The notes beneath the pieces are model-generated. The model was given only the letters and a program-made list of their open reading frames with translations. It searched no databases and was not told the DNA's origin. Both the position numbers and the translations under genes were made by a program. Shown in pieces: positions 1-64,000 of a stretch of DNA of 64,000 nt. The stretch is from Parasegetibacter sp. NRK P23 (GTDB lineage Bacteria > Bacteroidota > Bacteroidia > Chitinophagales > Chitinophagaceae): assembly GCF_023721715.1 (NCBI RefSeq), contig NZ_JAMDLG010000001.1, positions 623,889-687,888 on the forward strand, in the 5' to 3' direction. How positions within the stretch are numbered: position 1 is the stretch's first letter; every line of letters starts with the position of its first letter.

Positions 1-894
1 CCAATCCACAAAAGGCACTTCCTTGTATAATTCAAGGTCGGCGTAGGTTCCATAGGAATTGAGGAAACCCAGTTCATCGGCGGAGCTGCCTCTGCTTCTT
101 TCATATTGGTAGCGTACGAAATCGTAAGGCTTCATCACGGAGAGCTTATTGGCGAGTTGCCGCACGCCCACCAGCCCGTTGTAGTTGATGCGTGTTTTCA
201 TCGCCTTTCCTCCTTTGGTGGTAATAATTACTACGCCGTTCGCGCCACGCGCGCCATAAATCGCGGTGGCCGCCGCATCTTTCAAAACATCAATGGTTTC
301 GATGTCTTGCGGAGCCAATACATCCAGCGCGTTCTCCACCTGAATACCGTCCACCACATACAACGGCGCGTTGTCCTGGGTAATAGAACCTCCGCCCCTC
401 AGTTTCACTACGGCGCTGGCCCCGGGCGTACCTTCCGACTGAATAATCTGTACACCGGCCAATCGTCCTGCCAATGCTTCCGCGGTGGAGTTGATCGGAA
501 TATCTTTCAGGTCCTTCGCGCTCACGGAAGAAACGGAACTGGTCAGGTCCTTTCTTTTTACCTGCTGGTACCCAATCACCACATACTCGTCAAGGTTAGA
601 AACCTCTCGTTGAAGGGTAATATTCAGTTCCTTCCCGGGTTCAGCCGGAACGTTCATGGTTTTAAAACCCACGCCGGTAATTACCAGTGTTACGGGCTTG
701 GACACACGAAGGGAAAAGCGCCCGTCGGAACCACTTTTAACCCCATTTTTTTCTCCGCTCACCACTACCGAAATATCGGGCAATGGCGCACCGGTACCTT
801 CTTCAGTAATTTTCCCCTGAATGGTTCCCGATTGGGCGAAGACCTGGTAAAATGACGTAATGAGGAATAACAGCGTGAAGCATAACTTTCTCAT
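1..894 (-). CDS. SusC/RagA-family TonB-dependent receptor, N-terminal part
   Basis: This is the first 298 codons of an outer-membrane glycan importer; the rest lies beyond the left window edge. A signal peptide (about residues 1-21, ending VFAQ) is followed by a carboxypeptidase-regulatory-like domain (about 24-105) and the TonB plug domain, whose end carries the SusC hallmark ATAIYGARGANGVVIITT. The ATG at 894 puts the signal peptide directly at the N-terminus. It is divergent from a LacI-type regulator at 1189, a common arrangement for sugar-controlled SusC/SusD loci. The SusD partner would lie outside the window. Substrate cannot be read from this part. Confidence 0.93.
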   Translation of the reverse strand, partial: MRKLCFTLLFLITSFYQVFAQSGTIQGKITEEGTGAPLPDISVVVSGEKNGVKSGSDGRFSLRVSKPVTLVITGVGFKTMNVPAEPGKELNITLQREVSNLDEYVVIGYQQVKRKDLTSSVSSVSAKDLKDIPINSTAEALAGRLAGVQIIQSEGTPGASAVVKLRGGGSITQDNAPLYVVDGIQVENALDVLAPQDIETIDVLKDAAATAIYGARGANGVVIITTKGGKAMKTRINYNGLVGVRQLANKLSVMKPYDFVRYQYERSRGSSADELGFLNSYGTYADLELYKEVPFVDW

Positions 895-1188
895 ACAGCA
901 AACATGTTTATTAAATAAAGCGAAGAAATTGCAGGATTACGCACGGCACCCAAAGACGCGGAGTTATAAAATGGAAGGTTTCCATGTGCAATATGACAAG
1001 CAATTTCAATCGTTAAAGCAATGCTATCACTATTTTCCTTGCCGGGAAAACGTTTGAAAACCTTTTTTTACGCAATCGTTCCCGGCATCGTTGGCGTAAT
1101 GGTTTGCATAAAATCACCACTTAGTTTCTTCTTCCCGCAGCGTTCCGGCATAATAAAGTATCTTTAGAATCATTCAATCAGATCAAGG
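895..1188. promoter_or_regulatory. Divergent susC-lacI control region
   Basis: This 294-base gap separates the divergent susC fragment and lacI-type gene. It holds an AAACGTTT palindrome (1048-1055) of the kind LacI-family proteins bind (central CG flanked by A/T), and an imperfect inverted repeat, TTACGCAATCG at 1068-1078 against CGTTGGCGTAA at 1089-1099 (9 of 11 pair). Both lie between the two start codons, closer to lacI. A weak -7-like element (TATCTTTA, 1159-1166) precedes lacI. Operator roles are inferred from position and symmetry only. Confidence 0.4.
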
Positions 1189-2226
1189 ATGAAATTCGAA
1201 GCGGTTACCATTAAAGACATTGCCAAAGCCTTAGGACTCTCCACTTCAACGGTTTCCCGCGCCCTGCGCGACAGCCACGAGATCAGTGCGGAAACCAAAC
1301 AACTGGTACTGGATTGCGCCGAAAAACTCAACTACCGCCCCAATCCCATCGCGCTGAGCCTGAAGGAAAAAAGGAGCCGCTCCATTGGTGTGGTGGTATG
1401 CGAGATTGCCAACAACTTCTTTTCACAAATCATCAACGGAATCGAATCCATCGCTTACGACCGCGGGTACAACGTAATCATCTCGCAAAGTCATGAATCC
1501 TATGAACGCGAAGTGATGGACCTCCATTACCTGTCTTCCCGCTCCGTAGATGGATTGCTGATTTCCGTTTCCACTGAAACCAACGATACCAGTCATATCC
1601 GCGCATTACACGAAAAAGGATTACCCATCGTGTTGTTCGACCGCATCGCCGATGAAATAAAAACACATACGGTGGTATCCGATAATTTCCAGGGCGCTTA
1701 TGATGCCACGGAACATCTTATTAAGAATGGTTATAAAAAAATCGCGGCCCTTACCAATTCCGAATTCCTTTCCATTACTTCGGAACGACTGGCGGGCTAC
1801 CGCGAAGCCTTGCTTGCACACGATATTAAACCCATCAACTCATGGGTAAAACACTGTTTTTACGGCGGTATGATCTTTTCTGAAATTGAAGAAGCCGTGA
1901 ACAACCTGCTCACACAAAAGAACAAACCCGACGCCATTTTCACCACCAGCGACAAGCTCACTACCGGATGCCTGAAAACGCTGATCAGAAGAGGCATTCG
2001 CGTACCCGATGAAATAGCGGTGATCGGATTTTCAAACACAGATATCCCGGAACTGCTGAACCCATCGCTCTCCGTAATAAGGCAACCCGCCTACGAAATG
2101 GGCAAAGCCGCCACCGAACTGCTGCTGCAATTGATCGAAAGCAAACGCCCAGTAAAGGAGTTCGAGAAAAGAGTACTTACACCTGAAATACAGATCAGGG
2201 ATTCTTCCGGAGGGAGGAAAATATAA
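1189..2226 (+). CDS. LacI-family transcriptional regulator
   Basis: A 345-residue sugar-responsive repressor or activator. The N-terminal helix-turn-helix (about residues 7-26, TIKDIAKALGLSTSTVSRAL) and hinge (NYRPNPIALSLK, about 46-57) are typical of LacI; residues 63-335 form the periplasmic-binding-protein-like effector domain (IGVVVCEIANNFF at its start). Length is normal for the family. It is divergent from the truncated susC gene at the left edge, so it probably controls that locus in response to the imported sugar. The effector is unknown. Confidence 0.93.
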   Translation: MKFEAVTIKDIAKALGLSTSTVSRALRDSHEISAETKQLVLDCAEKLNYRPNPIALSLKEKRSRSIGVVVCEIANNFFSQIINGIESIAYDRGYNVIISQSHESYEREVMDLHYLSSRSVDGLLISVSTETNDTSHIRALHEKGLPIVLFDRIADEIKTHTVVSDNFQGAYDATEHLIKNGYKKIAALTNSEFLSITSERLAGYREALLAHDIKPINSWVKHCFYGGMIFSEIEEAVNNLLTQKNKPDAIFTTSDKLTTGCLKTLIRRGIRVPDEIAVIGFSNTDIPELLNPSLSVIRQPAYEMGKAATELLLQLIESKRPVKEFEKRVLTPEIQIRDSSGGRKI

Positions 2227-2267
2227 TTTTGAATGTTGTATTATTTGTTTTTTCAGGTAACCCAACA

Positions 2268-3503
2268 TTAATCATACTTCCTTCCCCCTTTCTGCAACAC
2301 GCCGCCCAGTCCGAAGATGAACCCGAATTCGGTAAAGTTCTCCTTCACCAGGGGATAGGTGGCCACTCCCCTTGAACCTACTTTAATGTAGGCCGAATAA
2401 TTGTGCAGCATATTAAAACTTGGCGCGGAAACGCCCAGGGTAAACGCATTACTCTTCAGGTTGTAATTGTTGATGACGAGGTAAGATTTTTCAGAAGAGA
2501 AACCCGTAAACAACGATACGCCTTCCCGGTTGCCCCAGATGGATTTACGGATAAACGAATACTTCGCGCCTATCGAATAGCCATCCGCGTCGCGGGAAGT
2601 AAAATGCGTTCCTTTGTAATTGGTAGCGCTCCATTTGTGTTGAATATAATCGGCAGAGAGTTGAAGCTGATTTTGTTTCCAGGCAAGGCCGGCGCCCCAT
2701 TTGTGCGGGTATTTAAAATTGCCGTAGATGGACTTCTCTTCCACCAGCACGTTCCCTGACGCGTCGGAAATAGTATTGTCCTCTACCGTTTTCAGATTAA
2801 CGGATGGTTCGAAGAAGGCGCCCAGAGTCCAGTCCGATTTTCCTGTTTTGAACTGGTACTGCATACCGCCGGAGAAATAGAAATTATTGTAGTACTTATT
2901 ATTTTCGATGTTCACCTGCTCAGATTCAGAAACATACATCGTCTCCATCCTGTTGATGGGACCGAACAGGTAGCCAGCCGTTGCCCCGATGGAAAGATGT
3001 TTCCCGATTTTCATGCCATGGCTCACCCCGAATTCGTACAAACCACCGGAGCCTTCAATCTCATCCAGCACGGCACTTTCGGTACCGTCAATGTTTTTGG
3101 TGCTGAGGGTAAGGTAATCCACCACCGTTCTTCTTTTTAGGGAAAAGGCCGTGGCGCTGTTCTTAAAAAGATTCACCGCGAAAGCGGCGCCGCGCACGCC
3201 AAAGTCTGCAGCATTGGGTCTAGCCTCCGAAGCCACGTACTGCACGCTGGCCCCGGAAGTGATGAATTCGAAGATGAACTTATCGTTTTTGATACCAGTT
3301 AACCCTGCCGGATTCAACAGATTGATGGTACTGCCCGAATTCAGGGCTACGCCCGCACCGCCCATGCCTGAAAAATACCCTGGCGACCTCAGGGAATAAT
3401 CACCTACACCATAGGCGGAATACACCGAATTCACGCCGTTCTGTGCCCACAATACCACTGGTGAAAAAACAATACATATAACCGCTGAAAAAACGTTCCG
3501 CAT
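2268..3503 (-). CDS. Outer-membrane beta-barrel protein, OmpP1/FadL-like
   Basis: A 411-residue predicted outer-membrane barrel. The signal peptide ends at about residue 20 (VVLWAQ). The N-terminal part (SAYGVGDYS, GMGGAGVALNSG, then NPAGL near residue 65) resembles the FadL/OmpP1 family, in which the NPAGL segment follows the N-terminal hatch. The rest is alternating amphipathic strands rich in aromatic residues. It starts 3 bases after the DUF4270 lipoprotein gene ends, so the two are co-transcribed and probably act together in the outer membrane. The ligand is unknown. It ends convergently to lacI, 41 bases away. Confidence 0.7.
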   Translation of the reverse strand: MRNVFSAVICIVFSPVVLWAQNGVNSVYSAYGVGDYSLRSPGYFSGMGGAGVALNSGSTINLLNPAGLTGIKNDKFIFEFITSGASVQYVASEARPNAADFGVRGAAFAVNLFKNSATAFSLKRRTVVDYLTLSTKNIDGTESAVLDEIEGSGGLYEFGVSHGMKIGKHLSIGATAGYLFGPINRMETMYVSESEQVNIENNKYYNNFYFSGGMQYQFKTGKSDWTLGAFFEPSVNLKTVEDNTISDASGNVLVEEKSIYGNFKYPHKWGAGLAWKQNQLQLSADYIQHKWSATNYKGTHFTSRDADGYSIGAKYSFIRKSIWGNREGVSLFTGFSSEKSYLVINNYNLKSNAFTLGVSAPSFNMLHNYSAYIKVGSRGVATYPLVKENFTEFGFIFGLGGVLQKGGRKYD

Positions 3504-3506
3504 GAT

Positions 3507-4820
3507 CTAGTTGTTGGATTGGTAAACGAGTAACTGAACCGATAATTTTGTTTTCTTCCCCGACTCCACGGTGCCCACCAAACGATGGTTCCACTTGTCC
3601 TGCAAAGTGCCGGTATAATTACCGGAGAGCGGCACAAAAGCGCGTTCCGTATAATTATTCGAGGTCATTTCCGTGCTGATGTATGCCGGCACATCCCAGG
3701 TATAAAATGTATTGATACCGTAGATATCGTCTCTCACCAGCCTGCCGTTCTGCGCCGCTGAGCCATCCAGTGTGGCAAGTGGCCCTTCGTAAGAAAGATC
3801 GGGCAAACGGAAATACACGTTCAGCGAATCGGGAATCGTATAATCACGGTAAGTACCGCTGTTGGGATACAATTGCAACTGGGCAGACATGAGCCGGACG
3901 AAGTCGCCATACCCCGGAATGGTTTTGATGGTGGGGAAACTGAACCCGGTACGAATGCCCGCAAGCGGAAAGAAAAGATACTGGTTACCGATATTTTCCG
4001 CTTTAACCGAACTGCCCGGCGTTACGGATGCGAAAGCCGTTCCGGCTGTATTGACCGATATTTCAGAGAAATCTTTCCCGGTTGCCGAAAGTTCGAACTG
4101 GAGGTATTTCGATTCCCGCACGGCCACATCGGTATGGTAATACAAACGGATATAAATACTACTGTCGGCTGTGGGAAAAGCATAAAGCGGACCATTGCCT
4201 TCCGGCACCAGCTTCACCCCTTTGAACCAACGTTGAAAAGCTTCATCGGTGCGGATAATTTCATTCTTTTCTTTGTAATACCGGAACAATTCAATGCCGA
4301 GATTATCCGTGAGTTTCACACGGACCGAATCGCCCAAAAACGGCCGCATACTCCGGTTAAAAACACCTAGTGCACCCGTTTCTTCCCCGAAGGAACTCAC
4401 GTTAAAAAACAGGTTGTCCTCATTGTAAATTTCCTGCGCCAGCCGGTGCACATTCAACTTAAACGGCACCGTGGTATCCCCGAGGTAGGTGGTGTTGATC
4501 TTCGCCACGAAAACGATGGAGTCGTAGTATTCATTCTGGTTCCCGACATTGTTGTAATCTACCGTGGGCAATTTGAAATGCAGGTAACCTTTGGCTGAGG
4601 TGGTGCCCACCAAAGGATCACTATGTGTTCCGGCCACTATGATACCGGTGTTGCCGGTCTGGAAGGAGTCGAGCCTGAAAACGGTGGCATTTACGCTGAA
4701 CGTATCCAGGTTAATGAGGTAAGGGTTTTCAGAAACGTTCACCGTTTCAATGTAAACCGGTTCTTTCGTACACGAAACAAATATAGTGCAACACAACAGC
4801 CAGCGGCAGATCCTGATCAT
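3507..4820 (-). CDS. DUF4270-type lipoprotein
   Basis: A 437-residue lipoprotein with a lipobox at FVSC (Cys17). After the lipobox come a strand-rich N-terminal segment (LDTFSVNATVFRLDSF) and the repeated pattern of charged and aromatic strands seen in the DUF4270 family of Bacteroidota. No catalytic motif is visible. It is the first gene of a two-gene unit with the FadL-like barrel at 2268-3503. A palindromic repeat at 4950-5014 separates it from the upstream susD gene, so it probably has its own promoter. Family assignment is by recognition of the overall pattern; function is unknown. Confidence 0.65.
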   Translation of the reverse strand: MIRICRWLLCCTIFVSCTKEPVYIETVNVSENPYLINLDTFSVNATVFRLDSFQTGNTGIIVAGTHSDPLVGTTSAKGYLHFKLPTVDYNNVGNQNEYYDSIVFVAKINTTYLGDTTVPFKLNVHRLAQEIYNEDNLFFNVSSFGEETGALGVFNRSMRPFLGDSVRVKLTDNLGIELFRYYKEKNEIIRTDEAFQRWFKGVKLVPEGNGPLYAFPTADSSIYIRLYYHTDVAVRESKYLQFELSATGKDFSEISVNTAGTAFASVTPGSSVKAENIGNQYLFFPLAGIRTGFSFPTIKTIPGYGDFVRLMSAQLQLYPNSGTYRDYTIPDSLNVYFRLPDLSYEGPLATLDGSAAQNGRLVRDDIYGINTFYTWDVPAYISTEMTSNNYTERAFVPLSGNYTGTLQDKWNHRLVGTVESGKKTKLSVQLLVYQSNN

Positions 4821-4949
4821 GAGCCTGTTTTCGCCAAACTTAGAGAGGGAGCTTTCTTATAAAATGTGAATTGCGGCGAATGAAGCTGTTCCGTCGATGA
4901 AATTGGGGTTGCTGGGTGTTTTTTGCCGGTAAGGCCATAGTGTTAAATA

Positions 4950-5014
4950 CGTTGCGCCGTAGCGTCGTTGTGAGAGAAGAAAAATATTTCTCGCAACGAC
5001 GCTACGGCGCAACG
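4950..5014. repeat. Palindromic intergenic repeat, family A copy 1; terminator-like
   Basis: Two 26-base arms (4950-4975 and 4989-5014) are inverted copies with a single T/C difference that still allows a G-U pair, separated by a 13-base A-rich loop. It lies 17 bases after the susD stop (susD ends at 5032 on the minus strand). The arm contains GTAGCGTCGTTG. A second, closely similar element lies at 59254-59342. It probably works as a transcription terminator for the SusC/SusD unit and belongs to a dispersed repeat family. Confidence 0.85.
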
Positions 5015-5031
5015 CGGCTGTTTAGGAAAGA

Positions 5032-7200
5032 TTAATACCCCGGATTCTGGTAAGCTGCCCTTCCGGCGGCATCCAGCGGTTTACCGGTTTCATCCGTGAG
5101 CTGGCTCAGGTATTGGTTGGGCCATGGACGGAAAGTGTAATGTTTTTGCATGAGCCCTTTGCCGTTGCCATCCTGTCCGCTGGACCCTGAGGTGTTCGCG
5201 GAAACGGGCCATCTTCCGGTGAGGGGCGAAGCCATCTGGTTGTGGTAGATGGTACGCTCGTAGAGAATACCGGCATTGTGCTGGTCTTCCCAGGTGATGC
5301 CTTCTGAAAGGAACTCGCGGGCTTTTTCATTGTATATAAAATGGATGAACATATCCGCTTTGGTAGTGGCCGTGGGGATGTATTTCTCAAGGTTGGCCTG
5401 CGGTGTGCCCGGCGTAAAATGATCTTCCGTTACCATGATCTTATTGTAAGCGCCGGCTGCGGCGGTGTAAGGCGCCTGCCTTTCTCCCGCGCTAAGCGTG
5501 GCCGCCTGCGGCTCATACTGCGCCAGCACATTGGGACGGTTTTCCCCAGCTTTGTATGCCGCACGTTGACGCAATACATTGATGTCGTTCACGGCGAGGA
5601 CGTACTGTCCTTTTCTGCCATAGGCTTCGGCGCGCAGCAGGTAAGTTTCGGCGAGGCGCATCAGGATGGCATCGCGTGTACCGTTTTCGCTGTTGAAGTT
5701 GGCTTCATCGGAACTGCCCCCGCGGAGCGGGTCCACGTATTTTTTGGAAGAAAGGTAGGGCGCGTTCCTGGCGGTGGCGAGGCCCATGGGTGAACCGTCC
5801 ACAAACAGGCGGTAATAGTACCTTCCGGTTACCGCTGAACGGATCCAGCGCACCATGAACTGGAACGGCATCGCCATGACCATGGCGGAATCGAGCGCTT
5901 CGTCCCTTTGGTTTTCAATGTAAATCAGCGCGCGTTGTCCGGATAAAATCCTTTTGGTACCAGCGGTTACCGCAGGTTCATTCGCAGGTTTGTTGGCGTT
6001 CCACCAGGCCGCCGCGGCGGCACTCCAGGTGAAGGAAGTACTGGTTGCGGGCGGCATGTTCGCGATGTATTCGTACTGGAATGTTTTGTAATACCTCGAA
6101 TCATTCACTTTGTCGATGAAGTTATCGTAGCCCCAGTCGGTTGGTTTGAAGGTACCGAAGGGACGGCCATAGGCCATCACACGGGTTACGCCGGTAAGAT
6201 CAGTATAGTTTCCGACATGGTAGTTCACGGAGCGGTTGCCGCCGAACCTGCCGTTCAGGGAAGTGTTCACATCAAATTGCGCGGCCCACAACACTTCGGA
6301 ATGCGGATTGGTTTCGGAGACGGCGGGGTTGAACAGGGTCCAGTAATCGGGAGCGAGCGCGCCTCCGGTGCCACCAATCACTTCGGAAGCGACGGTGATC
6401 ACGGAATCCAGGTCGGTGGCCACATTGCCTTTGTACAGCATTTTCAGGTGCGTTTCAGCACTGTTCTGAAAAGGCGCGGCCTGGGCGCGGTTAAGGTAAA
6501 GTTTAGCAAGGAAATGACCCGCGGCCCATTTGGTAGCACGCCCGCGCTCGGTGGGCAGCACGGTAGGCGGAAGATTTTCATAGGCGTATCTCATATCAGC
6601 GATGATCTGCTTGTAAATATTCTCCAGGGAAGCTTTGGGATAGTAATAAATACCGTTGTCTTCCCGGTTGGGTGTAAGTAGTAAAGGAACGTCTCCAAGT
6701 TGATTGGAGATGAGGTAATAAGCCCATGAACGCAGCATCAAAATTTCCGCACGCCTTACCTTCCGGAAATTTTCATCTGTGCCGAATTTACCGGGCTTCA
6801 CGTTATCAATGATTTCAAGGGCGATATTACAATTGTTGATGTGTGGATAAGCACCCATAGGGGCATTGTTCGAATTCGCGGCACCGAGATAATTGTTCAC
6901 GTTTCCCGCGATCAATCCCACATCACTGCCATAATCACCAGCGCCCATTCTCGCCTGGGCAGCATTGGATATCATATAAGCATCCGTTCCGGCCTCTATC
7001 AGCCTGGCGCCATTGGCATCCCATTCATGCTTCACCCGGGTGTACACGTACAAGCCGTTGATGAGCGCATTCAAACCATTCTCATCGTTGAAATAATCCT
7101 GTGTTAAGCTGGCCACCTGCTTTTCTTCCAGGAATTTCTTGCAGGAAGAAAGCGAAATACACGCCAGCACAATCGCGAAAAATAATATATAGCGTTTCAT
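5032..7200 (-). CDS. SusD/RagB-family nutrient-binding lipoprotein
   Basis: A 722-residue surface lipoprotein that captures substrate above its SusC partner. The lipobox is LSSC (Cys20); the start at 7200 (MKRYILFF) is chosen because it begins the signal peptide, whereas an upstream in-frame ATG at 7230 would add ten charged residues. TPR-like helical segments (ADMRYAYENLP, WAAGHFLAKLYLNRAQ, LMRLAETYLLRAEAYGR) and the C-terminal Arg/Tyr-rich part match SusD. It is longer than many SusD proteins (usually about 500-600 residues). It follows its susC gene by 19 bases. No glycoside-active enzyme is adjacent, so the substrate is unknown. Confidence 0.95.
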   Translation of the reverse strand: MKRYILFFAIVLACISLSSCKKFLEEKQVASLTQDYFNDENGLNALINGLYVYTRVKHEWDANGARLIEAGTDAYMISNAAQARMGAGDYGSDVGLIAGNVNNYLGAANSNNAPMGAYPHINNCNIALEIIDNVKPGKFGTDENFRKVRRAEILMLRSWAYYLISNQLGDVPLLLTPNREDNGIYYYPKASLENIYKQIIADMRYAYENLPPTVLPTERGRATKWAAGHFLAKLYLNRAQAAPFQNSAETHLKMLYKGNVATDLDSVITVASEVIGGTGGALAPDYWTLFNPAVSETNPHSEVLWAAQFDVNTSLNGRFGGNRSVNYHVGNYTDLTGVTRVMAYGRPFGTFKPTDWGYDNFIDKVNDSRYYKTFQYEYIANMPPATSTSFTWSAAAAAWWNANKPANEPAVTAGTKRILSGQRALIYIENQRDEALDSAMVMAMPFQFMVRWIRSAVTGRYYYRLFVDGSPMGLATARNAPYLSSKKYVDPLRGGSSDEANFNSENGTRDAILMRLAETYLLRAEAYGRKGQYVLAVNDINVLRQRAAYKAGENRPNVLAQYEPQAATLSAGERQAPYTAAAGAYNKIMVTEDHFTPGTPQANLEKYIPTATTKADMFIHFIYNEKAREFLSEGITWEDQHNAGILYERTIYHNQMASPLTGRWPVSANTSGSSGQDGNGKGLMQKHYTFRPWPNQYLSQLTDETGKPLDAAGRAAYQNPGY

Positions 7201-7219
7201 ATTTTTTCTTTTATGCGTC

Positions 7220-10200
7220 TTATAATCCAAGTCTTACACCGAACACCACGCTCTGTGGAAGAATGGTATTATTGTTGGTTCCACCGAGTGGAGCAGTGTT
7301 GTTGGAATTGGGTTGAGATTGCGATGACCAGTTGGTTTCATCATCCGGGTTCAGTCCCATCTTCACAATATCCCCACCGAAAATGAAGGGGTTCAGTACC
7401 TGGAAATTCAACTGAAGTCCATTGATGGATGCCCTTCTCAACAATTGTTTGGGAAGATCGTAGGTAAGGGAGATATTTCTTACTACATAAAAAGTGCCGT
7501 CGTTGTATTGCATGGCGGGCGTAAAGTTCTCCACCTGCGCCCCGGATATGGGCATGGGCCATCTTCCGTTGGGATTGTTCCAGCTCCACACATCGTTCTC
7601 CACACGCCCATTGGGATTGGCACCGCCGTTGAGGTTGGGGAATCCGCCAAAGTACATTTGCCCGACACGCGCGTAAATGAAGGAACTGAGCGACCAGTTT
7701 TTGTAAGTAAAAGTGTTGGTGATACCGCCTGTCCATTTTGGCCTTGCCGATCCGCGGATCACATAATCTTCCGCGTTGATCTTATAATCACCGTTCTGGT
7801 CTTTTACTTTGATGGTACCGGGGTAAAACCTGTGTGCGTTCGCATTAAATTTGGCCATTTCTTCCAGGTCCTTCGCGGTATTCTGCCATATCCCATCGTT
7901 TTCGTAATGGAAGAACACCTGGATGGGTTGCCCAATGAACCAGCGTTGCGCCAGCATATCTACTTTCCCGTTCATCAGTTCCACCCATTGTTCATCGTTC
8001 ACGGCGAAGTTCACGTCCATACTCCATTTAAAATCCCTTTTATCCACGTTCACCGAGGAAAGGGTTACTTCAAATCCTTTGTTCTGTGTGGCGCCTACGT
8101 TTTCCAGTTTCTCCACATAGCCTGAAACGGGGTTAAGCGACTTGTTCATGATCAATCCCGTTGTATTGGCCTTGTACACTTCAAATGAGCCGGACAACCG
8201 GTTGTTCAGCAGGGAGAAGTCTATGCCCGCGTTCCATTGCGCCGTTTGTTCCCAGGCCAGTTGCGGGTTCTGCACCAGTTGTGGCAGGTAACCGGTGGCG
8301 GCTGTTCCACCGAACACATAAGGGTTTCGGCTAAGCGGTCCCGTGGTAGTATATGGGTTTACGGAAGAGTTGCCCGTTACGCCATAACCCAACCTGGGCT
8401 TCAGTTCAGTGATCCAGGATACATTGCGGAGAAATCCTTCCTCCTGCATTTTCCAGGCCACGGCGAAAGAGGGGAAGAAATCCCATTTATTTCCAGGGGC
8501 CAACACGGAAGAACCATCATAACGGCCCGTAGCTGTAATAAGGTACTTATCCATCAATGTGTAATTCACACGCGCCATGTAGGATGCAAGGGTATTCTCC
8601 GTGAAACCTGATCCATATCCATCCGGTCGCCCCACGGTATTGGAAGCGAGATCGTACCACAAACTCAGTGGAGAAGTGGAGTTGGAGATGTTCGCCCCAA
8701 TGTTTTCTCTCCTCGATTTTTGTGTAGACTGTAGCAAAGTAGCGCCTAAACGGTGGTCCGTACCGAACGATTTGTCGAAGTACAGCAGGTTTTCCACCAC
8801 CCATGAAAAGTTCTCTTCCCTGTTGTGGCTCGCGGTATTGGGCCTTGCCGTAAGGTGAGAAGTCGCTTCCGGACCTGTCCAGGAACCGCTTCTGAAATTC
8901 CTGACCTGGGCGCCGAAGTTGACCCTGTACTTCAGCCAGGGTGTGAACTTCACTTCCATGTAAGAATTCGCCATAATGGCGGATGCCCTTCTTTCATTGA
9001 TGGATTGATCGATGTCGATAATAGGGTTCCAGAGTGAAAGATTTCCACCGGGATTACGCACGAAAAGCCCGTTCTCATCATAAGGAAGCGCGTAGGGAAA
9101 CTGGTCTATAGCACGGGAATACAAATCTTTTGAGCCGGTGTTGCCGGAGTTTGTGGTGATCCCGAAATTCTGTTTGGAGAGTGAACCGAGTATAGAGACG
9201 CCCATGGTGAGCCATTTGTTGGCGGTGATGTCTCCATTCATATTGAGGTTAAAGCGTTCGAAATCCTGGTCCTTCTGTACGCCGAGCTGGTTATTGTATC
9301 CCAGTGAAATATATAGTTTGGAGGTTTCGGAGCCTGTTGATAGTGCGATCTGGTGGTTCTGTGTGATGCCTGGTCTTGTTACGGCGCCAATCCAGTCGAA
9401 ATTCCTGATATTGGCGGAATTGTATACCGGAACCATCGCCGGCCATCCCATGGCCTGCTCTTCAGCGGTGGTGGGACGCATGCGCACCGTTCCCCCGATC
9501 TGGTCTTCCCATTCATAGCCCATCATAACAGATTCCAGGGCGCGGGGATCGCTGGTGATACCGGTCATTTTCTGGCGGTCGAGTGCCGGATCAGGATACC
9601 ATGACATTGGGGGAACATTAAGATTGCTATTCGCATTGCCCGGAACATCCTGATAAGCACGCCCGTTTATAAGGGCTTCGCGCCAGCGGTCGATCCATTG
9701 TCCGCCATCCATCCAGTCGGTGAGGGCCTTGTAAGAATCAACGGAAACCGTAGCGTTGTAGTTTACGGTAACGCGTCCTTTGGAGCCTCTTTTCGTGGTA
9801 ATCAGCACTACCCCATTCGCGCCGCGTGAACCATAAATAGCGGTAGCCGAAGCGTCTTTCAGAATTTCAACTGAAGCGATATCATTGGGATTGATATCAT
9901 TGATAGAGAAAGAAGTTACGCCCAGCGCAGCAACGATGGGTATACCATCCACTACATACAGCGGCTCATTGGAAGCGCTTTGTGAACGCGTGCCCCTGAT
10001 TCTTACAATAGGCGTTTCACCAGGCTTGATGTTCGTGGCCACGTTCATGCCCGCGGCTTTACCCTGCAAGGCCTGCAAAGCATTGGTAACCGGCCTTTCT
10101 TCCAGCGTTTTCGCGGTAATTTTTGTTACGGCACCCGTTACATCACTTTTCTTCTGCGTTCCGTAACCAATCACCACCACATCTTCCAGCGAATTATCAG

Positions 10201-10504
10201 CGGGTGACAACGTGGCATCTACAGTCGTTCTGCCGTTAACGGGTATTTCGCGGGTGGCGAATCCCACGTAGCTGAATACAAGTACCGCATTGGATGCAGG
10301 AACACTGATACTGTAGGTGCCATCAGCGCCACTGCTTGCGTTAGCCTGCCCACCTTTCACCTGAATGGTTACGCCCTGAAGCGCATTACCCTGTGCATCG
10401 GTGGTTTTTCCACGAACCTGTGTCGTTTGCGACCAGGTTGGCAAATAAAATAGGAAACATAGGAGCGCAGTTAATACGCTACATTGCAATCGAGAGGAGT
10501 TCAT
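7220..10504 (-). CDS. SusC/RagA-family TonB-linked outer-membrane receptor
   Basis: A 1094-residue TonB-dependent importer. In order: signal peptide ending at LPTWSQ, carboxypeptidase-like domain (QVRGKTTDAQGNALQGVTI onward, about 30-105), plug domain with the hallmark ATAIYGSRGANGVVLITT (about 215-232), and a 22-strand barrel to the C-terminal FGVRLGL. The ATG at 10504 is preferred to the one at 10537 because it starts the signal peptide. It heads the SusC/SusD unit and is divergent from the kelch-LytS-LytTR operon. A TGAATTTG sequence (minus strand, 10536-10529) is a weak -7 candidate giving a short leader. Confidence 0.95.
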   Translation of the reverse strand: MNSSRLQCSVLTALLCFLFYLPTWSQTTQVRGKTTDAQGNALQGVTIQVKGGQANASSGADGTYSISVPASNAVLVFSYVGFATREIPVNGRTTVDATLSPADNSLEDVVVIGYGTQKKSDVTGAVTKITAKTLEERPVTNALQALQGKAAGMNVATNIKPGETPIVRIRGTRSQSASNEPLYVVDGIPIVAALGVTSFSINDINPNDIASVEILKDASATAIYGSRGANGVVLITTKRGSKGRVTVNYNATVSVDSYKALTDWMDGGQWIDRWREALINGRAYQDVPGNANSNLNVPPMSWYPDPALDRQKMTGITSDPRALESVMMGYEWEDQIGGTVRMRPTTAEEQAMGWPAMVPVYNSANIRNFDWIGAVTRPGITQNHQIALSTGSETSKLYISLGYNNQLGVQKDQDFERFNLNMNGDITANKWLTMGVSILGSLSKQNFGITTNSGNTGSKDLYSRAIDQFPYALPYDENGLFVRNPGGNLSLWNPIIDIDQSINERRASAIMANSYMEVKFTPWLKYRVNFGAQVRNFRSGSWTGPEATSHLTARPNTASHNREENFSWVVENLLYFDKSFGTDHRLGATLLQSTQKSRRENIGANISNSTSPLSLWYDLASNTVGRPDGYGSGFTENTLASYMARVNYTLMDKYLITATGRYDGSSVLAPGNKWDFFPSFAVAWKMQEEGFLRNVSWITELKPRLGYGVTGNSSVNPYTTTGPLSRNPYVFGGTAATGYLPQLVQNPQLAWEQTAQWNAGIDFSLLNNRLSGSFEVYKANTTGLIMNKSLNPVSGYVEKLENVGATQNKGFEVTLSSVNVDKRDFKWSMDVNFAVNDEQWVELMNGKVDMLAQRWFIGQPIQVFFHYENDGIWQNTAKDLEEMAKFNANAHRFYPGTIKVKDQNGDYKINAEDYVIRGSARPKWTGGITNTFTYKNWSLSSFIYARVGQMYFGGFPNLNGGANPNGRVENDVWSWNNPNGRWPMPISGAQVENFTPAMQYNDGTFYVVRNISLTYDLPKQLLRRASINGLQLNFQVLNPFIFGGDIVKMGLNPDDETNWSSQSQPNSNNTAPLGGTNNNTILPQSVVFGVRLGL

Positions 10505-10700
10505 ATGGCAAATGTTAGGTTGAAGAATCAAATTCAATTTATTTAAAGCCTTGTTAAAAATCGTCCTGTGCTATCCTGTTATTCAACGCGGATCAGGGGT
10601 TGCGTAAAATTCATTCGTCTATACAATCTGTGCTTTGGTCGCCTATAACACTTTCTCTTTCCTGCGCGCCTTTAGTTTCGGGGCAAAACATAAATCGCGT
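10505..10700. promoter_or_regulatory. Divergent promoter region between susC and kelch operon
   Basis: This 196-base gap must hold promoters for both directions. On the plus strand TAGTTTCG (10673-10680) matches seven of eight positions of the Bacteroidota -7 element TAnnTTTG and would place the start of transcription about 16 bases before the kelch gene. On the minus strand TGAATTTG (10536-10529) also matches seven of eight. No clear -33 element at normal spacing was found for either, and no convincing operator palindrome. Confidence 0.35.
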
Positions 10701-11705
10701 ATGAACAGGTTCTTTATTGTACTGGCAATGGGCATTGCACTCACCGCCGGCTCCTGTACCAAAACTGAAAGTGATGACGACGACACCATCGGCAACTGGG
10801 TGCGCCGGTCCGATTTTGAAGGCGTGGGCAGAAGTGAAGCCATTTCCGTTACAACAGGTGATGATCGTGTATTTGTAGGACTGGGCTATGATGGTGTGAA
10901 CAGGCTCACGGATCTTTGGGAATATGATGCGGAGCGGAATTTCTGGACAAAGAAAAAAGCATTTCCGGGAACAGCAAGAAACTCCGCGGTAGCTTTCAGC
11001 GTAAACAATAAAGTATATGTAGGACTGGGCTACGATGGCGTGAACTACCTGAAAGATTTTTGGGAATACGATCCTTCAACAGACGACTGGACACAACTCG
11101 CTGACTTCGATGGTTCCGCACGTTACGGCGCCACCGCCTTCTCCATCGGCACCACCGGTTATGTATGCTGTGGCTACGATGGCAACTTCCTTAAAGATTT
11201 CTGGGCCTTCGATGGCGGCACCAAAACATGGACACAAAAAATAAGTCCGGGCGGCACTAAACGAAACGAACCCGTTTCCTTTGTAATCGGCCAGAAAGCC
11301 TATCTCGTTTCCGGCACCAACAACGGTTCCAATGTGAACGATGCCTGGGTGTACGATGCTACTACCGATGCCTGGACCGAAATCAGAAAAATCAGTAATG
11401 TAAGCGACGAAGATTATGATGACGACTACAACATTGTACGCAGTAACGCCGTAGCTTTCGCACTTGGCGGAAAAGGATACATCACCACAGGCATCAACGG
11501 GTCTTATGTAAGCACCACCTGGGAATATGATCCCACTACTGATTTGTGGACCCTGAAAACATCATTCGAAGGAACGGCACGCGAAGGCGCCGTGGGTTTC
11601 ACCAGCAAAGGCAGGGCATTCGTAGCCATAGGAAGGAGCGCCAGCTACCGTTTCGACGACTGCCGCGAGTTCCTGCCCTTTGCCGAATATGAAGAGAATG
11701 ACTAA
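10701..11705 (+). CDS. Kelch-repeat lipoprotein
   Basis: A 334-residue lipoprotein with lipobox AGSC (Cys19) followed by an acidic linker (ESDDDD). At least five to six kelch repeats follow, each with the pattern VGLGYDG...LKDFWEYDPSTDDWTQ; these form a beta-propeller. The start at 10701 directly begins the signal peptide; an upstream ATG at 10635 would add 22 unlikely residues. It ends 9 bases before a LytS-type histidine kinase gene and is probably co-transcribed with the kinase and its LytTR partner. It may be a surface or periplasmic binding protein whose state is read by the kinase, but that is inference. Confidence 0.85.
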   Translation: MNRFFIVLAMGIALTAGSCTKTESDDDDTIGNWVRRSDFEGVGRSEAISVTTGDDRVFVGLGYDGVNRLTDLWEYDAERNFWTKKKAFPGTARNSAVAFSVNNKVYVGLGYDGVNYLKDFWEYDPSTDDWTQLADFDGSARYGATAFSIGTTGYVCCGYDGNFLKDFWAFDGGTKTWTQKISPGGTKRNEPVSFVIGQKAYLVSGTNNGSNVNDAWVYDATTDAWTEIRKISNVSDEDYDDDYNIVRSNAVAFALGGKGYITTGINGSYVSTTWEYDPTTDLWTLKTSFEGTAREGAVGFTSKGRAFVAIGRSASYRFDDCREFLPFAEYEEND

Positions 11706-11714
11706 CTTACCCGC

Positions 11715-12914
11715 ATGACGCCGCCCCCAAGAAAATGGTACCATAAAACAATCTTCCAGGTGATCCTTCATTGTATCGCCTGGATATTGTTTTTTTCCCT
11801 GCCCGCTATTCTCTCCATCAATGCCAGAGAAGGCAGGACCGGGTTCCCCATGGGGGGAAGGGGATTCCTTATTCAGAAAAGAATGGCTGGCGACAGTTTG
11901 CGTTTCTCGGAAGGGAACAGATGGATCATCACCGATTCTCTGCGTGAACGCCCTGATTTCCGTCGCGGTGGCCCTATGCCCATCAGCATCAGTATTCCTT
12001 CCATGCCCTCAATGCTCATCAACGGCGTGCAACTGGTGTCGAACATAGGGCTGGTGCTGCTTTTTTATTTCAACGCATACCTGCTGATCCCGCGATTCCT
12101 GTACAGGAGAAGGTACCTGTTTTATTTCAGCCTGATACTACTTGCGTTCCTGCTCACCAATTTCATTGTGCACCTTGCCATCTCTTATGAGTTCGGAGGC
12201 GATATGCCGTTGCGCGGACACATCGTATTCAACCTCTTTCCCTCCCTGCTTATCATCACAGCAAGTACACTTTACCGTTATATCAAAGACAAGATCAAAA
12301 ACGACCAGCTTCAGCAGGAAAAAGAGAACGAACAACTGAAAACGGAACTGTCGTTCCTCCGGTCGCAGATCAGTCCGCATTTTCTTTTTAACGTCATGAA
12401 CAGCGCGGTATCGCTGGCAAGAACCCGTTCAGACCAACTGGAAGAAACGCTGATCAAGATTTCGCAGTTGCTCCGTTATATGTTGTATGAATCAGAATTC
12501 GACAAAGAGAGTTTGCTGCGCGAAACTGAATACCTTGAAAATTATATTGAATTACAGAAACTCCGCTTCGGCGACCAGGTGAATATTTTTTTTCAGAAGA
12601 CACTGGAAGACGCGAACGCGCGCATTGAACCGATGCTGCTGATTCCCTTTGTAGAGAACGCGTTCAAACACGGGATCGGCAACCTTTCTTCCCCAAGAAT
12701 CAATATACACCTGCACGCCGGGAAGCAAACGCTTTATTTTGAAGTAAGAAACAAATTCGAACCGAATGAACCGCGGATCCACGATGCCAATTCCGGTATC
12801 GGGATACCGAACGTACAACGCAGGCTGCAATTGCTTTACCCCGGCAAGCACCAGTTGTTGCTGCGGCAGGAAGAAAACTGGTTCATCGCTGAACTAACCA
12901 TACATTTATCATGA
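11715..12914 (+). CDS. LytS/YehU-type sensor histidine kinase
   Basis: A 399-residue membrane kinase of the His_kinase (PF06580) class. Hydrophobic helices are seen at about residues 14-36, 100-124 and 133-158 plus one near 171-187; a loop of about 60 residues between the first two probably faces the periplasm. The phospho-acceptor is His222 in QISPHFLFN, followed by the N-box-like FVENAFKHGIGN and the GIGIPNVQRRLQLLY ATP-binding segment. Its stop overlaps the start of the response regulator by 4 bases (ATGA), showing translational coupling. It follows the kelch lipoprotein by 9 bases. Confidence 0.92.
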   Translation: MTPPPRKWYHKTIFQVILHCIAWILFFSLPAILSINAREGRTGFPMGGRGFLIQKRMAGDSLRFSEGNRWIITDSLRERPDFRRGGPMPISISIPSMPSMLINGVQLVSNIGLVLLFYFNAYLLIPRFLYRRRYLFYFSLILLAFLLTNFIVHLAISYEFGGDMPLRGHIVFNLFPSLLIITASTLYRYIKDKIKNDQLQQEKENEQLKTELSFLRSQISPHFLFNVMNSAVSLARTRSDQLEETLIKISQLLRYMLYESEFDKESLLRETEYLENYIELQKLRFGDQVNIFFQKTLEDANARIEPMLLIPFVENAFKHGIGNLSSPRINIHLHAGKQTLYFEVRNKFEPNEPRIHDANSGIGIPNVQRRLQLLYPGKHQLLLRQEENWFIAELTIHLS

Positions 12915-13618
12915 TCAGGTGCATAGCAGTTGACGACGAGAAACCGGCCATGGATTTACTGGCCGATAACATTGGAAGAGTGCCTTTCCTGCAACTGGTG
13001 GGCAAATGCCGCAATACCGCGGAAGCGTATGAATGCATGCGCAACGAACAGGTGGACCTGGTATTCCTGGACATCCAGATGCCCGGTATTACGGGTATGG
13101 ACTGGTTAAAAAGCCTACCCACCCTTCCCATGGTCATCTTAATTACCGCTTACGAGCAATATGCGGTGGAAGGCTTTGCAGTAGGCGTAACGGATTACCT
13201 GGTTAAGCCTGTGCCCTTCGACCGCTTTTTGAAAGCCTGCCACAAGGCGCATGAAATTTTCCTCCAAAAAAAAAATTCGATACCCCCTTTACCCAACCCC
13301 GTTTCCCGCGATTTTATGTTCGTTCATGTGGAATACCGTCAGGTGCGGGTGAACTTCTCCGATGTGGTGATGGTGGAAGGCATGAAAGATTATGTGAAAA
13401 TTCATTTGGATGGCCTGCGGCCCATTCTTACCCGAATGAGCATGAAAGCCATCGAAGAGAAACTTCCGGAAAGCATTTTCCAGCGGATACACAAATCCTA
13501 TATCGTATCCGTTCCACGGATACGCGAGATCAAAAAAGGGCTCGCGCTCATCGGCGAACACGAGGTGCCGGTGAGCGATCATTACAAAGAAAAACTGGAA
13601 GAACGGCTGGGCTTGTAA
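12911..13618 (+). CDS. LytTR-family response regulator
   Basis: A 235-residue regulator. The receiver domain (1-120) has the acidic pair DD at 8-9, the phospho-acceptor Asp54 in VFLDIQMPG and the conserved Lys99 in YLVKP. The LytTR DNA-binding domain (about 132-233) carries the usual FVHVEYRQVRVNFSDVVMVEG start and FQRIHKSYIV. It is coupled by a 4-base overlap to the kinase gene. It ends 3 bases before the convergent DUF937-like gene. Target genes are unknown; the adjacent divergent susC is one candidate. Confidence 0.93.
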   Translation: MIRCIAVDDEKPAMDLLADNIGRVPFLQLVGKCRNTAEAYECMRNEQVDLVFLDIQMPGITGMDWLKSLPTLPMVILITAYEQYAVEGFAVGVTDYLVKPVPFDRFLKACHKAHEIFLQKKNSIPPLPNPVSRDFMFVHVEYRQVRVNFSDVVMVEGMKDYVKIHLDGLRPILTRMSMKAIEEKLPESIFQRIHKSYIVSVPRIREIKKGLALIGEHEVPVSDHYKEKLEERLGL

Positions 13619-13621
13619 AGA

Positions 13622-14182
13622 TTAGCTCCCGAACAGTCCTTTCAGCTTATCCATCATCCCGCCGCCGCCTTTGCCGGAGAATGCTGCTGTAAGGTCCTGG
13701 AGGTCCACATCACCGTCTCCGTCCTGGTCCAGTCCACCTTTAAACTTCCCGAGCAATCCCTGTACATCCAGTCCGGAGGTGCCGCCGTTGCTGAGGGAAT
13801 TGAATATCCCCTGCAGGTCGAAGGAGCCGTCGTTGGGATCGTTCGTTTTGTTGACGAGGTTCTTCAGCACATCGGGCACCAGTCCGTTGGCTACGGAACC
13901 CGCCTGCTGCTGGTTGAGTCCCAATTTGTCCATCAGGTTCTGCACCACATTCCCGGACACCTGCTGAACGGCCGGATTGTCCGGATTGATGTCCTGCTTT
14001 CCGCTGAACATGCCCAGCACCTGTTTGATGCCGCCCTGCGAAATCAGTTGTTGCAAACCGCCGGTGATGGAATCCCCGGCCACCGCCACGGCTTCCTCGT
14101 TCCTTTCATTGGGAACCGCCGGATTATTGATGATGGAGCCACCCGCGTGTTGTTTCACGAGGTTAAGAAGATTGTCAAGCAT
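13622..14182 (-). CDS. DUF937-like protein with a dockerin-like calcium loop
   Basis: A 186-residue soluble protein without signal peptide. The N-terminus (MLDNLLNLVKQHAG, then NNPAVPNE) is typical of Bacteroidota members of the DUF937 family, which form small helical repeats. Near the C-terminus lies an EF-hand or dockerin-type loop (DQDGDGDVDLQDL, about residues 150-162) in a glycine-rich tail. The start at 14182 is chosen over 14224 because the family begins with this segment. It is convergent with the LytTR gene and divergent from the VWA gene. The role is unknown. Confidence 0.7.
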   Translation of the reverse strand: MLDNLLNLVKQHAGGSIINNPAVPNERNEEAVAVAGDSITGGLQQLISQGGIKQVLGMFSGKQDINPDNPAVQQVSGNVVQNLMDKLGLNQQQAGSVANGLVPDVLKNLVNKTNDPNDGSFDLQGIFNSLSNGGTSGLDVQGLLGKFKGGLDQDGDGDVDLQDLTAAFSGKGGGGMMDKLKGLFGS

Positions 14183-14264
14183 ATCGATGGGTTTTAATGG
14201 TTCCCGAAAGGTACGCTTATTCACAACGCCCGCTGTATTATGTTAGCGTTTACGGTGAAAAAAC

Positions 14265-14304
14265 GGTACCCGGTGGCACCGCTATAGCGGTGCCACCGGG
14301 TACC
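14265..14304. repeat. Perfect 40-bp palindrome
   Basis: The two 20-base halves (14265-14284 and 14285-14304) are exact reverse complements with no spacer; each end is a GGTACC hexamer and the centre is GCTATAGC. It lies in the 188-base gap between the divergent DUF937-like and VWA genes, 66 bases upstream of the VWA start. It could extrude as a cruciform, end transcription, or be a copy of a short mobile or REP-like palindrome. A shorter hairpin at 50960-50984, followed by CTATAG, looks distantly similar. Confidence 0.95.
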
Positions 14305-14370
14305 CCGAACTTTCCTATATTTATGCTGTTATTATCCCGGCATCCTCATCCATTAAAGAAACAGCGGCGC

Positions 14371-15468
14371 ATGAAAGGATTTCAGTTCACCAAGTTCACG
14401 CCTTCCGAAGACGGCAATACACCATTCGACAAACTCATGGATCTCTTCATGGAACTCCTCACTTACACCAACGGCGATGTAAGTGAAGCACTCCAGTGGA
14501 TGACCCAGCTCGACCAGCAATACCAGCTCACCAGCCAGGAATATGGCCTGGGAGATTTTATTGACGACCTCAAGGACCGCGGCTATATCACTGAAGATCA
14601 ATCTTCTGGCACGATAAAGATCACGCCTAAAACGGAACAGTCGATCCGGAAAAGATCCCTGGAGGAAATATTCGGGAAACTGAAAAAAACGAAGAGCGGC
14701 GACCACCGCACCTTCAGACCCGGACAAGGCGATGAGATCAACCCCGAGACCCGTCCCTACCAGTTCGGCGATACCCTCGAACAGATCGATTTCACCAATT
14801 CCATCCGCAACGCGCAGATCAACCACGGCATCGAATCGTTCCAGATGCGGGAAGACGATCTTTCTATCCGGGAAACGGATTTCAAATCCCAGACCTCCAC
14901 GGTGCTGATGATCGATATTTCACATTCCATGATCCTGTACGGCGAGGACCGCATCACGCCCGCCAAGAAAGTGGCCATGGCACTGAGCGAACTGATCACC
15001 ACCAAATACCCCAAGGATACCCTTGACATCGTGGTTTTCGGTAACGACGCGTGGCCGGTAGCCATTAAGGACCTTCCCTACCTGGAAGTGGGGCCATACC
15101 ATACGAATACAGTCGCCGGGCTGGAACTGGCCATGGACCTGCTCCGCAGAAGGAGGAACCCCAACAAGCAGATCTTTATGATCACCGACGGGAAACCCAC
15201 CTGTCTGAAACAAGGGAAAAGGTATTACAAAAACAGCTTTGGCCTCGACAGAAAGATCACCAACCGGTGCATCAACCTGGCCGCTCAATGCAAAAAACTT
15301 AAGATACCGATCACCACGTTCATGATCGCATCTGACCCCTATTTGCAGCGGTTCGTACAGGAATTCACGGAAACCAACAACGGGAAAGCCTTTTTCGCTT
15401 CCCTCGATCGCCTCGGCGCATTCATTTTCAGGGACTTCGAGAACGGCAAACGCAAAACAGTTTACTGA
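14371..15468 (+). CDS. VWA-domain protein (CoxE/BchD-like)
   Basis: A 365-residue cytoplasmic protein. The first 180 residues are helical and charged; from about residue 184 a von Willebrand A domain starts with the metal-site motif DISHSM (DxSxS) and continues through a conserved Thr-containing strand and MITDG. It precedes, by 83 bases on the same strand, an AAA+ ATPase of the ChlI/MoxR type. VWA and MoxR-type ATPases commonly pair as a chaperone that inserts cofactors or remodels partners. The start at 14371 is chosen over an upstream ATG because the earlier stretch spans the palindrome at 14265. Confidence 0.85.
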   Translation: MKGFQFTKFTPSEDGNTPFDKLMDLFMELLTYTNGDVSEALQWMTQLDQQYQLTSQEYGLGDFIDDLKDRGYITEDQSSGTIKITPKTEQSIRKRSLEEIFGKLKKTKSGDHRTFRPGQGDEINPETRPYQFGDTLEQIDFTNSIRNAQINHGIESFQMREDDLSIRETDFKSQTSTVLMIDISHSMILYGEDRITPAKKVAMALSELITTKYPKDTLDIVVFGNDAWPVAIKDLPYLEVGPYHTNTVAGLELAMDLLRRRRNPNKQIFMITDGKPTCLKQGKRYYKNSFGLDRKITNRCINLAAQCKKLKIPITTFMIASDPYLQRFVQEFTETNNGKAFFASLDRLGAFIFRDFENGKRKTVY

Positions 15469-15551
15469 TCCATGAGCATTACCCAATGGCGGACGCATTA
15501 ATAATTTGCTTAATTTACTGCTGATAACCACAAAACAGCAGCGGAACAAAG

Positions 15552-17084
15552 ATGAATATGAAGGAACTACTGACCATTTCGACCTTAGGAGAACTGAAGA
15601 CCTCCGGCTACAAACCCCGGAACGTAAAAACCGAACTCAGGGAAAACCTCATCAAAAAACTTCAAAAGAAAGAACCCACTTTCACGGGTATTCTCGGCTA
15701 CGAGGAAACCGTGATCCCCGATACAGAAAGGGCGCTGTTAAGTCGCCACAATATCCTCTTCCTCGGTTTACGCGGACAGGCTAAAACAAGAATGGCCAGA
15801 CAAATGACCGACCTGCTGGACGAATACATTCCCGTGATCGCCGGCTCCGAAATCAACGACGATCCCTTCTACCCCATTTCTCAGTACGCCAGGGACCTGC
15901 TCGCCGAACAGGGCGACAATACCCCCATTCACTGGCTGCACCGCTCCGAAAGGTATGGCGAGAAACTCGCTACCCCCGATGTAAGCGTCGCCGACCTCAT
16001 TGGTGATATAGACCCGATTAAAGCCGCCAACCTGCGCCTGAATTTCGCCGACGAACGCGTGATCCACTATGGCATCATCCCGCGCAGCAACCGCGGCATA
16101 TTCGTCATCAATGAGTTGCCCGATCTCCAGGCACGCATCCAGGTGGCCCTCTTCAACATTCTTCAGGAAGGCGATATACAAATCAGGGGATTCAAACTGA
16201 GAATGCCGCTGGACATCCTTTTCGTGTTCACGGCCAACCCTGAAGACTATACCAATCGTGGTTCCATCGTTACACCGCTGAAAGACAGGATTGAGAGCCA
16301 GATTCTGACGCATTACCCTAAATCACTGGAAACCTCGCTGGCCATTACTGAGCAGGAAGCCAATATCCTGCCCGAACAGGAGAAGAAAATCAAGACCAGC
16401 GATCTCATCAAACGACTGATAGAACAAGTCGCCTTTGAAGCGCGCACTTCTGAATATGTTGATAAGAAAAGCGGTGTTTCCGCACGTCTCACCATCGCGG
16501 CCTTTGAAAACGCGGTGAGCGCCGCTGAAAGAAGATCGATTATTTACAAGGAGAAAAACACCCAGGTCTGGATCAGCGACCTGGCGGGCATCATCCCCTC
16601 CATCACCGGGAAGATAGAGTTGGTATATGAAGGCGAGCAGGAAGGTCCGTTGCAGGTAGCCTGGAACCTGCTTGAAAAAAGCATCCGTTCACAATTCGTA
16701 ATCTACTTCCCGAATCCCGACGCCCTCAAAAAAAGAGGCAGGGGCGGTCAGAAAGAAAAGGAAATTGAAAATCCTTATGCGCCGGTCACCCGCTGGTTCG
16801 ATCAGGGCAACCAGCTTGAAATACTCTTTAACCTAACGGATGCACAAAAAGTGCAGGAGCTATATAAAGTGGATGGCTTGTATGCACTGGTGAAAAAGCA
16901 TTATCCGCAAGCGAATGAGCAGGAAGCCGCATTGCTGATGGAATTTGTGCTGCACGGGCTGGCGGCGTACTCGCTGATCAGTAAAAAAGTAATGGAAGGT
17001 GGTATTTCCTTCAAGGACCTGATCGGCTCCATGATGAACCTGGGGCTTTCGCAGGAAGATGATTTCGGGGAAGAGGATATTTAA
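15552..17084 (+). CDS. AAA+ ATPase, magnesium-chelatase ChlI/MoxR-like
   Basis: A 510-residue ATPase. Walker A is GLRGQAKT (about residues 74-81), Walker B-like FVINELPDL is near 187-195, and FVFTANPEDYTNRG contains sensor 1. The helical lid follows and residues 350-510 form a family-specific C-terminal region. It resembles the BchI/ChlI subunit but no bacteriochlorophyll genes are nearby, so the chelatase name should not be taken as function. It lies 83 bases after the VWA gene and the two probably form one complex. A bidirectional hairpin follows at 17109-17136. Confidence 0.87.
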   Translation: MNMKELLTISTLGELKTSGYKPRNVKTELRENLIKKLQKKEPTFTGILGYEETVIPDTERALLSRHNILFLGLRGQAKTRMARQMTDLLDEYIPVIAGSEINDDPFYPISQYARDLLAEQGDNTPIHWLHRSERYGEKLATPDVSVADLIGDIDPIKAANLRLNFADERVIHYGIIPRSNRGIFVINELPDLQARIQVALFNILQEGDIQIRGFKLRMPLDILFVFTANPEDYTNRGSIVTPLKDRIESQILTHYPKSLETSLAITEQEANILPEQEKKIKTSDLIKRLIEQVAFEARTSEYVDKKSGVSARLTIAAFENAVSAAERRSIIYKEKNTQVWISDLAGIIPSITGKIELVYEGEQEGPLQVAWNLLEKSIRSQFVIYFPNPDALKKRGRGGQKEKEIENPYAPVTRWFDQGNQLEILFNLTDAQKVQELYKVDGLYALVKKHYPQANEQEAALLMEFVLHGLAAYSLISKKVMEGGISFKDLIGSMMNLGLSQEDDFGEEDI

Positions 17085-17108
17085 TGAAATGAATATAGAA
17101 TAGTATCG

Positions 17109-17136
17109 AAATGGCTTCGGGTAACCGGAGCCATTT
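17109..17136. terminator. Bidirectional intrinsic terminator
   Basis: A 12-bp stem (17109-17120 with 17125-17136, one G-U pair) closes a GTAA tetraloop, with A-rich and T-rich flanks on both sides. It sits between the convergent ATPase gene and murB, touching the murB stop codon, and can serve both transcripts. Confidence 0.88.
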
Positions 17137-18158
17137 TATTTCCAGATATTCACTTCTCTTTCCAACGTCACTCCGAATTTCTCCTGTACACTTTTCAGGA
17201 TTTCCGAACTCAGTTCATACACTTCTTCTCCCGTCGCATTGCCATAATTCACCAATACCAATGCCTGCTTTTCATGGCAACCGGCATCACCTTTCCGGTA
17301 GCCTTTCCAGCCACATTGTTCTATCAGCCAGCCGGCAGCGAGTTTCACCTGCCCCGCGCCTGCGGGATAAGCGGGAATGGCAGGATACAATACTTTCAGC
17401 GCATCAAACTGCTGTTGGTCAACGACAGGATTTTTGAAGAAAGAACCGGCGTTTCCGATCTGTTTCGGATCGGGCAGTTTAGAAGAACGGATGCGGATCA
17501 CCGCGTTGCTTACCGCCCTTATTGAAAGATCCTGAACACCCATCGCTTCCAGCTCCTGCGCGATAGCGCCATAAGAAATATTGAAGGCATGTTTACGAGT
17601 AAGCCTGAACGTTACATTCGTAATGCAGAACTGGTTTTTGAATACTGTTTTGAACACACTTTCCCGGTAGCCAAAAGCGCAATCTTTCAGCCCCAATACC
17701 ACGGATTTTTTTTCTGAAAGATGAAAGGCTTCCAGTTCATGAAAAACGTCTTTTATTTCCACCCCGTAAGCACCGATGTTCTGCATGGGCGCCGCGCCTA
17801 CCTGTCCGGGAATAAGTGACAAATTCTCGATTCCCCCGAGGCCATTTTCTATACAGAACAACACGAAGTTGTGCCAGTTCTCGCCTGCTCCTGCCCGCAC
17901 AAACACTTCATCTCCTGCTTCGCGCACGATTTCGATGCCTGGAATATCATTCTTCAATACCCAGGCATCCGGATCTTTCGTGAAGAGTATATTACTTCCA
18001 CCACCCAACAACAGCAGCGGCTTCGTAAGGCCCTGCACCCTTCTTTCCAACAGTTCACCCAGTTCATCCAGGGAACGAAACCGGGCGAAATAACGGGCGT
18101 TAACGGCGATACCGAAAGTATTGAACGGGCGAAGCGGGAAATTTTCCTGAATTTGCAT
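17136..18158 (-). CDS. murB: UDP-N-acetylmuramate dehydrogenase MurB
   Basis: A 340-residue flavoenzyme that reduces UDP-GlcNAc-enolpyruvate to UDP-MurNAc in peptidoglycan synthesis. The N-terminal FAD-binding part has LRPFNTFG and LLLGGGSNILF (about 48-58); GAGENWHNFV and SLIPGQVGAAPMQNIGAYG (about 119-137) are family signatures, and GNAGSFFKNPVV holds the catalytic Ser near 240. The C-terminus has CGWKGYRKGDAG and HEKQALVLVN, as in the Escherichia coli type I enzyme. It is divergent from the NAD(P)-binding protein at 18198, with 39 bases between starts. Confidence 0.97.
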   Translation of the reverse strand: MQIQENFPLRPFNTFGIAVNARYFARFRSLDELGELLERRVQGLTKPLLLLGGGSNILFTKDPDAWVLKNDIPGIEIVREAGDEVFVRAGAGENWHNFVLFCIENGLGGIENLSLIPGQVGAAPMQNIGAYGVEIKDVFHELEAFHLSEKKSVVLGLKDCAFGYRESVFKTVFKNQFCITNVTFRLTRKHAFNISYGAIAQELEAMGVQDLSIRAVSNAVIRIRSSKLPDPKQIGNAGSFFKNPVVDQQQFDALKVLYPAIPAYPAGAGQVKLAAGWLIEQCGWKGYRKGDAGCHEKQALVLVNYGNATGEEVYELSSEILKSVQEKFGVTLEREVNIWK

Positions 18159-18197
18159 GAGAAATCTGAATTAGCGCAAAATAAAGGAATAATCACC

Positions 18198-18842
18198 ATG
18201 CAAGAACGTTCTGCTGTATTGATCGGGGCCACGGGGCTTATCGGGCACCATTTGCTGCTGCGTTTACTGGAGGGCAATGCTTACAGTACCGTGAAAGTAC
18301 TGGTGCGGCGTCCCTTCCATATAAAACACCCCAAACTCACCATCCATGTGGTCGATTTCAGGAACAGGGCGCAGGTGTCCGAAGCCATGGAGGGTGGACA
18401 TGTGTTGTTTTGCTGCCTGGGCACCACACAACAGCAGGTAAAAGGCGACAAAACCGCTTACCGCTTTGTGGACCATGATATCCCGGTGCATTGCGCGGAA
18501 CTCGCTGCTGAAAAAGCATTCAGTTCCTTCCTCATGGTATCGGCCGTAGGCGCGAATCCTTCTTCCGGCAATTTCTACCTGAAATTAAAAGGAGAAACGG
18601 AGAAAGCTGTTCAGGAGAAAGGGTTGAAAGCTGTACATATTTTCCGGCCATCTCTGTTGCTCGGCAAAAGGAAGGAACTACGGGTGGGAGAAAGGATCGC
18701 TCAGGCCGTGATGCCTGTTATTGCGCCATTATTGCCTGCGAAGTACAGGCCTATACAAGCTACAAAGGTGGCGGATGCTATGTTGAAAGCTTCTTTGGAG
18801 GAAAGCGCCGGGGTGAAGGTGTATGGGTTTGCGGAGATGTAG
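18198..18842 (+). CDS. NAD(P)-binding Rossmann-fold protein (atypical SDR, HTATIP2-like)
   Basis: A 214-residue protein with the nucleotide-binding motif GATGLIGHHL (about residues 9-18), followed by KVLVRRP and DFRN. Later VSAVGANPSS and YLKLKGETEKAV (Tyr and Lys of the SDR active-site pair) resemble the atypical SDR group that includes HTATIP2 and yeast Fmp52-like proteins. The substrate is unknown. The ATG at 18198 begins the Rossmann fold; the longer upstream reading frame overlaps murB on the other strand. Its stop codon touches the left inverted repeat of the element at 18842-19162. Confidence 0.8.
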   Translation: MQERSAVLIGATGLIGHHLLLRLLEGNAYSTVKVLVRRPFHIKHPKLTIHVVDFRNRAQVSEAMEGGHVLFCCLGTTQQQVKGDKTAYRFVDHDIPVHCAELAAEKAFSSFLMVSAVGANPSSGNFYLKLKGETEKAVQEKGLKAVHIFRPSLLLGKRKELRVGERIAQAVMPVIAPLLPAKYRPIQATKVADAMLKASLEESAGVKVYGFAEM

Positions 18843-19162
18843 GCCTTACCCCCGGCCCCTCTCCCCGGGGAGAGGGGTGAAACGGAGTTTATGCTTCACG
18901 ATTTTGGGCGCAATCAGCTAACTTTTTTGTTTAAACATATCGTTGCCAAATGCACTGCACACATGCATGTATTTAATTACGATCCACCATATACTTTTGT
19001 AGCAAGCGTAAAAATCCTGCCTCCCAATAAAATTGACAAAAACGCAATCAGCATATTGTTGACGACAAAGCAAACCCGTCACTAAACATGCTATGCGTAC
19101 ACCACTATTCGATTACGATGAACTATGCCCCTCTCCCCGGGGAGAGGGGGCGGGGTGAGGCC
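18842..19162. repeat. MITE-like segment with GC-rich inverted ends
   Basis: Two copies of the perfect 22-bp palindrome CCCCTCTCCCC/GGGGAGAGGGG (18856-18877 and 19128-19149) flank a 250-base AT-richer core. Their outer flanks are also similar in inverted orientation (GGCC...CCCCGG at the left, ...CGGGGTGAGGCC at the right), so the whole reads as about 35-base terminal inverted repeats. The core has a TACTTTTG (18992-18999) that fits the -7 consensus and an ACATGCATGT palindrome (18961-18970), but no convincing gene. It fills most of the 423-base gap before the tonB-like gene. Confidence 0.65.
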
Positions 19163-19265
19163 AAAAATTTTCTTTCCCTCCCCTATGGAAATTTTCCCCT
19201 CCCATCATCCCATTTACAAGGCGCCCCATTTTAAACCAAATTCATCAAGATTAAACTTTACCGTT

Positions 19266-20087
19266 ATGAGCCCCGAAGCTATTCAACGGAGCGCCCTCCT
19301 TGACATTCTATTTGAGCACCGCAACAAATCTTATGGTGCCTACGAACTCAGAACAGCCTATTCCAGGAGACTAACCAAAGGCATCGCCATCGCCATGCTC
19401 GTTCCATTTTTATTGTACGCAGCCATCAGGTTTCAGCCCGACAACGAACAGGCATTATCGCACTTATTGGAAGAAGATGTTGTAAGACTTATAGATATTG
19501 AGCAACCTACCCCGCCAGAACCACCACAACCTGAAGTGCGTACCTCTCCTACCACCACAGCAGCGATCCAATATACAGTTCCGGAAATTGTTGAAGATAA
19601 CCAGCTCCTCAATACGCCACCTAAAATAGACGATCTTCAAAACAAAGTGATCGCCGATTTCACCAGAGACGGAGATGATTATATCGGTATCATGGAGCCA
19701 CCGCCTGCCGAAAAGATAGGCCCGGAGTACACGCCTGAAAAGCCCGTTGCAAAAGCAGCCGCGGAGGAAAAGATATTTTCAGTCTCCGAAAAAATGCCGG
19801 AGTTTCCAGGTGGGAAATCTGCACTGCAAAGGTTTCTTTCACGCAACATGCGCTCTCCGAATGAAATGGAGCCCGGACAAAAAGTAAAACTGGTCATCCG
19901 GTTTGTGGTAGATGAAAACGGGAATGTTGGAAGCTTTGTCTTCACAGAAAGTGGAGAACCGGTTTATCAGAATGAGATACTGCGGGTAATGAAGAAGATG
20001 CCGAAATGGATTCCGGGAGAACAGAACGGCGCCAAGGTGCGTGTGTATTTTCACATTCCGGTGGTGTTTGCCACTGAAGAAGAATAA
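19266..20087 (+). CDS. TonB-family energy transducer
   Basis: A 273-residue protein of the Bacteroidota TonB type. A short cytoplasmic part (ending LRTAYSRRLTKG) is followed by one transmembrane helix (about 38-56), a proline-rich periplasmic segment (QPTPPEPPQPE) and a TonB C-terminal domain (about 185-270: MPEFPGGKSALQRFLSRN, then VKLVIRFVVDENGNV). It transmits proton-motive force to TonB-dependent receptors such as the SusC proteins in this window. ExbB/ExbD genes are not adjacent. The ATG at 19266 is preferred because the earlier in-frame ATG lies inside the repeat at 19128-19149. Confidence 0.92.
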   Translation: MSPEAIQRSALLDILFEHRNKSYGAYELRTAYSRRLTKGIAIAMLVPFLLYAAIRFQPDNEQALSHLLEEDVVRLIDIEQPTPPEPPQPEVRTSPTTTAAIQYTVPEIVEDNQLLNTPPKIDDLQNKVIADFTRDGDDYIGIMEPPPAEKIGPEYTPEKPVAKAAAEEKIFSVSEKMPEFPGGKSALQRFLSRNMRSPNEMEPGQKVKLVIRFVVDENGNVGSFVFTESGEPVYQNEILRVMKKMPKWIPGEQNGAKVRVYFHIPVVFATEEE

Positions 20088-20127
20088 TTGCCGTTAACCC
20101 TTGCCTGGAAAGGAGTTGAGTTTAAAT

Positions 20128-20293
20128 TTCACGCGATTGCTTTGTGCCTCGCAACGACGCAATGGAGCAAGGACGCAAGGCATTGTTTGTGTTTAGGGCG
20201 GTTAATTATTTCAGGGCGATTATTTATTTCTTTCATCGGCGCGGCACATCAACAGCTCTTGGCGTCCTTGCTCCTTTGCGTCTTCGCGTGAAA
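20128..20293. repeat. Dispersed intergenic repeat, family B copy 1
   Basis: The segment starts with TTTCACGCGA (20128-20137) and ends with its reverse complement TCGCGTGAAA (20284-20293); inside each end lie inverted versions of a GGAGCAAGGACGC stretch. It fills the gap between the tonB-like gene and the convergent histidine phosphatase. The left part (20128-20201) is clearly similar to 54158-54269, sharing TTTCACGC, ATTGCTTTG, AGGACGCAAGGC and TTGTTTGTGTTT. It is a non-coding, MITE-like element. Confidence 0.75.
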
Positions 20294-20304
20294 CTCCGCT
20301 AATC

Positions 20305-20895
20305 TCAAGCATTCAACTTCCTTAGTACGAAATCTCCATTATCCTCTATCACAAATTCAGTAACCGCCCCGTTATCGAACCAGAGCCTCCTGTAATGGTG
20401 CAGCGGCATCCCCAGTTGCTGCGCGAGAAAAAAGCGGTTCACTGCATTGTGCGCGGCCACAAGAAAAGTGCCTTTCTTTTTTTCTTCAAACAAATCCCTG
20501 AAAAAGGAGGATACCCTGTTGGCTGCGGCTTCCATGGTTTCACCAGTATTCCCCGCCTTTATACCTGCTTCGCCACTCATCCATCGGTTCCACAAAACGG
20601 GATCGGCGGCTATGAATTCTTCTTTGGTACGCAGTTCCCAATCACCGAAATCAAGTTCGATCAGCCGTTGATCAGTGATCACTTCTTTTCCGGTCACGAT
20701 TTCGGCGGTGATGCGCGCGCGTTGAAGGGAAGAGGCATACACACCATCAAAGGCGATGTGCTTTAGTTTCTCCCGGGAAGCAGCGGCCTGCTCTATTCCT
20801 TTTGCTGTAAGCGGCGCATCCGTTCTGCCACAATAGCGGTTATTGTCTGCGTTCCAGGGTGTTTCACCGTGTCTTAATAAGAATACCTGTATCAT
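20305..20895 (-). CDS. Histidine phosphatase superfamily protein (CobC/GpmB-like)
   Basis: A 196-residue phosphatase of the phosphoglycerate-mutase-like superfamily. The catalytic LLRHGET (His9 with Arg8) is at the N-terminus, SSLQRARITAEI supplies a second phosphate-binding Arg, LDFGDWELRTKEE matches the acid region, and AAHNAVNRF carries the second active-site His. The family includes alpha-ribazole phosphatase and broad-specificity sugar phosphatases; no cobalamin gene is near, so the substrate is open. Confidence 0.88.
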   Translation of the reverse strand: MIQVFLLRHGETPWNADNNRYCGRTDAPLTAKGIEQAAASREKLKHIAFDGVYASSLQRARITAEIVTGKEVITDQRLIELDFGDWELRTKEEFIAADPVLWNRWMSGEAGIKAGNTGETMEAAANRVSSFFRDLFEEKKKGTFLVAAHNAVNRFFLAQQLGMPLHHYRRLWFDNGAVTEFVIEDNGDFVLRKLNA

Positions 20896-21010
20896 AATTC
20901 AATCTGAAGGGCCGAAGGTAATACAATCCCTAATCATGCAAAGGAAACCCATCATTGTATAACAACGCTGGCGTGGGGTGGAAGTATTTTTGCATAGTAA
21001 ACATCAGTAT

Positions 21011-21235
21011 ATGAAATACACATACAACATCAGCGGAATAGCCTGTGGCGGCTGTATAAAAAATGTAACGGACGCCTTACATTCAGTGCCCGGAATTCAG
21101 GTAGAGAAAGTTCAGAAAGAAGCGCCGCAGGCGATCTTCAACGCCGATGCGCCCATCAGTGAAGCCACGGTGCAATCCGCACTTTCGGCGCGGGGAAAAT
21201 ACACCATTGTGCACAGTGAAAAAACGGAAGCATGA
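21011..21235 (+). CDS. HMA-domain metal-binding protein (copper chaperone-like)
   Basis: A 74-residue protein consisting of one heavy-metal-associated domain. The metal motif is CGGC (Cys12 and Cys15) in GIACGGCIKNV, a variant of the GMTCxxC loop of CopZ-like copper chaperones. The start at 21011 gives the exact domain length. Its stop overlaps the start of the next gene (ATGA at 21232), so it is coupled to the outer-membrane protein that follows. No copper P-type ATPase is adjacent. Confidence 0.88.
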   Translation: MKYTYNISGIACGGCIKNVTDALHSVPGIQVEKVQKEAPQAIFNADAPISEATVQSALSARGKYTIVHSEKTEA

Positions 21236-22560
21236 AACAGTTTGCATTTACATTGATCCTCGCTGCCTTCACCACATGCGCCATGGCGCAGCACGAACAC
21301 CATCATTCAGCGGAACACAAAGACTCCATACCGGAACACAAAATAGAAGACCATGGCCCGGTAATGAGCCACGCATTCAGTAAAAACCTGCCCATGCAGC
21401 GCAACGGCTCCGGAACAGCATGGCTCCCGGATGCCGCTCCCATGTATGGGTACATGCTCCACAGCAAAAAATGGATGTATATGGTGCATGGCAACGTGTT
21501 CCTCCGCTACAACAACCAGGACATCGCGCGGAAAGGAACCCGCGGTGCCAGCCAGTTCGACGCACCCAACTGGGTGATGGGGATGGGACAACGCGCCATT
21601 GGAAAGAACGGATTGTTCCGCTTCAGCGCCATGCTGTCCATCGACCGGCTTACATTGGGCGGAGACGGTTATCCCTTACTTTTCCAATCCGGCGAAACAT
21701 GGCAGGGACAACCCCTTACCGACCGCCAGCACCCGCACGACCTTTTTGCGGAACTGTCTGTTGGTTATACGCATGCACTCAGTAAAAAAACGGATGTATT
21801 TGTTTACTTCGGTTATCCCGGCGAACCCGCCATCGGAGGAACAGCTTTCATGCACCGCCCCTCTTCCCTCTATAATCCCGACGCACCGCTGGGACACCAT
21901 TGGCAGGATGCCACCCACATTACTTTCGGGACCACCACACTGGGTGTTAGGCACGGAAAATTCAAGCTGGAAGGGTCCTTGTTCACCGGAAGAGAGCCCG
22001 ATGAAAACCGGTATGATTTTGACCAACCCCGATTCGACTCCTGGGCAGGAAGGATCAGTTTCAACCCTGGAAAAGAATGGTCCTTACAAGTTTCCAAAGC
22101 ATACATCAAAAGTCCGGAGTCACTTGAGCCAGGAAAAAACATCCACCGCACCAGCGCGTCCATTATCCATGCGAAACAACTTCCTGGAGGCAACTTATTG
22201 AACAGCGCACTCGTATGGGGTTACAACTACCAGGACGCGCAGCACAAGGAGCATGCGGTATTGGCTGAATCGGCTTACGCTTTCGGGAAGAACGCAGTTT
22301 ATGGAAAATATGAATTTGTGCAGAAAAGTACGCATGAGCTGAGTTTGGATGAAGCTGTTTACGGACACGATGCCATCTTCAACATCAATGCGCTTACATT
22401 GGGATTAAACAGGCGCTTACTTACGCTCGGCAAAACAGACTTCTCCATAGGCACACAGGCCACTTTTTATGGCGCGGGTAAAAAACTTGAGCCTGTTTAC
22501 GGAAAAAACCCATGGTCGTACCAGGTGTTTTTCAGGATCAATCCCGGCAGGATGATGTAA
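21232..22560 (+). CDS. Outer-membrane beta-barrel protein linked to a metal chaperone
   Basis: A 442-residue protein with signal peptide ending CAMAQ followed by a His-rich segment (HEHHHSAEHKD, then PEHKIEDHG) and methionines (MSHAF, MQRNG, MYGYM, MYMVHG). Strand-rich repeats and a C-terminal WSYQVFFRINPG are consistent with an outer-membrane barrel. Translation is coupled to the HMA protein upstream. His/Met richness and this neighbour suggest a role with copper or another soft metal at the outer membrane, but the family has no assigned function that I recognise. It ends 2 bases before the convergent PL6 gene. Confidence 0.7.
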   Translation: MKQFAFTLILAAFTTCAMAQHEHHHSAEHKDSIPEHKIEDHGPVMSHAFSKNLPMQRNGSGTAWLPDAAPMYGYMLHSKKWMYMVHGNVFLRYNNQDIARKGTRGASQFDAPNWVMGMGQRAIGKNGLFRFSAMLSIDRLTLGGDGYPLLFQSGETWQGQPLTDRQHPHDLFAELSVGYTHALSKKTDVFVYFGYPGEPAIGGTAFMHRPSSLYNPDAPLGHHWQDATHITFGTTTLGVRHGKFKLEGSLFTGREPDENRYDFDQPRFDSWAGRISFNPGKEWSLQVSKAYIKSPESLEPGKNIHRTSASIIHAKQLPGGNLLNSALVWGYNYQDAQHKEHAVLAESAYAFGKNAVYGKYEFVQKSTHELSLDEAVYGHDAIFNINALTLGLNRRLLTLGKTDFSIGTQATFYGAGKKLEPVYGKNPWSYQVFFRINPGRMM

Positions 22561-22562
22561 CC

Positions 22563-23999
22563 TTATCGCAACCAAAGCGGCCCCACTTCCGCTGGAGAAA
22601 GCAGCATAAATTTAGCGCCGGATCTTTCACTCAATACCAAGGACAGCCAATCAGCACCCGTGACTGATAGATCCGGCACATATTTTTCAGCTAAAGAAGT
22701 ATCCCCGGAAACAATGGACTCCAGCTTAGCGCTGCCCATCTTCCATCGTTTTGCTTTCACCAGTAAAAAACCTTCGGGCAGCATGGCTTTAGCATACCCC
22801 TGAACTAAGTTATCTGCGCAATCCAGTTCAGACGGATGTTCCTTTTCTTCATACAACACACCGCTAACACCCTTTTCGTTTACAAAAATATTCTCCAGGA
22901 TACTGACCCCTTCCGGCGCAGCCGTGGCTTCCTTTCTGGTATGCGCACCTACCCGGATACAGGGCGCATCACAATCCACGAAGATATTACTGCGCAACAC
23001 CGCGTTTTTCACCTGAAAATACCCGTTCAAAACACTGTTTTCCACGCCGTTTACAAACGTTACAGGAGCGCGAAAAACCTGGTGCGGCGCACCGTGTAAA
23101 TCTTTGAAGAAATTATTCACCGCAACATGGTCCTCTCCTATAAACCGTATGCCGTAAGAAAGTTTCTTTTGCCCGCCGTCAAAATAGTTTCCATCTGCCA
23201 GACAGGCATTCCCGTGCCGGAGGGTTAGTCCGCCATCGTTGTTGAAAAATGTATTGTACAGGTAACTGTTCCGGCAACTTTTATTGGAGATGATCTCTAT
23301 TTCGCCATCGCAATCTTCAAACCTGTTCAGCGCCACCACGCAATGCGCAGCGGTGAATGAGGCTTCACTATCCCCGATGCGGATGGTTTCAAGCCCGTTA
23401 TCGTGATGACCTGCATTTCCTCTTCCTAAAAAATAATTCCCGGCAATGGTATGGTATGCCGGTTCACCCTGATTCAACCATACAGTAACGGTTGCGCCCC
23501 GGTTGGTCTTGTTTTTCAACAAGCAATTTTCAAGTGTGTTGTGATCACCGTATAAAGAGACCCATTTGTTTTCCGTTTCCGCTGCCGGCAAACTGTTGTA
23601 AGCGTCGATCACACAATTGCTAACGGTGGAATAAAACGCATATTCCTTCCCGTTTTTGAATGCCACCACCGAAGCGTTTGACGGAGAAGCGGATCCGTTC
23701 CTCCAGGTAAAATCTTTCACCAGCAGATACCTGCCCGAAAGACTAAGTGTGGAACCTCCTTCAAAAAAAACTTCTCCCGGTGTTTCAGCGGCAAATACAA
23801 TGGGCTGTGTAGCTGTCCCCTTGGTGTTGTGCAGTTTAATAATAGCGTTTTTATACACGCCGTTACGGAGAAAAACACGGTCACCAGCAATCGCATTGTT
23901 AAAGATCACCTGCGCCTCCTGCGGAGAAGAAGCCAGGTAATCTTTTGCGGAAAGCACGCAGGGAAGGAAAAGCAATAGTATTAAGCTGAATATACGCAT
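22563..23999 (-). CDS. Polysaccharide lyase family 6, alginate lyase
   Basis: A 478-residue secreted beta-helix enzyme, the last gene of the alginate operon. Signal peptide ends near residue 18 (VLSA). Active-site features align with chondroitinase B and PL6 alginate lyases: the calcium-site glutamates in GLETIR (Glu204) and GEIEI (Glu233, Glu235), the catalytic base Lys240 in ISNKS and the acid Arg261 in LRHG. The Lys-to-Arg spacing is 21, as in chondroitinase B. It is a single-domain PL6, unlike the two-domain enzyme at 29588. The start at 23999 begins the signal peptide; the reading frame extends upstream without it. Confidence 0.92.
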   Translation of the reverse strand: MRIFSLILLLFLPCVLSAKDYLASSPQEAQVIFNNAIAGDRVFLRNGVYKNAIIKLHNTKGTATQPIVFAAETPGEVFFEGGSTLSLSGRYLLVKDFTWRNGSASPSNASVVAFKNGKEYAFYSTVSNCVIDAYNSLPAAETENKWVSLYGDHNTLENCLLKNKTNRGATVTVWLNQGEPAYHTIAGNYFLGRGNAGHHDNGLETIRIGDSEASFTAAHCVVALNRFEDCDGEIEIISNKSCRNSYLYNTFFNNDGGLTLRHGNACLADGNYFDGGQKKLSYGIRFIGEDHVAVNNFFKDLHGAPHQVFRAPVTFVNGVENSVLNGYFQVKNAVLRSNIFVDCDAPCIRVGAHTRKEATAAPEGVSILENIFVNEKGVSGVLYEEKEHPSELDCADNLVQGYAKAMLPEGFLLVKAKRWKMGSAKLESIVSGDTSLAEKYVPDLSVTGADWLSLVLSERSGAKFMLLSPAEVGPLWLR

Positions 24000-24051
24000 G
24001 GCAAAGCTTCCATCCGGCCTTCTATCAGAGCAGCGGCGGGGTGGTAAAACA

Positions 24052-24804
24052 TTATGAAAAATAGGTTCCGCCGTTGATGTCAATATTTGTACCCGTAATG
24101 AACGAGCTCTCCTCTCCCGCGAGGTATGCCACCAGGTCGGCCACTTCTTCTGCCTTGCCTTCCCTGCGCAACGGTGTTGCACCAGCAACATTTGTGCGCA
24201 CCTGCGGGTTGGTAAAGGTATCGTGAAAAGTAGTGGCGATCATTCCCGGGTCCACCGCGTTTACACGGATACCCTTCGGCCCTAATTCTTTCGCCATCGC
24301 ACGGGTAAAAGTCGCCACGGCGCCTTTCGCGGTAGCGTAAGCCGAAGCGCCGAATCCGCCGCCATCACGACCGGCCTGTGAAGAAAAGTTGATGATGGCA
24401 CCGCCTTCGGGCATATAAGGCACCACTCCTTTTGTGGTCATAAATACTGATTTTACATTCAAACTCATGACGAAGTCCCAAAATTCTTCGTCCATATCGG
24501 TAATCAGTTTCCGGGCCACCAACCCACCGGCTACGTTCACCAGAATATGAATACTTGTCCCAAATGCGGACCGGGTTTGCTCAACCAGTTGCTCCACGTC
24601 ACGCACATTGCTCATATCACCTTTTACAGCGATGGCGGCTCCGCCAGCCGACTGAATTGCCTTTACCGTTTCCTCCGCACCTGCGGCGCTGCTCAGGTAA
24701 TTCACCACCACCTTCGCGCCTTCAGCGGCCAGTTTCAGGGAAACGGCCCTGCCAATGTCTCTTGCGCCACCGGTTACAATGGCCACTTTTCCTTTCAGTT
24801 TCAT
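24052..24804 (-). CDS. SDR oxidoreductase, probable DEH reductase
   Basis: A 250-residue short-chain dehydrogenase. It has the cofactor motif TGGARDIG (11-18), NVAG (about 90-93), the catalytic Ser in NFSSQAG (141-142) and YATAK (Tyr156, Lys160), and the C-terminal FITGTNIDINGG. In flavobacterial alginate operons an SDR at this position reduces 4-deoxy-L-erythro-5-hexoseulose uronate to 2-keto-3-deoxygluconate; the neighbours (PL6, PL17, KdgF, MFS) make that role likely. The start at 24804 is preferred to 24837. It lies 67 bases after the MFS gene and 52 before the last PL6 gene. Confidence 0.87.
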   Translation of the reverse strand: MKLKGKVAIVTGGARDIGRAVSLKLAAEGAKVVVNYLSSAAGAEETVKAIQSAGGAAIAVKGDMSNVRDVEQLVEQTRSAFGTSIHILVNVAGGLVARKLITDMDEEFWDFVMSLNVKSVFMTTKGVVPYMPEGGAIINFSSQAGRDGGGFGASAYATAKGAVATFTRAMAKELGPKGIRVNAVDPGMIATTFHDTFTNPQVRTNVAGATPLRREGKAEEVADLVAYLAGEESSFITGTNIDINGGTYFS

Positions 24805-24871
24805 CTGTTTGTTTTTTGGGTTTGAAACAGCAGACACTTTTTACACGCCTTACTGTTGCTTGAAAATAGCT

Positions 24872-26185
24872 TTATAAACTTTTATTTCGTTTACTGATAT
24901 ACGTGATACACAACCATGCTACGGGCACCATCAGGGCACCCATCACAAAAAAGGAGGTATAGCTGGTACGGGTAATCACGGGCACGATCCAGGTGGTCAC
25001 AAGTGTACCCAGAACCGCGGCCGTTCCGCCCATTCCGGCTACCGCGCCTACATTTTTCCCATCGAAATAATCAGAGGGCAGTGTCTGGAGGTTATTGATC
25101 AGGAACTGGAACCCGAACAAAGTTGCGCTGATCAATGCGATTGCCGCGGAAGGATTACTCCGCATTTCTTCCATATTTACGGCGATGCCCACGAGGGAAA
25201 ACAACATGATCACAGCTCCTATGGTGATGGCGGCTTTCCTGGCCTTTGCAGCGGGAACGCCTTTTCTGATCCTGCGCGATGAATAGAAGCCGCCCATCAA
25301 ACCACCAATGGCGGCAAACAGATAGGGTACCCAGGCAAACGCACCGATCTGTTTCATATCGAACTGGTATTGTTCTTTCAGAAACGTGGGCAACCAGGTC
25401 ACGAACAACCACCAGACCGGATCAATAAAGAACCGGGCCGAAATTATACCCCAGCAATCGCGGTTCGCCAGAAGCTCCTTCAGGGATAAAACACGAACCG
25501 GATGGGTGTTATCCGCAACTGCTTCACCGTTATTTTCTCCTTTACCTGATATATACTGCCGCTCCTCCGGTGTGATCCAGGGATGTTTATCGGGTGTGGA
25601 TTTATTGATAAGCAACCAAGGGATGATCCATACAAAACCAAGTATGGCGATGAGCAGAAAGGTGGTTTTCCAGCCAAAGGCAATGAACAGGCCGGCAATT
25701 ACCGGTGCTGCCACCACTGAACCAAGAGAGGCGCCTGCACCGAAAATACCCTGCGCAATCGCCCTTTCTTTGGGCGGAAACCATTCCGCGTTGCTTTTGG
25801 TGGCGCCGGGCCAGTTGCCCGCCTCGCTGATACCGAGGAGGAACCGGAATATATTGAACTGCATGATGGAACGGGCCGCGGCATGCAGCGCGATGGAGAG
25901 GCTCCAGCCGATGATGCTCACGGTCATACCAAGCCGCGTACCAATGGCATCCATCATTTTACCCGTTACCGTTTGCCCGATGGCATAAGCGATCATAAAA
26001 AAGGTGGTGATCAGGGCGAGCGCGTTCTTACTGTCTGCTTCAGCTATGCCAAAATCCTTGTAGATATAAGGCCACATGAAGTTAATGGCACCTCTGTCAA
26101 TGTAATTGATCACGGTCGCTAATCCGATCAGGGTGATGATGTACCACCGCAGTCCTTTTACTTTTCTCTCCTGCTTTAGTTCCAT
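24872..26185 (-). CDS. MFS transporter, hexuronate (ACS) family
   Basis: A 437-residue inner-membrane carrier with about 12 transmembrane helices. NYIDRGAINFMWPYI in the first helix and GISEAGNWPGATKSNAEWFPPKERA after the fourth are signatures of the anion:cation symporter group that includes ExuT and GudP. In this operon it would bring unsaturated monouronates released by the lyases into the cytoplasm, like the MFS carrier of marine Bacteroidota alginate operons. The ATG at 26185 is used; the frame has a TTG two codons upstream. The gap to the esterase gene is 15 bases. Confidence 0.92.
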   Translation of the reverse strand: MELKQERKVKGLRWYIITLIGLATVINYIDRGAINFMWPYIYKDFGIAEADSKNALALITTFFMIAYAIGQTVTGKMMDAIGTRLGMTVSIIGWSLSIALHAAARSIMQFNIFRFLLGISEAGNWPGATKSNAEWFPPKERAIAQGIFGAGASLGSVVAAPVIAGLFIAFGWKTTFLLIAILGFVWIIPWLLINKSTPDKHPWITPEERQYISGKGENNGEAVADNTHPVRVLSLKELLANRDCWGIISARFFIDPVWWLFVTWLPTFLKEQYQFDMKQIGAFAWVPYLFAAIGGLMGGFYSSRRIRKGVPAAKARKAAITIGAVIMLFSLVGIAVNMEEMRSNPSAAIALISATLFGFQFLINNLQTLPSDYFDGKNVGAVAGMGGTAAVLGTLVTTWIVPVITRTSYTSFFVMGALMVPVAWLCITYISKRNKSL

Positions 26186-26200
26186 GTGCAAATGATTCGT

Positions 26201-27091
26201 TTACTTGGCGATCCTCAGTGCTTTGATAAAGGCCATGATCTTTTTATTGAGTGCGGAATTTTCTTCAGCGGGAAATTTTCCATGCTGCCCGTTTTTCACG
26301 GTAACGAACTCCGTTTTTACACCGGCTTCCACCAGTTTTTTATGCAGATCAACCGACTGCTGATAAGGCACAACAGGATCGGCATCGCCGTGCACGATGA
26401 ATACCGGCGGACTGTTTTTGCTGACATAATTAATGGGTGAAACCGACGTGGCGAACTGCTGATCGGCGGCTTTATCGCCTAACCAACGACCCGCTGATTT
26501 GCTGGAAACCGGGCCATGGCCCCAGTCCCATACATCAGTGATCCCGTACTTATCAATGATGGCGGCTACCTTAATATCCTCCTTTCCCGGGCAATTCCCA
26601 TCAAAACGACGGTCGTTACCCAACAATCCGGCCATCAAAGCAAGGTGACCACCCGCACTTCCGCCCATCACCACTATTTTATTTACATCAATATTCAGCG
26701 CTTTAGCGTTCTTTATGAGGTAGATGAGGGCGCAACGCGCATCTTCCACCGCTGCCGGAGCCGTGGCTTCCGGTGTGAGCCGGTAGGAAATATTCGCTAC
26801 GGCAAAACCCATTTTAAAGAATGTACTGAAACCCGTCTGCGACTGGCGTTCCCCATGGTTCCAGCCACCTCCGTGGATATTGATCACCACCGGCGAAGCG
26901 CCATTGGCTGCGGGAGGAAGATAGATATCCATCGCTTTCTCCCAGCCGCTTCCATTTGTATATACGACCTCCATTTTTGAGGTATATCCATCAGGAAGCG
27001 CCACAGGTTTGTATTTGGCAGAATCCTGGGCCGAAAGCGTCCCACAAAAAAGCAGTACGGAAAACAGGGCAACAAGGGTACTTTGTTTCAT
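26201..27091 (-). CDS. Secreted alpha/beta hydrolase, possible carbohydrate esterase
   Basis: A 296-residue secreted hydrolase; signal peptide ends GTLSAQ (about residue 22). The oxyanion-hole motif HGGGW (73-77), nucleophile Ser145 in GGSAGG, acid Asp238 in HGDADPVVP and His270 in GQHGK form a complete catalytic set of the BD-FAE/acetyl-esterase type. It sits inside the alginate operon, 18 bases after kdgF. Bacterial alginates from Pseudomonas and Azotobacter are O-acetylated, so removal of acetyl groups is a reasonable role; this is inference from context. Confidence 0.85.
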   Translation of the reverse strand: MKQSTLVALFSVLLFCGTLSAQDSAKYKPVALPDGYTSKMEVVYTNGSGWEKAMDIYLPPAANGASPVVINIHGGGWNHGERQSQTGFSTFFKMGFAVANISYRLTPEATAPAAVEDARCALIYLIKNAKALNIDVNKIVVMGGSAGGHLALMAGLLGNDRRFDGNCPGKEDIKVAAIIDKYGITDVWDWGHGPVSSKSAGRWLGDKAADQQFATSVSPINYVSKNSPPVFIVHGDADPVVPYQQSVDLHKKLVEAGVKTEFVTVKNGQHGKFPAEENSALNKKIMAFIKALRIAK

Positions 27092-27109
27092 ATAGCAAGT
27101 GTTTATTGG

Positions 27110-27445
27110 TTATAAAAAATCTTCCCGGTGCGGGGTGAATACATCGATGAGCATACCAGGTTCCAGGCACACGCAGCCGTGCACCACATTTGGCGCAACG
27201 TAATAGCCATCTCCTTTTTTGATGATCTTTTTTTCTTCGCCGATGGTCATTTCAAAAGCGCCGCTGTCCACATAAGTAACCTGCACATGCGGATGACTGT
27301 GGAGCGCACCAATGGCGCCTCTTTCAAACTTCGCTTTCACCAGCATAATCTTTTCATCGTAGCCATATACCTGTCGTTGAATGCCATTTCCGAGGTCATG
27401 CCACGGAATCTCCTTTTCTACCTGAAATGCTGCGCTTTGTAACAT
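27110..27445 (-). CDS. kdgF: KdgF-like cupin, unsaturated uronate ring-opening protein
   Basis: A 111-residue single-domain cupin. The metal-binding set is His49, His51 and Gln55 in HSHPHVQ and His89 in NVVHG, the same pattern as KdgF of pectin and alginate degraders. KdgF converts 4,5-unsaturated monouronate to the linear keto form DEH, the substrate of the SDR encoded in this operon. It has no signal peptide, so it acts in the cytoplasm. Spacing is 5 bases from PL17 and 18 to the esterase, so all are in one transcript. Confidence 0.92.
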   Translation of the reverse strand: MLQSAAFQVEKEIPWHDLGNGIQRQVYGYDEKIMLVKAKFERGAIGALHSHPHVQVTYVDSGAFEMTIGEEKKIIKKGDGYYVAPNVVHGCVCLEPGMLIDVFTPHREDFL

Positions 27446-27450
27446 GATTT

Positions 27451-29577
27451 CTATTTTATTGAAATGAAAGATGTTTTGTTGTTGTACTGAATGGTTACCG
27501 TGTATTTTTCTTTTTTGTAGAAGAAGGAAAACACGGTCTCCTCCGGTGTTTTTTTCTCCACAGCAATTTTGGAAACACCTGGTTTTGCCCCAGTGATAGA
27601 TTCGGCCACCGGATTCGTTTTGCCATGTGGTTCCGTGAGCTGGATGAACAGTTGGTTACCGATGCCTTTCTTTGAAATGATGAATCCCTTTTCGTTCCGG
27701 ATGTTAAAATCCGGATCATTCGCGCCTGCAGTAACGAGTTTTACTGTAGTAGCCGTATCAGAGAGAAAACTGGTGGTATAGAATTTCTTATCCTGCAGAA
27801 AGGTGAACACACCGTTTGCCGCACCGGGTTTACCGGTAGCGTTCAACCAGATGTGCTGATAGCCATGATCCTTCCCCAAAGGATGTAACGCATTGGTATG
27901 GGTATTTAACGGGAAGGAAGTATAGGTAACATGCCCCTGGTACCAGAACGGCAGGTCGTAGGAATGTGTGCCGGAGGCATTCGCCAGGAACACATCTATC
28001 ACCAGCGGTCCCGCTGCGCCTTCCGGGGTAAAAAGCACGAGTGTGCGGGTCATTTCCACCCCTTTGTACGCGTTTTTTTCCCGGGCACTCACGACCTGAA
28101 AACGCTCATTCGCTTCAAAGAACAACAACTCCGGCGCGGCCGCTTCGGCTTTTTTCAGTTTCCCTTCAAAATGAGATGTTTCGTCCACCACCAATGTATT
28201 GTGCGCGATGGATTGCTTCGCCCACGTATTGTTTTCGGTGGTGTACCTGCCGCCGCTTTTGGTTTCTATATTGAGGAACCGGGCTGCGCCATAGTCGCTG
28301 AATACTTCTGTATTGTTATCGTACAACAACATGTTCAGCCGGTCGAAATGCCCATGCCCCATTCCCTGCGAGGCGGCTTCAAACACCACACAGGTCTGGT
28401 CCTGTTGTTTGCCGGACCTTAAAATACCGAGTCCGCCTTCCGTACCTTGGGCCCCGTCGCTGATCCATACGGGCCGGTATTCGAAGGGTACCGTTTTTCC
28501 TTCCGCGATGGCCTTCGCCACCTCTAAACCGGCATCACTGATGAGCACGCGTCCCTGTTGGGCAGCGATGTCCAGCAGATGGTCACCCGCATTCATATCG
28601 GCGTAGGCAATATCCACGGCATACACCAGCTCTTCCGTTTCATAAGTTTTATCTTTCATGGCATCGTTCAGCGGAAAGAATACTTTGTTGGTGTAGGTAC
28701 ATTGCAGCGATACATCTACCGCTTTCTTCAGCAACCCGTTCCGGTAATCGAATATTTTCTGACCGGGACGGTATTGGTGGATGGCTTTGGCGAAAAGCAC
28801 AAAGGGCAACAAGGCGTAACGCTGGTAATAGGGACCTTCGGAATAATAGCCATCCGGTGAAAAGAGCTGATCCAGTTGCGCGAGGAAACCGGCTTTCCCA
28901 TCTTTAGAGCTTCCTTTCAGCGCCATTTCCACCCATTCGGAGCGATTGCATACCAAACCCGCCATGCCCACTGCAGCCACGCTCCAGGTGCCGTGGTTGT
29001 GTATCTTGTTAAAGATTGCGCCGTTCACTACGGCAAGTTCATTCACCACGGGTTCGAACAAATCTGTTTCAATCTTTTTACGTTCTTCTTTCGATAGAAA
29101 ATCATAGACACAATCGTACCCCTGGATGGTATAGACCATCCACACGCAATCGTTCAGATTTTGCCAGAACATCTTTCCACCGGGATCTTCCTTCCGCTTG
29201 GGATGACGGGGCCATTGATTATAAACCGCGGCGTATTGCAACAACACATCGCGTACATACTGCGCGTATTTTTTCTCTCCCGAAACCTGGTAAACGATAC
29301 CACAGGCCAGCATGTCCTGGTAATTGCGTTTGTGCTGTTCATGCGTGGCACCACCGCCATCATCCACAGGAGCCGAAACCATGGGCTGACGGGCTACAGC
29401 TTTTTCAGCCGACTTCAAGATCGTTTTATAGGAAGAAGCCATTACAGGATAACGTTCTATTCCTTTGCGTAATTCACCAATCTTCTTTTTGGTCAACATG
29501 ATGGAAGGGTGTTCCTGTGCGAAAACTACCATATTTACGAGGGTAAAAACACCCAGCCAGATTATTTTCTTCATCAT
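27451..29577 (-). CDS. Polysaccharide lyase family 17, oligo-alginate lyase
   Basis: A 708-residue exported exolytic lyase that releases unsaturated monouronate from alginate oligomers. After a signal peptide (about 1-20) comes an alpha/alpha-toroid with the catalytic region NKIHNHGTW (Asn194, His195) and SEGPYYQRYA (Tyr250/251), then a heparinase II/III-type beta-sandwich starting near GMGHGHFDRLNMLLY. These match PL17 such as Alg17c. The ATG at 29577 begins the signal peptide and has an AAAGGA-like site upstream; the frame is open to 29607, overlapping the previous PL6 gene. Confidence 0.94.
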   Translation of the reverse strand: MMKKIIWLGVFTLVNMVVFAQEHPSIMLTKKKIGELRKGIERYPVMASSYKTILKSAEKAVARQPMVSAPVDDGGGATHEQHKRNYQDMLACGIVYQVSGEKKYAQYVRDVLLQYAAVYNQWPRHPKRKEDPGGKMFWQNLNDCVWMVYTIQGYDCVYDFLSKEERKKIETDLFEPVVNELAVVNGAIFNKIHNHGTWSVAAVGMAGLVCNRSEWVEMALKGSSKDGKAGFLAQLDQLFSPDGYYSEGPYYQRYALLPFVLFAKAIHQYRPGQKIFDYRNGLLKKAVDVSLQCTYTNKVFFPLNDAMKDKTYETEELVYAVDIAYADMNAGDHLLDIAAQQGRVLISDAGLEVAKAIAEGKTVPFEYRPVWISDGAQGTEGGLGILRSGKQQDQTCVVFEAASQGMGHGHFDRLNMLLYDNNTEVFSDYGAARFLNIETKSGGRYTTENNTWAKQSIAHNTLVVDETSHFEGKLKKAEAAAPELLFFEANERFQVVSAREKNAYKGVEMTRTLVLFTPEGAAGPLVIDVFLANASGTHSYDLPFWYQGHVTYTSFPLNTHTNALHPLGKDHGYQHIWLNATGKPGAANGVFTFLQDKKFYTTSFLSDTATTVKLVTAGANDPDFNIRNEKGFIISKKGIGNQLFIQLTEPHGKTNPVAESITGAKPGVSKIAVEKKTPEETVFSFFYKKEKYTVTIQYNNKTSFISIK

Positions 29578-29587
29578 ACATCCTTTT

Positions 29588-31936
29588 TTAAAACACCGGT
29601 TTTTCATTCCAATACAATGCCGCCCCTATGGGTTCGCCTCCTGCAGAAGACAATTCAGCCGCATTTTTCAGCCTGAAATCCGCTGCTGAGGCGTTCCTGA
29701 ACATGGGCTCGACATAGTATGATTTGGTCGTATTCAACCTGCCGAAAAAAGCGCTCAGTTTCCCGCTCCGGAAGAAACCGCAATGGTCCACCTTCAGCTT
29801 ATCCCACGCCATTTCCTCGAACCAGATCGTCCTGCCGCCCGAACCACTTTGTGTAAAAATGGAATTGGTCACCTGCGCCTGCTGCACACCATGCAGTTTC
29901 ACCACACAACCCTGCATCCGGTTATCGACATTCAGAAAAGTACAATGATCGATCTGCACTTCAGGACCAGTGGTACTCTCATCGTTGCCACCCCGGTACA
30001 CATTGATTACCGTGCTCTGCATGTTCTGAAATACACAGTTCCTTACGGCGAGGTAAGCAATGTTGTAAATACCTTTATCCTCTTTTTCAGCGGAGAAATC
30101 TATGCTCCCGCCCGCGTTATTGTAGAAAAGACAATTTTGTATGGTAACCGAATCAGCATAGGTGGATTTCCATCCCCTGACAGCGGCAGCGCCCCACTCG
30201 TTGAACCCGGTAAAACCACACTCATCCAGTTTCAGTTTATAGGGCCGGTTCATGGGACGATCGCCTGTTGAGATGCCTGCAGAAACGGCCCCAAAGTTGG
30301 CTTCGGAGGCATTAAATATGATTCCTGCAACAGTAAGGTCAACACCATTGTCCAATAGGATGAACGCCGGCAGAGCCTTTGCATTCACATTTACCAGCAC
30401 CGCTTTCTCCCCAGGTGTTTTAACCCGCAGCGTAAGTGTTTTATTCACCAGCAAAGGTGATTCTATGGCATACTTTCCCGCCTCCAGTTCAATAATATCT
30501 CCATCGGTCGCTTTAGCCACAATAGCGGGAAGATTAAGGCTTTCCGCTGCGCGCACAAAGTGAACGACAGGTTTCCTGACATTTTTTACCGTTGGAACAC
30601 GCCAGGATACGCCTGCATGCTTTTCATCCATCCAGCTTCTACGCTGCATGGACGCACCGTTTTTTACTACAGGAAGTGTGAGTTTTTTCCCGGCATAAAC
30701 AACTGTTGAAAACACCGGTTTTTTCGGTTGAAAACCATTTAAAGTATTCCTTACCTGCTCACCCATGAAACTATTGTTTCTGAAAAGAATACCACCATCT
30801 CTATTGGCATCTTCATACACCACTTCATGGGTAGTTTGAATAAAATTATCGGTGAATGCAACACGTTCGGGCGCCTGTGTTCTTTCCGGATCCTTTCCGG
30901 CCCCGAACATGATCTCTTTGCAACCTGAAAATGTGTTGTGGTGGATCTTTACATCCGTTACCGGCGCGTACCTGTTGAGCGGAGAATTGGGTACACCGTT
31001 CAAGACGCTGAACGCAGCGTGAAAGCGCTCCCCTGCAAGGTCCAGGAAAAGATTATCGTAAATAAGATGCCCCGCGTTGATCACACGCACACCGCCCGTG
31101 AAGGGCTTCCCGTTCCCGATAAAGGTATTTCCCGCTACTGTATTTTCATTACCGTGCCGCAGCACCAGCCCGCCTTCACATTCAAAAAAAACATTCCCGG
31201 TAATTTCATTTTTACTACTCTTGATGGAAACGATTTCCACTTCTCCGCTGCACCTGGCAAATAAGTTATCCTTTATGCGTGTACGCGACTCCGTGAGACA
31301 ATACCTTGAAACCCCCACCCTGATGGTTTCTCCACCGTTTGACCCCAGCGGTGAGCGGCCCATAAAATGATTGCTGTCGATGCTGTGCCGGTTGTCCTGG
31401 CTCCGTTCATCGTTCAGGTTCACGATAAGTGTGGCCCCGCCATTGAACTTATCGCCGATGGAGCAATGGTCCATCCTGTTGTTCTTTCCCCAGAAAATGA
31501 TCCAGCTGTCGTTATCCGACCGGTCGGGTTTACTGAAATCATCTATGGTGGTCTGGGTGAGCCTGCAATATTTCGCGAGCTTTTCATCGTTCACCCTGAA
31601 TTCCACTACGGCGCCTTTTTTAGCGTATCCGTTGGTAAAATGCAATCCGGACACTTCAATGTGCGCACCGCCGAAGCGGAGGAAGGAATTACCGGTGAGC
31701 CGAACACCTCCCGGCGTTGCAGCCTTTACCACCAGTGGCTTGCCCGCCGCGCCGGATGTTTCCAGCACCAGCGGGGTATTTTTCCATTCGCCATTGGCCA
31801 GCACAATCGTGTCGCCGGGTTGTGCTTTTTTCAGCGCGGCTTTCAGTTCGGGCAGGTTTTGAACAGGCCAGGAAAGTGCAAGGGTTAACCTGGCGGCAGC
31901 CATACAAATGAGCAGGATCAAAAAATGTTTCAGCAT
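29588..31936 (-). CDS. Polysaccharide lyase family 6, two-domain alginate lyase
   Basis: A 782-residue secreted enzyme with two beta-helix domains, like AlyGC from Paraglaciecola. Signal peptide covers about 1-21. In the N-terminal helix the calcium glutamates are Glu203 (GGETIR) and Glu232/Glu234 (GEVEIVS), the base is Lys239 (SIKSS) and the acid is Arg260 (LVLRHG), each offset by 11 from chondroitinase B numbering. The C-terminal helix (about 400-782) lacks this set. It starts 4 bases after the GntR gene ends. The ATG at 31936 is chosen because the upstream extension lies inside that gene. Confidence 0.94.
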   Translation of the reverse strand: MLKHFLILLICMAAARLTLALSWPVQNLPELKAALKKAQPGDTIVLANGEWKNTPLVLETSGAAGKPLVVKAATPGGVRLTGNSFLRFGGAHIEVSGLHFTNGYAKKGAVVEFRVNDEKLAKYCRLTQTTIDDFSKPDRSDNDSWIIFWGKNNRMDHCSIGDKFNGGATLIVNLNDERSQDNRHSIDSNHFMGRSPLGSNGGETIRVGVSRYCLTESRTRIKDNLFARCSGEVEIVSIKSSKNEITGNVFFECEGGLVLRHGNENTVAGNTFIGNGKPFTGGVRVINAGHLIYDNLFLDLAGERFHAAFSVLNGVPNSPLNRYAPVTDVKIHHNTFSGCKEIMFGAGKDPERTQAPERVAFTDNFIQTTHEVVYEDANRDGGILFRNNSFMGEQVRNTLNGFQPKKPVFSTVVYAGKKLTLPVVKNGASMQRRSWMDEKHAGVSWRVPTVKNVRKPVVHFVRAAESLNLPAIVAKATDGDIIELEAGKYAIESPLLVNKTLTLRVKTPGEKAVLVNVNAKALPAFILLDNGVDLTVAGIIFNASEANFGAVSAGISTGDRPMNRPYKLKLDECGFTGFNEWGAAAVRGWKSTYADSVTIQNCLFYNNAGGSIDFSAEKEDKGIYNIAYLAVRNCVFQNMQSTVINVYRGGNDESTTGPEVQIDHCTFLNVDNRMQGCVVKLHGVQQAQVTNSIFTQSGSGGRTIWFEEMAWDKLKVDHCGFFRSGKLSAFFGRLNTTKSYYVEPMFRNASAADFRLKNAAELSSAGGEPIGAALYWNEKPVF

Positions 31937-31940
31937 ACTT

Positions 31941-32669
31941 CTATTTGTTGAGCAGCGATTCACTGCGGCTGATGCGCAAAATGTCATCGAGGTGCGCGGC
32001 CATAGCCAGTGCGGCAGCGTTTTCATCCTTATCGGCAATAGCCGTCAGTATTTCATGGTGTTCTTTCACGGCTGTAATGGAACGATCGGGACCGCACACC
32101 TTCTTCTCAATAATGTTCCGGATCAGATCGGGCAACAACAGCAGCAGCATCGACTCAAAGAAGGAGTTCTTGGTGGCGCTGGCTATTTTGAGGTGAATGA
32201 ACATGTCTTCCTGCACCCCGTCCAGGTTGTGCTTCATTTTGAGGTCGTAATCTGCCACGGCCGACTGCAACACTTTCAAATCCTCATCCGTTCTGCGCTG
32301 GGCGGCCAAACGGGCGGCGTTGATCTCCATATAATAGCGCGCTTCCACCATGGCCGCGAAATCATCTTTATTGAAATCAATGATATCGCTGAGGATACCA
32401 TCCAATACTTTGATGCTGTAGCCTGAAACATAGGTTCCGCTTTGCGGCGATGTTTTCAGCAGGCCGTAGAATTCCAGTTTCCGGATGGCGTCGCGCACAT
32501 AGCCTCTTCCCACGCAAAACCTTTCGGCCAGCACACGTTCCGCCGGTAGCCTGTCGCCGGGTTTCAACTGTCCGCTGGCAATGAGTTGCCGCAACTGGTG
32601 AATTATTTTATCCACCGGACTTTCCACTTCTATCGCTTTGATTCTTTGAATAATGGTTGACGATTCCAT
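31941..32669 (-). CDS. FCD-type GntR regulator of the alginate operon
   Basis: A 242-residue FadR-subfamily regulator. The winged helix (about 17-80) contains LKPGDRLPAERVLAERFCVGRGYVRDAIRKLE in segments typical of GntR; the FCD effector domain (about 95-230) has the histidines FIHL, KEHHEIL and AAHLDD expected for its metal and ligand pocket. Proteins of this type respond to sugar acids such as KDG. It is embedded in the operon between the glycan-binding lipoprotein and PL6. Two TGGT-TG-ACCA palindromes upstream of susC (39192-39223) are its likely operators, giving autoregulation. Start at 32669 has the normal N-terminus. Confidence 0.93.
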   Translation of the reverse strand: MESSTIIQRIKAIEVESPVDKIIHQLRQLIASGQLKPGDRLPAERVLAERFCVGRGYVRDAIRKLEFYGLLKTSPQSGTYVSGYSIKVLDGILSDIIDFNKDDFAAMVEARYYMEINAARLAAQRRTDEDLKVLQSAVADYDLKMKHNLDGVQEDMFIHLKIASATKNSFFESMLLLLLPDLIRNIIEKKVCGPDRSITAVKEHHEILTAIADKDENAAALAMAAHLDDILRISRSESLLNK

Positions 32670-32715
32670 ATATTTTGTGTTTATGCTGATCAGTTTGCAA
32701 AAGAACAATTTCTTC

Positions 32716-34323
32716 CTAACGTTCCTTCAAAATATCGAGTACCACGCTGGATCGGCCCTGGTTGGGCGAAGTATACATATCCGTATCCTTCACGTGTACC
32801 AGTATGTTTTTCCCTTCAGGCGTTTTCATCCATACCAGGTAAGCATTGTCCGGGTGAAAAACATTCGACGCGGGCGTACTCACATTGTCGTATTTGGCCG
32901 TATTGGCGCTGGGCGCACTCACGCCGGAGAAGAAATCGTTCCCCAGGCTTTCGATACCTCCCGCATTGTACTTCGTATAGATGTTACTGCCATTGGAAAC
33001 GGAGGTCTGCAGCATCACACGCATCCGCACATCGCGTACCGTAGCCGGCGTCCAGCCAGTGGCGCCGCCGTTGCAACGATAATTACCACGGATACTCCCG
33101 GTATTGTTGGGATTATAAAAGGTAATAGCCGGCGCCGTGGTGGTATAGGCAACAAAATCAATCTTATCATCGTAAGTGGTATTGCCATTTACGTCACAAC
33201 TTCCGATGACGGGCCTGTTCACCTCACCGATAAAGAAGCTGCTGGAGGACGTTAACGGCGGATCGGCATTGGGCAACCCCTGCGCCATCATCGTCACGTT
33301 TTTCCAATGGTAATACGGCAGTATTTGCACCGGATTGTTGGCGGAACTGTTACTGTTATTGGCATCCATTGCTTCTATCCGGCATTCCGTAACATCGTCG
33401 GCAAAAGGAAAATCAGCAAGAGAGAACGTGTAATTGTATTCGTTGGGCGCTGAACCGGTAAGCGCATACGACACATCCCCCACCAGGGTTTCTCCGGAAG
33501 TTTTTACCACATAAGCTTTCAGCGCCACCAGTTCCCCGAAAGTCTTTACGGTACCGGAAACAATGGGTGTGCCATGCGGCAGGGCGGCCTTCAGGACCGG
33601 GTTCGAGAACGTAAGTACAGGGCGGAACGGAATACCCACGAACTGGATCAGCTTTTCCGACACCAAACCATATATATCTGTGGCGTGTACCCGCATTTGC
33701 CCTGCGCCTTCCTTATAGGTATACGGGTAATTGATGGTGTAATCTTTCGCACCGTTCACGGCGATGCTATCGATCAGCTCCATATTACCGGTGCTGTTGT
33801 CGGAGAAATACAGTTTCTGAATGCCGGTTTCAGAACTTAGTTTTCCGGTTATGGCCGTGGGTCCGGTTAAAGAAGGCGTAACCGTTTCGGGCAGTTCCGA
33901 AAACTGCGGTGCAGCCGGATTAAAATAAGTGACGGAGATGAATTTTTCGATGGAAGTGGTATTGTCCCTCACGAACAACACTTTCAGCCCTTTCACATTT
34001 TCGAATTTCACGCCGTTCCATACGGCAGGATCAAGGGAGAACGTGTAGTTGTTTCCAGAACCATCTTCCACGAAATCGGTTTGCAGGAGCGAATCGGTGG
34101 TATTGTTGCGTTGGAGGTAATAATAAACGGTGCGGATATTGAAGTTGGCCGCTACCGTTCCTTCCACTGTAGCCTCCGGCTGAAATCCTTTAATGGCTTC
34201 GTTATATATATATTCTGCTGTTTCCAGCGTGCCGTCGGCCATGAACTGGTCCTTCTTTTTGCAGGCCGCCAGTATAAGCAGGAAGGCGGCGAACAGTATA
34301 CTATTTTTATGGATGGCTCGCAT
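32716..34323 (-). CDS. Surface glycan-binding lipoprotein of the alginate locus (SGBP-like)
   Basis: A 535-residue lipoprotein with lipobox LAAC (Cys21). Several immunoglobulin-like strand-rich segments follow (one ending TGKLSSETGIQKLYFSD, another around SGTVKTFGELVALKAYVV), and a C-terminal domain of about 200 residues without a recognised family. It occupies the third place after susC and susD, where SusE/SusF or SGBP proteins with Ig-like spacers and a distal binding domain are found. No catalytic motif is visible. Alginate binding is inferred from position. Confidence 0.72.
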   Translation of the reverse strand: MRAIHKNSILFAAFLLILAACKKKDQFMADGTLETAEYIYNEAIKGFQPEATVEGTVAANFNIRTVYYYLQRNNTTDSLLQTDFVEDGSGNNYTFSLDPAVWNGVKFENVKGLKVLFVRDNTTSIEKFISVTYFNPAAPQFSELPETVTPSLTGPTAITGKLSSETGIQKLYFSDNSTGNMELIDSIAVNGAKDYTINYPYTYKEGAGQMRVHATDIYGLVSEKLIQFVGIPFRPVLTFSNPVLKAALPHGTPIVSGTVKTFGELVALKAYVVKTSGETLVGDVSYALTGSAPNEYNYTFSLADFPFADDVTECRIEAMDANNSNSSANNPVQILPYYHWKNVTMMAQGLPNADPPLTSSSSFFIGEVNRPVIGSCDVNGNTTYDDKIDFVAYTTTAPAITFYNPNNTGSIRGNYRCNGGATGWTPATVRDVRMRVMLQTSVSNGSNIYTKYNAGGIESLGNDFFSGVSAPSANTAKYDNVSTPASNVFHPDNAYLVWMKTPEGKNILVHVKDTDMYTSPNQGRSSVVLDILKER

Positions 34324-34340
34324 AATGAGATCGTTTTTGG

Positions 34341-35912
34341 TTAATACCCGGGGTTCTGGGTGATTTCAATTTCATTGTTGGTATCCAGTTCCCGTTGCGG
34401 GATCGGAAGAAAAGGCCGGACAACGAGGTTTTCTTTCAACTGTTCCAGCGTAAGCGCGGGACGGAATCTTTTGTAATGTTCATCGTATTCCGCTTCATAA
34501 TATATACCCATCGCTTCTTCAAATTTCCCCATGCGTTGCAGGTCAAAGTAACGGTGGTTCTCGAATGCAAGTTCCAGTCTTCTTTCGTGCAACAGGCGAT
34601 CCGTAAAATTCTCTTCTGTAATGGCTTCCGCTCCGGTAGCGGGATACAGGTAGAATGCAGCGGAGAAGTTGCCCGTTCCGGGGTATTCGCCTGCCCCGGC
34701 CCGTTGCCTAATACGGTTGATGGCATTTACAGACGCTGTACTGAAACCTTCCGCTTCCGCTTGCATCAGCAATACATCTGAAAACCGGATCACGGGAAAA
34801 TCATTTTCGGCATCGTCTTTTATCATCACGGGAGAAATGAATTTCCGGCAGTAAGAAAGTGTATTGTACCGCGCGATGTTTGTCGCCTTTCTTGCATCGG
34901 CGAAGCCTGTATTCGGAACGATGTACCTTGATTCAAGGTGCAGTGTGGGATAATTCAATCCGGATCCGTTCCCGTTCACGATGGCGCTTCCACTATTCAA
35001 TGCGGCGAAGGAATTGGCCATAAAGTTACCCAATCCCAGTCCGCCCGATTTAAACCGGATGGCGAACAGAATTTCACGGTTCATTTCATTGCTGATGGAA
35101 AATACATCGGCATAACTGGTGAGCAGGTCGTGGCCGCTTCTTGCGATGATATCATTCAGCAGCGGGAGCGCATCGGCTTTACGGTTATTGGTAAGGTAGA
35201 CTTTAGCGAGCAATGCTTTAGCGGCCCAGATGGTGGCGCGTCCTCTGTCGGCTTCGGGCTGTTGTGAAAAGTTCCGGTCGGTAAGCCATTGCTGCGCCGC
35301 TTCCAGATCGGCCATCACCAGCGTGTAACATTCCTGTACGGAGGAGCGGTTGATCTGTTTCAACTGAAGCGGATCGGTTGGATCGGTGAGCAGAAAAACA
35401 CCATTGAACAAACGCGCCAGGTTGAAGTAGTGGTACGCGCGTATGAACAGCGCTTCGCCCGCCAGTTCTTTTCTCCTGGCCTCCTCCATCACCGCAGTGG
35501 GTTCTTTTCCAAATACCGTTTTCCCATTCGCATAAGTAACGCCGAGACTCCTCAACACGTAGTTCGCGCTGCGAATATTTTTATAGGTACTGAACCAGTA
35601 ATCGTACACTTTGGTGTGGGATGAGTTCTGCAGGAAAGTATTCAGGTCGTTCAGTTCAATATTGGGTACGGAAGTACTTCCGGGACTTCCCTGTTTGGAC
35701 ACATCGGATCGCAGTTCAGTGAGCATCCATTCCGTACGGAGCGGTTGCTGCAAACCGTTGTAGCATCCTGTAAGCGCCACCTGAACTTCTTCATAGTTGC
35801 GGTAGAAGTTCTCGACGGATACATTCGACTCAGGTTTCAGGTCGATGATCTTTGAGCAGGAAGCCATTGTTCCGGCCAGGAGAACGATTGTATAGAGATT
35901 TGATAATTTCAT
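34341..35912 (-). CDS. SusD-family lipoprotein of the alginate locus
   Basis: A 523-residue surface lipoprotein with lipobox MASC (Cys19). SusD features include NYEEVQVALTGCYNGL near the N-terminus, the TPR helices FIRAYHYFNLARLF and ATIWAAKALLAKVYL, and the C-terminal ENHRYFDLQRMG, ending EITQNPGY. Length is normal. It lies 19 bases after its susC and 17 before the SGBP-like gene. It should bind alginate oligosaccharides and close over the SusC barrel. Confidence 0.95.
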   Translation of the reverse strand: MKLSNLYTIVLLAGTMASCSKIIDLKPESNVSVENFYRNYEEVQVALTGCYNGLQQPLRTEWMLTELRSDVSKQGSPGSTSVPNIELNDLNTFLQNSSHTKVYDYWFSTYKNIRSANYVLRSLGVTYANGKTVFGKEPTAVMEEARRKELAGEALFIRAYHYFNLARLFNGVFLLTDPTDPLQLKQINRSSVQECYTLVMADLEAAQQWLTDRNFSQQPEADRGRATIWAAKALLAKVYLTNNRKADALPLLNDIIARSGHDLLTSYADVFSISNEMNREILFAIRFKSGGLGLGNFMANSFAALNSGSAIVNGNGSGLNYPTLHLESRYIVPNTGFADARKATNIARYNTLSYCRKFISPVMIKDDAENDFPVIRFSDVLLMQAEAEGFSTASVNAINRIRQRAGAGEYPGTGNFSAAFYLYPATGAEAITEENFTDRLLHERRLELAFENHRYFDLQRMGKFEEAMGIYYEAEYDEHYKRFRPALTLEQLKENLVVRPFLPIPQRELDTNNEIEITQNPGY

Positions 35913-35931
35913 GATTTCCGTTTTTCCGTGC

Positions 35932-38900
35932 TTAGAAATTAATGTCGATTCCCATTGTTACTGTTCTCCCGATAGGGAAGCCACCGCGCTGGTAGCCGTC
36001 TATTAACGGAGAAGCGTATGTGCCGGAAGTGGTGCGGGCTTCAGGGTTAACGCCGCGGTAATTTTTGCTCATGATGAAGAACAGGTTTTCGCCGGAAGCA
36101 TAAAGTCTTACGCCATTGATACCCATTTTTTTCGCGTAACGCGGCGACACGGAATACCCCAGGATCACACTTCTTAAAGCGGCGTAAGAACCGTCTTCAA
36201 TGATGTAGTCGGTGAGCATCCAATCGGCACCGTCTGCGGCATACGGGGTTTTTCCATCACCCGGATTGGCCGCACTCACCCAACGGTTTTCGCTGTTGTA
36301 GTTTTTATTGTACCATTTCGATTCGTTGTAATAAGCGTCTCCGTTTACAATATCCGCGCCCTGCACGCCTTGTATCACGAAAGTAAGGTCGAGCCCTTTG
36401 TACTTCAGTACATTGGTCATTCCCCAGGTGAAATCGGGAAAAGGTTTCCCGATAACGGTGCGGTCGTTTTCATCGATGCGGTTATCGCTGTTGATGTCTT
36501 TGAACTTCAATCCACCGGCCACGAAATACTTTGACAATGCGCTTTCCAATCCTTTGGCCTGTGCCTCCTGAATTTCCTGGTCTGAGGTCCATACACCATC
36601 GGTCTTGTATCCGAAGAACTGTACGGCAGGCCCGCCGGTGAACGCGGCGTATATCTCATTTCTTTCGCCGTAATTGAATTGATAGGCTTCCCCGCCCAGG
36701 TCCAGCAAGTTGTTCCTGTTGCCCGCGGCGTTGAACGAAGTGGTCCATTCAAAGTTTTTGTTCCTGATGTTGGTGGTCATCAGTTCGAGTTCCAACCCCT
36801 GATTACGCACTTTGCCGATGTTGTTCCAGAACTGGTTGGATCCGGAGAACGACATGGCTGCCTGTTTGAAGAGCAGGCGATCGGTTACGCCGTTGTAATA
36901 TTCCAGGCTCATGGTGAACCGGTTGTTGAGGATGCCCAGGTCGATACCAGCGTTAAACTGGTAAGTCCTTTCCCAGGTAAGCACATTGGGGAGCACATCA
37001 TTATTCGCGGCCAGGCCATTGTTGAGTGAGCCGGTTCCGCCGCCGAAGGAATAATTGGCCATGTTCAGCAGTTCCAGGTACGAAAAGGGCTCGATGCTGT
37101 TGTTGCCCGTAGCGCCGTAACTGGTCCGGAGTTTCAGGTTGCTGAGCCAGTCCGTTTTTGCGAGAAAGGGTTCATTGTTGATGCGCCATCCCGCGGAAAC
37201 CGCCGGGAACCAGCCATATTTCTGTCCTTCTGGGAAATAGCCGCTTCCATCGGTACGGATGCTGGCGGAGAAAAGGTATTTTCCTTTAAAATCGTAGGTG
37301 GCTCTTCCGAGGTAGGACAGCAAACCGATGGGATTCTTTAACGTGTAAGTATTGGCGAGATTGATGGATGAAGCCTGGTTCAGGGTTTTGATGTCATCGG
37401 TGGGCAAATTGAGTCCTTCGATCTGCGCGGTGGTGGTGTTTGTTCTTTGTGCCGTGAAACCCAGTAACGCGGAGAAATTATGGTCGCCCGCGCGTTTGCT
37501 GTAATTGAGTGTATTCTCCCAAAGCAGGTCTATCATGCGGCGGGTGTAATGTTCCCCTCTGTTCACCTGTCCATCGGTGCGGGAATTCTTCATGGCGAAA
37601 TATTCAGACTCTATATAGTTGAAATACACGCTACCGGAGGTTTTCAACACTAACCCCTTAGCGAGATCGACACTGATGTCGCCGCCGGTTTGCAAACGGT
37701 AGTTCCAACTGGTATTCGATTCACGGTCCGCAATAGACTTCGGGGTATTATTGCTGGAAGAAAAAGGGTTCACTTTTCCGGAAGTAATGGAGGGATCGAG
37801 GTTACTGTCCCAGAGTGTGCCGTCCGGCATAAAGCCGAGATACGCCAGATTGGCGAAATGCCGTGGCTGCGCCCAGTCGCCAGGCCTGATACCCGCCCAT
37901 TGGGCGTTCTGGTTCACGAATGCGGCGGTGGCAGGGGTATGAAAAACAGGGAGTCCGGAATAGAACCGGTAGTAATCGGTAAAGTTGGTAGCGGGCCTTG
38001 TGGTCCTTGAATAGGATGGGTTGAAATTGACCGCGAACCTGGTCTTTTTCCCGAGGTTCCCATCGATCTTGGTTCTGAAGTTAATACGGTTGAAGGCGTT
38101 GTGATCCATAATACCGTCGTCCTGCTGGTAGTTCCCCGAAACATAGTACCTGATTTCCTTTCCGCCTGAAACACCCAGTTGCACGTTGTAAATACCGGCG
38201 GGCCTTAAAGCTTCTTCCTGCCAGTTGGTGGCCTCGCCATTCAGCAGTGTTCTTTCTGCGAGATAGCGGGCTTTTTCCTGGGGTGTAACCAGGTTTTTAC
38301 GGTTGGCCGGAACAGTGGGATCATTCTCGCGGAGCGCGGCTTCCCGGTACAGTTTTTCGGTGTACTCACCGGTGGTCATGATGGGATGAAGTTTGTAAGC
38401 GTCCTTTATACCATAGTAAGCTTTCAAAGTATATTTCGGCTTATTCGATTTCCCGCTTTTTGTAGTGATCAGGATAACGCCGTTTGCACCGCGAGAACCA
38501 TAGATCGCAGAGGATGCGGCATCCTTCAATACTTCCACGGATTCCACATCGAAGGGGTTCACCATGGCGAGCCCGTCCACCATCGGGTGCCCATCTACCA
38601 CCACAAGCGGATCGGCATTAGCGGAGATGGAACTGAGTCCGCGCACCCTTACGCGTGGCGATACGCCGGTTTCGGAGCTGAGGTTCTGCACCGTTACGCC
38701 GGCCATTTTCCCGATCAGCATCCTGTCTAAGCTGGAGGCGGGAATCTCATCCAGGTTGTCATTCTTTAATTTGGTGATGGCGCCGGTGAGGTGTGATTTC
38801 TTCTGATCGCCGTACCCGATCACCACCACATCATCGAGTTGTGCGGCATCGGCTTCGAGGGCGATCGCGATTTTATCTTTCCCCTGTAATTCAATGATCC

Positions 38901-39147
38901 GGGCTTTGTAGCCCACAAGGGAAACCATAAGGCGGGCGGAATTCAGCGCCGGCACGGCAAGAGAAAATTCTCCCTTCTCATTGGTGGAAGTGCCGGTTTG
39001 GGTTTTCGCGCCCAGCAGGCTGATGGAAACTGCAGCCAGCCCTTCACCCGTTTTGGCGTCGGTAACCGTGCCCTTTACCGTTTTCTGCGCCATGGCCTCC
39101 AGGTGGAACAAAAGGCACAGGAAAAGCAGTGGTTTAAACCTGTTCAT
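35932..39147 (-). CDS. SusC-family TonB-dependent receptor of the alginate locus
   Basis: A 1071-residue outer-membrane importer and first gene of the eleven-gene operon. Signal peptide ends at AMAQ (about residue 20); the carboxypeptidase-like domain (KTVKGTVTDAKTGEGLAAV onward) is followed by the plug with SSAIYGSRGANGVILITT and a barrel to FPIGRTVTMGIDINF. By association with PL6 and PL17 lyases it should import alginate oligosaccharides. The GntR-type palindromes lie 45-76 bases upstream of its start codon. Confidence 0.95.
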   Translation of the reverse strand: MNRFKPLLFLCLLFHLEAMAQKTVKGTVTDAKTGEGLAAVSISLLGAKTQTGTSTNEKGEFSLAVPALNSARLMVSLVGYKARIIELQGKDKIAIALEADAAQLDDVVVIGYGDQKKSHLTGAITKLKNDNLDEIPASSLDRMLIGKMAGVTVQNLSSETGVSPRVRVRGLSSISANADPLVVVDGHPMVDGLAMVNPFDVESVEVLKDAASSAIYGSRGANGVILITTKSGKSNKPKYTLKAYYGIKDAYKLHPIMTTGEYTEKLYREAALRENDPTVPANRKNLVTPQEKARYLAERTLLNGEATNWQEEALRPAGIYNVQLGVSGGKEIRYYVSGNYQQDDGIMDHNAFNRINFRTKIDGNLGKKTRFAVNFNPSYSRTTRPATNFTDYYRFYSGLPVFHTPATAAFVNQNAQWAGIRPGDWAQPRHFANLAYLGFMPDGTLWDSNLDPSITSGKVNPFSSSNNTPKSIADRESNTSWNYRLQTGGDISVDLAKGLVLKTSGSVYFNYIESEYFAMKNSRTDGQVNRGEHYTRRMIDLLWENTLNYSKRAGDHNFSALLGFTAQRTNTTTAQIEGLNLPTDDIKTLNQASSINLANTYTLKNPIGLLSYLGRATYDFKGKYLFSASIRTDGSGYFPEGQKYGWFPAVSAGWRINNEPFLAKTDWLSNLKLRTSYGATGNNSIEPFSYLELLNMANYSFGGGTGSLNNGLAANNDVLPNVLTWERTYQFNAGIDLGILNNRFTMSLEYYNGVTDRLLFKQAAMSFSGSNQFWNNIGKVRNQGLELELMTTNIRNKNFEWTTSFNAAGNRNNLLDLGGEAYQFNYGERNEIYAAFTGGPAVQFFGYKTDGVWTSDQEIQEAQAKGLESALSKYFVAGGLKFKDINSDNRIDENDRTVIGKPFPDFTWGMTNVLKYKGLDLTFVIQGVQGADIVNGDAYYNESKWYNKNYNSENRWVSAANPGDGKTPYAADGADWMLTDYIIEDGSYAALRSVILGYSVSPRYAKKMGINGVRLYASGENLFFIMSKNYRGVNPEARTTSGTYASPLIDGYQRGGFPIGRTVTMGIDINF

Positions 39148-39176
39148 AAAGCAAGCAGTTTTCGTTGAAGTATTAG

Positions 39177-39223
39177 CAAATCGTTACCCAAAATTGGTTG
39201 ACCAATTATTTGGTTGACCAATT
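39177..39223 (-). promoter_or_regulatory. Alginate operon promoter with tandem GntR/FCD operators
   Basis: Two adjacent palindromes, AATTGGTTGACCAATT (39192-39207) and ATTTGGTTGACCAATT (39208-39223), carry the TGGT-N2-ACCA core recognised by FadR-subfamily GntR proteins such as FadR and ExuR/UxuR. They repeat every 16 bases. On the minus strand an ACGATTTG (39184-39177) is a weak -7 candidate; if used, the operators cover the promoter upstream part, which fits repression. The FCD regulator of this operon is the obvious binder. Confidence 0.8.
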
Positions 39224-39327
39224 TACGACTAAAATCCAAACCGCAAAGTTTTTTTAGCCCATTTTAAAAAAAACGGGTTTCCCTGCAATGAAACGGTTAT
39301 GGCGGGAGTCAATACCCTCAACCGACC

Positions 39328-39891
39328 ATGCACCAGACCGAACTTGTCAAAAACTGCATCAGGAATAACCGGAACGCGCAGGAAACACTTTACCGGCAAT
39401 ACGCGCCCACGATGCTGGGGGTGTGTTACAGGTATACTAAAAGTCTGGACGACGCAGAAGACATTCTCCAGGAAGGATTCATCAAAGTGTTCTCCCACCT
39501 GGACAAATACAAGGGGGATGGGGAACTGGGTGCGTGGATCAACCGTATCATGATCAATACCGCATTAAGTTACCTGCGGCGGCACAACAGGTACCGGAGC
39601 CAGATGCAGTTCAATGAAACAATATTGCATCCTCTAACCAATGAAACGGCCAACGCCAAACTGGATACCGAGGCGCTGATAGAACTGATCAGGAAACTAC
39701 CTACAGGTTACCAGACGGTTTTCAACCTTGTAGCCATGGAAGGATACAATCATATAGAAGTAGCAAAAATGCTGAGCATTAATGAGAATACCTGCCGCAG
39801 CCATTACAGCAGGGCCAGGGCGCAACTCGTAAAATGGATCAACGCGGAGCAACCGGCAGCAGCAAAACCCATTGCGGGCAATAAATTTTAA
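39328..39891 (+). CDS. ECF-type RNA polymerase sigma factor
   Basis: A 187-residue sigma-70 family protein. Region 2 covers about residues 20-90 (YAPTMLGVCYRYTKSLDDAE, then ILQEGFIKVFSHLDKY and GAWINRIMINTALSYLRR), region 4 about 122-172 (LPTGYQTVFNLVAMEGYNHIEVAKMLSINENTCRSHYSRAR in pieces). It starts 180 bases upstream-to-upstream from the alginate susC start and is divergent from it. It ends 4 bases before a membrane protein that may act as its partner. Confidence 0.94.
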   Translation: MHQTELVKNCIRNNRNAQETLYRQYAPTMLGVCYRYTKSLDDAEDILQEGFIKVFSHLDKYKGDGELGAWINRIMINTALSYLRRHNRYRSQMQFNETILHPLTNETANAKLDTEALIELIRKLPTGYQTVFNLVAMEGYNHIEVAKMLSINENTCRSHYSRARAQLVKWINAEQPAAAKPIAGNKF

Positions 39892-39895
39892 TACC

Positions 39896-41248
39896 ATGCG
39901 GGAAGATTTTGAAAAACAGGTTCAACAACAGGGTGCCGGATACCGGATCGCGCCCCGTGAAGATGTGTGGAACAGGATTTCCGCCGAACTGGACCAAAAA
40001 AAGAAACGCCGATTGGCCTGGTGGTGGTTCCCCGTCGGGCTGGCAGGAGCAGCTATCCCCATACTGTTGTTCACGGGAATCCTTTCCTCCGGAGAAAAAA
40101 AATCGCCATCATCGGCGACACGGCAGGAGCATTCCTCTTTTTCTACACCAGGTGCAGGTAACAGCCGTCAACAAAGAGAATCCGTTCACGCTACCGACGC
40201 AAGCGCTTCTAACAAACCTCCGGTCAGCATCGTGCAGGGAAGTACTCCCTTCAATAGGAAAACCGGTAGCAATCGTTTATCAGCCGCCGGTTCTTCCAAC
40301 ACTGTAATTAAAAAAGAAAAAACGGCGCATGGAGAAGATAATTCTTCCGCCCTGATCCTGCCGGATGAAGCAGAAAAAAACATTGCGCTGCTTCCGGAAG
40401 TTATCACTACCGCCCCCCCTGTTTTTCCGGCTATCGATCTGCTTCAGGAAAAAAAACCGGGCACCTTCGACATCCCCACAAACAGTACGGGCAGCATTGT
40501 GGTGAACGGGCAGCGGTTTACCCGACATAAAGGCTTCTGGCAAATTGAGGTAGCCTCAGGACTTTCGAATATGAAGGATGGCATTCCCTCTCTGTTACGC
40601 CCCTTTGCTTACCAGGATAGCTATTCCTACAACTCCCCTGTTCCCGGGAACGGCAGTGTAGGTTCACAGGTGCCTGGCGTTATTTATAGTCCGAGGGCGG
40701 GCGCCTCCTATTCCGCTTTTTTGAACCGTGTACAACCGTTGTCCGACCAATGGACACTCACAGCAGGACTCGGTTTCCAGCACCTGCGTTTCACGCAGTT
40801 CACCGGTTCCAGGAAAGATACCAGTTTCAATACCCAGTTCACGGGGTTCGAAAATAAATCCATCAACCATTTTTACAGGGCGGGCAACACGCAGGAACAT
40901 TCAGGTTATTTCTCCCGAGTAGCCATCGCATCATCGATAGCGTACAAATTACCTGTGCTTCAGCAACGCATTTCACTAAAAGCAGGTGTACAGGCAGGAT
41001 ATAATGCCGGGGCGGTATTCCTTGTCCCAGACTATTCAACAGGCACATACCTTCCTCTTTCGTCCGCCAAAAAAACAATCAGCGCGTCCGTTTCAGGCGG
41101 GATCAGTTACCATACAAAACAGGCTTATCAATTTTCCCTGCAAAGCATATACGACATCACCCGGGCCTATTCACCCATCAGCAGCACATCGAATTACTGG
41201 CGGCAGTGGCAGTTCTCGGCAGCCATTCCCGTCTCTTTCAAAAAGTAG
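39896..41248 (+). CDS. One-TM protein with barrel-like C-terminal domain, sigma-linked
   Basis: A 450-residue protein. Residues 1-41 are soluble and charged (MREDFEKQ, then REDVWNRISAELDQKKKRR), a single hydrophobic helix spans about 43-65 (LAWWWFPVGLAGAAIPILLF), then comes a Ser/Thr-rich linker. The last 230 residues alternate in strand-like fashion (WTLTAGLGFQHLRFTQF, ISLKAGVQAGYNAG, SASVSGGISYH) and end in PVSFKK, like small outer-membrane barrels. It follows the ECF sigma gene by 4 bases, the usual place of an anti-sigma factor. No zinc anti-sigma motif is seen. Function is unknown. Confidence 0.65.
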   Translation: MREDFEKQVQQQGAGYRIAPREDVWNRISAELDQKKKRRLAWWWFPVGLAGAAIPILLFTGILSSGEKKSPSSATRQEHSSFSTPGAGNSRQQRESVHATDASASNKPPVSIVQGSTPFNRKTGSNRLSAAGSSNTVIKKEKTAHGEDNSSALILPDEAEKNIALLPEVITTAPPVFPAIDLLQEKKPGTFDIPTNSTGSIVVNGQRFTRHKGFWQIEVASGLSNMKDGIPSLLRPFAYQDSYSYNSPVPGNGSVGSQVPGVIYSPRAGASYSAFLNRVQPLSDQWTLTAGLGFQHLRFTQFTGSRKDTSFNTQFTGFENKSINHFYRAGNTQEHSGYFSRVAIASSIAYKLPVLQQRISLKAGVQAGYNAGAVFLVPDYSTGTYLPLSSAKKTISASVSGGISYHTKQAYQFSLQSIYDITRAYSPISSTSNYWRQWQFSAAIPVSFKK

Positions 41249-41272
41249 CTTCCATCTTAAAAAAGTATAGTC

Positions 41273-42550
41273 ATGAAAAAACTTCTTCAACACTTATTCC
41301 TTAGTCTCAGCGTCCTTACCATTTTCAGCGGTTGCCTGAAGGACACTACTTACAAGACCTACACCTACCAGATCACAAGACCCGTTTTCCAGACCAAAGC
41401 GGAAGTAGTGGCCCAGATCGGAAATACCGCACCCGAAACCATTTCCGCCGCAGGAAAGATGTACCTGCTCGGGCACTACATCTTCCTCAACGAACTGGGC
41501 AAAGGCATTCACGTGATCAACAACCTGAACCCCGCCGCCCCCATCGTGGAATCCTTCATCCACATTCCCGGATGTGGTGATATGGCGGCTTACGGCAATA
41601 CTTTGTACGCCGATTGTTACACAGACCTGATCGTGCTCAACATCGCGCAACCGAATGATGTAAAGTATGTAAAGACCATCCCCAACCTGTTCCCCGAACG
41701 TGTATATGTACTTGGTTACTACCAGGATTCCGGGCAAGTAATTACGGAATGGATCACCAAAGACACCACGGTAACAGAAAAGATCGAGAACGGCACCCGC
41801 AGGAACGAGATCATGTTTTTTGATGCTTCCTTCAACTTCTCCGCCGCATCAGGCATGGCCGCCAATAGTGCAGGCGTAAAAACCGCGCCACAACAGGGCG
41901 TGGGAGGCAGCATGGCGCGTTTCGCCATCCAGCGGGAACATCTTTATACCGTTTCAAATTCCACCCTAGAAGTACTGAACATTTCGCAACCGATGAACCC
42001 GGTCTGGAAAACAAAAACCTCGTTGGGATGGGGCATTGAAACGATTTACCCATTCAAAGACAAACTCTTCATCGGTGCCCAGAGCGGCATGCACATTTAT
42101 TCCGTTGAAGACCCCGCCAACCCGGTAAAAGCAAGCACATTTGACCATGCACGCGTATGCGACCCCGTTATCGCCGACGATACTTACGCTTATGTAACGC
42201 TGCGCAACGGCACACAATGCCTGGGTTATGTGAACCAACTGGATGTGGTGAATGTGGAGAACATCTTCTCCCCCAAACTGGTAAAATCCTACCCGCTCAC
42301 CAATCCACACGGACTCAGCAAGGCGGGCAACCATCTATTTGTTTGCGATGGCAGGGACGGGCTCCGGATACTGGATGCCAGTAACCCCTCAAATGTGACC
42401 ATCAAATCAACCATCCCAATGCCCAAAACTTTCGATGTAATCTGCTTCAATAATGTAGCTATCGTTTCCGCAGAAGACGGGCTCTATCAATACGATTATT
42501 CAGACATCAACAATATTAAACTGCTGAGCAGGATCGGAATAAAATTCTAA
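41273..42550 (+). CDS. LVIVD-repeat lipoprotein (beta-propeller)
   Basis: A 425-residue lipoprotein with lipobox FSGC (Cys21). From about residue 60 it has repeats of the LVIVD type: IHVINNLNPAAPIVESF, LIVLNIAQPNDVKYVKT, LEVLNISQPMNPVWKT, MHIYSVEDPANPVKAS, LRILDASNPSNVTIKS. These form a propeller. It is 24 bases after the sigma-linked membrane protein and 18 before a small barrel, so it belongs to the ECF sigma cassette. Its ligand is unknown. Confidence 0.85.
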   Translation: MKKLLQHLFLSLSVLTIFSGCLKDTTYKTYTYQITRPVFQTKAEVVAQIGNTAPETISAAGKMYLLGHYIFLNELGKGIHVINNLNPAAPIVESFIHIPGCGDMAAYGNTLYADCYTDLIVLNIAQPNDVKYVKTIPNLFPERVYVLGYYQDSGQVITEWITKDTTVTEKIENGTRRNEIMFFDASFNFSAASGMAANSAGVKTAPQQGVGGSMARFAIQREHLYTVSNSTLEVLNISQPMNPVWKTKTSLGWGIETIYPFKDKLFIGAQSGMHIYSVEDPANPVKASTFDHARVCDPVIADDTYAYVTLRNGTQCLGYVNQLDVVNVENIFSPKLVKSYPLTNPHGLSKAGNHLFVCDGRDGLRILDASNPSNVTIKSTIPMPKTFDVICFNNVAIVSAEDGLYQYDYSDINNIKLLSRIGIKF

Positions 42551-42568
42551 TCATCGTCAACTCACTTT

Positions 42569-43168
42569 ATGAAAAAGATCACCGTTCCATTATTCCTGCT
42601 CCTTTCCGCTACCGTTTTTTCGCAGACAAAACAACAGAAAAAATGGGGTTACGAAGGCAGTTTAACACCAGGATACGCCATTGGGCAAACATCTGGCGGA
42701 TACATTCTTCAAACCACGCATGGCATTCAGCGCCGGAACATCTTCATCGGTATCGCCACGGGCGTAGATGAATACCTCATGTTGCACGTCCCCTTTCTTC
42801 CTCATGTTGAATACAGGTTTGGCAACGCAAAGGAAGGGCCGCTACTGTATGCGCAAGGTGGGCCTTCCATTCCCGTTAAAACAAAAGAGTGGAACAACAA
42901 ACTCTGGACCGAGCATAAGCAGTACGATCTCCACGGCGCCTGGATGGCGGAAGCCGGAATCGGTTACAGATGGAACCTTTCCGGCAAAAAGGCCTTCCTG
43001 CTCCAGGCGGGTTACAGTCAGAAAACCACGATGGCCACGGAGTATGTTCCGAATTTTATGTGGTGGATATCCAGTAGCATTCCGCCACCTTCAGCCACAT
43101 CGCATACTACCCAACAAATGAAGTATGTATACAACCGCATTGTCTTAAAAGCCGGTATTAGTTTTTAA
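42569..43168 (+). CDS. Small outer-membrane beta-barrel protein
   Basis: A 199-residue protein with signal peptide ending VFSQ (about 19). Alternating strands with aromatic girdles (GYEGSLTPGYAIGQ, FLPHVEYRFGNA, EAGIGYRWNLSGKKAFLLQAGYSQK) end in VLKAGISF, with a C-terminal Phe typical of barrels inserted by Bam. It is the last gene of the ECF cassette, and a strong hairpin follows 23 bases downstream. Confidence 0.75.
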   Translation: MKKITVPLFLLLSATVFSQTKQQKKWGYEGSLTPGYAIGQTSGGYILQTTHGIQRRNIFIGIATGVDEYLMLHVPFLPHVEYRFGNAKEGPLLYAQGGPSIPVKTKEWNNKLWTEHKQYDLHGAWMAEAGIGYRWNLSGKKAFLLQAGYSQKTTMATEYVPNFMWWISSSIPPPSATSHTTQQMKYVYNRIVLKAGISF

Positions 43169-43191
43169 ACATCTCCTTCTCATGTGCTTTC

Positions 43192-43231
43192 AACAGAGGG
43201 CGGGTCCGAAAAGTACGATCCGCCCTCTGTT
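43192..43231 (+). terminator. Strong hairpin terminator after the ECF cassette
   Basis: A stem of about 15 bp (43192-43206 with 43217-43231, one G-U pair) has a 10-base loop and is GC-rich. It follows the small barrel gene. The run of T after the stem is weak (GTTACC), so termination strength is uncertain. Confidence 0.75.
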
Positions 43232-43293
43232 GTTACCTTCCGACGGAAAACAACTTCCGTTTGTGCACGGGACTGAACTTTATATTGTGCCCG

Positions 43294-43301
43294 TAAATTT
43301 G
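43294..43301 (+). promoter_or_regulatory. -7-like promoter element upstream of DUF4397 gene
   Basis: TAAATTTG is a full match to the Bacteroidota -7 consensus TAnnTTTG. It lies 130 bases upstream of the lipoprotein start, in the 263-base gap after the ECF cassette terminator. A TTTG occurs further upstream (43260-43263) but at 30 bases, longer than the usual spacing, so the promoter is only a candidate. Confidence 0.4.
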
Positions 43302-43431
43302 TTTTATACCAATTTTAACACGATCGAAAAGAAACGTTAATTGCCTGTCCATGCCTTTTAACTGGCACCATTTTTTCACTTGAATAACACCCCACCCTTT
43401 TATTATTCAATCCTCAAAATGTGTGCATAGT

Positions 43432-44151
43432 ATGAAAAAAGCGAATTTTCTTCGAAAAAACCTGCTATTGGCTTGTGGCGTAGTACTGTCCGGTGTTTTC
43501 TTCGCTTCGTGTCAGAAGAATAGTGAAGGCACAACAGTTCCTGTGTCAGGACTTATGGCATTCAACCTGGCTCCTGATGTGGCCAACGCCGGCATTACCT
43601 TATCGGGCAACAGTTTAACGCAGGCGCCCCTGGCTTACACCAATTTCACCGGTGGTTACCTCAGCGTTTATACCGGCAACAGGGAGGCGCAATCTTATGA
43701 TTTCTCCCAGAACACCTCCCTGGCAACGAGCAGCAATCTATTTGAAGACGGCAAATTCTACTCTCTCTTCCTGGTTGGCGCCAATGACACCTACCGGAAC
43801 ATCATTGTCCGTGACAACTTCGACAGTCTATCCTCCACCTCCGGAAAAGCGTATATCCGGTACATCAACGCGATCCCCGACTCCTCGCAACCACAGGTTA
43901 GTGTAGTGGCCGGTGGCAATAATATCGCCGATGGTACCGCCCGTTTTGGAACGGTATCTGAATTCATGGCCGTAACACCAGGAAGCGTTGACATTTCAGT
44001 GAACAACGAAAGCAATATTAATCTCAACAGAACGATCACTGTGGAACAAAGCAAGGCTTACACCGTATTGCTCCTTGGATTACCGGGTGCAACGGATACC
44101 ACGCAACAAACAAAGATCCGTTTCATAGAGAACGGACGATTGACCGAATAG
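43432..44151 (+). CDS. DUF4397-type lipoprotein
   Basis: A 239-residue lipoprotein with lipobox FASC (Cys27). The mature part has two similar beta-rich segments: GLMAFNLAPDVANAGITLSG near the start and AYIRYINAIPDSSQPQVSV in the middle, the pattern of DUF4397 repeats. The ATG at 43432 is used; a GTG lies three codons upstream. It is a single-gene unit between two hairpins. The family is common in Bacteroidota envelopes; function is unknown. Confidence 0.78.
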   Translation: MKKANFLRKNLLLACGVVLSGVFFASCQKNSEGTTVPVSGLMAFNLAPDVANAGITLSGNSLTQAPLAYTNFTGGYLSVYTGNREAQSYDFSQNTSLATSSNLFEDGKFYSLFLVGANDTYRNIIVRDNFDSLSSTSGKAYIRYINAIPDSSQPQVSVVAGGNNIADGTARFGTVSEFMAVTPGSVDISVNNESNINLNRTITVEQSKAYTVLLLGLPGATDTTQQTKIRFIENGRLTE

Positions 44152-44200
44152 CAGGTATTATTTTTTTTCTCAACCGTCGATTGTTCCCTGTGAACAACGG

Positions 44201-44222
44201 AAGGCCGGAGTGATCCGGCTTT
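44201..44222 (+). terminator. Intrinsic terminator after DUF4397 gene
   Basis: A stem of nine pairs (44201-44209 with 44214-44222, one wobble) around a GTGA tetraloop ends in a short T run. It lies 50 bases after the lipoprotein stop. Confidence 0.8.
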
Positions 44223-44295
44223 TCGTTTAGTTAAATGCCATATCTCCGTTTCTCCGTATTTTGCCGCTGTACTTTGATTAAATGATATTTACGGC

Positions 44296-44769
44296 ATGAG
44301 CACATCCACCATACAGGAGATCAAACAGGAACTCGGCAACCTTCCGCATGAGGAGGTGAAAGAACTCTGTTTGCGCCTGGCCCGCTTCAAAAAAGAGAAC
44401 AAAGAATTACTTCACTACCTGCTTTTTGAAGCGCACGATGCAGACGCTTACATTCAGCTTGCGAAACAGGAAATGGAAGAAGGCTTCTCCGATATCCCCC
44501 TCACTCAGGTGTATTTTACCAAGAAGCGGCTCCGGAAGATCCTCAACCAGATGAACAAACGCATAAAATACACAGCATCCAAAGAAGCGGCGCTGGAACT
44601 CTCCCTGCATTTCTGCGCGCTGCTAACGGAACATCACATCCCATTCAAAAAATACCCCATCCTCAACAACATCCGTAACCAGCAACTCAAAAAGATCAAC
44701 ACTTTGCTGGCTTCGGTACATGAGGACCTTCAATACGATTACCGCCGAAAACTTGAATCGCTGCAATGA
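44296..44769 (+). CDS. Small helical protein, DUF6155-like
   Basis: A 157-residue soluble, mostly helical protein rich in Lys and Glu. It opens IQEIKQELGNLPHEEVKELCLRLAR in segments and has YFTKKRLRKILNQMNKRIKY in the middle, resembling proteins annotated DUF6155 in Bacteroidota. No catalytic motif is seen. Its stop overlaps the start of the next gene (ATGA), so the two are translated together. The family call is tentative. Confidence 0.6.
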   Translation: MSTSTIQEIKQELGNLPHEEVKELCLRLARFKKENKELLHYLLFEAHDADAYIQLAKQEMEEGFSDIPLTQVYFTKKRLRKILNQMNKRIKYTASKEAALELSLHFCALLTEHHIPFKKYPILNNIRNQQLKKINTLLASVHEDLQYDYRRKLESLQ

Positions 44770-45248
44770 GTTATCCCCCTTCCACTTCCGCTGAAAAAAT
44801 CGCTTATAAACATGCGCTGCTTTCCTTCTGCATGGAACAGCTACTGTTGCGGATTGATACCGCACGCCACAACATGAACGCCGCCCAACAGGCCGCGAAC
44901 CAGGAAGAAAAGAGCTCTGCCGGAGATAAATATGAAACCTCACGTGCCATGAGCCATATTGACAAAGACATGCATGCGCGACAACTAGCCGCCCAACTAC
45001 TGGAGTGGGCCAATCTCCAGGAAACAGACACTTCAATACTTTACAATACGCCAGCTAAAGGCGCAGTGATAGACTGTGGGGAAACCTCCATATTTATTGC
45101 CGCGGGCCTCGGCAAACAAGCATTCTCCGGAAGAACCATCTTGTTCGTATCCCCTAACGCACCGTTAGCGTTGCAACTCTATTCTAAAAAAGCGGGTGAC
45201 CATTTTTTGTTGGGCAAGGACAAAAAAACAATTCACGCCATCTACTGA
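44766..45248 (+). CDS. GreA/GreB C-terminal-like protein
   Basis: A 160-residue protein. The N-terminal half is a helical hairpin with AAQQAANQEEKSSAGDKYETSRAMSHID, in segments typical of a Bacteroidota family often mislabelled 3-oxoacyl-ACP synthase. The C-terminal half resembles the FKBP-like domain of GreA/GreB: FIAAGLGK, then FVSPNAPLALQLYSKKAGD, close to the SPIGRALLGKKVGD of Gre factors. It may bind near the RNA polymerase secondary channel, but that is inference. It is coupled to the preceding gene by a 4-base overlap. Confidence 0.72.
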   Translation: MSYPPSTSAEKIAYKHALLSFCMEQLLLRIDTARHNMNAAQQAANQEEKSSAGDKYETSRAMSHIDKDMHARQLAAQLLEWANLQETDTSILYNTPAKGAVIDCGETSIFIAAGLGKQAFSGRTILFVSPNAPLALQLYSKKAGDHFLLGKDKKTIHAIY

Positions 45249-45413
45249 TCCCTACACTTTACTTTCATCTTCTCCACAAAACTACAAGACGCATTTCATT
45301 TCTTCCCACCGTTTTTTCACCTACAAACACCTCACGCATAAAAAGCGAAGCAACCGTTCTTACGAACAAGTTGCTCCACTAAGCTAAACCCCTAACAAAA
45401 GACCTTGCCCTTA

Positions 45414-46709
45414 TTACAATTTTAAAAATTCAACCCGCCTGTTCTGCGCTTTCCCCGCTTGTGTATCGTTTTTCTCCACCGGCTCCTTTTCCCCTTTTCC
45501 AGCGGTCTGCAAACGATCTTCCGACACTTTATATTCATTCACCAGCGCTTCTTTTACGGCCTCGGCCCTGCGTTCGCTGAGCTTCTGGTTGGCTTCATCG
45601 CTTCCATCAGAATCGGTATGGCCGATGATCTTCACTTTGAGTTCAGGATACTTGTTCAACACGCCCGCAATTTCAGCCAGCACACCCGACGATTCAGGCT
45701 TGATGGCCGCCTTATTGCTTTCAAACAAAATTCCGGTTGTACTGAACTTCCCTTCTTCCGCCAGTTTGTGCCGCGTATCCGGCAGTCCCCTGGCCATTTT
45801 AAAATTCCCTACATACACGTTTACCTGCTCATCGGCGTAGGCACTGCTTTCCAGTTGGAAGAAGAGTTGGTTGAAAATATTTTCCACCGGAATCGCTTTG
45901 GGAATATCGAACACTTTATCGCCATTCAACCAAACACGCATTCTCTCTTTTTGCGCCTTCATGGCCACATGGAGCGGCTTCCCGTAAAATTGTTCAATTG
46001 CGCCGTGCGCCTTGGCGGGTCCGTTAAAATACCGGTTCCGTTTATTGTAGCTCTGCATGCTTACCGTTGTTCTGCCATCTTTTGCGGGATTGATGGTCAC
46101 ATACAAAGTTTTGAGTCCGTAAGGTTCATTCAGGTAATCATTCGCTACCGCATCCTTTTCACCGCTTGCGAACAGCCCAAACTGCAGGTGCGGCGGCAAC
46201 CATCCATTAAATTCATACTGCATCACCACATCAAATTCAAGGGTAAAATCCTCCCCCATTTCTTTTTTATTGTCTGTAAGTGTTACCGTACGCTGGGGCA
46301 GGCGGAGCCAGTTCCCTTCAATCCCTTCCAGCGTCACCAATACAGCGGAACCATTGCTGTTCCAGCCTACGGGCAGTTCGCCGATGGGCTGTCCGTTAAA
46401 ATCCGCGAAATAAAAAACCGATTCCCCCGGCACGAAATCGTAGCGCGAGTACTGCTTCAGTTTTGTATCTTTTTTCTGTGCAGGCGCTTCATCGATATTG
46501 GAATCTTCCGTTGCATTGTCTGTAACGTTTTTTGTTTCATTCTTTTTTCCCTCAGCCTTATCCAGTCCTTTGTTCACCTCAGCTTCCGCTTTATTCAGCA
46601 CCCTGTTTTCCACAGTTTGCTGCGCGCGTTGTTTTACTTTACCCAGTATGCCCTGCGAAAAACCGAAGGCGGGAAGCAGGATAAGGAGGAGAGAAAAATT
46701 CTTTTTCAT
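45414..46709 (-). CDS. OmpA-family protein with coiled N-terminus
   Basis: A 431-residue envelope protein. Signal peptide ends GFSQ (about 18); next is a charged helical segment (about 20-75, VKQRAQQTVENRVLNKAEAE), then a jelly-roll-like middle domain (about 90-315) and a C-terminal OmpA domain (about 325-431) with KIIGHTDSDGSDEANQKLSERRAEAV and NRRVEF, which bind peptidoglycan. The ATG at 46709 starts the signal peptide; the open frame continues upstream. It is divergent from the subtilase gene at 46946. Confidence 0.88.
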   Translation of the reverse strand: MKKNFSLLLILLPAFGFSQGILGKVKQRAQQTVENRVLNKAEAEVNKGLDKAEGKKNETKNVTDNATEDSNIDEAPAQKKDTKLKQYSRYDFVPGESVFYFADFNGQPIGELPVGWNSNGSAVLVTLEGIEGNWLRLPQRTVTLTDNKKEMGEDFTLEFDVVMQYEFNGWLPPHLQFGLFASGEKDAVANDYLNEPYGLKTLYVTINPAKDGRTTVSMQSYNKRNRYFNGPAKAHGAIEQFYGKPLHVAMKAQKERMRVWLNGDKVFDIPKAIPVENIFNQLFFQLESSAYADEQVNVYVGNFKMARGLPDTRHKLAEEGKFSTTGILFESNKAAIKPESSGVLAEIAGVLNKYPELKVKIIGHTDSDGSDEANQKLSERRAEAVKEALVNEYKVSEDRLQTAGKGEKEPVEKNDTQAGKAQNRRVEFLKL

Positions 46710-46945
46710 GGCGTTTGCTTTACGGGTACAAAGTTGCTTCGGCACTGGATAGTAAACAACCGCATGAAGATGTGGAATACATGAAACAGGCTCCCATATA
46801 TATGTGGTGGCACTTACCCCAAACATGTCCTGTTTCACCACCAAGGAAACGTTAATATGCACTTCCAGGGCAACTCCGGCACAACATTCCCCGTACATTG
46901 AGGTTAGATATACTTACAATTTTGTGTACAGAAAATCAGGTGAAA

Positions 46946-48106
46946 ATGAAATGGATCGTTGGAGGAACCGCTATATGCGTTGCTTTGGCATTCAGCCAGT
47001 GCAAGAAAGCTGAAACTACCACGCAAGAGGTGGCGGCAGAAGAATGTGAGCCCGTTACTTTCAGCAGTATTCCGGGAGAAGCTTACATCGTGGTTTTGAA
47101 TGAAGGCGATCCGCTGCTGAAGACCGATGCCGTTACCGCGCTTTCCAAACGATCGGGCTCGGTATTGGAAAGGTGCGCCATAGAACAGGAAAGACTTGGC
47201 GCGTTGTTTACCGGCGCGCAACCGGGTTTTCTGGCGAAACTGACTGCCGTGCAGGCCGATGCACTCCGGAAAGATGCCGAAGTACAACTGGTAGAAAGGG
47301 ACAGGATCATTTCCCTGGCCACAGGTTGTTTTTCACTGGTAGCGCCTTCTACGGCACAATGGGGCGTGCGGCGCGTAGGCGTGGGAGATGGCACGGGGAA
47401 AAGAGTCTGGGTGATTGATACCGGCATAGACCTTGACCATCCTGACCTGCTGGTGAGCCAGACCCTGAGCGCCAGTTTCGTGAGCGGTGAATCTTCCGCC
47501 GATGATGGCAATGGTCATGGCACGCACGTAGCGGGTATTATTGGTGCGCTGAACAATACAACAGGCGTGCTGGGCGTGGCCTCCGGCGCAACACTCGTAG
47601 CGCTGAAAGCACTGGACGATGAAGGCGAAGGCAATACCGGCAACTTGGTCCGGGCGCTGAACTACATTGCGCAGAACGGCGCCGCGGGCGATGTCATCAA
47701 CATGAGCCTGGGCAGTGATACGATTTCGAATGCGCTGGACAACGCCGTGCTTACGCTCGCCAACCGCGGATTCCTTTTTGCGGTAGCCGCCGGCAATGAT
47801 GGCGTGGCCGCGAATAAATCTTCTCCCGCAAGGGTTAATCATGCCAATGTGTATACCGTTACTGCAATAGATAGTTTGGGCAGGTTCGCGTCCTTCTCCA
47901 ATTTCGGAAATGATGTGGTCGATTTCGCGGCACCTGGTGTGAATATAGTATCGACTTACTCCAGGGGGCGCTACGCCCGGCTCAGCGGCACTTCCATGGC
48001 AGCGCCACACCTGGCGGGCATTCTTGCGCTGCGCGGAAGCGTGGGCAGTTCCGGTACTGCCACCAACGATCCGGATGGAACACCCGATCCCATCGCGAAG
48101 TATTGA
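46946..48106 (+). CDS. S8 family serine peptidase, lipoprotein
   Basis: A 386-residue subtilase. The lipobox is FSQC (Cys19). An inhibitor I9-like propeptide (about 45-120) precedes the catalytic domain, with Asp158 in VWVIDTGID, His191 in GHGTHVAG, oxyanion Asn284 in AAGND and Ser350 in GTSMAAPH, all intact. It acts at the cell surface or in the periplasm. It has no Por-secretion C-terminal domain and stops shortly after the catalytic core. It lies 23 bases upstream of an ABC ATPase gene on the same strand. Confidence 0.94.
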   Translation: MKWIVGGTAICVALAFSQCKKAETTTQEVAAEECEPVTFSSIPGEAYIVVLNEGDPLLKTDAVTALSKRSGSVLERCAIEQERLGALFTGAQPGFLAKLTAVQADALRKDAEVQLVERDRIISLATGCFSLVAPSTAQWGVRRVGVGDGTGKRVWVIDTGIDLDHPDLLVSQTLSASFVSGESSADDGNGHGTHVAGIIGALNNTTGVLGVASGATLVALKALDDEGEGNTGNLVRALNYIAQNGAAGDVINMSLGSDTISNALDNAVLTLANRGFLFAVAAGNDGVAANKSSPARVNHANVYTVTAIDSLGRFASFSNFGNDVVDFAAPGVNIVSTYSRGRYARLSGTSMAAPHLAGILALRGSVGSSGTATNDPDGTPDPIAKY

Positions 48107-48129
48107 GCTGATTTGACCTATTTTTGGGC

Positions 48130-49074
48130 ATGGATCTTTTGAACGTACAGCATATTGGCCTGAAAGATGAACGCGGATTTGAATTGAAAGACATCAGTTT
48201 CTCTCAACCGGCTTTCTCCAGGCTGGCCATCGCGGGAGAAACGGGATCGGGTAAAACGACCTTACTGAAGATCATCGGCGGACTGATTGAACACGATACC
48301 GGCACCGTATTTTTTGAAGGGAAAAAAATCATTGGCCCGCAGGACCAGTTGATACCCGGTCATCCAGGCATCAAATTCCTCTCTCAACACTTTGAATTAC
48401 CGAATAATCTCCGGGTGGAACAGGTGCTCGAATATGCCAATCAACTGGAAGAACAGGACCTGGAGCGGATTTGCGCCATCTGCAGGATTTCCCATTTATT
48501 GAAAAGAAGAACGAACCAGCTTTCGGGCGGGGAAAAACAACGGATCGCGATTGCACGTCTGCTGTTAACGGCTCCAAAATTATTGCTGCTGGACGAGCCA
48601 TTTTCGAACGCGGATATGTCGCATAAGAAGATGATTAAAGCGGTATTACAGGATATCAGCGAAGCGTTGCACATTACCTGCACGATGGTATCGCATGACC
48701 CGATGGACTCCCTTTCCTGGGCCGATCAGGTTTTGGTATTGCAACAGGGCGCGCTGGTGCAGAAAGGAAGTCCCAAAGAAATTTACGACCACCCCGTAAA
48801 CGAATATGTGGCGGGACTTTTCGGGAAATACACGCTTCTTTCGGAGGAAACTGCCGCACTGCTCTCCCCAAGGAAAAGACGGCGCATTGTACGGCCGGAA
48901 GACGTAACAATGAACGGCAAAAAAGGCGTTCCGGCAGTGATACGGAAAACTTGGTACTTCGGTTCTCATTATGAACTGGAAGCCGAAGTAAATGGGGAAA
49001 CGATCCTCATCCGGGATGAAAAAGGGGACAAAACACCGGGATCAACCGTGTTTTTACGGCTGCGTTCCCGGTAA
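48130..49074 (+). CDS. ABC transporter ATP-binding protein with TOBE-like tail
   Basis: A 314-residue ATPase. Walker A is GETGSGKT (36-43), the signature LSGGEK begins at 131, Walker B is LLLLDEP (151-157) and the switch His is in VSHDPMDS. Residues 240-314 form a TOBE-like domain (RRIVRPEDVTM), as in PotA/FbpC/CysA-type ATPases. No permease or binding-protein gene is adjacent, so the transported substrate is unknown. The ATG at 48130 is used; an in-frame TTG lies two codons upstream. Confidence 0.9.
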   Translation: MDLLNVQHIGLKDERGFELKDISFSQPAFSRLAIAGETGSGKTTLLKIIGGLIEHDTGTVFFEGKKIIGPQDQLIPGHPGIKFLSQHFELPNNLRVEQVLEYANQLEEQDLERICAICRISHLLKRRTNQLSGGEKQRIAIARLLLTAPKLLLLDEPFSNADMSHKKMIKAVLQDISEALHITCTMVSHDPMDSLSWADQVLVLQQGALVQKGSPKEIYDHPVNEYVAGLFGKYTLLSEETAALLSPRKRRRIVRPEDVTMNGKKGVPAVIRKTWYFGSHYELEAEVNGETILIRDEKGDKTPGSTVFLRLRSR

Positions 49075-49145
49075 AAAGCGGGTGTGTACGCTTTCTTTTC
49101 AGGGATATAAGTAGTACTTTTCGGCAGATTCCAATATCCAACTAC

Positions 49146-50750
49146 ATGAAAAGAACTATACCCCTTTTCCTCGCGCTTGTTATTACCGTATGCTCCAATG
49201 CGCAGCCCTTAAAGGACACCGCAGCGCTGGTGCAGCAGAAAGAAAACATCATTACCGCTTCCACCATTGTAAAAGTGGAAAACCTCGGTATCAACATCAA
49301 TTCGGATCTTCCGGAACTCCGGCCCACCATTTCAGCAGACGGAAACCTGCTTTTCTTCATCTGCGAGAACCATCCCGCCAATACGAAGTTCCGCTCCATC
49401 CCCAATTCGCAGGACATCTGGTACGCGATCCGCGACAGCAACGGCACCTGGCAGGAGGCGCGGCACCTGAAGGACCCCATCAACACTACTTTTTACAATG
49501 CTGTGTATTGGATATCCCCGGATAATAACCGCATACTCATCCGTGGCGCATTTGTGGATGGAGGTTTCCGTGGAAAAGGCGTAAGCATGAGCTACCGCAC
49601 TGTGTCCGGGAAATGGAGCCCACCCAATATGCTTGCCATCAAAAACTACCAGAAATACGACCGTGGCAACCAGTCCGGCGCCAGCATGGCAGCCGACGGG
49701 CAAACACTGCTGTTCTACATGACACCTGAAGAAAATGGCTTCAACAACGACCTTTATGTTTGTTTTCTGCAAGCCAACGGCTCCTGGAGCGAACCCAAAT
49801 CACTGGGCAAAAAGATCAACCTGCCCGAACACGATGAGATGACCCCTTACCTAGCGCCCGACGGAGAAACACTGTATTTCAGCAGCAACCGGCCGGGTGG
49901 TCTGGGCGACAATGATATCTGGATGACCAAACGCCTCGATAAATCCTGGCAGAAATGGAGTGACCCGGTTAACCTGGGCAGCCCGATCAATACCCCAGAT
50001 TGGGACGCTTTTTTCACCATGGACGCGGGCGGCGAATACGCCTACCTCACCACCAAACAAAACACATACGGCGAAAGCGATATAGTACGGGTCAAATTAT
50101 TGGAAAAAGAGAAACCAGCGCCCGTGGTACTGGTTAGCGGCAATGTGTACAACCAGAAAACCAAAGAGCCGCTGAGCGCTTCATTGGTATATGAAACACT
50201 TCCCGATGGAGAACAGGCCGGCAACGGCATTTCCGCACCCAACGACGGATCCTTCAAAATCGTATTGCCTTACAACAAAAACTACAGCATCCGCGCCACC
50301 GCCGATCATTTCTTCGCTGTTTCAGAAAACCTTAACCTTGATTCACTCGTAAAAGCAGGGTACAAAGAAATTCATAAAGACCTGTACCTCGTGCCCATTG
50401 AAATAGGCCAGGTGGTAAGGCTGAACAATGTATTCTTCGATTTCGACAAATATAACCTGCGTCCTGAATCTTTCGTGGAACTAGACAGAGTGGTGAAACT
50501 CCTGAAAGAAAACCCCGCCATCGAAATAGAAATGAGTGCGCATACAGATAGCCGTGGCTCCGACGACTACAACTTCACCCTTAGTGACAACAGGGCCCGT
50601 TCGGTGAGGGAATACATCCTGAGCAAAGGTATTGCCGCCGCACGCATTACGTCAAAAGGTTACGGCGAAACCATGCCGGTAGTACCAAATGACACGGATG
50701 AAAACCGGCAGCTGAACAGGCGGGTGGAATTCAAGATACTTAAGAATTAA
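49146..50750 (+). CDS. OmpA-family protein with PD40 propeller
   Basis: A 534-residue envelope protein. After the signal peptide (ending VCSNAQ, about 20) come WD40-like PD40 repeats (about 55-310; LRPTISADGNLLFF, MTPYLAPDGETLYFSSNRPGG), a carboxypeptidase-regulatory or CNA-B-like domain (about 318-420), and an OmpA domain (about 425-534) with VFFDFDKYNLRPES, MSAHTDSRGSDDYN and NRRVEFK. This architecture is common in Bacteroidota as a peptidoglycan-anchored outer-membrane protein of the PorE type. A terminator follows at 50754. Confidence 0.9.
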   Translation: MKRTIPLFLALVITVCSNAQPLKDTAALVQQKENIITASTIVKVENLGININSDLPELRPTISADGNLLFFICENHPANTKFRSIPNSQDIWYAIRDSNGTWQEARHLKDPINTTFYNAVYWISPDNNRILIRGAFVDGGFRGKGVSMSYRTVSGKWSPPNMLAIKNYQKYDRGNQSGASMAADGQTLLFYMTPEENGFNNDLYVCFLQANGSWSEPKSLGKKINLPEHDEMTPYLAPDGETLYFSSNRPGGLGDNDIWMTKRLDKSWQKWSDPVNLGSPINTPDWDAFFTMDAGGEYAYLTTKQNTYGESDIVRVKLLEKEKPAPVVLVSGNVYNQKTKEPLSASLVYETLPDGEQAGNGISAPNDGSFKIVLPYNKNYSIRATADHFFAVSENLNLDSLVKAGYKEIHKDLYLVPIEIGQVVRLNNVFFDFDKYNLRPESFVELDRVVKLLKENPAIEIEMSAHTDSRGSDDYNFTLSDNRARSVREYILSKGIAAARITSKGYGETMPVVPNDTDENRQLNRRVEFKILKN

Positions 50751-51394
50751 AATGCCCCGCTGAAAACAACGGGGCCGAAGAGAAAACTTGCTTCTTTATC
50801 TTACAAAAAACGAACTGGTTGATGCGCCACAAAACTAACCGTCATCTCCATCGTATGCAATACCACTTTGTGGTAAAATAAAAGACCCCGCTCTTTCGAA
50901 CGGGGCGCTACAACCAACACTTAACTATAGAAAAAATTCAGGGTTTCGGAGTTTGCCGCAGCAGTGGCGGCTTGCGCCACTGCTATAGGATCGGCAGGTT
51001 TGAACGGTCAGGGTTTCACAGGATAGGGAGGGCACGGATCAGGGTTCGGGTTTTCACGGTTTGGATTTCAGGATCAGGTTTTCAGGACCTGGATGTGGTT
51101 TTCATAGTTTGGATCATTGGTTTTCCAGGATTCGGATTTTAGTTTTTTCTAGGTTTGGACATTTGGACATTTACTGCTATTGGACGATTGCAGTACAAAG
51201 ATGCGCCGCTTCCGCAACCGGGAAAAGAAATAAAGCCCGGTTAACCACCGGTTAACCCACCGTTAAGTGTTTCACTTAGCAATCGGTAATCGGATGCAGG
51301 GAGGAACACGTACATCTACGAATAAAACCGCGTACTAGTACGGATTTTCCGGGTTTCGAACATCAATTTCCCGATATCGACAACCAGTATCCGC
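50751..51394. other. Gene-poor stretch with hairpins and degenerate repeats
   Basis: No gene is supported here. In order: the terminator at 50754; a second hairpin, CCCCG (50886-50890) with CGGGG (50901-50905); a 10-bp stem with a five-base loop at 50960-50984; a degenerate run of G- and T-rich units related to GGTTTTCAGGA from about 51000 to 51180; a three-unit direct repeat, CCGGTTAACCA-type, at 51237-51267; and a perfect 12-bp palindrome CGTACTAGTACG at 51331-51342. The leader ORF and its terminator follow. Confidence 0.6.
50754..50775 (+). terminator. Terminator hairpin after OmpA/PD40 gene
   Basis: GCCCCG (50754-50759) pairs with CGGGGC (50770-50775) around a 10-base A-rich loop, 3 bases after the stop codon. 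No long T tract follows. Confidence 0.7.
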
Positions 51395-51499
51395 ATGAAC
51401 CATCTACATTTGTTACTTCATTACAGTTACAACTGCCACCCTCAAACGCAGTTGGTTTTGGTTGACGCCCTGGTGTTCCCGCCGGGGCTTCTTTTTTAA
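51395..51499 (+). CDS. Candidate His/Leu-rich leader peptide
   Basis: A 34-codon ORF opens MNHLHLLLHYSYNCHPQ: in its first nine codons there are three His and four Leu, as in attenuator leaders of amino-acid operons. Immediately after these codons a hairpin AACTGC (51431-51436) with GCAGTT (51448-51453) forms, followed by a terminator at 51467-51497 that overlaps the end of the ORF. This is the layout of transcription attenuation. The gene downstream is a cation ATPase, not a biosynthetic gene, so the target is unclear. It may be a relic or it may not be translated. Confidence 0.5.
   Translation: MNHLHLLLHYSYNCHPQTQLVLVDALVFPPGLLF
51467..51497 (+). terminator. Intrinsic terminator (attenuator candidate)
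   Basis: GCCCTGG (51467-51473) pairs with CCGGGGC (51482-51488, one wobble) around an 8-base loop, then TTCTTTTTT. It is the best-formed intrinsic terminator in the window and lies 124 bases upstream of the P-type ATPase start, so read-through or an internal promoter is needed for that gene. Confidence 0.85.
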
Positions 51500-51620
51500 A
51501 TCATTCTCTGCATCTTCCCTGCTGGCATAATTTTTAACTGCCTTACCTAACGGGTAAAAATGCTTACCTTATGGAACCTTCAATTCCATACCCTCCTTCA
51601 TCACTACTAAAAATTTCAAC

Positions 51621-54128
51621 ATGAACTGGCATACTTTACCTGTGGAGGAAGTACTGAAACAAACGGACGGTAGCATACAGGGACTGAGCACGGAGCTGGC
51701 GAAAAAAAAACTGCAGGAGCACGGAAAGAACGAACTGCAATCAAAAACGAAAACTTCTCCCCTGAAACTTTTCCTTCGACAGTTCGCGGACGTAATGATC
51801 GTGGTGCTGCTGGCGGCAGCATTGATCTCTTTCTTCATTGGAGAAGCGGCAGACACGATCGTGATCGTATTCATTGTGGTGCTGAACGCGGTGATTGGTT
51901 TCATCCAGGAATACCGCGCGGGAAAAGCGATGGAGGCGCTGCAGCAAATGGCGGCCCCAAGTTCGAAAGTACTCCGGAACGGATCCACAACGGAAATCCC
52001 TTCATCGGAACTTGTACCCGGCGATATTGTCTTACTGGAAGCCGGCAACATGATTCCCGCCGATATGCGGCTGCTGGAAGCTGAAAGTATCAAAATAAAC
52101 GAGGCCAGTCTTACAGGAGAATCAAACACGGTTGACAAACAAACTGAACCCCTTTCAGAAAAAGAACTACCACTCGGCGACCGCTCCAATATAACCTTTA
52201 AAGGCACCCTGCTCACCAACGGCCGCGGCAAAGGCATTGTAGTGGCCACCGGGATGCAAACCGAACTGGGTAAGATCGCGGGGATGCTCGACAGCGCGCA
52301 GAGTGAAACGCCGCTCCAATTGCGGCTGAACCGCTTCAGCAAAAAGCTCACCTTCATTGTAATCGGCTTATGCGCCGCACTGTTTTTTGTAGGATACCTG
52401 CGTGGCGAACCATTCAACAGGATGCTGCTCACCGCTATTTCACTGGCCGTAGCCGCCATTCCTGAAGCGCTCCCCGCGGTCATCACCGTATCGCTTGCGC
52501 TTGGCGCCAGGCGTCTGGCCAAACAGGAAGCGCTTATCCGGAAGCTGTACGCCGTGGAAACATTGGGATCGGTCACTTATATCTGTACCGATAAAACGGG
52601 AACGCTCACCCGAAATGAAATGAAGGTGGAGAAAGTATGGCATACGCCGGAAAGTTCGGAAGCATTGCTATTGCAGGCGATGAGCCTGAACCATGATGTG
52701 ATGGAGAAAGATGGAAAACCTTCAGGCGAAGCCACAGAACTGGCCCTGGTAGCTTACGCCGGAGAGCAGGAACAACTGGAAAGGGTGAAAGAAATCCCCT
52801 TTGATTCCAACCGAAAAGCGATGACCACCATTCATAAGATTCCAACAGGTTATCTCGTTATCACGAAGGGCGCCTCGGAATACCTGGCTTCTATCTCCAA
52901 CCATACCGCACAACAAGAGATCAAAACACAGGAAGAAGCTTTCGCCAGTGAAGGCATGCGGGTAATCGCTTATGCCACGAAGGAACTGAAAGAACTCCCC
53001 GCTGAAATCACCCCTGAAAACATTGAAAAAGAACTGAACTTCACCGGCATTGCCGGATTAATGGACCCGCCGCGGGAAGAAGCAAAGCAGGCCATCCGGG
53101 AATGCAAACAAGCCGGAATCGTGCCGGTGATGATTACTGGTGACCATCCGCTTACCGCCGCCGCCATCGCCCGGGAACTGGGCATCGTTGAAACCGAAGC
53201 CGATAAAATTGTTACCGGAAGAGAACTGGAACAATATTCCGAAGAGAAAGTAAAGGAAGAAGTGGAACAGATTAAAGTGTATGCAAGGGTTTCTCCTGAA
53301 CAGAAATTCAATATCGTAACCGCATTACAGGAAAACAACCAATTCGTATCCATGACCGGCGACGGCGTGAACGACGCGCCGGCGCTGAAACAGGCGAATA
53401 TCGGCGTGGCCATGGGCATCACCGGAACCGATGTTACCAAAGAAGCGGCGCACATGATCCTGCTGAACGACAACTTCGCGACCATCGTGAAAGCCGTGAA
53501 AGAAGGGCGGCGCATCTATGATAATATCCGCAAGTTCATCAAATACATTCTCACCGGGAATACGGCTGAAATATGGAGTATTTTCCTGGCTCCTTTGCTT
53601 GGTCTGCCCATACCGTTATTGCCCGTGCACATTCTATGGGTGAACCTCGTAACTGATGGGTTGCCGGCCATAGCGCTTGCCGCGGAAGCACCCGAAAAAC
53701 ATATTATGGACCGTCCGCCACGGGATCCGGACGAGAACATCTTCGCGCAGGGGCTTGGTGTGCATGTGTTGTGGGTGGGTATTTTCATTGGGCTCATTAC
53801 CATTGGCGCACAATGGTACGCATTAGAGCATCAACTGCATTGGCAAACGATCGCGTTCAGTGTGTTGTGTTTTTGTCAGTTGTGGCACGTGATGGCCATT
53901 CGCAGTGAGACGCGCTCGGTGTTTAAGTTGGGATTGATGGGGAATATTCCTTTGCTGCTTTCTGTGGCGGGAACTTTGTTGCTGCAACTGGGGGTAATCT
54001 ATATTCCGTTTCTGAACACGTTTTTTCATACGGAGCCGCTTACGTTGAATGAGTTGTTGTTTACGTTGGGGGTTTCGGGGTTGGTGATGGTGGCGGTTGA
54101 AATGGAAAAGGTGGTGAGGAGGAGGTGA
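51621..54128 (+). CDS. P-type cation ATPase, calcium-transporting (P2A-like)
   Basis: An 835-residue ion pump. It has TGES (165-168) in the actuator domain, the phosphorylated Asp324 in DKTGTLT, the hinge motif TGDGVND, and about ten transmembrane helices. PEALPAV in helix 4 and NLVTDGLPA in helix 6 are close to the calcium-site motifs of SERCA-type pumps. It is a single-gene unit with no partner. A regulatory leader and terminator lie upstream (51395-51497). Confidence 0.92.
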   Translation: MNWHTLPVEEVLKQTDGSIQGLSTELAKKKLQEHGKNELQSKTKTSPLKLFLRQFADVMIVVLLAAALISFFIGEAADTIVIVFIVVLNAVIGFIQEYRAGKAMEALQQMAAPSSKVLRNGSTTEIPSSELVPGDIVLLEAGNMIPADMRLLEAESIKINEASLTGESNTVDKQTEPLSEKELPLGDRSNITFKGTLLTNGRGKGIVVATGMQTELGKIAGMLDSAQSETPLQLRLNRFSKKLTFIVIGLCAALFFVGYLRGEPFNRMLLTAISLAVAAIPEALPAVITVSLALGARRLAKQEALIRKLYAVETLGSVTYICTDKTGTLTRNEMKVEKVWHTPESSEALLLQAMSLNHDVMEKDGKPSGEATELALVAYAGEQEQLERVKEIPFDSNRKAMTTIHKIPTGYLVITKGASEYLASISNHTAQQEIKTQEEAFASEGMRVIAYATKELKELPAEITPENIEKELNFTGIAGLMDPPREEAKQAIRECKQAGIVPVMITGDHPLTAAAIARELGIVETEADKIVTGRELEQYSEEKVKEEVEQIKVYARVSPEQKFNIVTALQENNQFVSMTGDGVNDAPALKQANIGVAMGITGTDVTKEAAHMILLNDNFATIVKAVKEGRRIYDNIRKFIKYILTGNTAEIWSIFLAPLLGLPIPLLPVHILWVNLVTDGLPAIALAAEAPEKHIMDRPPRDPDENIFAQGLGVHVLWVGIFIGLITIGAQWYALEHQLHWQTIAFSVLCFCQLWHVMAIRSETRSVFKLGLMGNIPLLLSVAGTLLLQLGVIYIPFLNTFFHTEPLTLNELLFTLGVSGLVMVAVEMEKVVRRR

Positions 54129-54157
54129 GTTTTTCACGCGGAAAGCCTGGTGTTTTT

Positions 54158-54269
54158 TTCACGCAATTGCTTTGCGCTTCGCGCTGCGCAGCGCAAGGAG
54201 GCTAGGACGCAAGGCCTTGGTGAAATAATTGCTCGCAACGGCGCAACGCGTTGTTTGTGTTTGGGGTGG
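54158..54269. repeat. Dispersed intergenic repeat, family B copy 2
   Basis: It shares TTTCACGC, ATTGCTTTG, AGGACGCAAGGC and TTGTTTGTGTTT, in the same order, with 20128-20201. A short internal palindrome (CGCTGCGCAGCG) is present, and further GGCGCAACGC-type stretches continue to about 54350. It fills the gap between the ATPase and the convergent DUF2892 gene; no gene is seen here. Confidence 0.7.
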
Positions 54270-54402
54270 TTTCAGTTTGTAGATGTGTATTTTTTTGGCA
54301 ACGGCGCACTGCTTCCTGCTTCGTTCCTCACTGCCTCGCAGGCGCAACGCATAAATTATTGGCGAACTTCCTGGGTTGATGGGAAATCCAAAATTCTTAT
54401 CC

Positions 54403-54612
54403 CTATTGGCTTTTCCGGGAGCAGGTATTCAGGCCAAGTATGGTATAGAGTGGGCAGAAACCTACGAGAGAAGTGAGAAGAAAAACGCCAGCGACAACCA
54501 ATAATACGATACCTAAAGTGCCGGAAATAGTGCCGGAAAAATAAAGAATGGCGACCGCAATGGCTGCCAGTACACGGATGGCTCTGTCGGTGGAGCCCAT
54601 ATTTTTTTTCAT
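54403..54612 (-). CDS. DUF2892 (YgaP-TM-like) membrane protein
   Basis: A 69-residue protein with two transmembrane helices (about 15-30 and 33-50) and the motif GFCPLYTILGLNTC, typical of DUF2892 proteins and of the membrane part of YgaP rhodaneses. The ATG at 54612 gives the normal length. It is divergent from the Crp/Fnr gene, and shares with it the palindrome at 54663. On the minus strand TAACTTTC (54641-54634) is a likely -7 element. Proteins of this family often accompany sulfur-compound genes. Confidence 0.88.
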   Translation of the reverse strand: MKKNMGSTDRAIRVLAAIAVAILYFSGTISGTLGIVLLVVAGVFLLTSLVGFCPLYTILGLNTCSRKSQ

Positions 54613-54633
54613 AGTTTTACTTTTTGGGAAGAG

Positions 54634-54678
54634 GAAAGTTAGCGGAGAAAGAAAGCCATGCGCGTGATTTTTATCACG
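54634..54678. promoter_or_regulatory. Crp/Fnr-type operator and promoter of the DUF2892 gene
   Basis: CGTGATTTTTATCACG (54663-54678) is a perfect palindrome with the GTGA-N6-TCAC spacing of Crp/Fnr proteins. It lies between the divergent DUF2892 and Crp/Fnr genes. Its centre is 29.5 bp from the first base of TAACTTTC (minus strand, 54641), a seven-of-eight match to TAnnTTTG. That puts the operator near -41.5, the class II activator position. Confidence 0.8.
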
Positions 54679-54741
54679 TTGCGGGTTGTTCAAAATCATT
54701 TTCTTTTCACGCCTGATTCATTAAAATGCTAAAACCGGTTT

Positions 54742-55395
54742 ATGGAACAAAATGGCAATAACATAAAAGCACAATTTCCTCAGTTTGAAACGACCCTGTT
54801 GGAGGAACTGGAGGAGAAGGCGGAACTGAAGTCGTTTGAAGCGGGGGAATGGTTGTTGAGGAAGGGGCAGAATATCCGCTCCACGATGCTCATCATCAGC
54901 GGACTGGTGAAAGTATTCCGGCAGGATGAAGAAGGGAACGAGTATTTCATGTATTACCTGGAGCCGGGCCAGGCCTGTGCCTTGTCGATGATCTGCGCGG
55001 CGAAACAGGAGACCAGCCAGATTATGGCGAAAACGGTGCAGCCTACGGAAGTGGTCAGGATACCGTTGGATAATATGGACGCATGGATGGCGAAATATAA
55101 GTCGTGGTACTATTTTGTATTGGAGACCTACAGGGCGCGGTTCGAGGAATTGCTTTCCACCGTGGACCATATCGCGTTCCGGAATATGGACGAACGACTG
55201 GTGTTTTACCTGAGGAAATACCAGGAGACTACGCATTCTAATAATATTCATCTTTCTTTTACTGAGATGGCGCAGGAGTTAAATTCTTCAAGGGAGGTGA
55301 TTTCACGGTTGATGAAAAAACTTGCTGATAAAGGGTTGGTGCGGTTGCATAAAAGTTATGTGGAGATTGTGGATTTGGGTAGGGCGTTGGGTTAA
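54742..55395 (+). CDS. Crp/Fnr-family transcriptional regulator
   Basis: A 217-residue regulator. The cyclic-nucleotide-binding-like beta-roll covers about 15-130 (LLRKGQNIRSTMLIISGLVKVF), followed by a long dimer helix and a winged helix (about 150-212) with FTEMAQELNSSREVISRLMKKL as the recognition segment, in which the SSREVISR helix is Fnr-like. No N-terminal Cys cluster for an iron-sulfur centre is seen, though there are two Cys near 73-80 (QACALSMICAAK) that could be redox-active. Sites of the GTGA-N6-TCAC kind precede it, the DUF2892 gene, the TauE gene and the YeeE gene. Confidence 0.93.
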   Translation: MEQNGNNIKAQFPQFETTLLEELEEKAELKSFEAGEWLLRKGQNIRSTMLIISGLVKVFRQDEEGNEYFMYYLEPGQACALSMICAAKQETSQIMAKTVQPTEVVRIPLDNMDAWMAKYKSWYYFVLETYRARFEELLSTVDHIAFRNMDERLVFYLRKYQETTHSNNIHLSFTEMAQELNSSREVISRLMKKLADKGLVRLHKSYVEIVDLGRALG

Positions 55396-55545
55396 GTTGG
55401 GGGGATGTTTTTGGGGCGAGGGGTTGATTGTTGGAGTGCGGATGTTTTTTTTGGGGGGAGCTTGATTTGGGGAGTGGGGATGTTTTTTGGGTGAGTGGTT
55501 GATTGTTGGAGTGGGGATGTTTTTGGGGCGAGGGGTTGGTTGGGT
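55396..55545 (+). repeat. G-rich tandem repeat, about 3.7 units of 37-40 bp
   Basis: Units start at 55396, 55436, 55474 and 55511 with GTGGGGATGTTTTT-like sequence and contain several runs of three to six G. The first unit is 40 bases, the second 38, the third 37, and the fourth runs into the next repeat. It directly follows the Crp/Fnr stop codon. The G runs could form quadruplexes. No gene is seen. Confidence 0.85.
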
Positions 55546-55597
55546 GGTAGTCGTGGGGAGATCACTTCACTGCGTTCGTGATCTTGGTCACGAAGGA
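55539..55597 (+). repeat. 59-bp duplicated promoter segment, copy 1
   Basis: It matches 58062-58120 at 58 of 59 positions. It starts GTTGGGTGGTAGTCG and ends GGTCACGAAGGA. It contains two hairpin possibilities and the Crp/Fnr-type palindrome at 55575-55594. It lies 41 bases upstream of the TauE/SafE gene; the second copy lies 44 bases before the YeeE gene. Confidence 0.95.
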
Positions 55598-55621
55598 AGC
55601 GGGGGCTGAAGCGGAGATTTG
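55575..55621 (+). promoter_or_regulatory. Crp/Fnr-type operator and promoter of the TauE gene
   Basis: TTCGTGATCTTGGTCACGAA (55575-55594) contains GTGA-N6-TCAC with seven-base arms. Its centre is 29.5 bp from the first base of GAGATTTG (55614-55621), which matches seven of eight positions of TAnnTTTG. The implied start of transcription is about 13 bases before the TauE ATG. Site role is inferred. Confidence 0.75.
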
Positions 55622-55638
55622 CATGCAAAACACATCGT

Positions 55639-56454
55639 ATGGAAATCGCAGGCTATCTGGCTTCATTGGTAATAGGCGTTTCGCTGGGACTGATTGGTGG
55701 CGGAGGTTCCATTCTTACCGTTCCGGTGCTGGTCTATCTTTTTAATGTAGAGCCGGTAGTGGCAACGGCTTATTCTTTGTTCATCGTGGGTGCTACCAGT
55801 CTGGTGGGCAGTTTTCCGAAATATAAATTGGGAGAGGTTAACCTGAAAACGGCGCTGATTTTTGGCATTCCTTCTATTGCTGCGGTATATGCTACACGCG
55901 CTTTCATTGTTCCATCTATTCCGGCTGAGTTATTTTCCATTGGCTCATTGGCGGTTACCAAATCGCTGATGATGATGCTATTGTTTGCGGCATTGATGGT
56001 ATTCGCTTCCGTTTCCATGATCCGCAACAAAGCGAGCAACGATCCCGTTGCAACGCAACCTCAGCAATTCAATTACCCGCTGATACTTTTGGAAGGCGCC
56101 GTGGTGGGCACACTTACAGGGCTCGTTGGCGCTGGCGGCGGGTTTCTGATTATTCCCGCATTGGTGCTGCTTAGCAAGCTGCCCATGAAACAGGCCATTG
56201 GCACATCATTACTTATCATCGCAGCCAAATCATTGATCGGATTCACAGGTGATCTCGGGAAAGGAAGCATGAACTGGTCTTTACTCGCCACTGTTACCGT
56301 GCTCGCGGTGTTGGGCATATTCCTGGGGAACCGACTAAGCAAAAAAATAGAAGCTGGTAAACTCAAAAAAGGATTCGGCTGGTTCGTACTGGTGATGGGC
56401 ATTTACATTATTGTGAAAGAACTATTCTTCGCCACAACAGTATCCGGGCATTAA
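55639..56454 (+). CDS. TauE/SafE-family transporter
   Basis: A 271-residue inner-membrane protein with about eight helices. The duplicated motif GLIGGGGSILTVPVLVY (near 19-35) and GLVGAGGGFLIIPALVLL (near 160-177) is the signature of TauE/SafE sulfite or organosulfonate exporters. It is the first gene of a unit with the OprD-like porin and a DUF2892-like protein. The neighbours suggest sulfite or thiosulfate handling. Confidence 0.92.
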   Translation: MEIAGYLASLVIGVSLGLIGGGGSILTVPVLVYLFNVEPVVATAYSLFIVGATSLVGSFPKYKLGEVNLKTALIFGIPSIAAVYATRAFIVPSIPAELFSIGSLAVTKSLMMMLLFAALMVFASVSMIRNKASNDPVATQPQQFNYPLILLEGAVVGTLTGLVGAGGGFLIIPALVLLSKLPMKQAIGTSLLIIAAKSLIGFTGDLGKGSMNWSLLATVTVLAVLGIFLGNRLSKKIEAGKLKKGFGWFVLVMGIYIIVKELFFATTVSGH

Positions 56455-56477
56455 CATTATTCAACGTTCAGTGGGTT

Positions 56478-57848
56478 ATGAAGCATCCATTTCTTTTACT
56501 AACAGCAATACTTCTGCTCCATACTACGAAGGCACAGGAACACACTACGGATACTGCCGGACTGATCCATGCCTTCAGGAAAGGAAGCATTCACGGGCAT
56601 TTCAGACAGTTCTTCATGGGCACAGATAACAGGCACGGGCTTTCAGATTATCATGCCAATGCCGTAGGCGGCGGTATCAAATACGAAACGGCCGCTTTCA
56701 AAGGATTCAAACTTGGCGTAAGCGGATTCTTCATCTATAATATTTTCTCCTCCGATCTCGGCAAGGCCGATCCCGCAACGAATGCACACAACAGATACGA
56801 GATCGGTTTGTTTGATATGGAAGACCCCTACAACAAAAAGAACATCGACCGGCTCGAAGAACTTTATCTTGCTTATCAATTCAAAAAGAACACCATCACC
56901 TTCGGCAAACAGGTCATCAAAACCCCGTTCATCAATCCGCAAGACAGCCGAATGCGCCCCACGGAAGTGGAAGGACTTTTTGCGCAACTGCATCCTGCTT
57001 CTTCTATAAAAATCGAAAGCGGGTTATTGTACAATATTTCCCCACGCAGCACAACCGAGTGGTACCCGGCATCGCATACGATTGGCATATATCCTCAGGG
57101 CATCAACCGGAACGGCACAAGAGGCGACTACAAAAATAAACTGCACTCGAAAGGTGTTTTCCTCACGGGGCTTCATTTTCAACCCGATACGGAAACACAT
57201 GTTCAGGCCTGGGAATATGTGGCGGAAAACATCTTCCATACAACCATGCTTCAGGCGGAGAAAAAATTCCCGTTCCCCAAGGGCCGCTGGCTAGCCGCAG
57301 TACAATACATCCGGCAGGATGCGCTTCATGATGGCGGTAATCCAAACCCAGATCTTACCTACTTCGATCCATCGAATAAGGTGAATATTTTCGGCGCAAG
57401 AACAGGTTGGGAACGGGAGCATACACAATTCACGCTTAATTATACGCGGATTACCGGTTCCGGAAGGTTTACTTTTCCGCGCGAATGGGGCACAGAGCCC
57501 TTGTTCACGTATCTCTCCAGGGAAAGAAATGAAGGGTATGGGAATGTGCATGCGGTTTCCGTACTGGTGAAAAAAGAGTTGCCACGGCAGCGCCTGAAAA
57601 CTGAATTGGGTTATGGACATTATTACCTTCCTCCGGCGGATGATTTTAGTTTGAACAAATATGGGCTACCCGCTTACAATCACCTTAAATTATGGGCGGA
57701 TTATGGGTTTCAGGGTAGCTTGAGCGGGATGGATATTGGATTATTGTATGTGCATAAGGGGTTATTGAAAGAAGAGGTGGCGGAGAAATACCTGATTAAT
57801 AAAACTGCACTATCGCATTATAGTTTGATATTGAATTATCATTTTTAA
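56478..57848 (+). CDS. OprD-like outer-membrane porin
   Basis: A 456-residue protein with signal peptide ending TTKAQ (about 19). Strands with YLAYQFKKNTITFGKQVIKTPF and MRPTEVEGLFAQ resemble OprD-family channels, in which the conserved GRQ..TP segment occurs; the end, YSLILNYHF, is a barrel-closing strand with terminal Phe. It lies 23 bases after the TauE gene and 10 before a DUF2892-like gene. It may allow a small anion into the periplasm. Substrate is unknown. Confidence 0.8.
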   Translation: MKHPFLLLTAILLLHTTKAQEHTTDTAGLIHAFRKGSIHGHFRQFFMGTDNRHGLSDYHANAVGGGIKYETAAFKGFKLGVSGFFIYNIFSSDLGKADPATNAHNRYEIGLFDMEDPYNKKNIDRLEELYLAYQFKKNTITFGKQVIKTPFINPQDSRMRPTEVEGLFAQLHPASSIKIESGLLYNISPRSTTEWYPASHTIGIYPQGINRNGTRGDYKNKLHSKGVFLTGLHFQPDTETHVQAWEYVAENIFHTTMLQAEKKFPFPKGRWLAAVQYIRQDALHDGGNPNPDLTYFDPSNKVNIFGARTGWEREHTQFTLNYTRITGSGRFTFPREWGTEPLFTYLSRERNEGYGNVHAVSVLVKKELPRQRLKTELGYGHYYLPPADDFSLNKYGLPAYNHLKLWADYGFQGSLSGMDIGLLYVHKGLLKEEVAEKYLINKTALSHYSLILNYHF

Positions 57849-57858
57849 ACTGAAAACC

Positions 57859-58062
57859 ATGAGCACTTTACGATCGATAAAACGGGTGGATTTATGGAAC
57901 CGGGTTATTCGGTTTGGGCTGGGCGGATTTTTTATGGGTACGGGGGTGTTGTTTTGGGGAGAGGGTGGTTGGTCGGCTGTGTTGTTCGGAGCAGTATTTG
58001 TGGCAACGGGCTTTTTTCGGGTGAGGCGTTGCGGGGGCGAGGACGGGTGTAATGTGAATTAG
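57859..58062 (+). CDS. Small DUF2892-like membrane protein
   Basis: A 67-residue protein with two hydrophobic segments (about 17-33 and 36-52) and a Cys-containing tail ([12 protein letters not shown]). It resembles the other DUF2892 protein at 54403 in size and layout. It closes the unit TauE-porin-DUF2892. Its stop codon ends at the first base of the second copy of the 59-bp repeat. Confidence 0.72.
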
Positions 58063-58120
58063 TTGGGTGGTAGTCGTGGGGAGATCACTTCACTGCGTTC
58101 GTGATTTTGGTCACGAAGGA
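58062..58120 (+). repeat. 59-bp duplicated promoter segment, copy 2
   Basis: Copy of 55539-55597 with one base change (T for C at 58105). It begins at the last base of the DUF2892-like stop codon and ends 44 bases before the YeeE gene. Confidence 0.95.
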
Positions 58121-58144
58121 TGTTGAGCGGGAAACCGACATTTG
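58098..58144 (+). promoter_or_regulatory. Crp/Fnr-type operator and promoter of the YeeE pair
   Basis: TTCGTGATTTTGGTCACGAA (58098-58117) has the GTGA-N6-TCAC core. Its centre is 29.5 bp from GACATTTG (58137-58144), again seven of eight for TAnnTTTG. The sequence between the duplicated block and this element differs from the TauE promoter, yet the spacing is the same. Confidence 0.75.
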
Positions 58145-58164
58145 TAAAAAATTGATTGTATTCT

Positions 58165-58728
58165 ATGCTGGAAGTATTCAAACAACCCTGGCCCTGGTAC
58201 GTGGCCGGCGGACTGATAGGACTCATTGTACCCGCGTTGCTGTTGCTGGGCAATAAACATTTCGGGATATCGGCCAACCTTCGTCATGCGTGCGCGGCCT
58301 GTTTTCCCGCCAACATTAAGTTTTTTAAATACGACTGGAAGAAAGAAGCCTGGAACCTCTTCTTTGTGGGCGGTATTTTTGTTGGCGCCATCATCGCCGC
58401 CACCCTGCTGGCCGACCCGAATCCCATACAAGTTGATCCCAGGCTCACACAGGAACTGGCCGGTTATGGCATTACTGATTACAGCAATATGGTGCCGAAC
58501 GACCTGCTTTCCTGGGAAGCGCTGTTTACCGTGAGGGGCATCATCATGATGGTTGCAGGCGGATTCCTCGTTGGCTTCGGTACCCGGTATGCTGGCGGTT
58601 GCACCAGTGGTCACGCCATCATGGGCATCAGCGACCTTCAGGTTCCTTCTATCATCGCCACCTGTTGCTTTATGGCCGGCGGTTTTATTATGGCTAATCT
58701 TATTCTCCCCATCATCATGCGTTTATAA
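58165..58728 (+). CDS. YeeE/YedE-family transporter, first half
   Basis: A 187-residue membrane protein with about four to five helices. The motif [18 protein letters not shown] (near 143-160) is the Cys-containing signature of the YeeE/YedE (TsuA) thiosulfate-uptake family. In many bacteria both halves are in one protein; here the second half is the next gene, 2 bases downstream. The ATG at 58165 is used; an in-frame TTG lies three codons upstream. The MBL-fold hydrolase gene that often accompanies this pair is not here. Confidence 0.93.
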
Positions 58729-58730
58729 CT

Positions 58731-59255
58731 ATGGAAACATTACAGAAAAATACACCAATAATATCTACGGCCCCTGTTACTGATTACGAAGTCCGTTCAC
58801 AGGACACCATGTGCACCAACGATTCCGTGCAACAACATCCCTGGTGGTATAATTTTAAATACGCCGCCGTAGGCATCCTTTTCGGGATCGTATTCGTGAA
58901 AGCGGAAATCATCTCCTGGTTCCGTATCCAGGAAATGTTCAGGCTGCAAAGCTTTCACATGTACGGCGTTATCGGTACCGCCATTGCTGTTGGTGCCCTT
59001 TCCGTGTTCCTCATCAAAAAATTCAGGATAAAAACCATCCACGGCGAACCAATCACGTTTACGCCAAAAAAATTCAATAAAGGACAGGTTATCGGCGGAC
59101 TGATTTTCGGACTGGGCTGGGCGCTCACCGGCGCATGTCCCGGACCGTTGTTCGCGCAGATTGGTACTGGCGCAATCGTAGTGGCAGTTGTGGTACTGAG
59201 CGCTGTTGCAGGAACCTGGGTGTATGGCTATTTCAGAGAAAAACTTCCGCACTAA
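58731..59255 (+). CDS. YeeE/YedE-family transporter, second half (DUF6691-like)
   Basis: A 174-residue membrane protein with about four helices. It has an extra N-terminal stretch of about 35 residues, then FKYAAVGILFGIVFVKAEIISWFRIQEMF in segments and the motif GLGWALTGACPGPLFAQIG, the second Cys signature of YeeE/YedE proteins. It starts 2 bases after the first half. Together they should form one thiosulfate-type permease. The palindromic repeat at 59254 follows its stop codon. Confidence 0.92.
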   Translation: METLQKNTPIISTAPVTDYEVRSQDTMCTNDSVQQHPWWYNFKYAAVGILFGIVFVKAEIISWFRIQEMFRLQSFHMYGVIGTAIAVGALSVFLIKKFRIKTIHGEPITFTPKKFNKGQVIGGLIFGLGWALTGACPGPLFAQIGTGAIVVAVVVLSAVAGTWVYGYFREKLPH

Positions 59256-59342
59256 CGTTGCGTCGTAGCGTCGTTGCGAGAAATAATAAACTTTTCACGC
59301 TACGAGAAATAGTCTCTCGCAACGACGCTACGACGCAACGTT
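59254..59342. repeat. Palindromic intergenic repeat, family A copy 2; terminator-like
   Basis: Two perfect 28-base arms (59254-59281 and 59315-59342) enclose a 33-base loop that itself contains CACGCTACGAG, related to the arm. The arm shares GTAGCGTCGTTGCGAGA with the element at 4950-5014. It fills the whole gap between the convergent YeeE-pair and histidine kinase genes, overlapping the stop codon at 59253-59255, and can terminate both. Confidence 0.9.
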
Positions 59343-59343
59343 T

Positions 59344-60633
59344 TTAGAGATGGATGGTGAAACGGGTATTGCCAGGCCGGAGGGTATTTAAGCTGAAACG
59401 AAAGCCATGGTTTAGCAATACTTCCCTTACCAACGTGAGGCCGATGCCCTGTCCGTCGCGTTTGGTGCTGTAGAACGGGGAGAAAACATGTTCGCCCACT
59501 TCAGAAGGAATACCGCGTCCCGTATCGGAAACAGTAATGGTGCGGGTTGCGGGATCAGCGAGGAGTTGAACAATGCCTTTACCTTCGATGGCCTCGATGC
59601 CATTCTTCACGATATTAATGAGCGCCTGTTCCATGAGTTGCGCATCGGCCGGCACCCACCATTCCGTTGAAGGTGTGAAGGCTTCGATTTTTATATTGCT
59701 ATCAGCGGCGCGGAGTTCCATGAGGCGGGCCACGGAGCGGAGTAACCTGTTTATATCAATGTTGCGTTTTTCAGGGAGCGGCAGTTTCACGAGGTCAGCA
59801 AAACCTCTCATGAAACCGTTGAGGTTGTTGTTGCGTTCGATGGCCACTTCGAAAGCTTCCCGCAAAGTATCCAGTGTACCGGATTGCCAGAGTGCATCAG
59901 CATGCAATGCGGAAGACATGATTGAATTAACCGGCCCCGTGGTATTGTTCACTTCATGCGCCATCATCCGGATCACTTTTTCATATACTTTCTTTTCAGC
60001 GGCCAGTATTTCCGCGGTGAGTTCTTCAATCATGATGAAATGGCGGGAAAACCCACGGTCGATGAAATGTGATTTCTGAATCTTATAGGTCTGAACGCCG
60101 GAAACGGCCAGGGTTTTCGCTTCGCCCGACTTCAGTTCCTGCATGGCCTGAAGAATAGGATGTTGATGAGTGCCATTTTTTAAAGCCGTTTCTTCTATTC
60201 CAAGCATATTGATGGCGCGTGGATTCACCTGTTGAATCATCCCGTTAAAATCGAGTACGATGATCCCGGTGGGGGAAGTCTGGATCAGTTTCTCCAGGAA
60301 AAAATGCTGCCGTTCCTGTTGTAATCGTTCAGTACGAAGTTCTTCGATCATCTGGTTGTACACATCAATGAGTTTGTCCATTTCGAAACTGCCGGTGCGG
60401 AGGAGTTTCACACTGAAGTCTCTGTCGCGGATGGCTTCGGTACCCTGTACCAGCATGTTCAGGGGATCAATCAGCGCACGGTACAATCGCCAGGAGAAGA
60501 AGACCGATACCAGTATCAGCACCTCGGAAACCAGGAACAGCAACCTGTTTCGTTCAAACACCACGAAGCTGAGCGCCAGCATCAGCAGGTGCACGGTGCC
60601 CACGAAGAGCAGGTATTTAGTCTTCAGCTTCAT
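59344..60633 (-). CDS. NtrB/NtrY-like sensor histidine kinase
   Basis: A 429-residue kinase. Two helices (about 5-25 and 32-50) anchor it, with almost no periplasmic loop; a HAMP-like segment (about 52-100) is followed by a PAS domain (about 108-200), the phospho-acceptor His226 in MMAHEVNNTTGP and an ATPase domain with NIVKNGIEAIEG and DTGRGIP...GIGLTLVREV. The short loop suggests an intracellular signal. Its start overlaps the NtrC-type regulator by 17 bases, so they form a pair. Confidence 0.93.
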   Translation of the reverse strand: MKLKTKYLLFVGTVHLLMLALSFVVFERNRLLFLVSEVLILVSVFFSWRLYRALIDPLNMLVQGTEAIRDRDFSVKLLRTGSFEMDKLIDVYNQMIEELRTERLQQERQHFFLEKLIQTSPTGIIVLDFNGMIQQVNPRAINMLGIEETALKNGTHQHPILQAMQELKSGEAKTLAVSGVQTYKIQKSHFIDRGFSRHFIMIEELTAEILAAEKKVYEKVIRMMAHEVNNTTGPVNSIMSSALHADALWQSGTLDTLREAFEVAIERNNNLNGFMRGFADLVKLPLPEKRNIDINRLLRSVARLMELRAADSNIKIEAFTPSTEWWVPADAQLMEQALINIVKNGIEAIEGKGIVQLLADPATRTITVSDTGRGIPSEVGEHVFSPFYSTKRDGQGIGLTLVREVLLNHGFRFSLNTLRPGNTRFTIHL

Positions 60634-61990
60634 CGTAAGCGATATTGTATTTCTCTAACCTTCTGTACAAAGAACTCCGGGTAATCCCCAAGGCGACCGC
60701 CGCTTTGGAAATGCTGTTGCGGTGGAACGACATGGCCCTGCGGATCATTTCCACCTCCAGTTCTTCCAGCGTAATGGTACCCACGCCGGGCAAACGAAGG
60801 TTTCCTTCCGAAGCGGGTGAGAGTTCCAGTTGCCGGTTAAAATCCTCCATTTCCAACTGATCGTTTCCGCTCACCAGTATGGTTCTTTCCACCAGGTTCT
60901 TGAGCTGGCGTATATTTCCGGGCAGCGGCAGTTGCTGCAAGCATTTCATGGCCGAAGGCGCGACGGAAACACCGGGTCGCTGGTATATTTCCCTGAGGTT
61001 CGCGATAAAACTGTTCACCAGCAGGGGAATATCACCCGCTCTTTCCCGCAATGCCGGCAGCCTGAGTGTAATGAGGTTGATGCGGTAAAGCAGGTCCTCT
61101 CGGAAACTGCCTTTCGCCACCATCTCATGGAGGTTTTTATTGGTAGCGCATACCACGCGTACGTCCGCGAATTTTGAGCGGCTGCTGCCCAGCACTTCAT
61201 AGGTTTTATCCTGCAATACACGCAGCAGTTTCACTTGACTCGCCGGATCCAGGTCGCCGATCTCATCGAGGAAGATGGTGCCTTTGTTGGCCATTTCGAA
61301 ACGGCCGGTTCTGTCGTAACGCGCATCCGTAAACGCGCCGCGTACATGCCCGAACATTTCACTTTCAAAGAGAGCAGACGATATGCCACCGAGGTTCACT
61401 TTTACAAACGGCTTATGCTTCCGGGCGCTGTTCTGGTGAATGGCTTCCGCGACCAGTTCTTTACCAGTACCACTTTCACCCATGATAAGCACGGGCGCAT
61501 CGGTGGGCGCCACGCGGCCAATCGTTTCCAGCACCTGCAACATCGCGGGGTCCTCTCCTATGATCTGCCGGAAGGCGAACTGTTCATCCAATTGTTTCCT
61601 TGACTGCGGGCGTTGTTTCTCTTTGTTGAGCTGCAACAAAGTGCGGATGGTCTGCAACAACTGTTCGTTCTGCCAGGGCTTCGTTACAAAATCGTTGGCC
61701 CCCAGTTTCATGCCCTGCACGGCAAGCGCGATGCTTCCCCAGCCGGTGATCAGGATGATGGGCAATGACGGTTCCTTCTTCCTGATTTTTTCCAACAGTT
61801 CCATGCCTTCCCTTCCGGAAGTATCCAGGGAGAAATTCAGGTCCAGCAATACCAGGGAGGGTTTTAGCTTTTCGATCTTTTCCAGTGCAAACGAAGGGGT
61901 TTCCGCCACATCCGCAGACATGCCCTGTTGTTGCAGCAATAAAAGCAGGGAAGTACGAACAGCAATATCGTCATCTATAATCAGCACCAT
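60617..61990 (-). CDS. NtrC-family sigma-54-dependent response regulator
   Basis: A 457-residue activator. The receiver domain (1-115) has Asp50 in LVLLDL; the AAA+ domain has Walker A GESGTGKE (171-178), the sigma-54 contact loop GAFTDA (218-223, with Asp where the classical GAFTGA has Gly), Walker B IFLDEIGDL and the Arg finger region. A Fis-type helix-turn-helix lies at about 412-450 (SISKAAVALGITRSSLYRRLEKY). It is followed by its kinase and preceded, 69 bases away, by an FtsX-type permease gene on the same strand. Confidence 0.95.
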   Translation of the reverse strand: MVLIIDDDIAVRTSLLLLLQQQGMSADVAETPSFALEKIEKLKPSLVLLDLNFSLDTSGREGMELLEKIRKKEPSLPIILITGWGSIALAVQGMKLGANDFVTKPWQNEQLLQTIRTLLQLNKEKQRPQSRKQLDEQFAFRQIIGEDPAMLQVLETIGRVAPTDAPVLIMGESGTGKELVAEAIHQNSARKHKPFVKVNLGGISSALFESEMFGHVRGAFTDARYDRTGRFEMANKGTIFLDEIGDLDPASQVKLLRVLQDKTYEVLGSSRSKFADVRVVCATNKNLHEMVAKGSFREDLLYRINLITLRLPALRERAGDIPLLVNSFIANLREIYQRPGVSVAPSAMKCLQQLPLPGNIRQLKNLVERTILVSGNDQLEMEDFNRQLELSPASEGNLRLPGVGTITLEELEVEMIRRAMSFHRNSISKAAVALGITRSSLYRRLEKYNIAYDEAED

Positions 61991-62059
61991 TTCATCGCAT
62001 CATTTATGGGTTAAAAGTAACACTAATTGCGCCTCAGCCCAACCGTTCCGCAGCAACCG

Positions 62060-63238
62060 TTAATCTTCATGGAGCGCCACAGCCGGTTGAATGCCAGCCG
62101 CTACTTTTCCCGGGTAAACGGCGCACAACATGACCAGCAGCAGGATAAACGCCATGGCCAGGAAAATGGCCGTTACATAAACGCCTGATGGCAAATCGAA
62201 CAGGTGCAGCAAAGGAAACTGTACCGCGAAGAATCCACCCAGTATCAGGGAAAGCGCGCTCAACACCAGTGTTTCCGTTACCACCTGCCGCGACACGTCC
62301 CCTGAAGTGGCGCCGATGGCCCTGCGCAAACCAATTTCCTGCCGCCTCAGGCTGATGTTGTACCACAACACGCCAAACAATCCCAGCGCCACGTTCACGA
62401 TCAGGAAACCTGCTACTACAAACCAGATGATCAGGGGCACCACGGTAATGCCGTTCTTTACGACACGTTTCTCCGAAAGGTGCTCAATCTCAATAGAAGC
62501 GCCTTTAAAAAGCCCGCTCAGTGTTTTGTACAACCGGCTCTCAAATGCCGCGTCGGCGGAAGGCGAAACCCTGATCATGGCCACCGAAACCCAGTTGTAA
62601 AAACCGCTGTCCGGTTTGGAATATACCGCCTTAAAAGGCGCATTATAATCCCCTTTATCCTTCAGGTCGCGGATCACACCAATCACTTCTTTTTCCGTTC
62701 CGCTCACCGTTACCTTTTTTCCAACCGCGCCTCCTTCCGGAAACAACTTTTCTTTACTCGTCTCGTTCAGTACCACCGGCGGTAGTTTCCGGCCGTTGTC
62801 CCTGCTGGAGAACCAGCTTCCTTCCAATACTTCAGGCTTCAACACTTTTGAATAGTACTCATCCATTGTATAATCATCCGCCATAATTTCTATCGTACCT
62901 TTCTTCACATCCGTTCCATTCGTATTCATCGTAAAGGGTGCGTTCTCACTCGTATAAGTCATGGCTTCCACTTCCGGTAAGGCTTCTACCCTGTTACGGA
63001 TAGCCTCATACAACATTATCAGGGAATCCTTTTTTTCTGTGCCGGTTTGGTGATTCTTAAAGGTGATCGTCCATACATTGTTGTAATCGAAGCCCATCGG
63101 GCGTTTGTAATTGTTATAATAGTATACGATAGAGGAAAATACGCCGAATACCACCAGGAACGCCACGAGTATTTCAATAAAAAGCAGGAAGTTCTGCCTT
63201 TTCCTGTTCCATATCAGTTTAAAATAATGCGCTAACAT
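62060..63238 (-). CDS. FtsX/MacB-type ABC permease
   Basis: A 392-residue permease. One N-terminal helix (about 18-40), a periplasmic MacB-PCD domain (about 45-255), and three helices at about 270-295, 320-345 and 355-380 with the FtsX segment between them (LRRQEIGLRRAIGATSGDVSRQVVTE). Length is normal. It is the second of two permease genes in tandem, 23 bases after the first. The ATPase is not in the window. Confidence 0.92.
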   Translation of the reverse strand: MLAHYFKLIWNRKRQNFLLFIEILVAFLVVFGVFSSIVYYYNNYKRPMGFDYNNVWTITFKNHQTGTEKKDSLIMLYEAIRNRVEALPEVEAMTYTSENAPFTMNTNGTDVKKGTIEIMADDYTMDEYYSKVLKPEVLEGSWFSSRDNGRKLPPVVLNETSKEKLFPEGGAVGKKVTVSGTEKEVIGVIRDLKDKGDYNAPFKAVYSKPDSGFYNWVSVAMIRVSPSADAAFESRLYKTLSGLFKGASIEIEHLSEKRVVKNGITVVPLIIWFVVAGFLIVNVALGLFGVLWYNISLRRQEIGLRRAIGATSGDVSRQVVTETLVLSALSLILGGFFAVQFPLLHLFDLPSGVYVTAIFLAMAFILLLVMLCAVYPGKVAAGIQPAVALHED

Positions 63239-63261
63239 TTTGTAAGATTTAATTTTTACGA

Positions 63262-64000
63262 CTATTGCGCCATCTTCAGCGCGCGTACCACTTGCAGTTT
63301 AGACATGCGCCATGCGGGATACACCCCGGAGAGCAGGCCGAAAATCATACAGATCACGAAGCTCAATCCAAGCACTTTATAATTCATGGTAAGCACGCCA
63401 CCAGGAATAAGTTCAGTTGTATTGATAACCCAGATCACCAGCAGGGAAAATAGTAGTCCAAGTACACCACCAATGAATGTAAGAATGAGGTTCTCCACGA
63501 TGAATTGCACCGCCAGTATGCGGGAAGAAGCGCCAAAAGCCTTTCTCACGGCGATCTCTGAAGAACGCTCCATGATCCTGCTCACGTTGATGTTGACCAG
63601 GTTGATGGTGGGCAGCAGCAGGAACAGCAAGAAGAACGCCACAACAAACCCCGTCAGCTTGGTCATGCCATCACTGTGGTCACCGCCCAGGATGGGCCTT
63701 GCGAAACTTGCGAGAAAGGGATCGGCCTCGCTGGATATTTTTGTATACTCTTTATCCTGGGGCGGAATTCTTTTTACCATGGCCGCGTACTCTTCTTTTA
63801 CCGCGTCCACCTCATTTTCCGAACGGGCGAGTAGCGTTAGCAGGAAACTTCCGTTCAGGGTTGTGCCCTTGAAATCACCTTTCATCAGCGTATAGGGCAG
63901 GTACAGTTCGCCATAACTGGGAATATCGGTGATGGGACCGGCTTTCACCACACCCGCAACGGTATAGTCTTCATTGTCGGTGGTGATCGTTTTACCAACA
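63262..64000 (-). CDS. FtsX/MacB-type ABC permease, C-terminal part
   Basis: The right window edge cuts this gene; 246 codons of its C-terminal part are present, and the frame is open to the edge (VGKTITTDNEDYTVAGVVK is the first visible segment). It shows the end of the MacB-PCD domain, three helices and the FtsX segment MERSSEIAVRKAFGASSRILAVQF, ending VYPAWRMSKLQVVRALKMAQ. An internal ATG at 63951 is not the start. It is the partner of the permease at 62060. Confidence 0.9.
   Translation of the reverse strand, partial: VGKTITTDNEDYTVAGVVKAGPITDIPSYGELYLPYTLMKGDFKGTTLNGSFLLTLLARSENEVDAVKEEYAAMVKRIPPQDKEYTKISSEADPFLASFARPILGGDHSDGMTKLTGFVVAFFLLFLLLPTINLVNINVSRIMERSSEIAVRKAFGASSRILAVQFIVENLILTFIGGVLGLLFSLLVIWVINTTELIPGGVLTMNYKVLGLSFVICMIFGLLSGVYPAWRMSKLQVVRALKMAQ

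Follow-up and report, generated by a model that had tools for sequence, protein, structure and literature searches.

Tandem palindromes before susC in a Parasegetibacter alginate locus as predicted operators of an FCD-GntR regulator, with a spacing that appears to go with regulator clade

Alginate genes of Zobellia galactanivorans are repressed by AusR, a GntR-family protein for which the available portions of two reports describe operators in one, two, or three copies and release by metabolic intermediates or oligosaccharides (PMC7874173, PMC8286568). In the FadR subfamily of GntR proteins, half-sites read TKGT/ACMA, the distance from GT to AC being 3 nt in FadR and ExuR and 2 nt in UxuR, and double sites and extra half-sites occur; none of the FadR-subfamily proteins surveyed in the available portion of that study is from Bacteroidetes (PMC4494728). 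NanR of E. coli, a member of this subfamily, is described in the accessible part of its report as three dimers bound to (GGTATA)3, cooperatively through a 32-residue N-terminal extension, with weaker binding when six extra nucleotides separate the repeats (PMC8012715). Here we compare these systems with a locus in a 64-kb stretch of DNA from Parasegetibacter sp. NRK P23, the whole of which we call the window. AusR (Dudek et al. 2020) is the closest known system, and the operator pair described below is of that known kind, in another family; a first-pass annotation of this DNA did not name it, listing FadR, ExuR, and UxuR as the known binders of the core.

The gene run from susC to the second PL6-type lyase is an alginate-utilisation locus by content, and is composed of the following genes:

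35932..39147, minus strand: susC-like TonB-dependent receptor, the operon's first gene (Pfam scan of window ORFs)
34341..35912, minus strand: susD-like (Pfam scan)
32716..34323, minus strand: lipoprotein-like ORF (by eye) with no Pfam match
31941..32669, minus strand: the fourth gene, an AusR-like FCD-GntR regulator; its listed ORF starts upstream at a TTG, 32708
29588..31936, minus strand: PL6-type lyase (Chondroitinas_B model); start by eye, listed ORF to 32038
27451..29574, minus strand: PL17-type oligoalginate lyase; start by eye, listed ORF to 29607
26201..27091, minus strand: BD-FAE esterase
24872..26185, minus strand: MFS transporter; best NCBIfam match a D-galactonate transporter, below its cut-off
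24052..24804, minus strand: SDR oxidoreductase; start by eye
22563..23999, minus strand: second PL6-type lyase; start by eye, listed ORF to 24191

The PL17-type lyase scores 741.6 bits against NF042990, below the cut-off of 1400, and the SDR oxidoreductase is, from gene context alone, probably a DEH reductase. Pfam scanning of 19 window ORFs revealed no KDG kinase and no aldolase. As with AusR, the window regulator is encoded inside an alginate locus (PL6, PL17, susC/D, MFS, SDR); unlike the AusR and Zobellia arrangement, its gene is the fourth, between the sus genes and the lyases.

Upstream of susC, two exact copies of the 12-bp core TTGGTTGACCAA lie 16 bp apart, at 39194-39205 and 39210-39221, as part of a 14-nt direct repeat (39194-39207 and 39210-39223) with the same 16-bp offset. 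The first-pass annotation had described two 16-bp palindromes here, 45-76 bases upstream of susC, and the sequence confirms both copies and their place, the span 39192-39223 lying 45-76 bp from the susC ATG (39147, minus strand). The copy at 39192-39207 is a full 16-bp palindrome (AATTGGT-TG-ACCAATT); in the copy at 39208-39223 (ATTTGGT-TG-ACCAATT), a single flank base breaks the symmetry. We designate the two cores as follows:

39210..39221, minus strand: predicted operator O1, which RNA polymerase would meet first; core TTGGT-NN-ACCAA (basis: motif at relatives' loci)
39194..39205, minus strand: predicted operator O2, with the same core as O1, 16 bp nearer susC (basis: sequence)

The centre of each operator, measured from GT to AC, is 2 nt. 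Among the binders proposed in the first-pass annotation, UxuR thus fits, having the same 2-nt centre, whereas FadR and ExuR have 3 nt in the available portion of the comparative study (PMC4494728). Both operators sit in the interval 39148-39327, which susC shares with a divergent ECF-sigma-like ORF (by eye) starting at 39328. The words AACGATT and CTTGC (or CTGCC) are present shortly before several susC and regulator starts, in the window at 39135-39175 on the minus strand and likewise in L039-L043, L045, L161, L171, and L177. We rejected AACGATT plus CTTGC as a general susC leader, each motif being present in just 2 of the 26 receptor genes checked (the genome has 103 receptor-domain matches, of which 30 were fetched and 26 had a start by a crude rule).

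The regulator belongs to the FCD (FadR) subfamily of GntR proteins and contains both domains, the GntR winged helix (PF00392, 6.3e-18) and FCD (PF07729, 4.1e-21). Its NCBIfam scores all lie below the respective cut-offs: 74.4 bits against 442 for UxuR, 77.5 against 396 for ExuR, 26.2 against 189 for FadR, and 114.5 against 260 for NanR. Residues D155, H159, H204, and H226 are invariant in all 95 aligned regulators, an Asp/His set that fits the metal/ligand site of an FCD domain. Like NanR, the window protein is of the FadR subfamily and is predicted to bind repeated sites as a row of dimers; unlike NanR, it faces a different repeat and has about 17 residues ahead of the conserved Pro18, with no 32-residue extension. 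Given these features and the comparisons below, we consider it very probable that the palindromes are tandem operators of the operon's own fourth-gene FCD-GntR protein, a predicted DNA-binding repressor of the AusR type.

Across the 4.83-Mb genome, the motif TTGGTNNACCAA is found at 4 exact places, against 7 for a reversed control pattern. Two of the four are the window pair; the remaining sites are both within coding sequence, one (L003) in a 517-aa ORF that resembles pyruvate kinase by eye and one (L004) in a 257-aa ORF. With up to one mismatch there are 120 sites, fewer than the 208 of the reversed control; this deficit perhaps reflects avoidance, perhaps base composition. The site closest to TTGGTTGACCAA among the 100 one-mismatch matches listed (L012) was discarded as a candidate, lying inside a leuB-like frame (by eye). 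Since the motif is not enriched genome-wide, what is unusual in the window is the exact, close, non-coding pair, and a wider regulon at consensus strength is not indicated. The lack of enrichment of the single motif would be expected were the palindromes chance products of an AT-rich leader, an explanation that we nevertheless regard as exceedingly unlikely, given that the exact motif occurs twice in the window against 0.08 expected, that none of 100 window shuffles contains two exact sites, and that the sites are conserved in relatives.

Regulator homologs are encoded in 18 of the 294 genomes of the family (Chitinophagaceae, as judged from Niastella soli, the closest relative with a name), the window's own included, and we fetched about 20 kb around the regulators of the 17 relatives (10 kb for one). 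The motif is present at the locus in all 17, exactly in 15 and with one mismatch in two (L047, L053). The first-pass annotation had named conservation in related alginate loci as a check on its reading and the fourth-gene FCD regulator as owner of the sites; the conservation is found at a tolerance of at most one mismatch, and the predicted ownership gains strong comparative-genomic support from it. Conservation is in part shared ancestry. Nine of the family relatives have regulators 60-76% identical to that of the window, and seven of these have tandem sites, in two to three copies spaced by 15 bp (five relatives) or 14 bp (two); a third copy in L038 lies 28 bp off. The remaining two of the nine (L041, L042) each have just one operator, so a tandem arrangement is not a requirement, and copy number in the window (two) and its relatives (one to three) resembles that described for AusR. 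The eight family relatives whose regulators are 39-45% identical have no operator pair within 60 bp. In four of them (L048, L050, L051, L052), two exact sites are separated by 118-138 bp and lie within or close to the divergent regulator-susC space. By eye, L048, L050, and L051 have an operator TTGG at the place of the -33 box and TAnnTTTA 8 nt on, a layout that may represent a different way of blocking the promoter in this sister group, whose regulators are about 40% identical.

Defining an exact pair by a start-to-start distance of 13-43 bp, we find 9 such places, distributed over 8 of the 294 family genomes. Each of these 8 genomes is one of the 18 regulator carriers, and the 276 genomes that lack the regulator have none (hypergeometric 3.5e-11, kinship not corrected). 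With 8 places in 7 genomes, the reversed control forms about as many pairs, and it is the exclusive link with the regulator that sets the true pairs apart. Four genera (g85, g71, g11, g52) contain members with both regulator and pair alongside members with neither. This association bears on whether the palindromes are real operators of another regulator, such as a second FCD protein, with the operon's own FCD protein acting elsewhere. The genome does encode two FCD genes, and the second FCD-GntR gene (L018 2200-2350, C1 about 1,840,000) is divergent from a susC gene, but the palindrome between them is a different one, TATGT-CAT-ACATA with a 3-nt centre (by eye), and the exact pairs track the alginate FCD regulator without exception across the 294 genomes; we therefore hold ownership by another regulator to be very unlikely. 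The second FCD gene and its susC possibly form a second FCD-controlled polysaccharide locus. Two regulator copies within one alginate locus are seen in L064 (9007-10708) and L117 (826-1554 and 10976-11494).

An unselected set of 395 genomes of the phylum, which partly overlaps the named-genome survey described next, has exact pairs in 6 genomes at 10 places, against 1 for the control, with spacings of 16 bp (the window), 15 bp (three), 27 bp (one), and 13 bp (five). Leaving the window aside, nine places remain; viewed in stretches of about 18-20 kb, eight of them are at loci with regulator, sus, lyase, or SDR genes. The ninth (L149) lies between gluconokinase-like and KDG-kinase-like genes (by eye), and its stretch matches 0 of 10 query genes. 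Named genomes were surveyed by regulator alignment, which gave 79 loci from the best 80 of 515 relatives. Combined with the 17 loci from the family and with 22 kb from the window, these make a set of 95 loci after removal of the duplicates L059 (the L045 locus in opposite orientation) and L124; near-identical relatives (L041/L042, L112/L118, L102/L113) were kept, so that counts are of loci and not of independent events. The 1,796,746 bases of these 95 loci contain 162 exact sites, as compared with 4 matches to the reversed control; an exact site is present in 81 loci and absent in 14.

The same half-sites, TTGGT/ACCAA, are found in three other Zobellia species (L097, L115, which is Zobellia uliginosa, and L117), each with an FCD homolog in its alginate locus. 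These homologs are 42-43% identical to the window regulator, and their operators are spaced by 13 bp, in contrast to the 16 bp of the window. We counted spacings between neighboring sites with at most one mismatch within 60 bp. In the clade of regulators that includes the three Zobellia species (47 loci, hereafter the 13-bp clade), all 60 spacings are 13 bp (51) or 26 bp (9). In the other 48 loci, 37 of 40 spacings are 14-16 bp (14 bp twice, 15 bp 25 times, 16 bp ten times), with 27, 28, and 58 bp once each, and 13 bp never occurs. The reversed control pattern has no pairs in the spacing listing. Expressed in helical turns, 13 bp is about 1.24 turns, in Zobellia and other Flavobacteriaceae, and 14-16 bp is about 1.3-1.5 turns, on the side of the split that holds the window, Niastella, Pedobacter, and Saprospiraceae. 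The first-pass remark that the two dimers in the window would sit on different faces of the helix agrees with the arithmetic, 16 bp being about 1.5 turns, and overlooks the spacings of the seven close family relatives with tandem sites, 15 bp in five and 14 bp in two, as well as the 13 bp of the Zobellia type.

Our phylogenetic analyses suggest that operator spacing goes with regulator clade and is explained by one change on the tree, an association that looks new. In a quick tree of 95 rows, the 38 loci labelled 13 and the 25 labelled 14-16 need one change; the other 32 of the 95 regulators have no close pair and so no spacing label. A more careful tree of 92 rows gives the split a support of 100/100, and one change suffices in 200 of 200 bootstrap trees, in an analysis for which the tree program warned that long deep branches meet. 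L059 and L124 are excluded from both trees, and the long branches L101, L053, and L089 from the 92-row tree as well. The window regulator and the Zobellia homologs fall on opposite sides of the 100/100 split in these trees, which contain neither an FCD outgroup nor the AusR of Z. galactanivorans. The split also tracks taxonomy as given by record titles, so descent and regulator surface are indistinguishable on this alone. By title or the start of the abstract, no article on operator spacing in alginate loci appears in the limited collection searched, and the available portions of PMC11381880, PMC12323373, PMC13390454, and PMC3878776 contain nothing on operator spacing; the original AusR work (Dudek et al. 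2020) may already include the 13-bp spacing.

Twelve positions distinguish the 13-bp clade (47 regulators) from the 14-16 bp loci (25 regulators) at a level of at least 80% by residue class. Among these is residue 33, which is in the DNA-binding domain directly before the conserved LxPGDxLP stretch and is Gly in 25 of 25 regulators of the 14-16 bp loci and Lys or Arg in 46 of 47 of the 13-bp clade, making it a candidate for a dimer-contact residue tied to spacing. We tentatively propose, as a possibility that falls short of probable, that neighboring repressor dimers read the operator spacing through their contacts and that this spacing switched once together with the repressor surface, for example at residue 33. 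Possible to a like degree, in our judgment, is that the dimers do not cooperate, that the second site only raises occupancy or blocks elongation, and that the spacing descends from an ancestral duplication. The single-operator loci L041 and L042, the variation from 14 to 16 bp outside the 13-bp clade, and the short region of about 17 residues before Pro18, as compared with the 32-residue extension that NanR needs for cooperativity according to the accessible part of its report (PMC8012715), are all consistent with such independent dimers. Set against them are three regularities: surveyed pairs closer than 26 bp are always spaced by 13-16 bp; in the 26-bp cases the two sites stay in phase across a sub-threshold middle site; and the 13-bp clade keeps 13 or 26 bp before susC, PL6, PL17, MFS, and regulator genes alike, which argues against one inherited promoter copy.

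Spacing might instead be set by the promoter, through how far the -7 box lies from the start point and early transcript, rather than by contacts between dimers. The main flavobacterial -7 box is TAnnTTTG at -12 to -5, with TAnnTTGY as a variant, as given in the available portion of a promoter study (PMC9723704). We overlaid this box on 101 unique arrays, each having an exact site that lies between 420 bp upstream of and 90 bp into a gene matched by one of the ten queries. Of the 35 tandem arrays in the 13-bp clade, 34 have an exact TAnnTTTG that merges with the first operator (shuffle mean 2.67, maximum 8), as do 17 of the 30 other tandem arrays (shuffle mean 1.70, maximum 6), the shuffles not being corrected for kinship; single sites have the junction in 4 of 12 and 1 of 24 cases, respectively. 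With the -7 box fused to an operator in many arrays, the first dimer would cover both the -7 box and the start point, and this junction appears to be new. Scanning 39100-39400 for sigma-70 promoters with an E. coli-type model, which does not cover Bacteroidota promoters, returned nothing. The candidate promoter elements of the window are as follows:

39218..39225, minus strand: candidate -7 box TAAATTGG, which overlaps O1 and is not an exact TAnnTTTG (basis: sequence; exact boxes of relatives)
39244..39247, minus strand: TTTG as candidate -33 element, placed 18 nt before the candidate -7 box (basis: sequence; a T-rich peak similarly placed in relatives)

O1 of the window is preceded by GTAAA, a near miss that stands outside the 17 exact cases among the 30 arrays, and TAAATTGG resembles the TAnnTTGY variant minus its final pyrimidine. 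If the TA of this box is at -12/-11, O1 would extend from about -8 to +4 and O2 from about +9 to +20. The frequent fusion of the first operator to the -7 box is in keeping with a spacing dictated by promoter geometry, and so is the window itself, where by eye the distance from the TA of the candidate box to O1 is shorter by one base and that from O1 to O2 longer by one, which leaves O2 at the same place relative to TA as in the 15-bp relatives with an exact box. However, the fused box is found in both clades, yet the spacing is 13 bp in one and 14-16 bp in the other, following the tree with one change, and an exact fused box is missing from 13 of the 30 arrays at the other loci; on balance we consider a promoter-set spacing somewhat unlikely.

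For the operators and the fourth-gene FCD-GntR regulator, which we regard as their predicted repressor, we infer binding, repression, a start point in the window, dimer cooperativity, and an inducer. Without alginate, one repressor dimer would occupy each site, O1 lying over the -7 region and the susC start point and O2 just downstream, and RNA polymerase would be excluded, keeping the operon, including the repressor's own gene, at a low level. When alginate is broken down, a uronic-acid product would bind the FCD domain and the dimers would be released. The first-pass annotation proposed KDG or DEH as this compound, whereas the available portions of the AusR reports mention metabolic intermediates or oligosaccharides (PMC7874173, PMC8286568). 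These comparisons give an alginate locus from beyond the marine flavobacteria of AusR its predicted regulator and operator, together with a likely way in which it is repressed. Promoters in which an operator runs into the -7 box may serve as controllable parts in Bacteroidota. With the same half-sites set at different gaps in two clades, spacing becomes a testable trait on which dimer contacts and promoter geometry can be set against each other, and, if the proposed reading by dimer contacts is true, these alginate loci would be a natural experiment in gearing a row of repressor dimers to the DNA helix.
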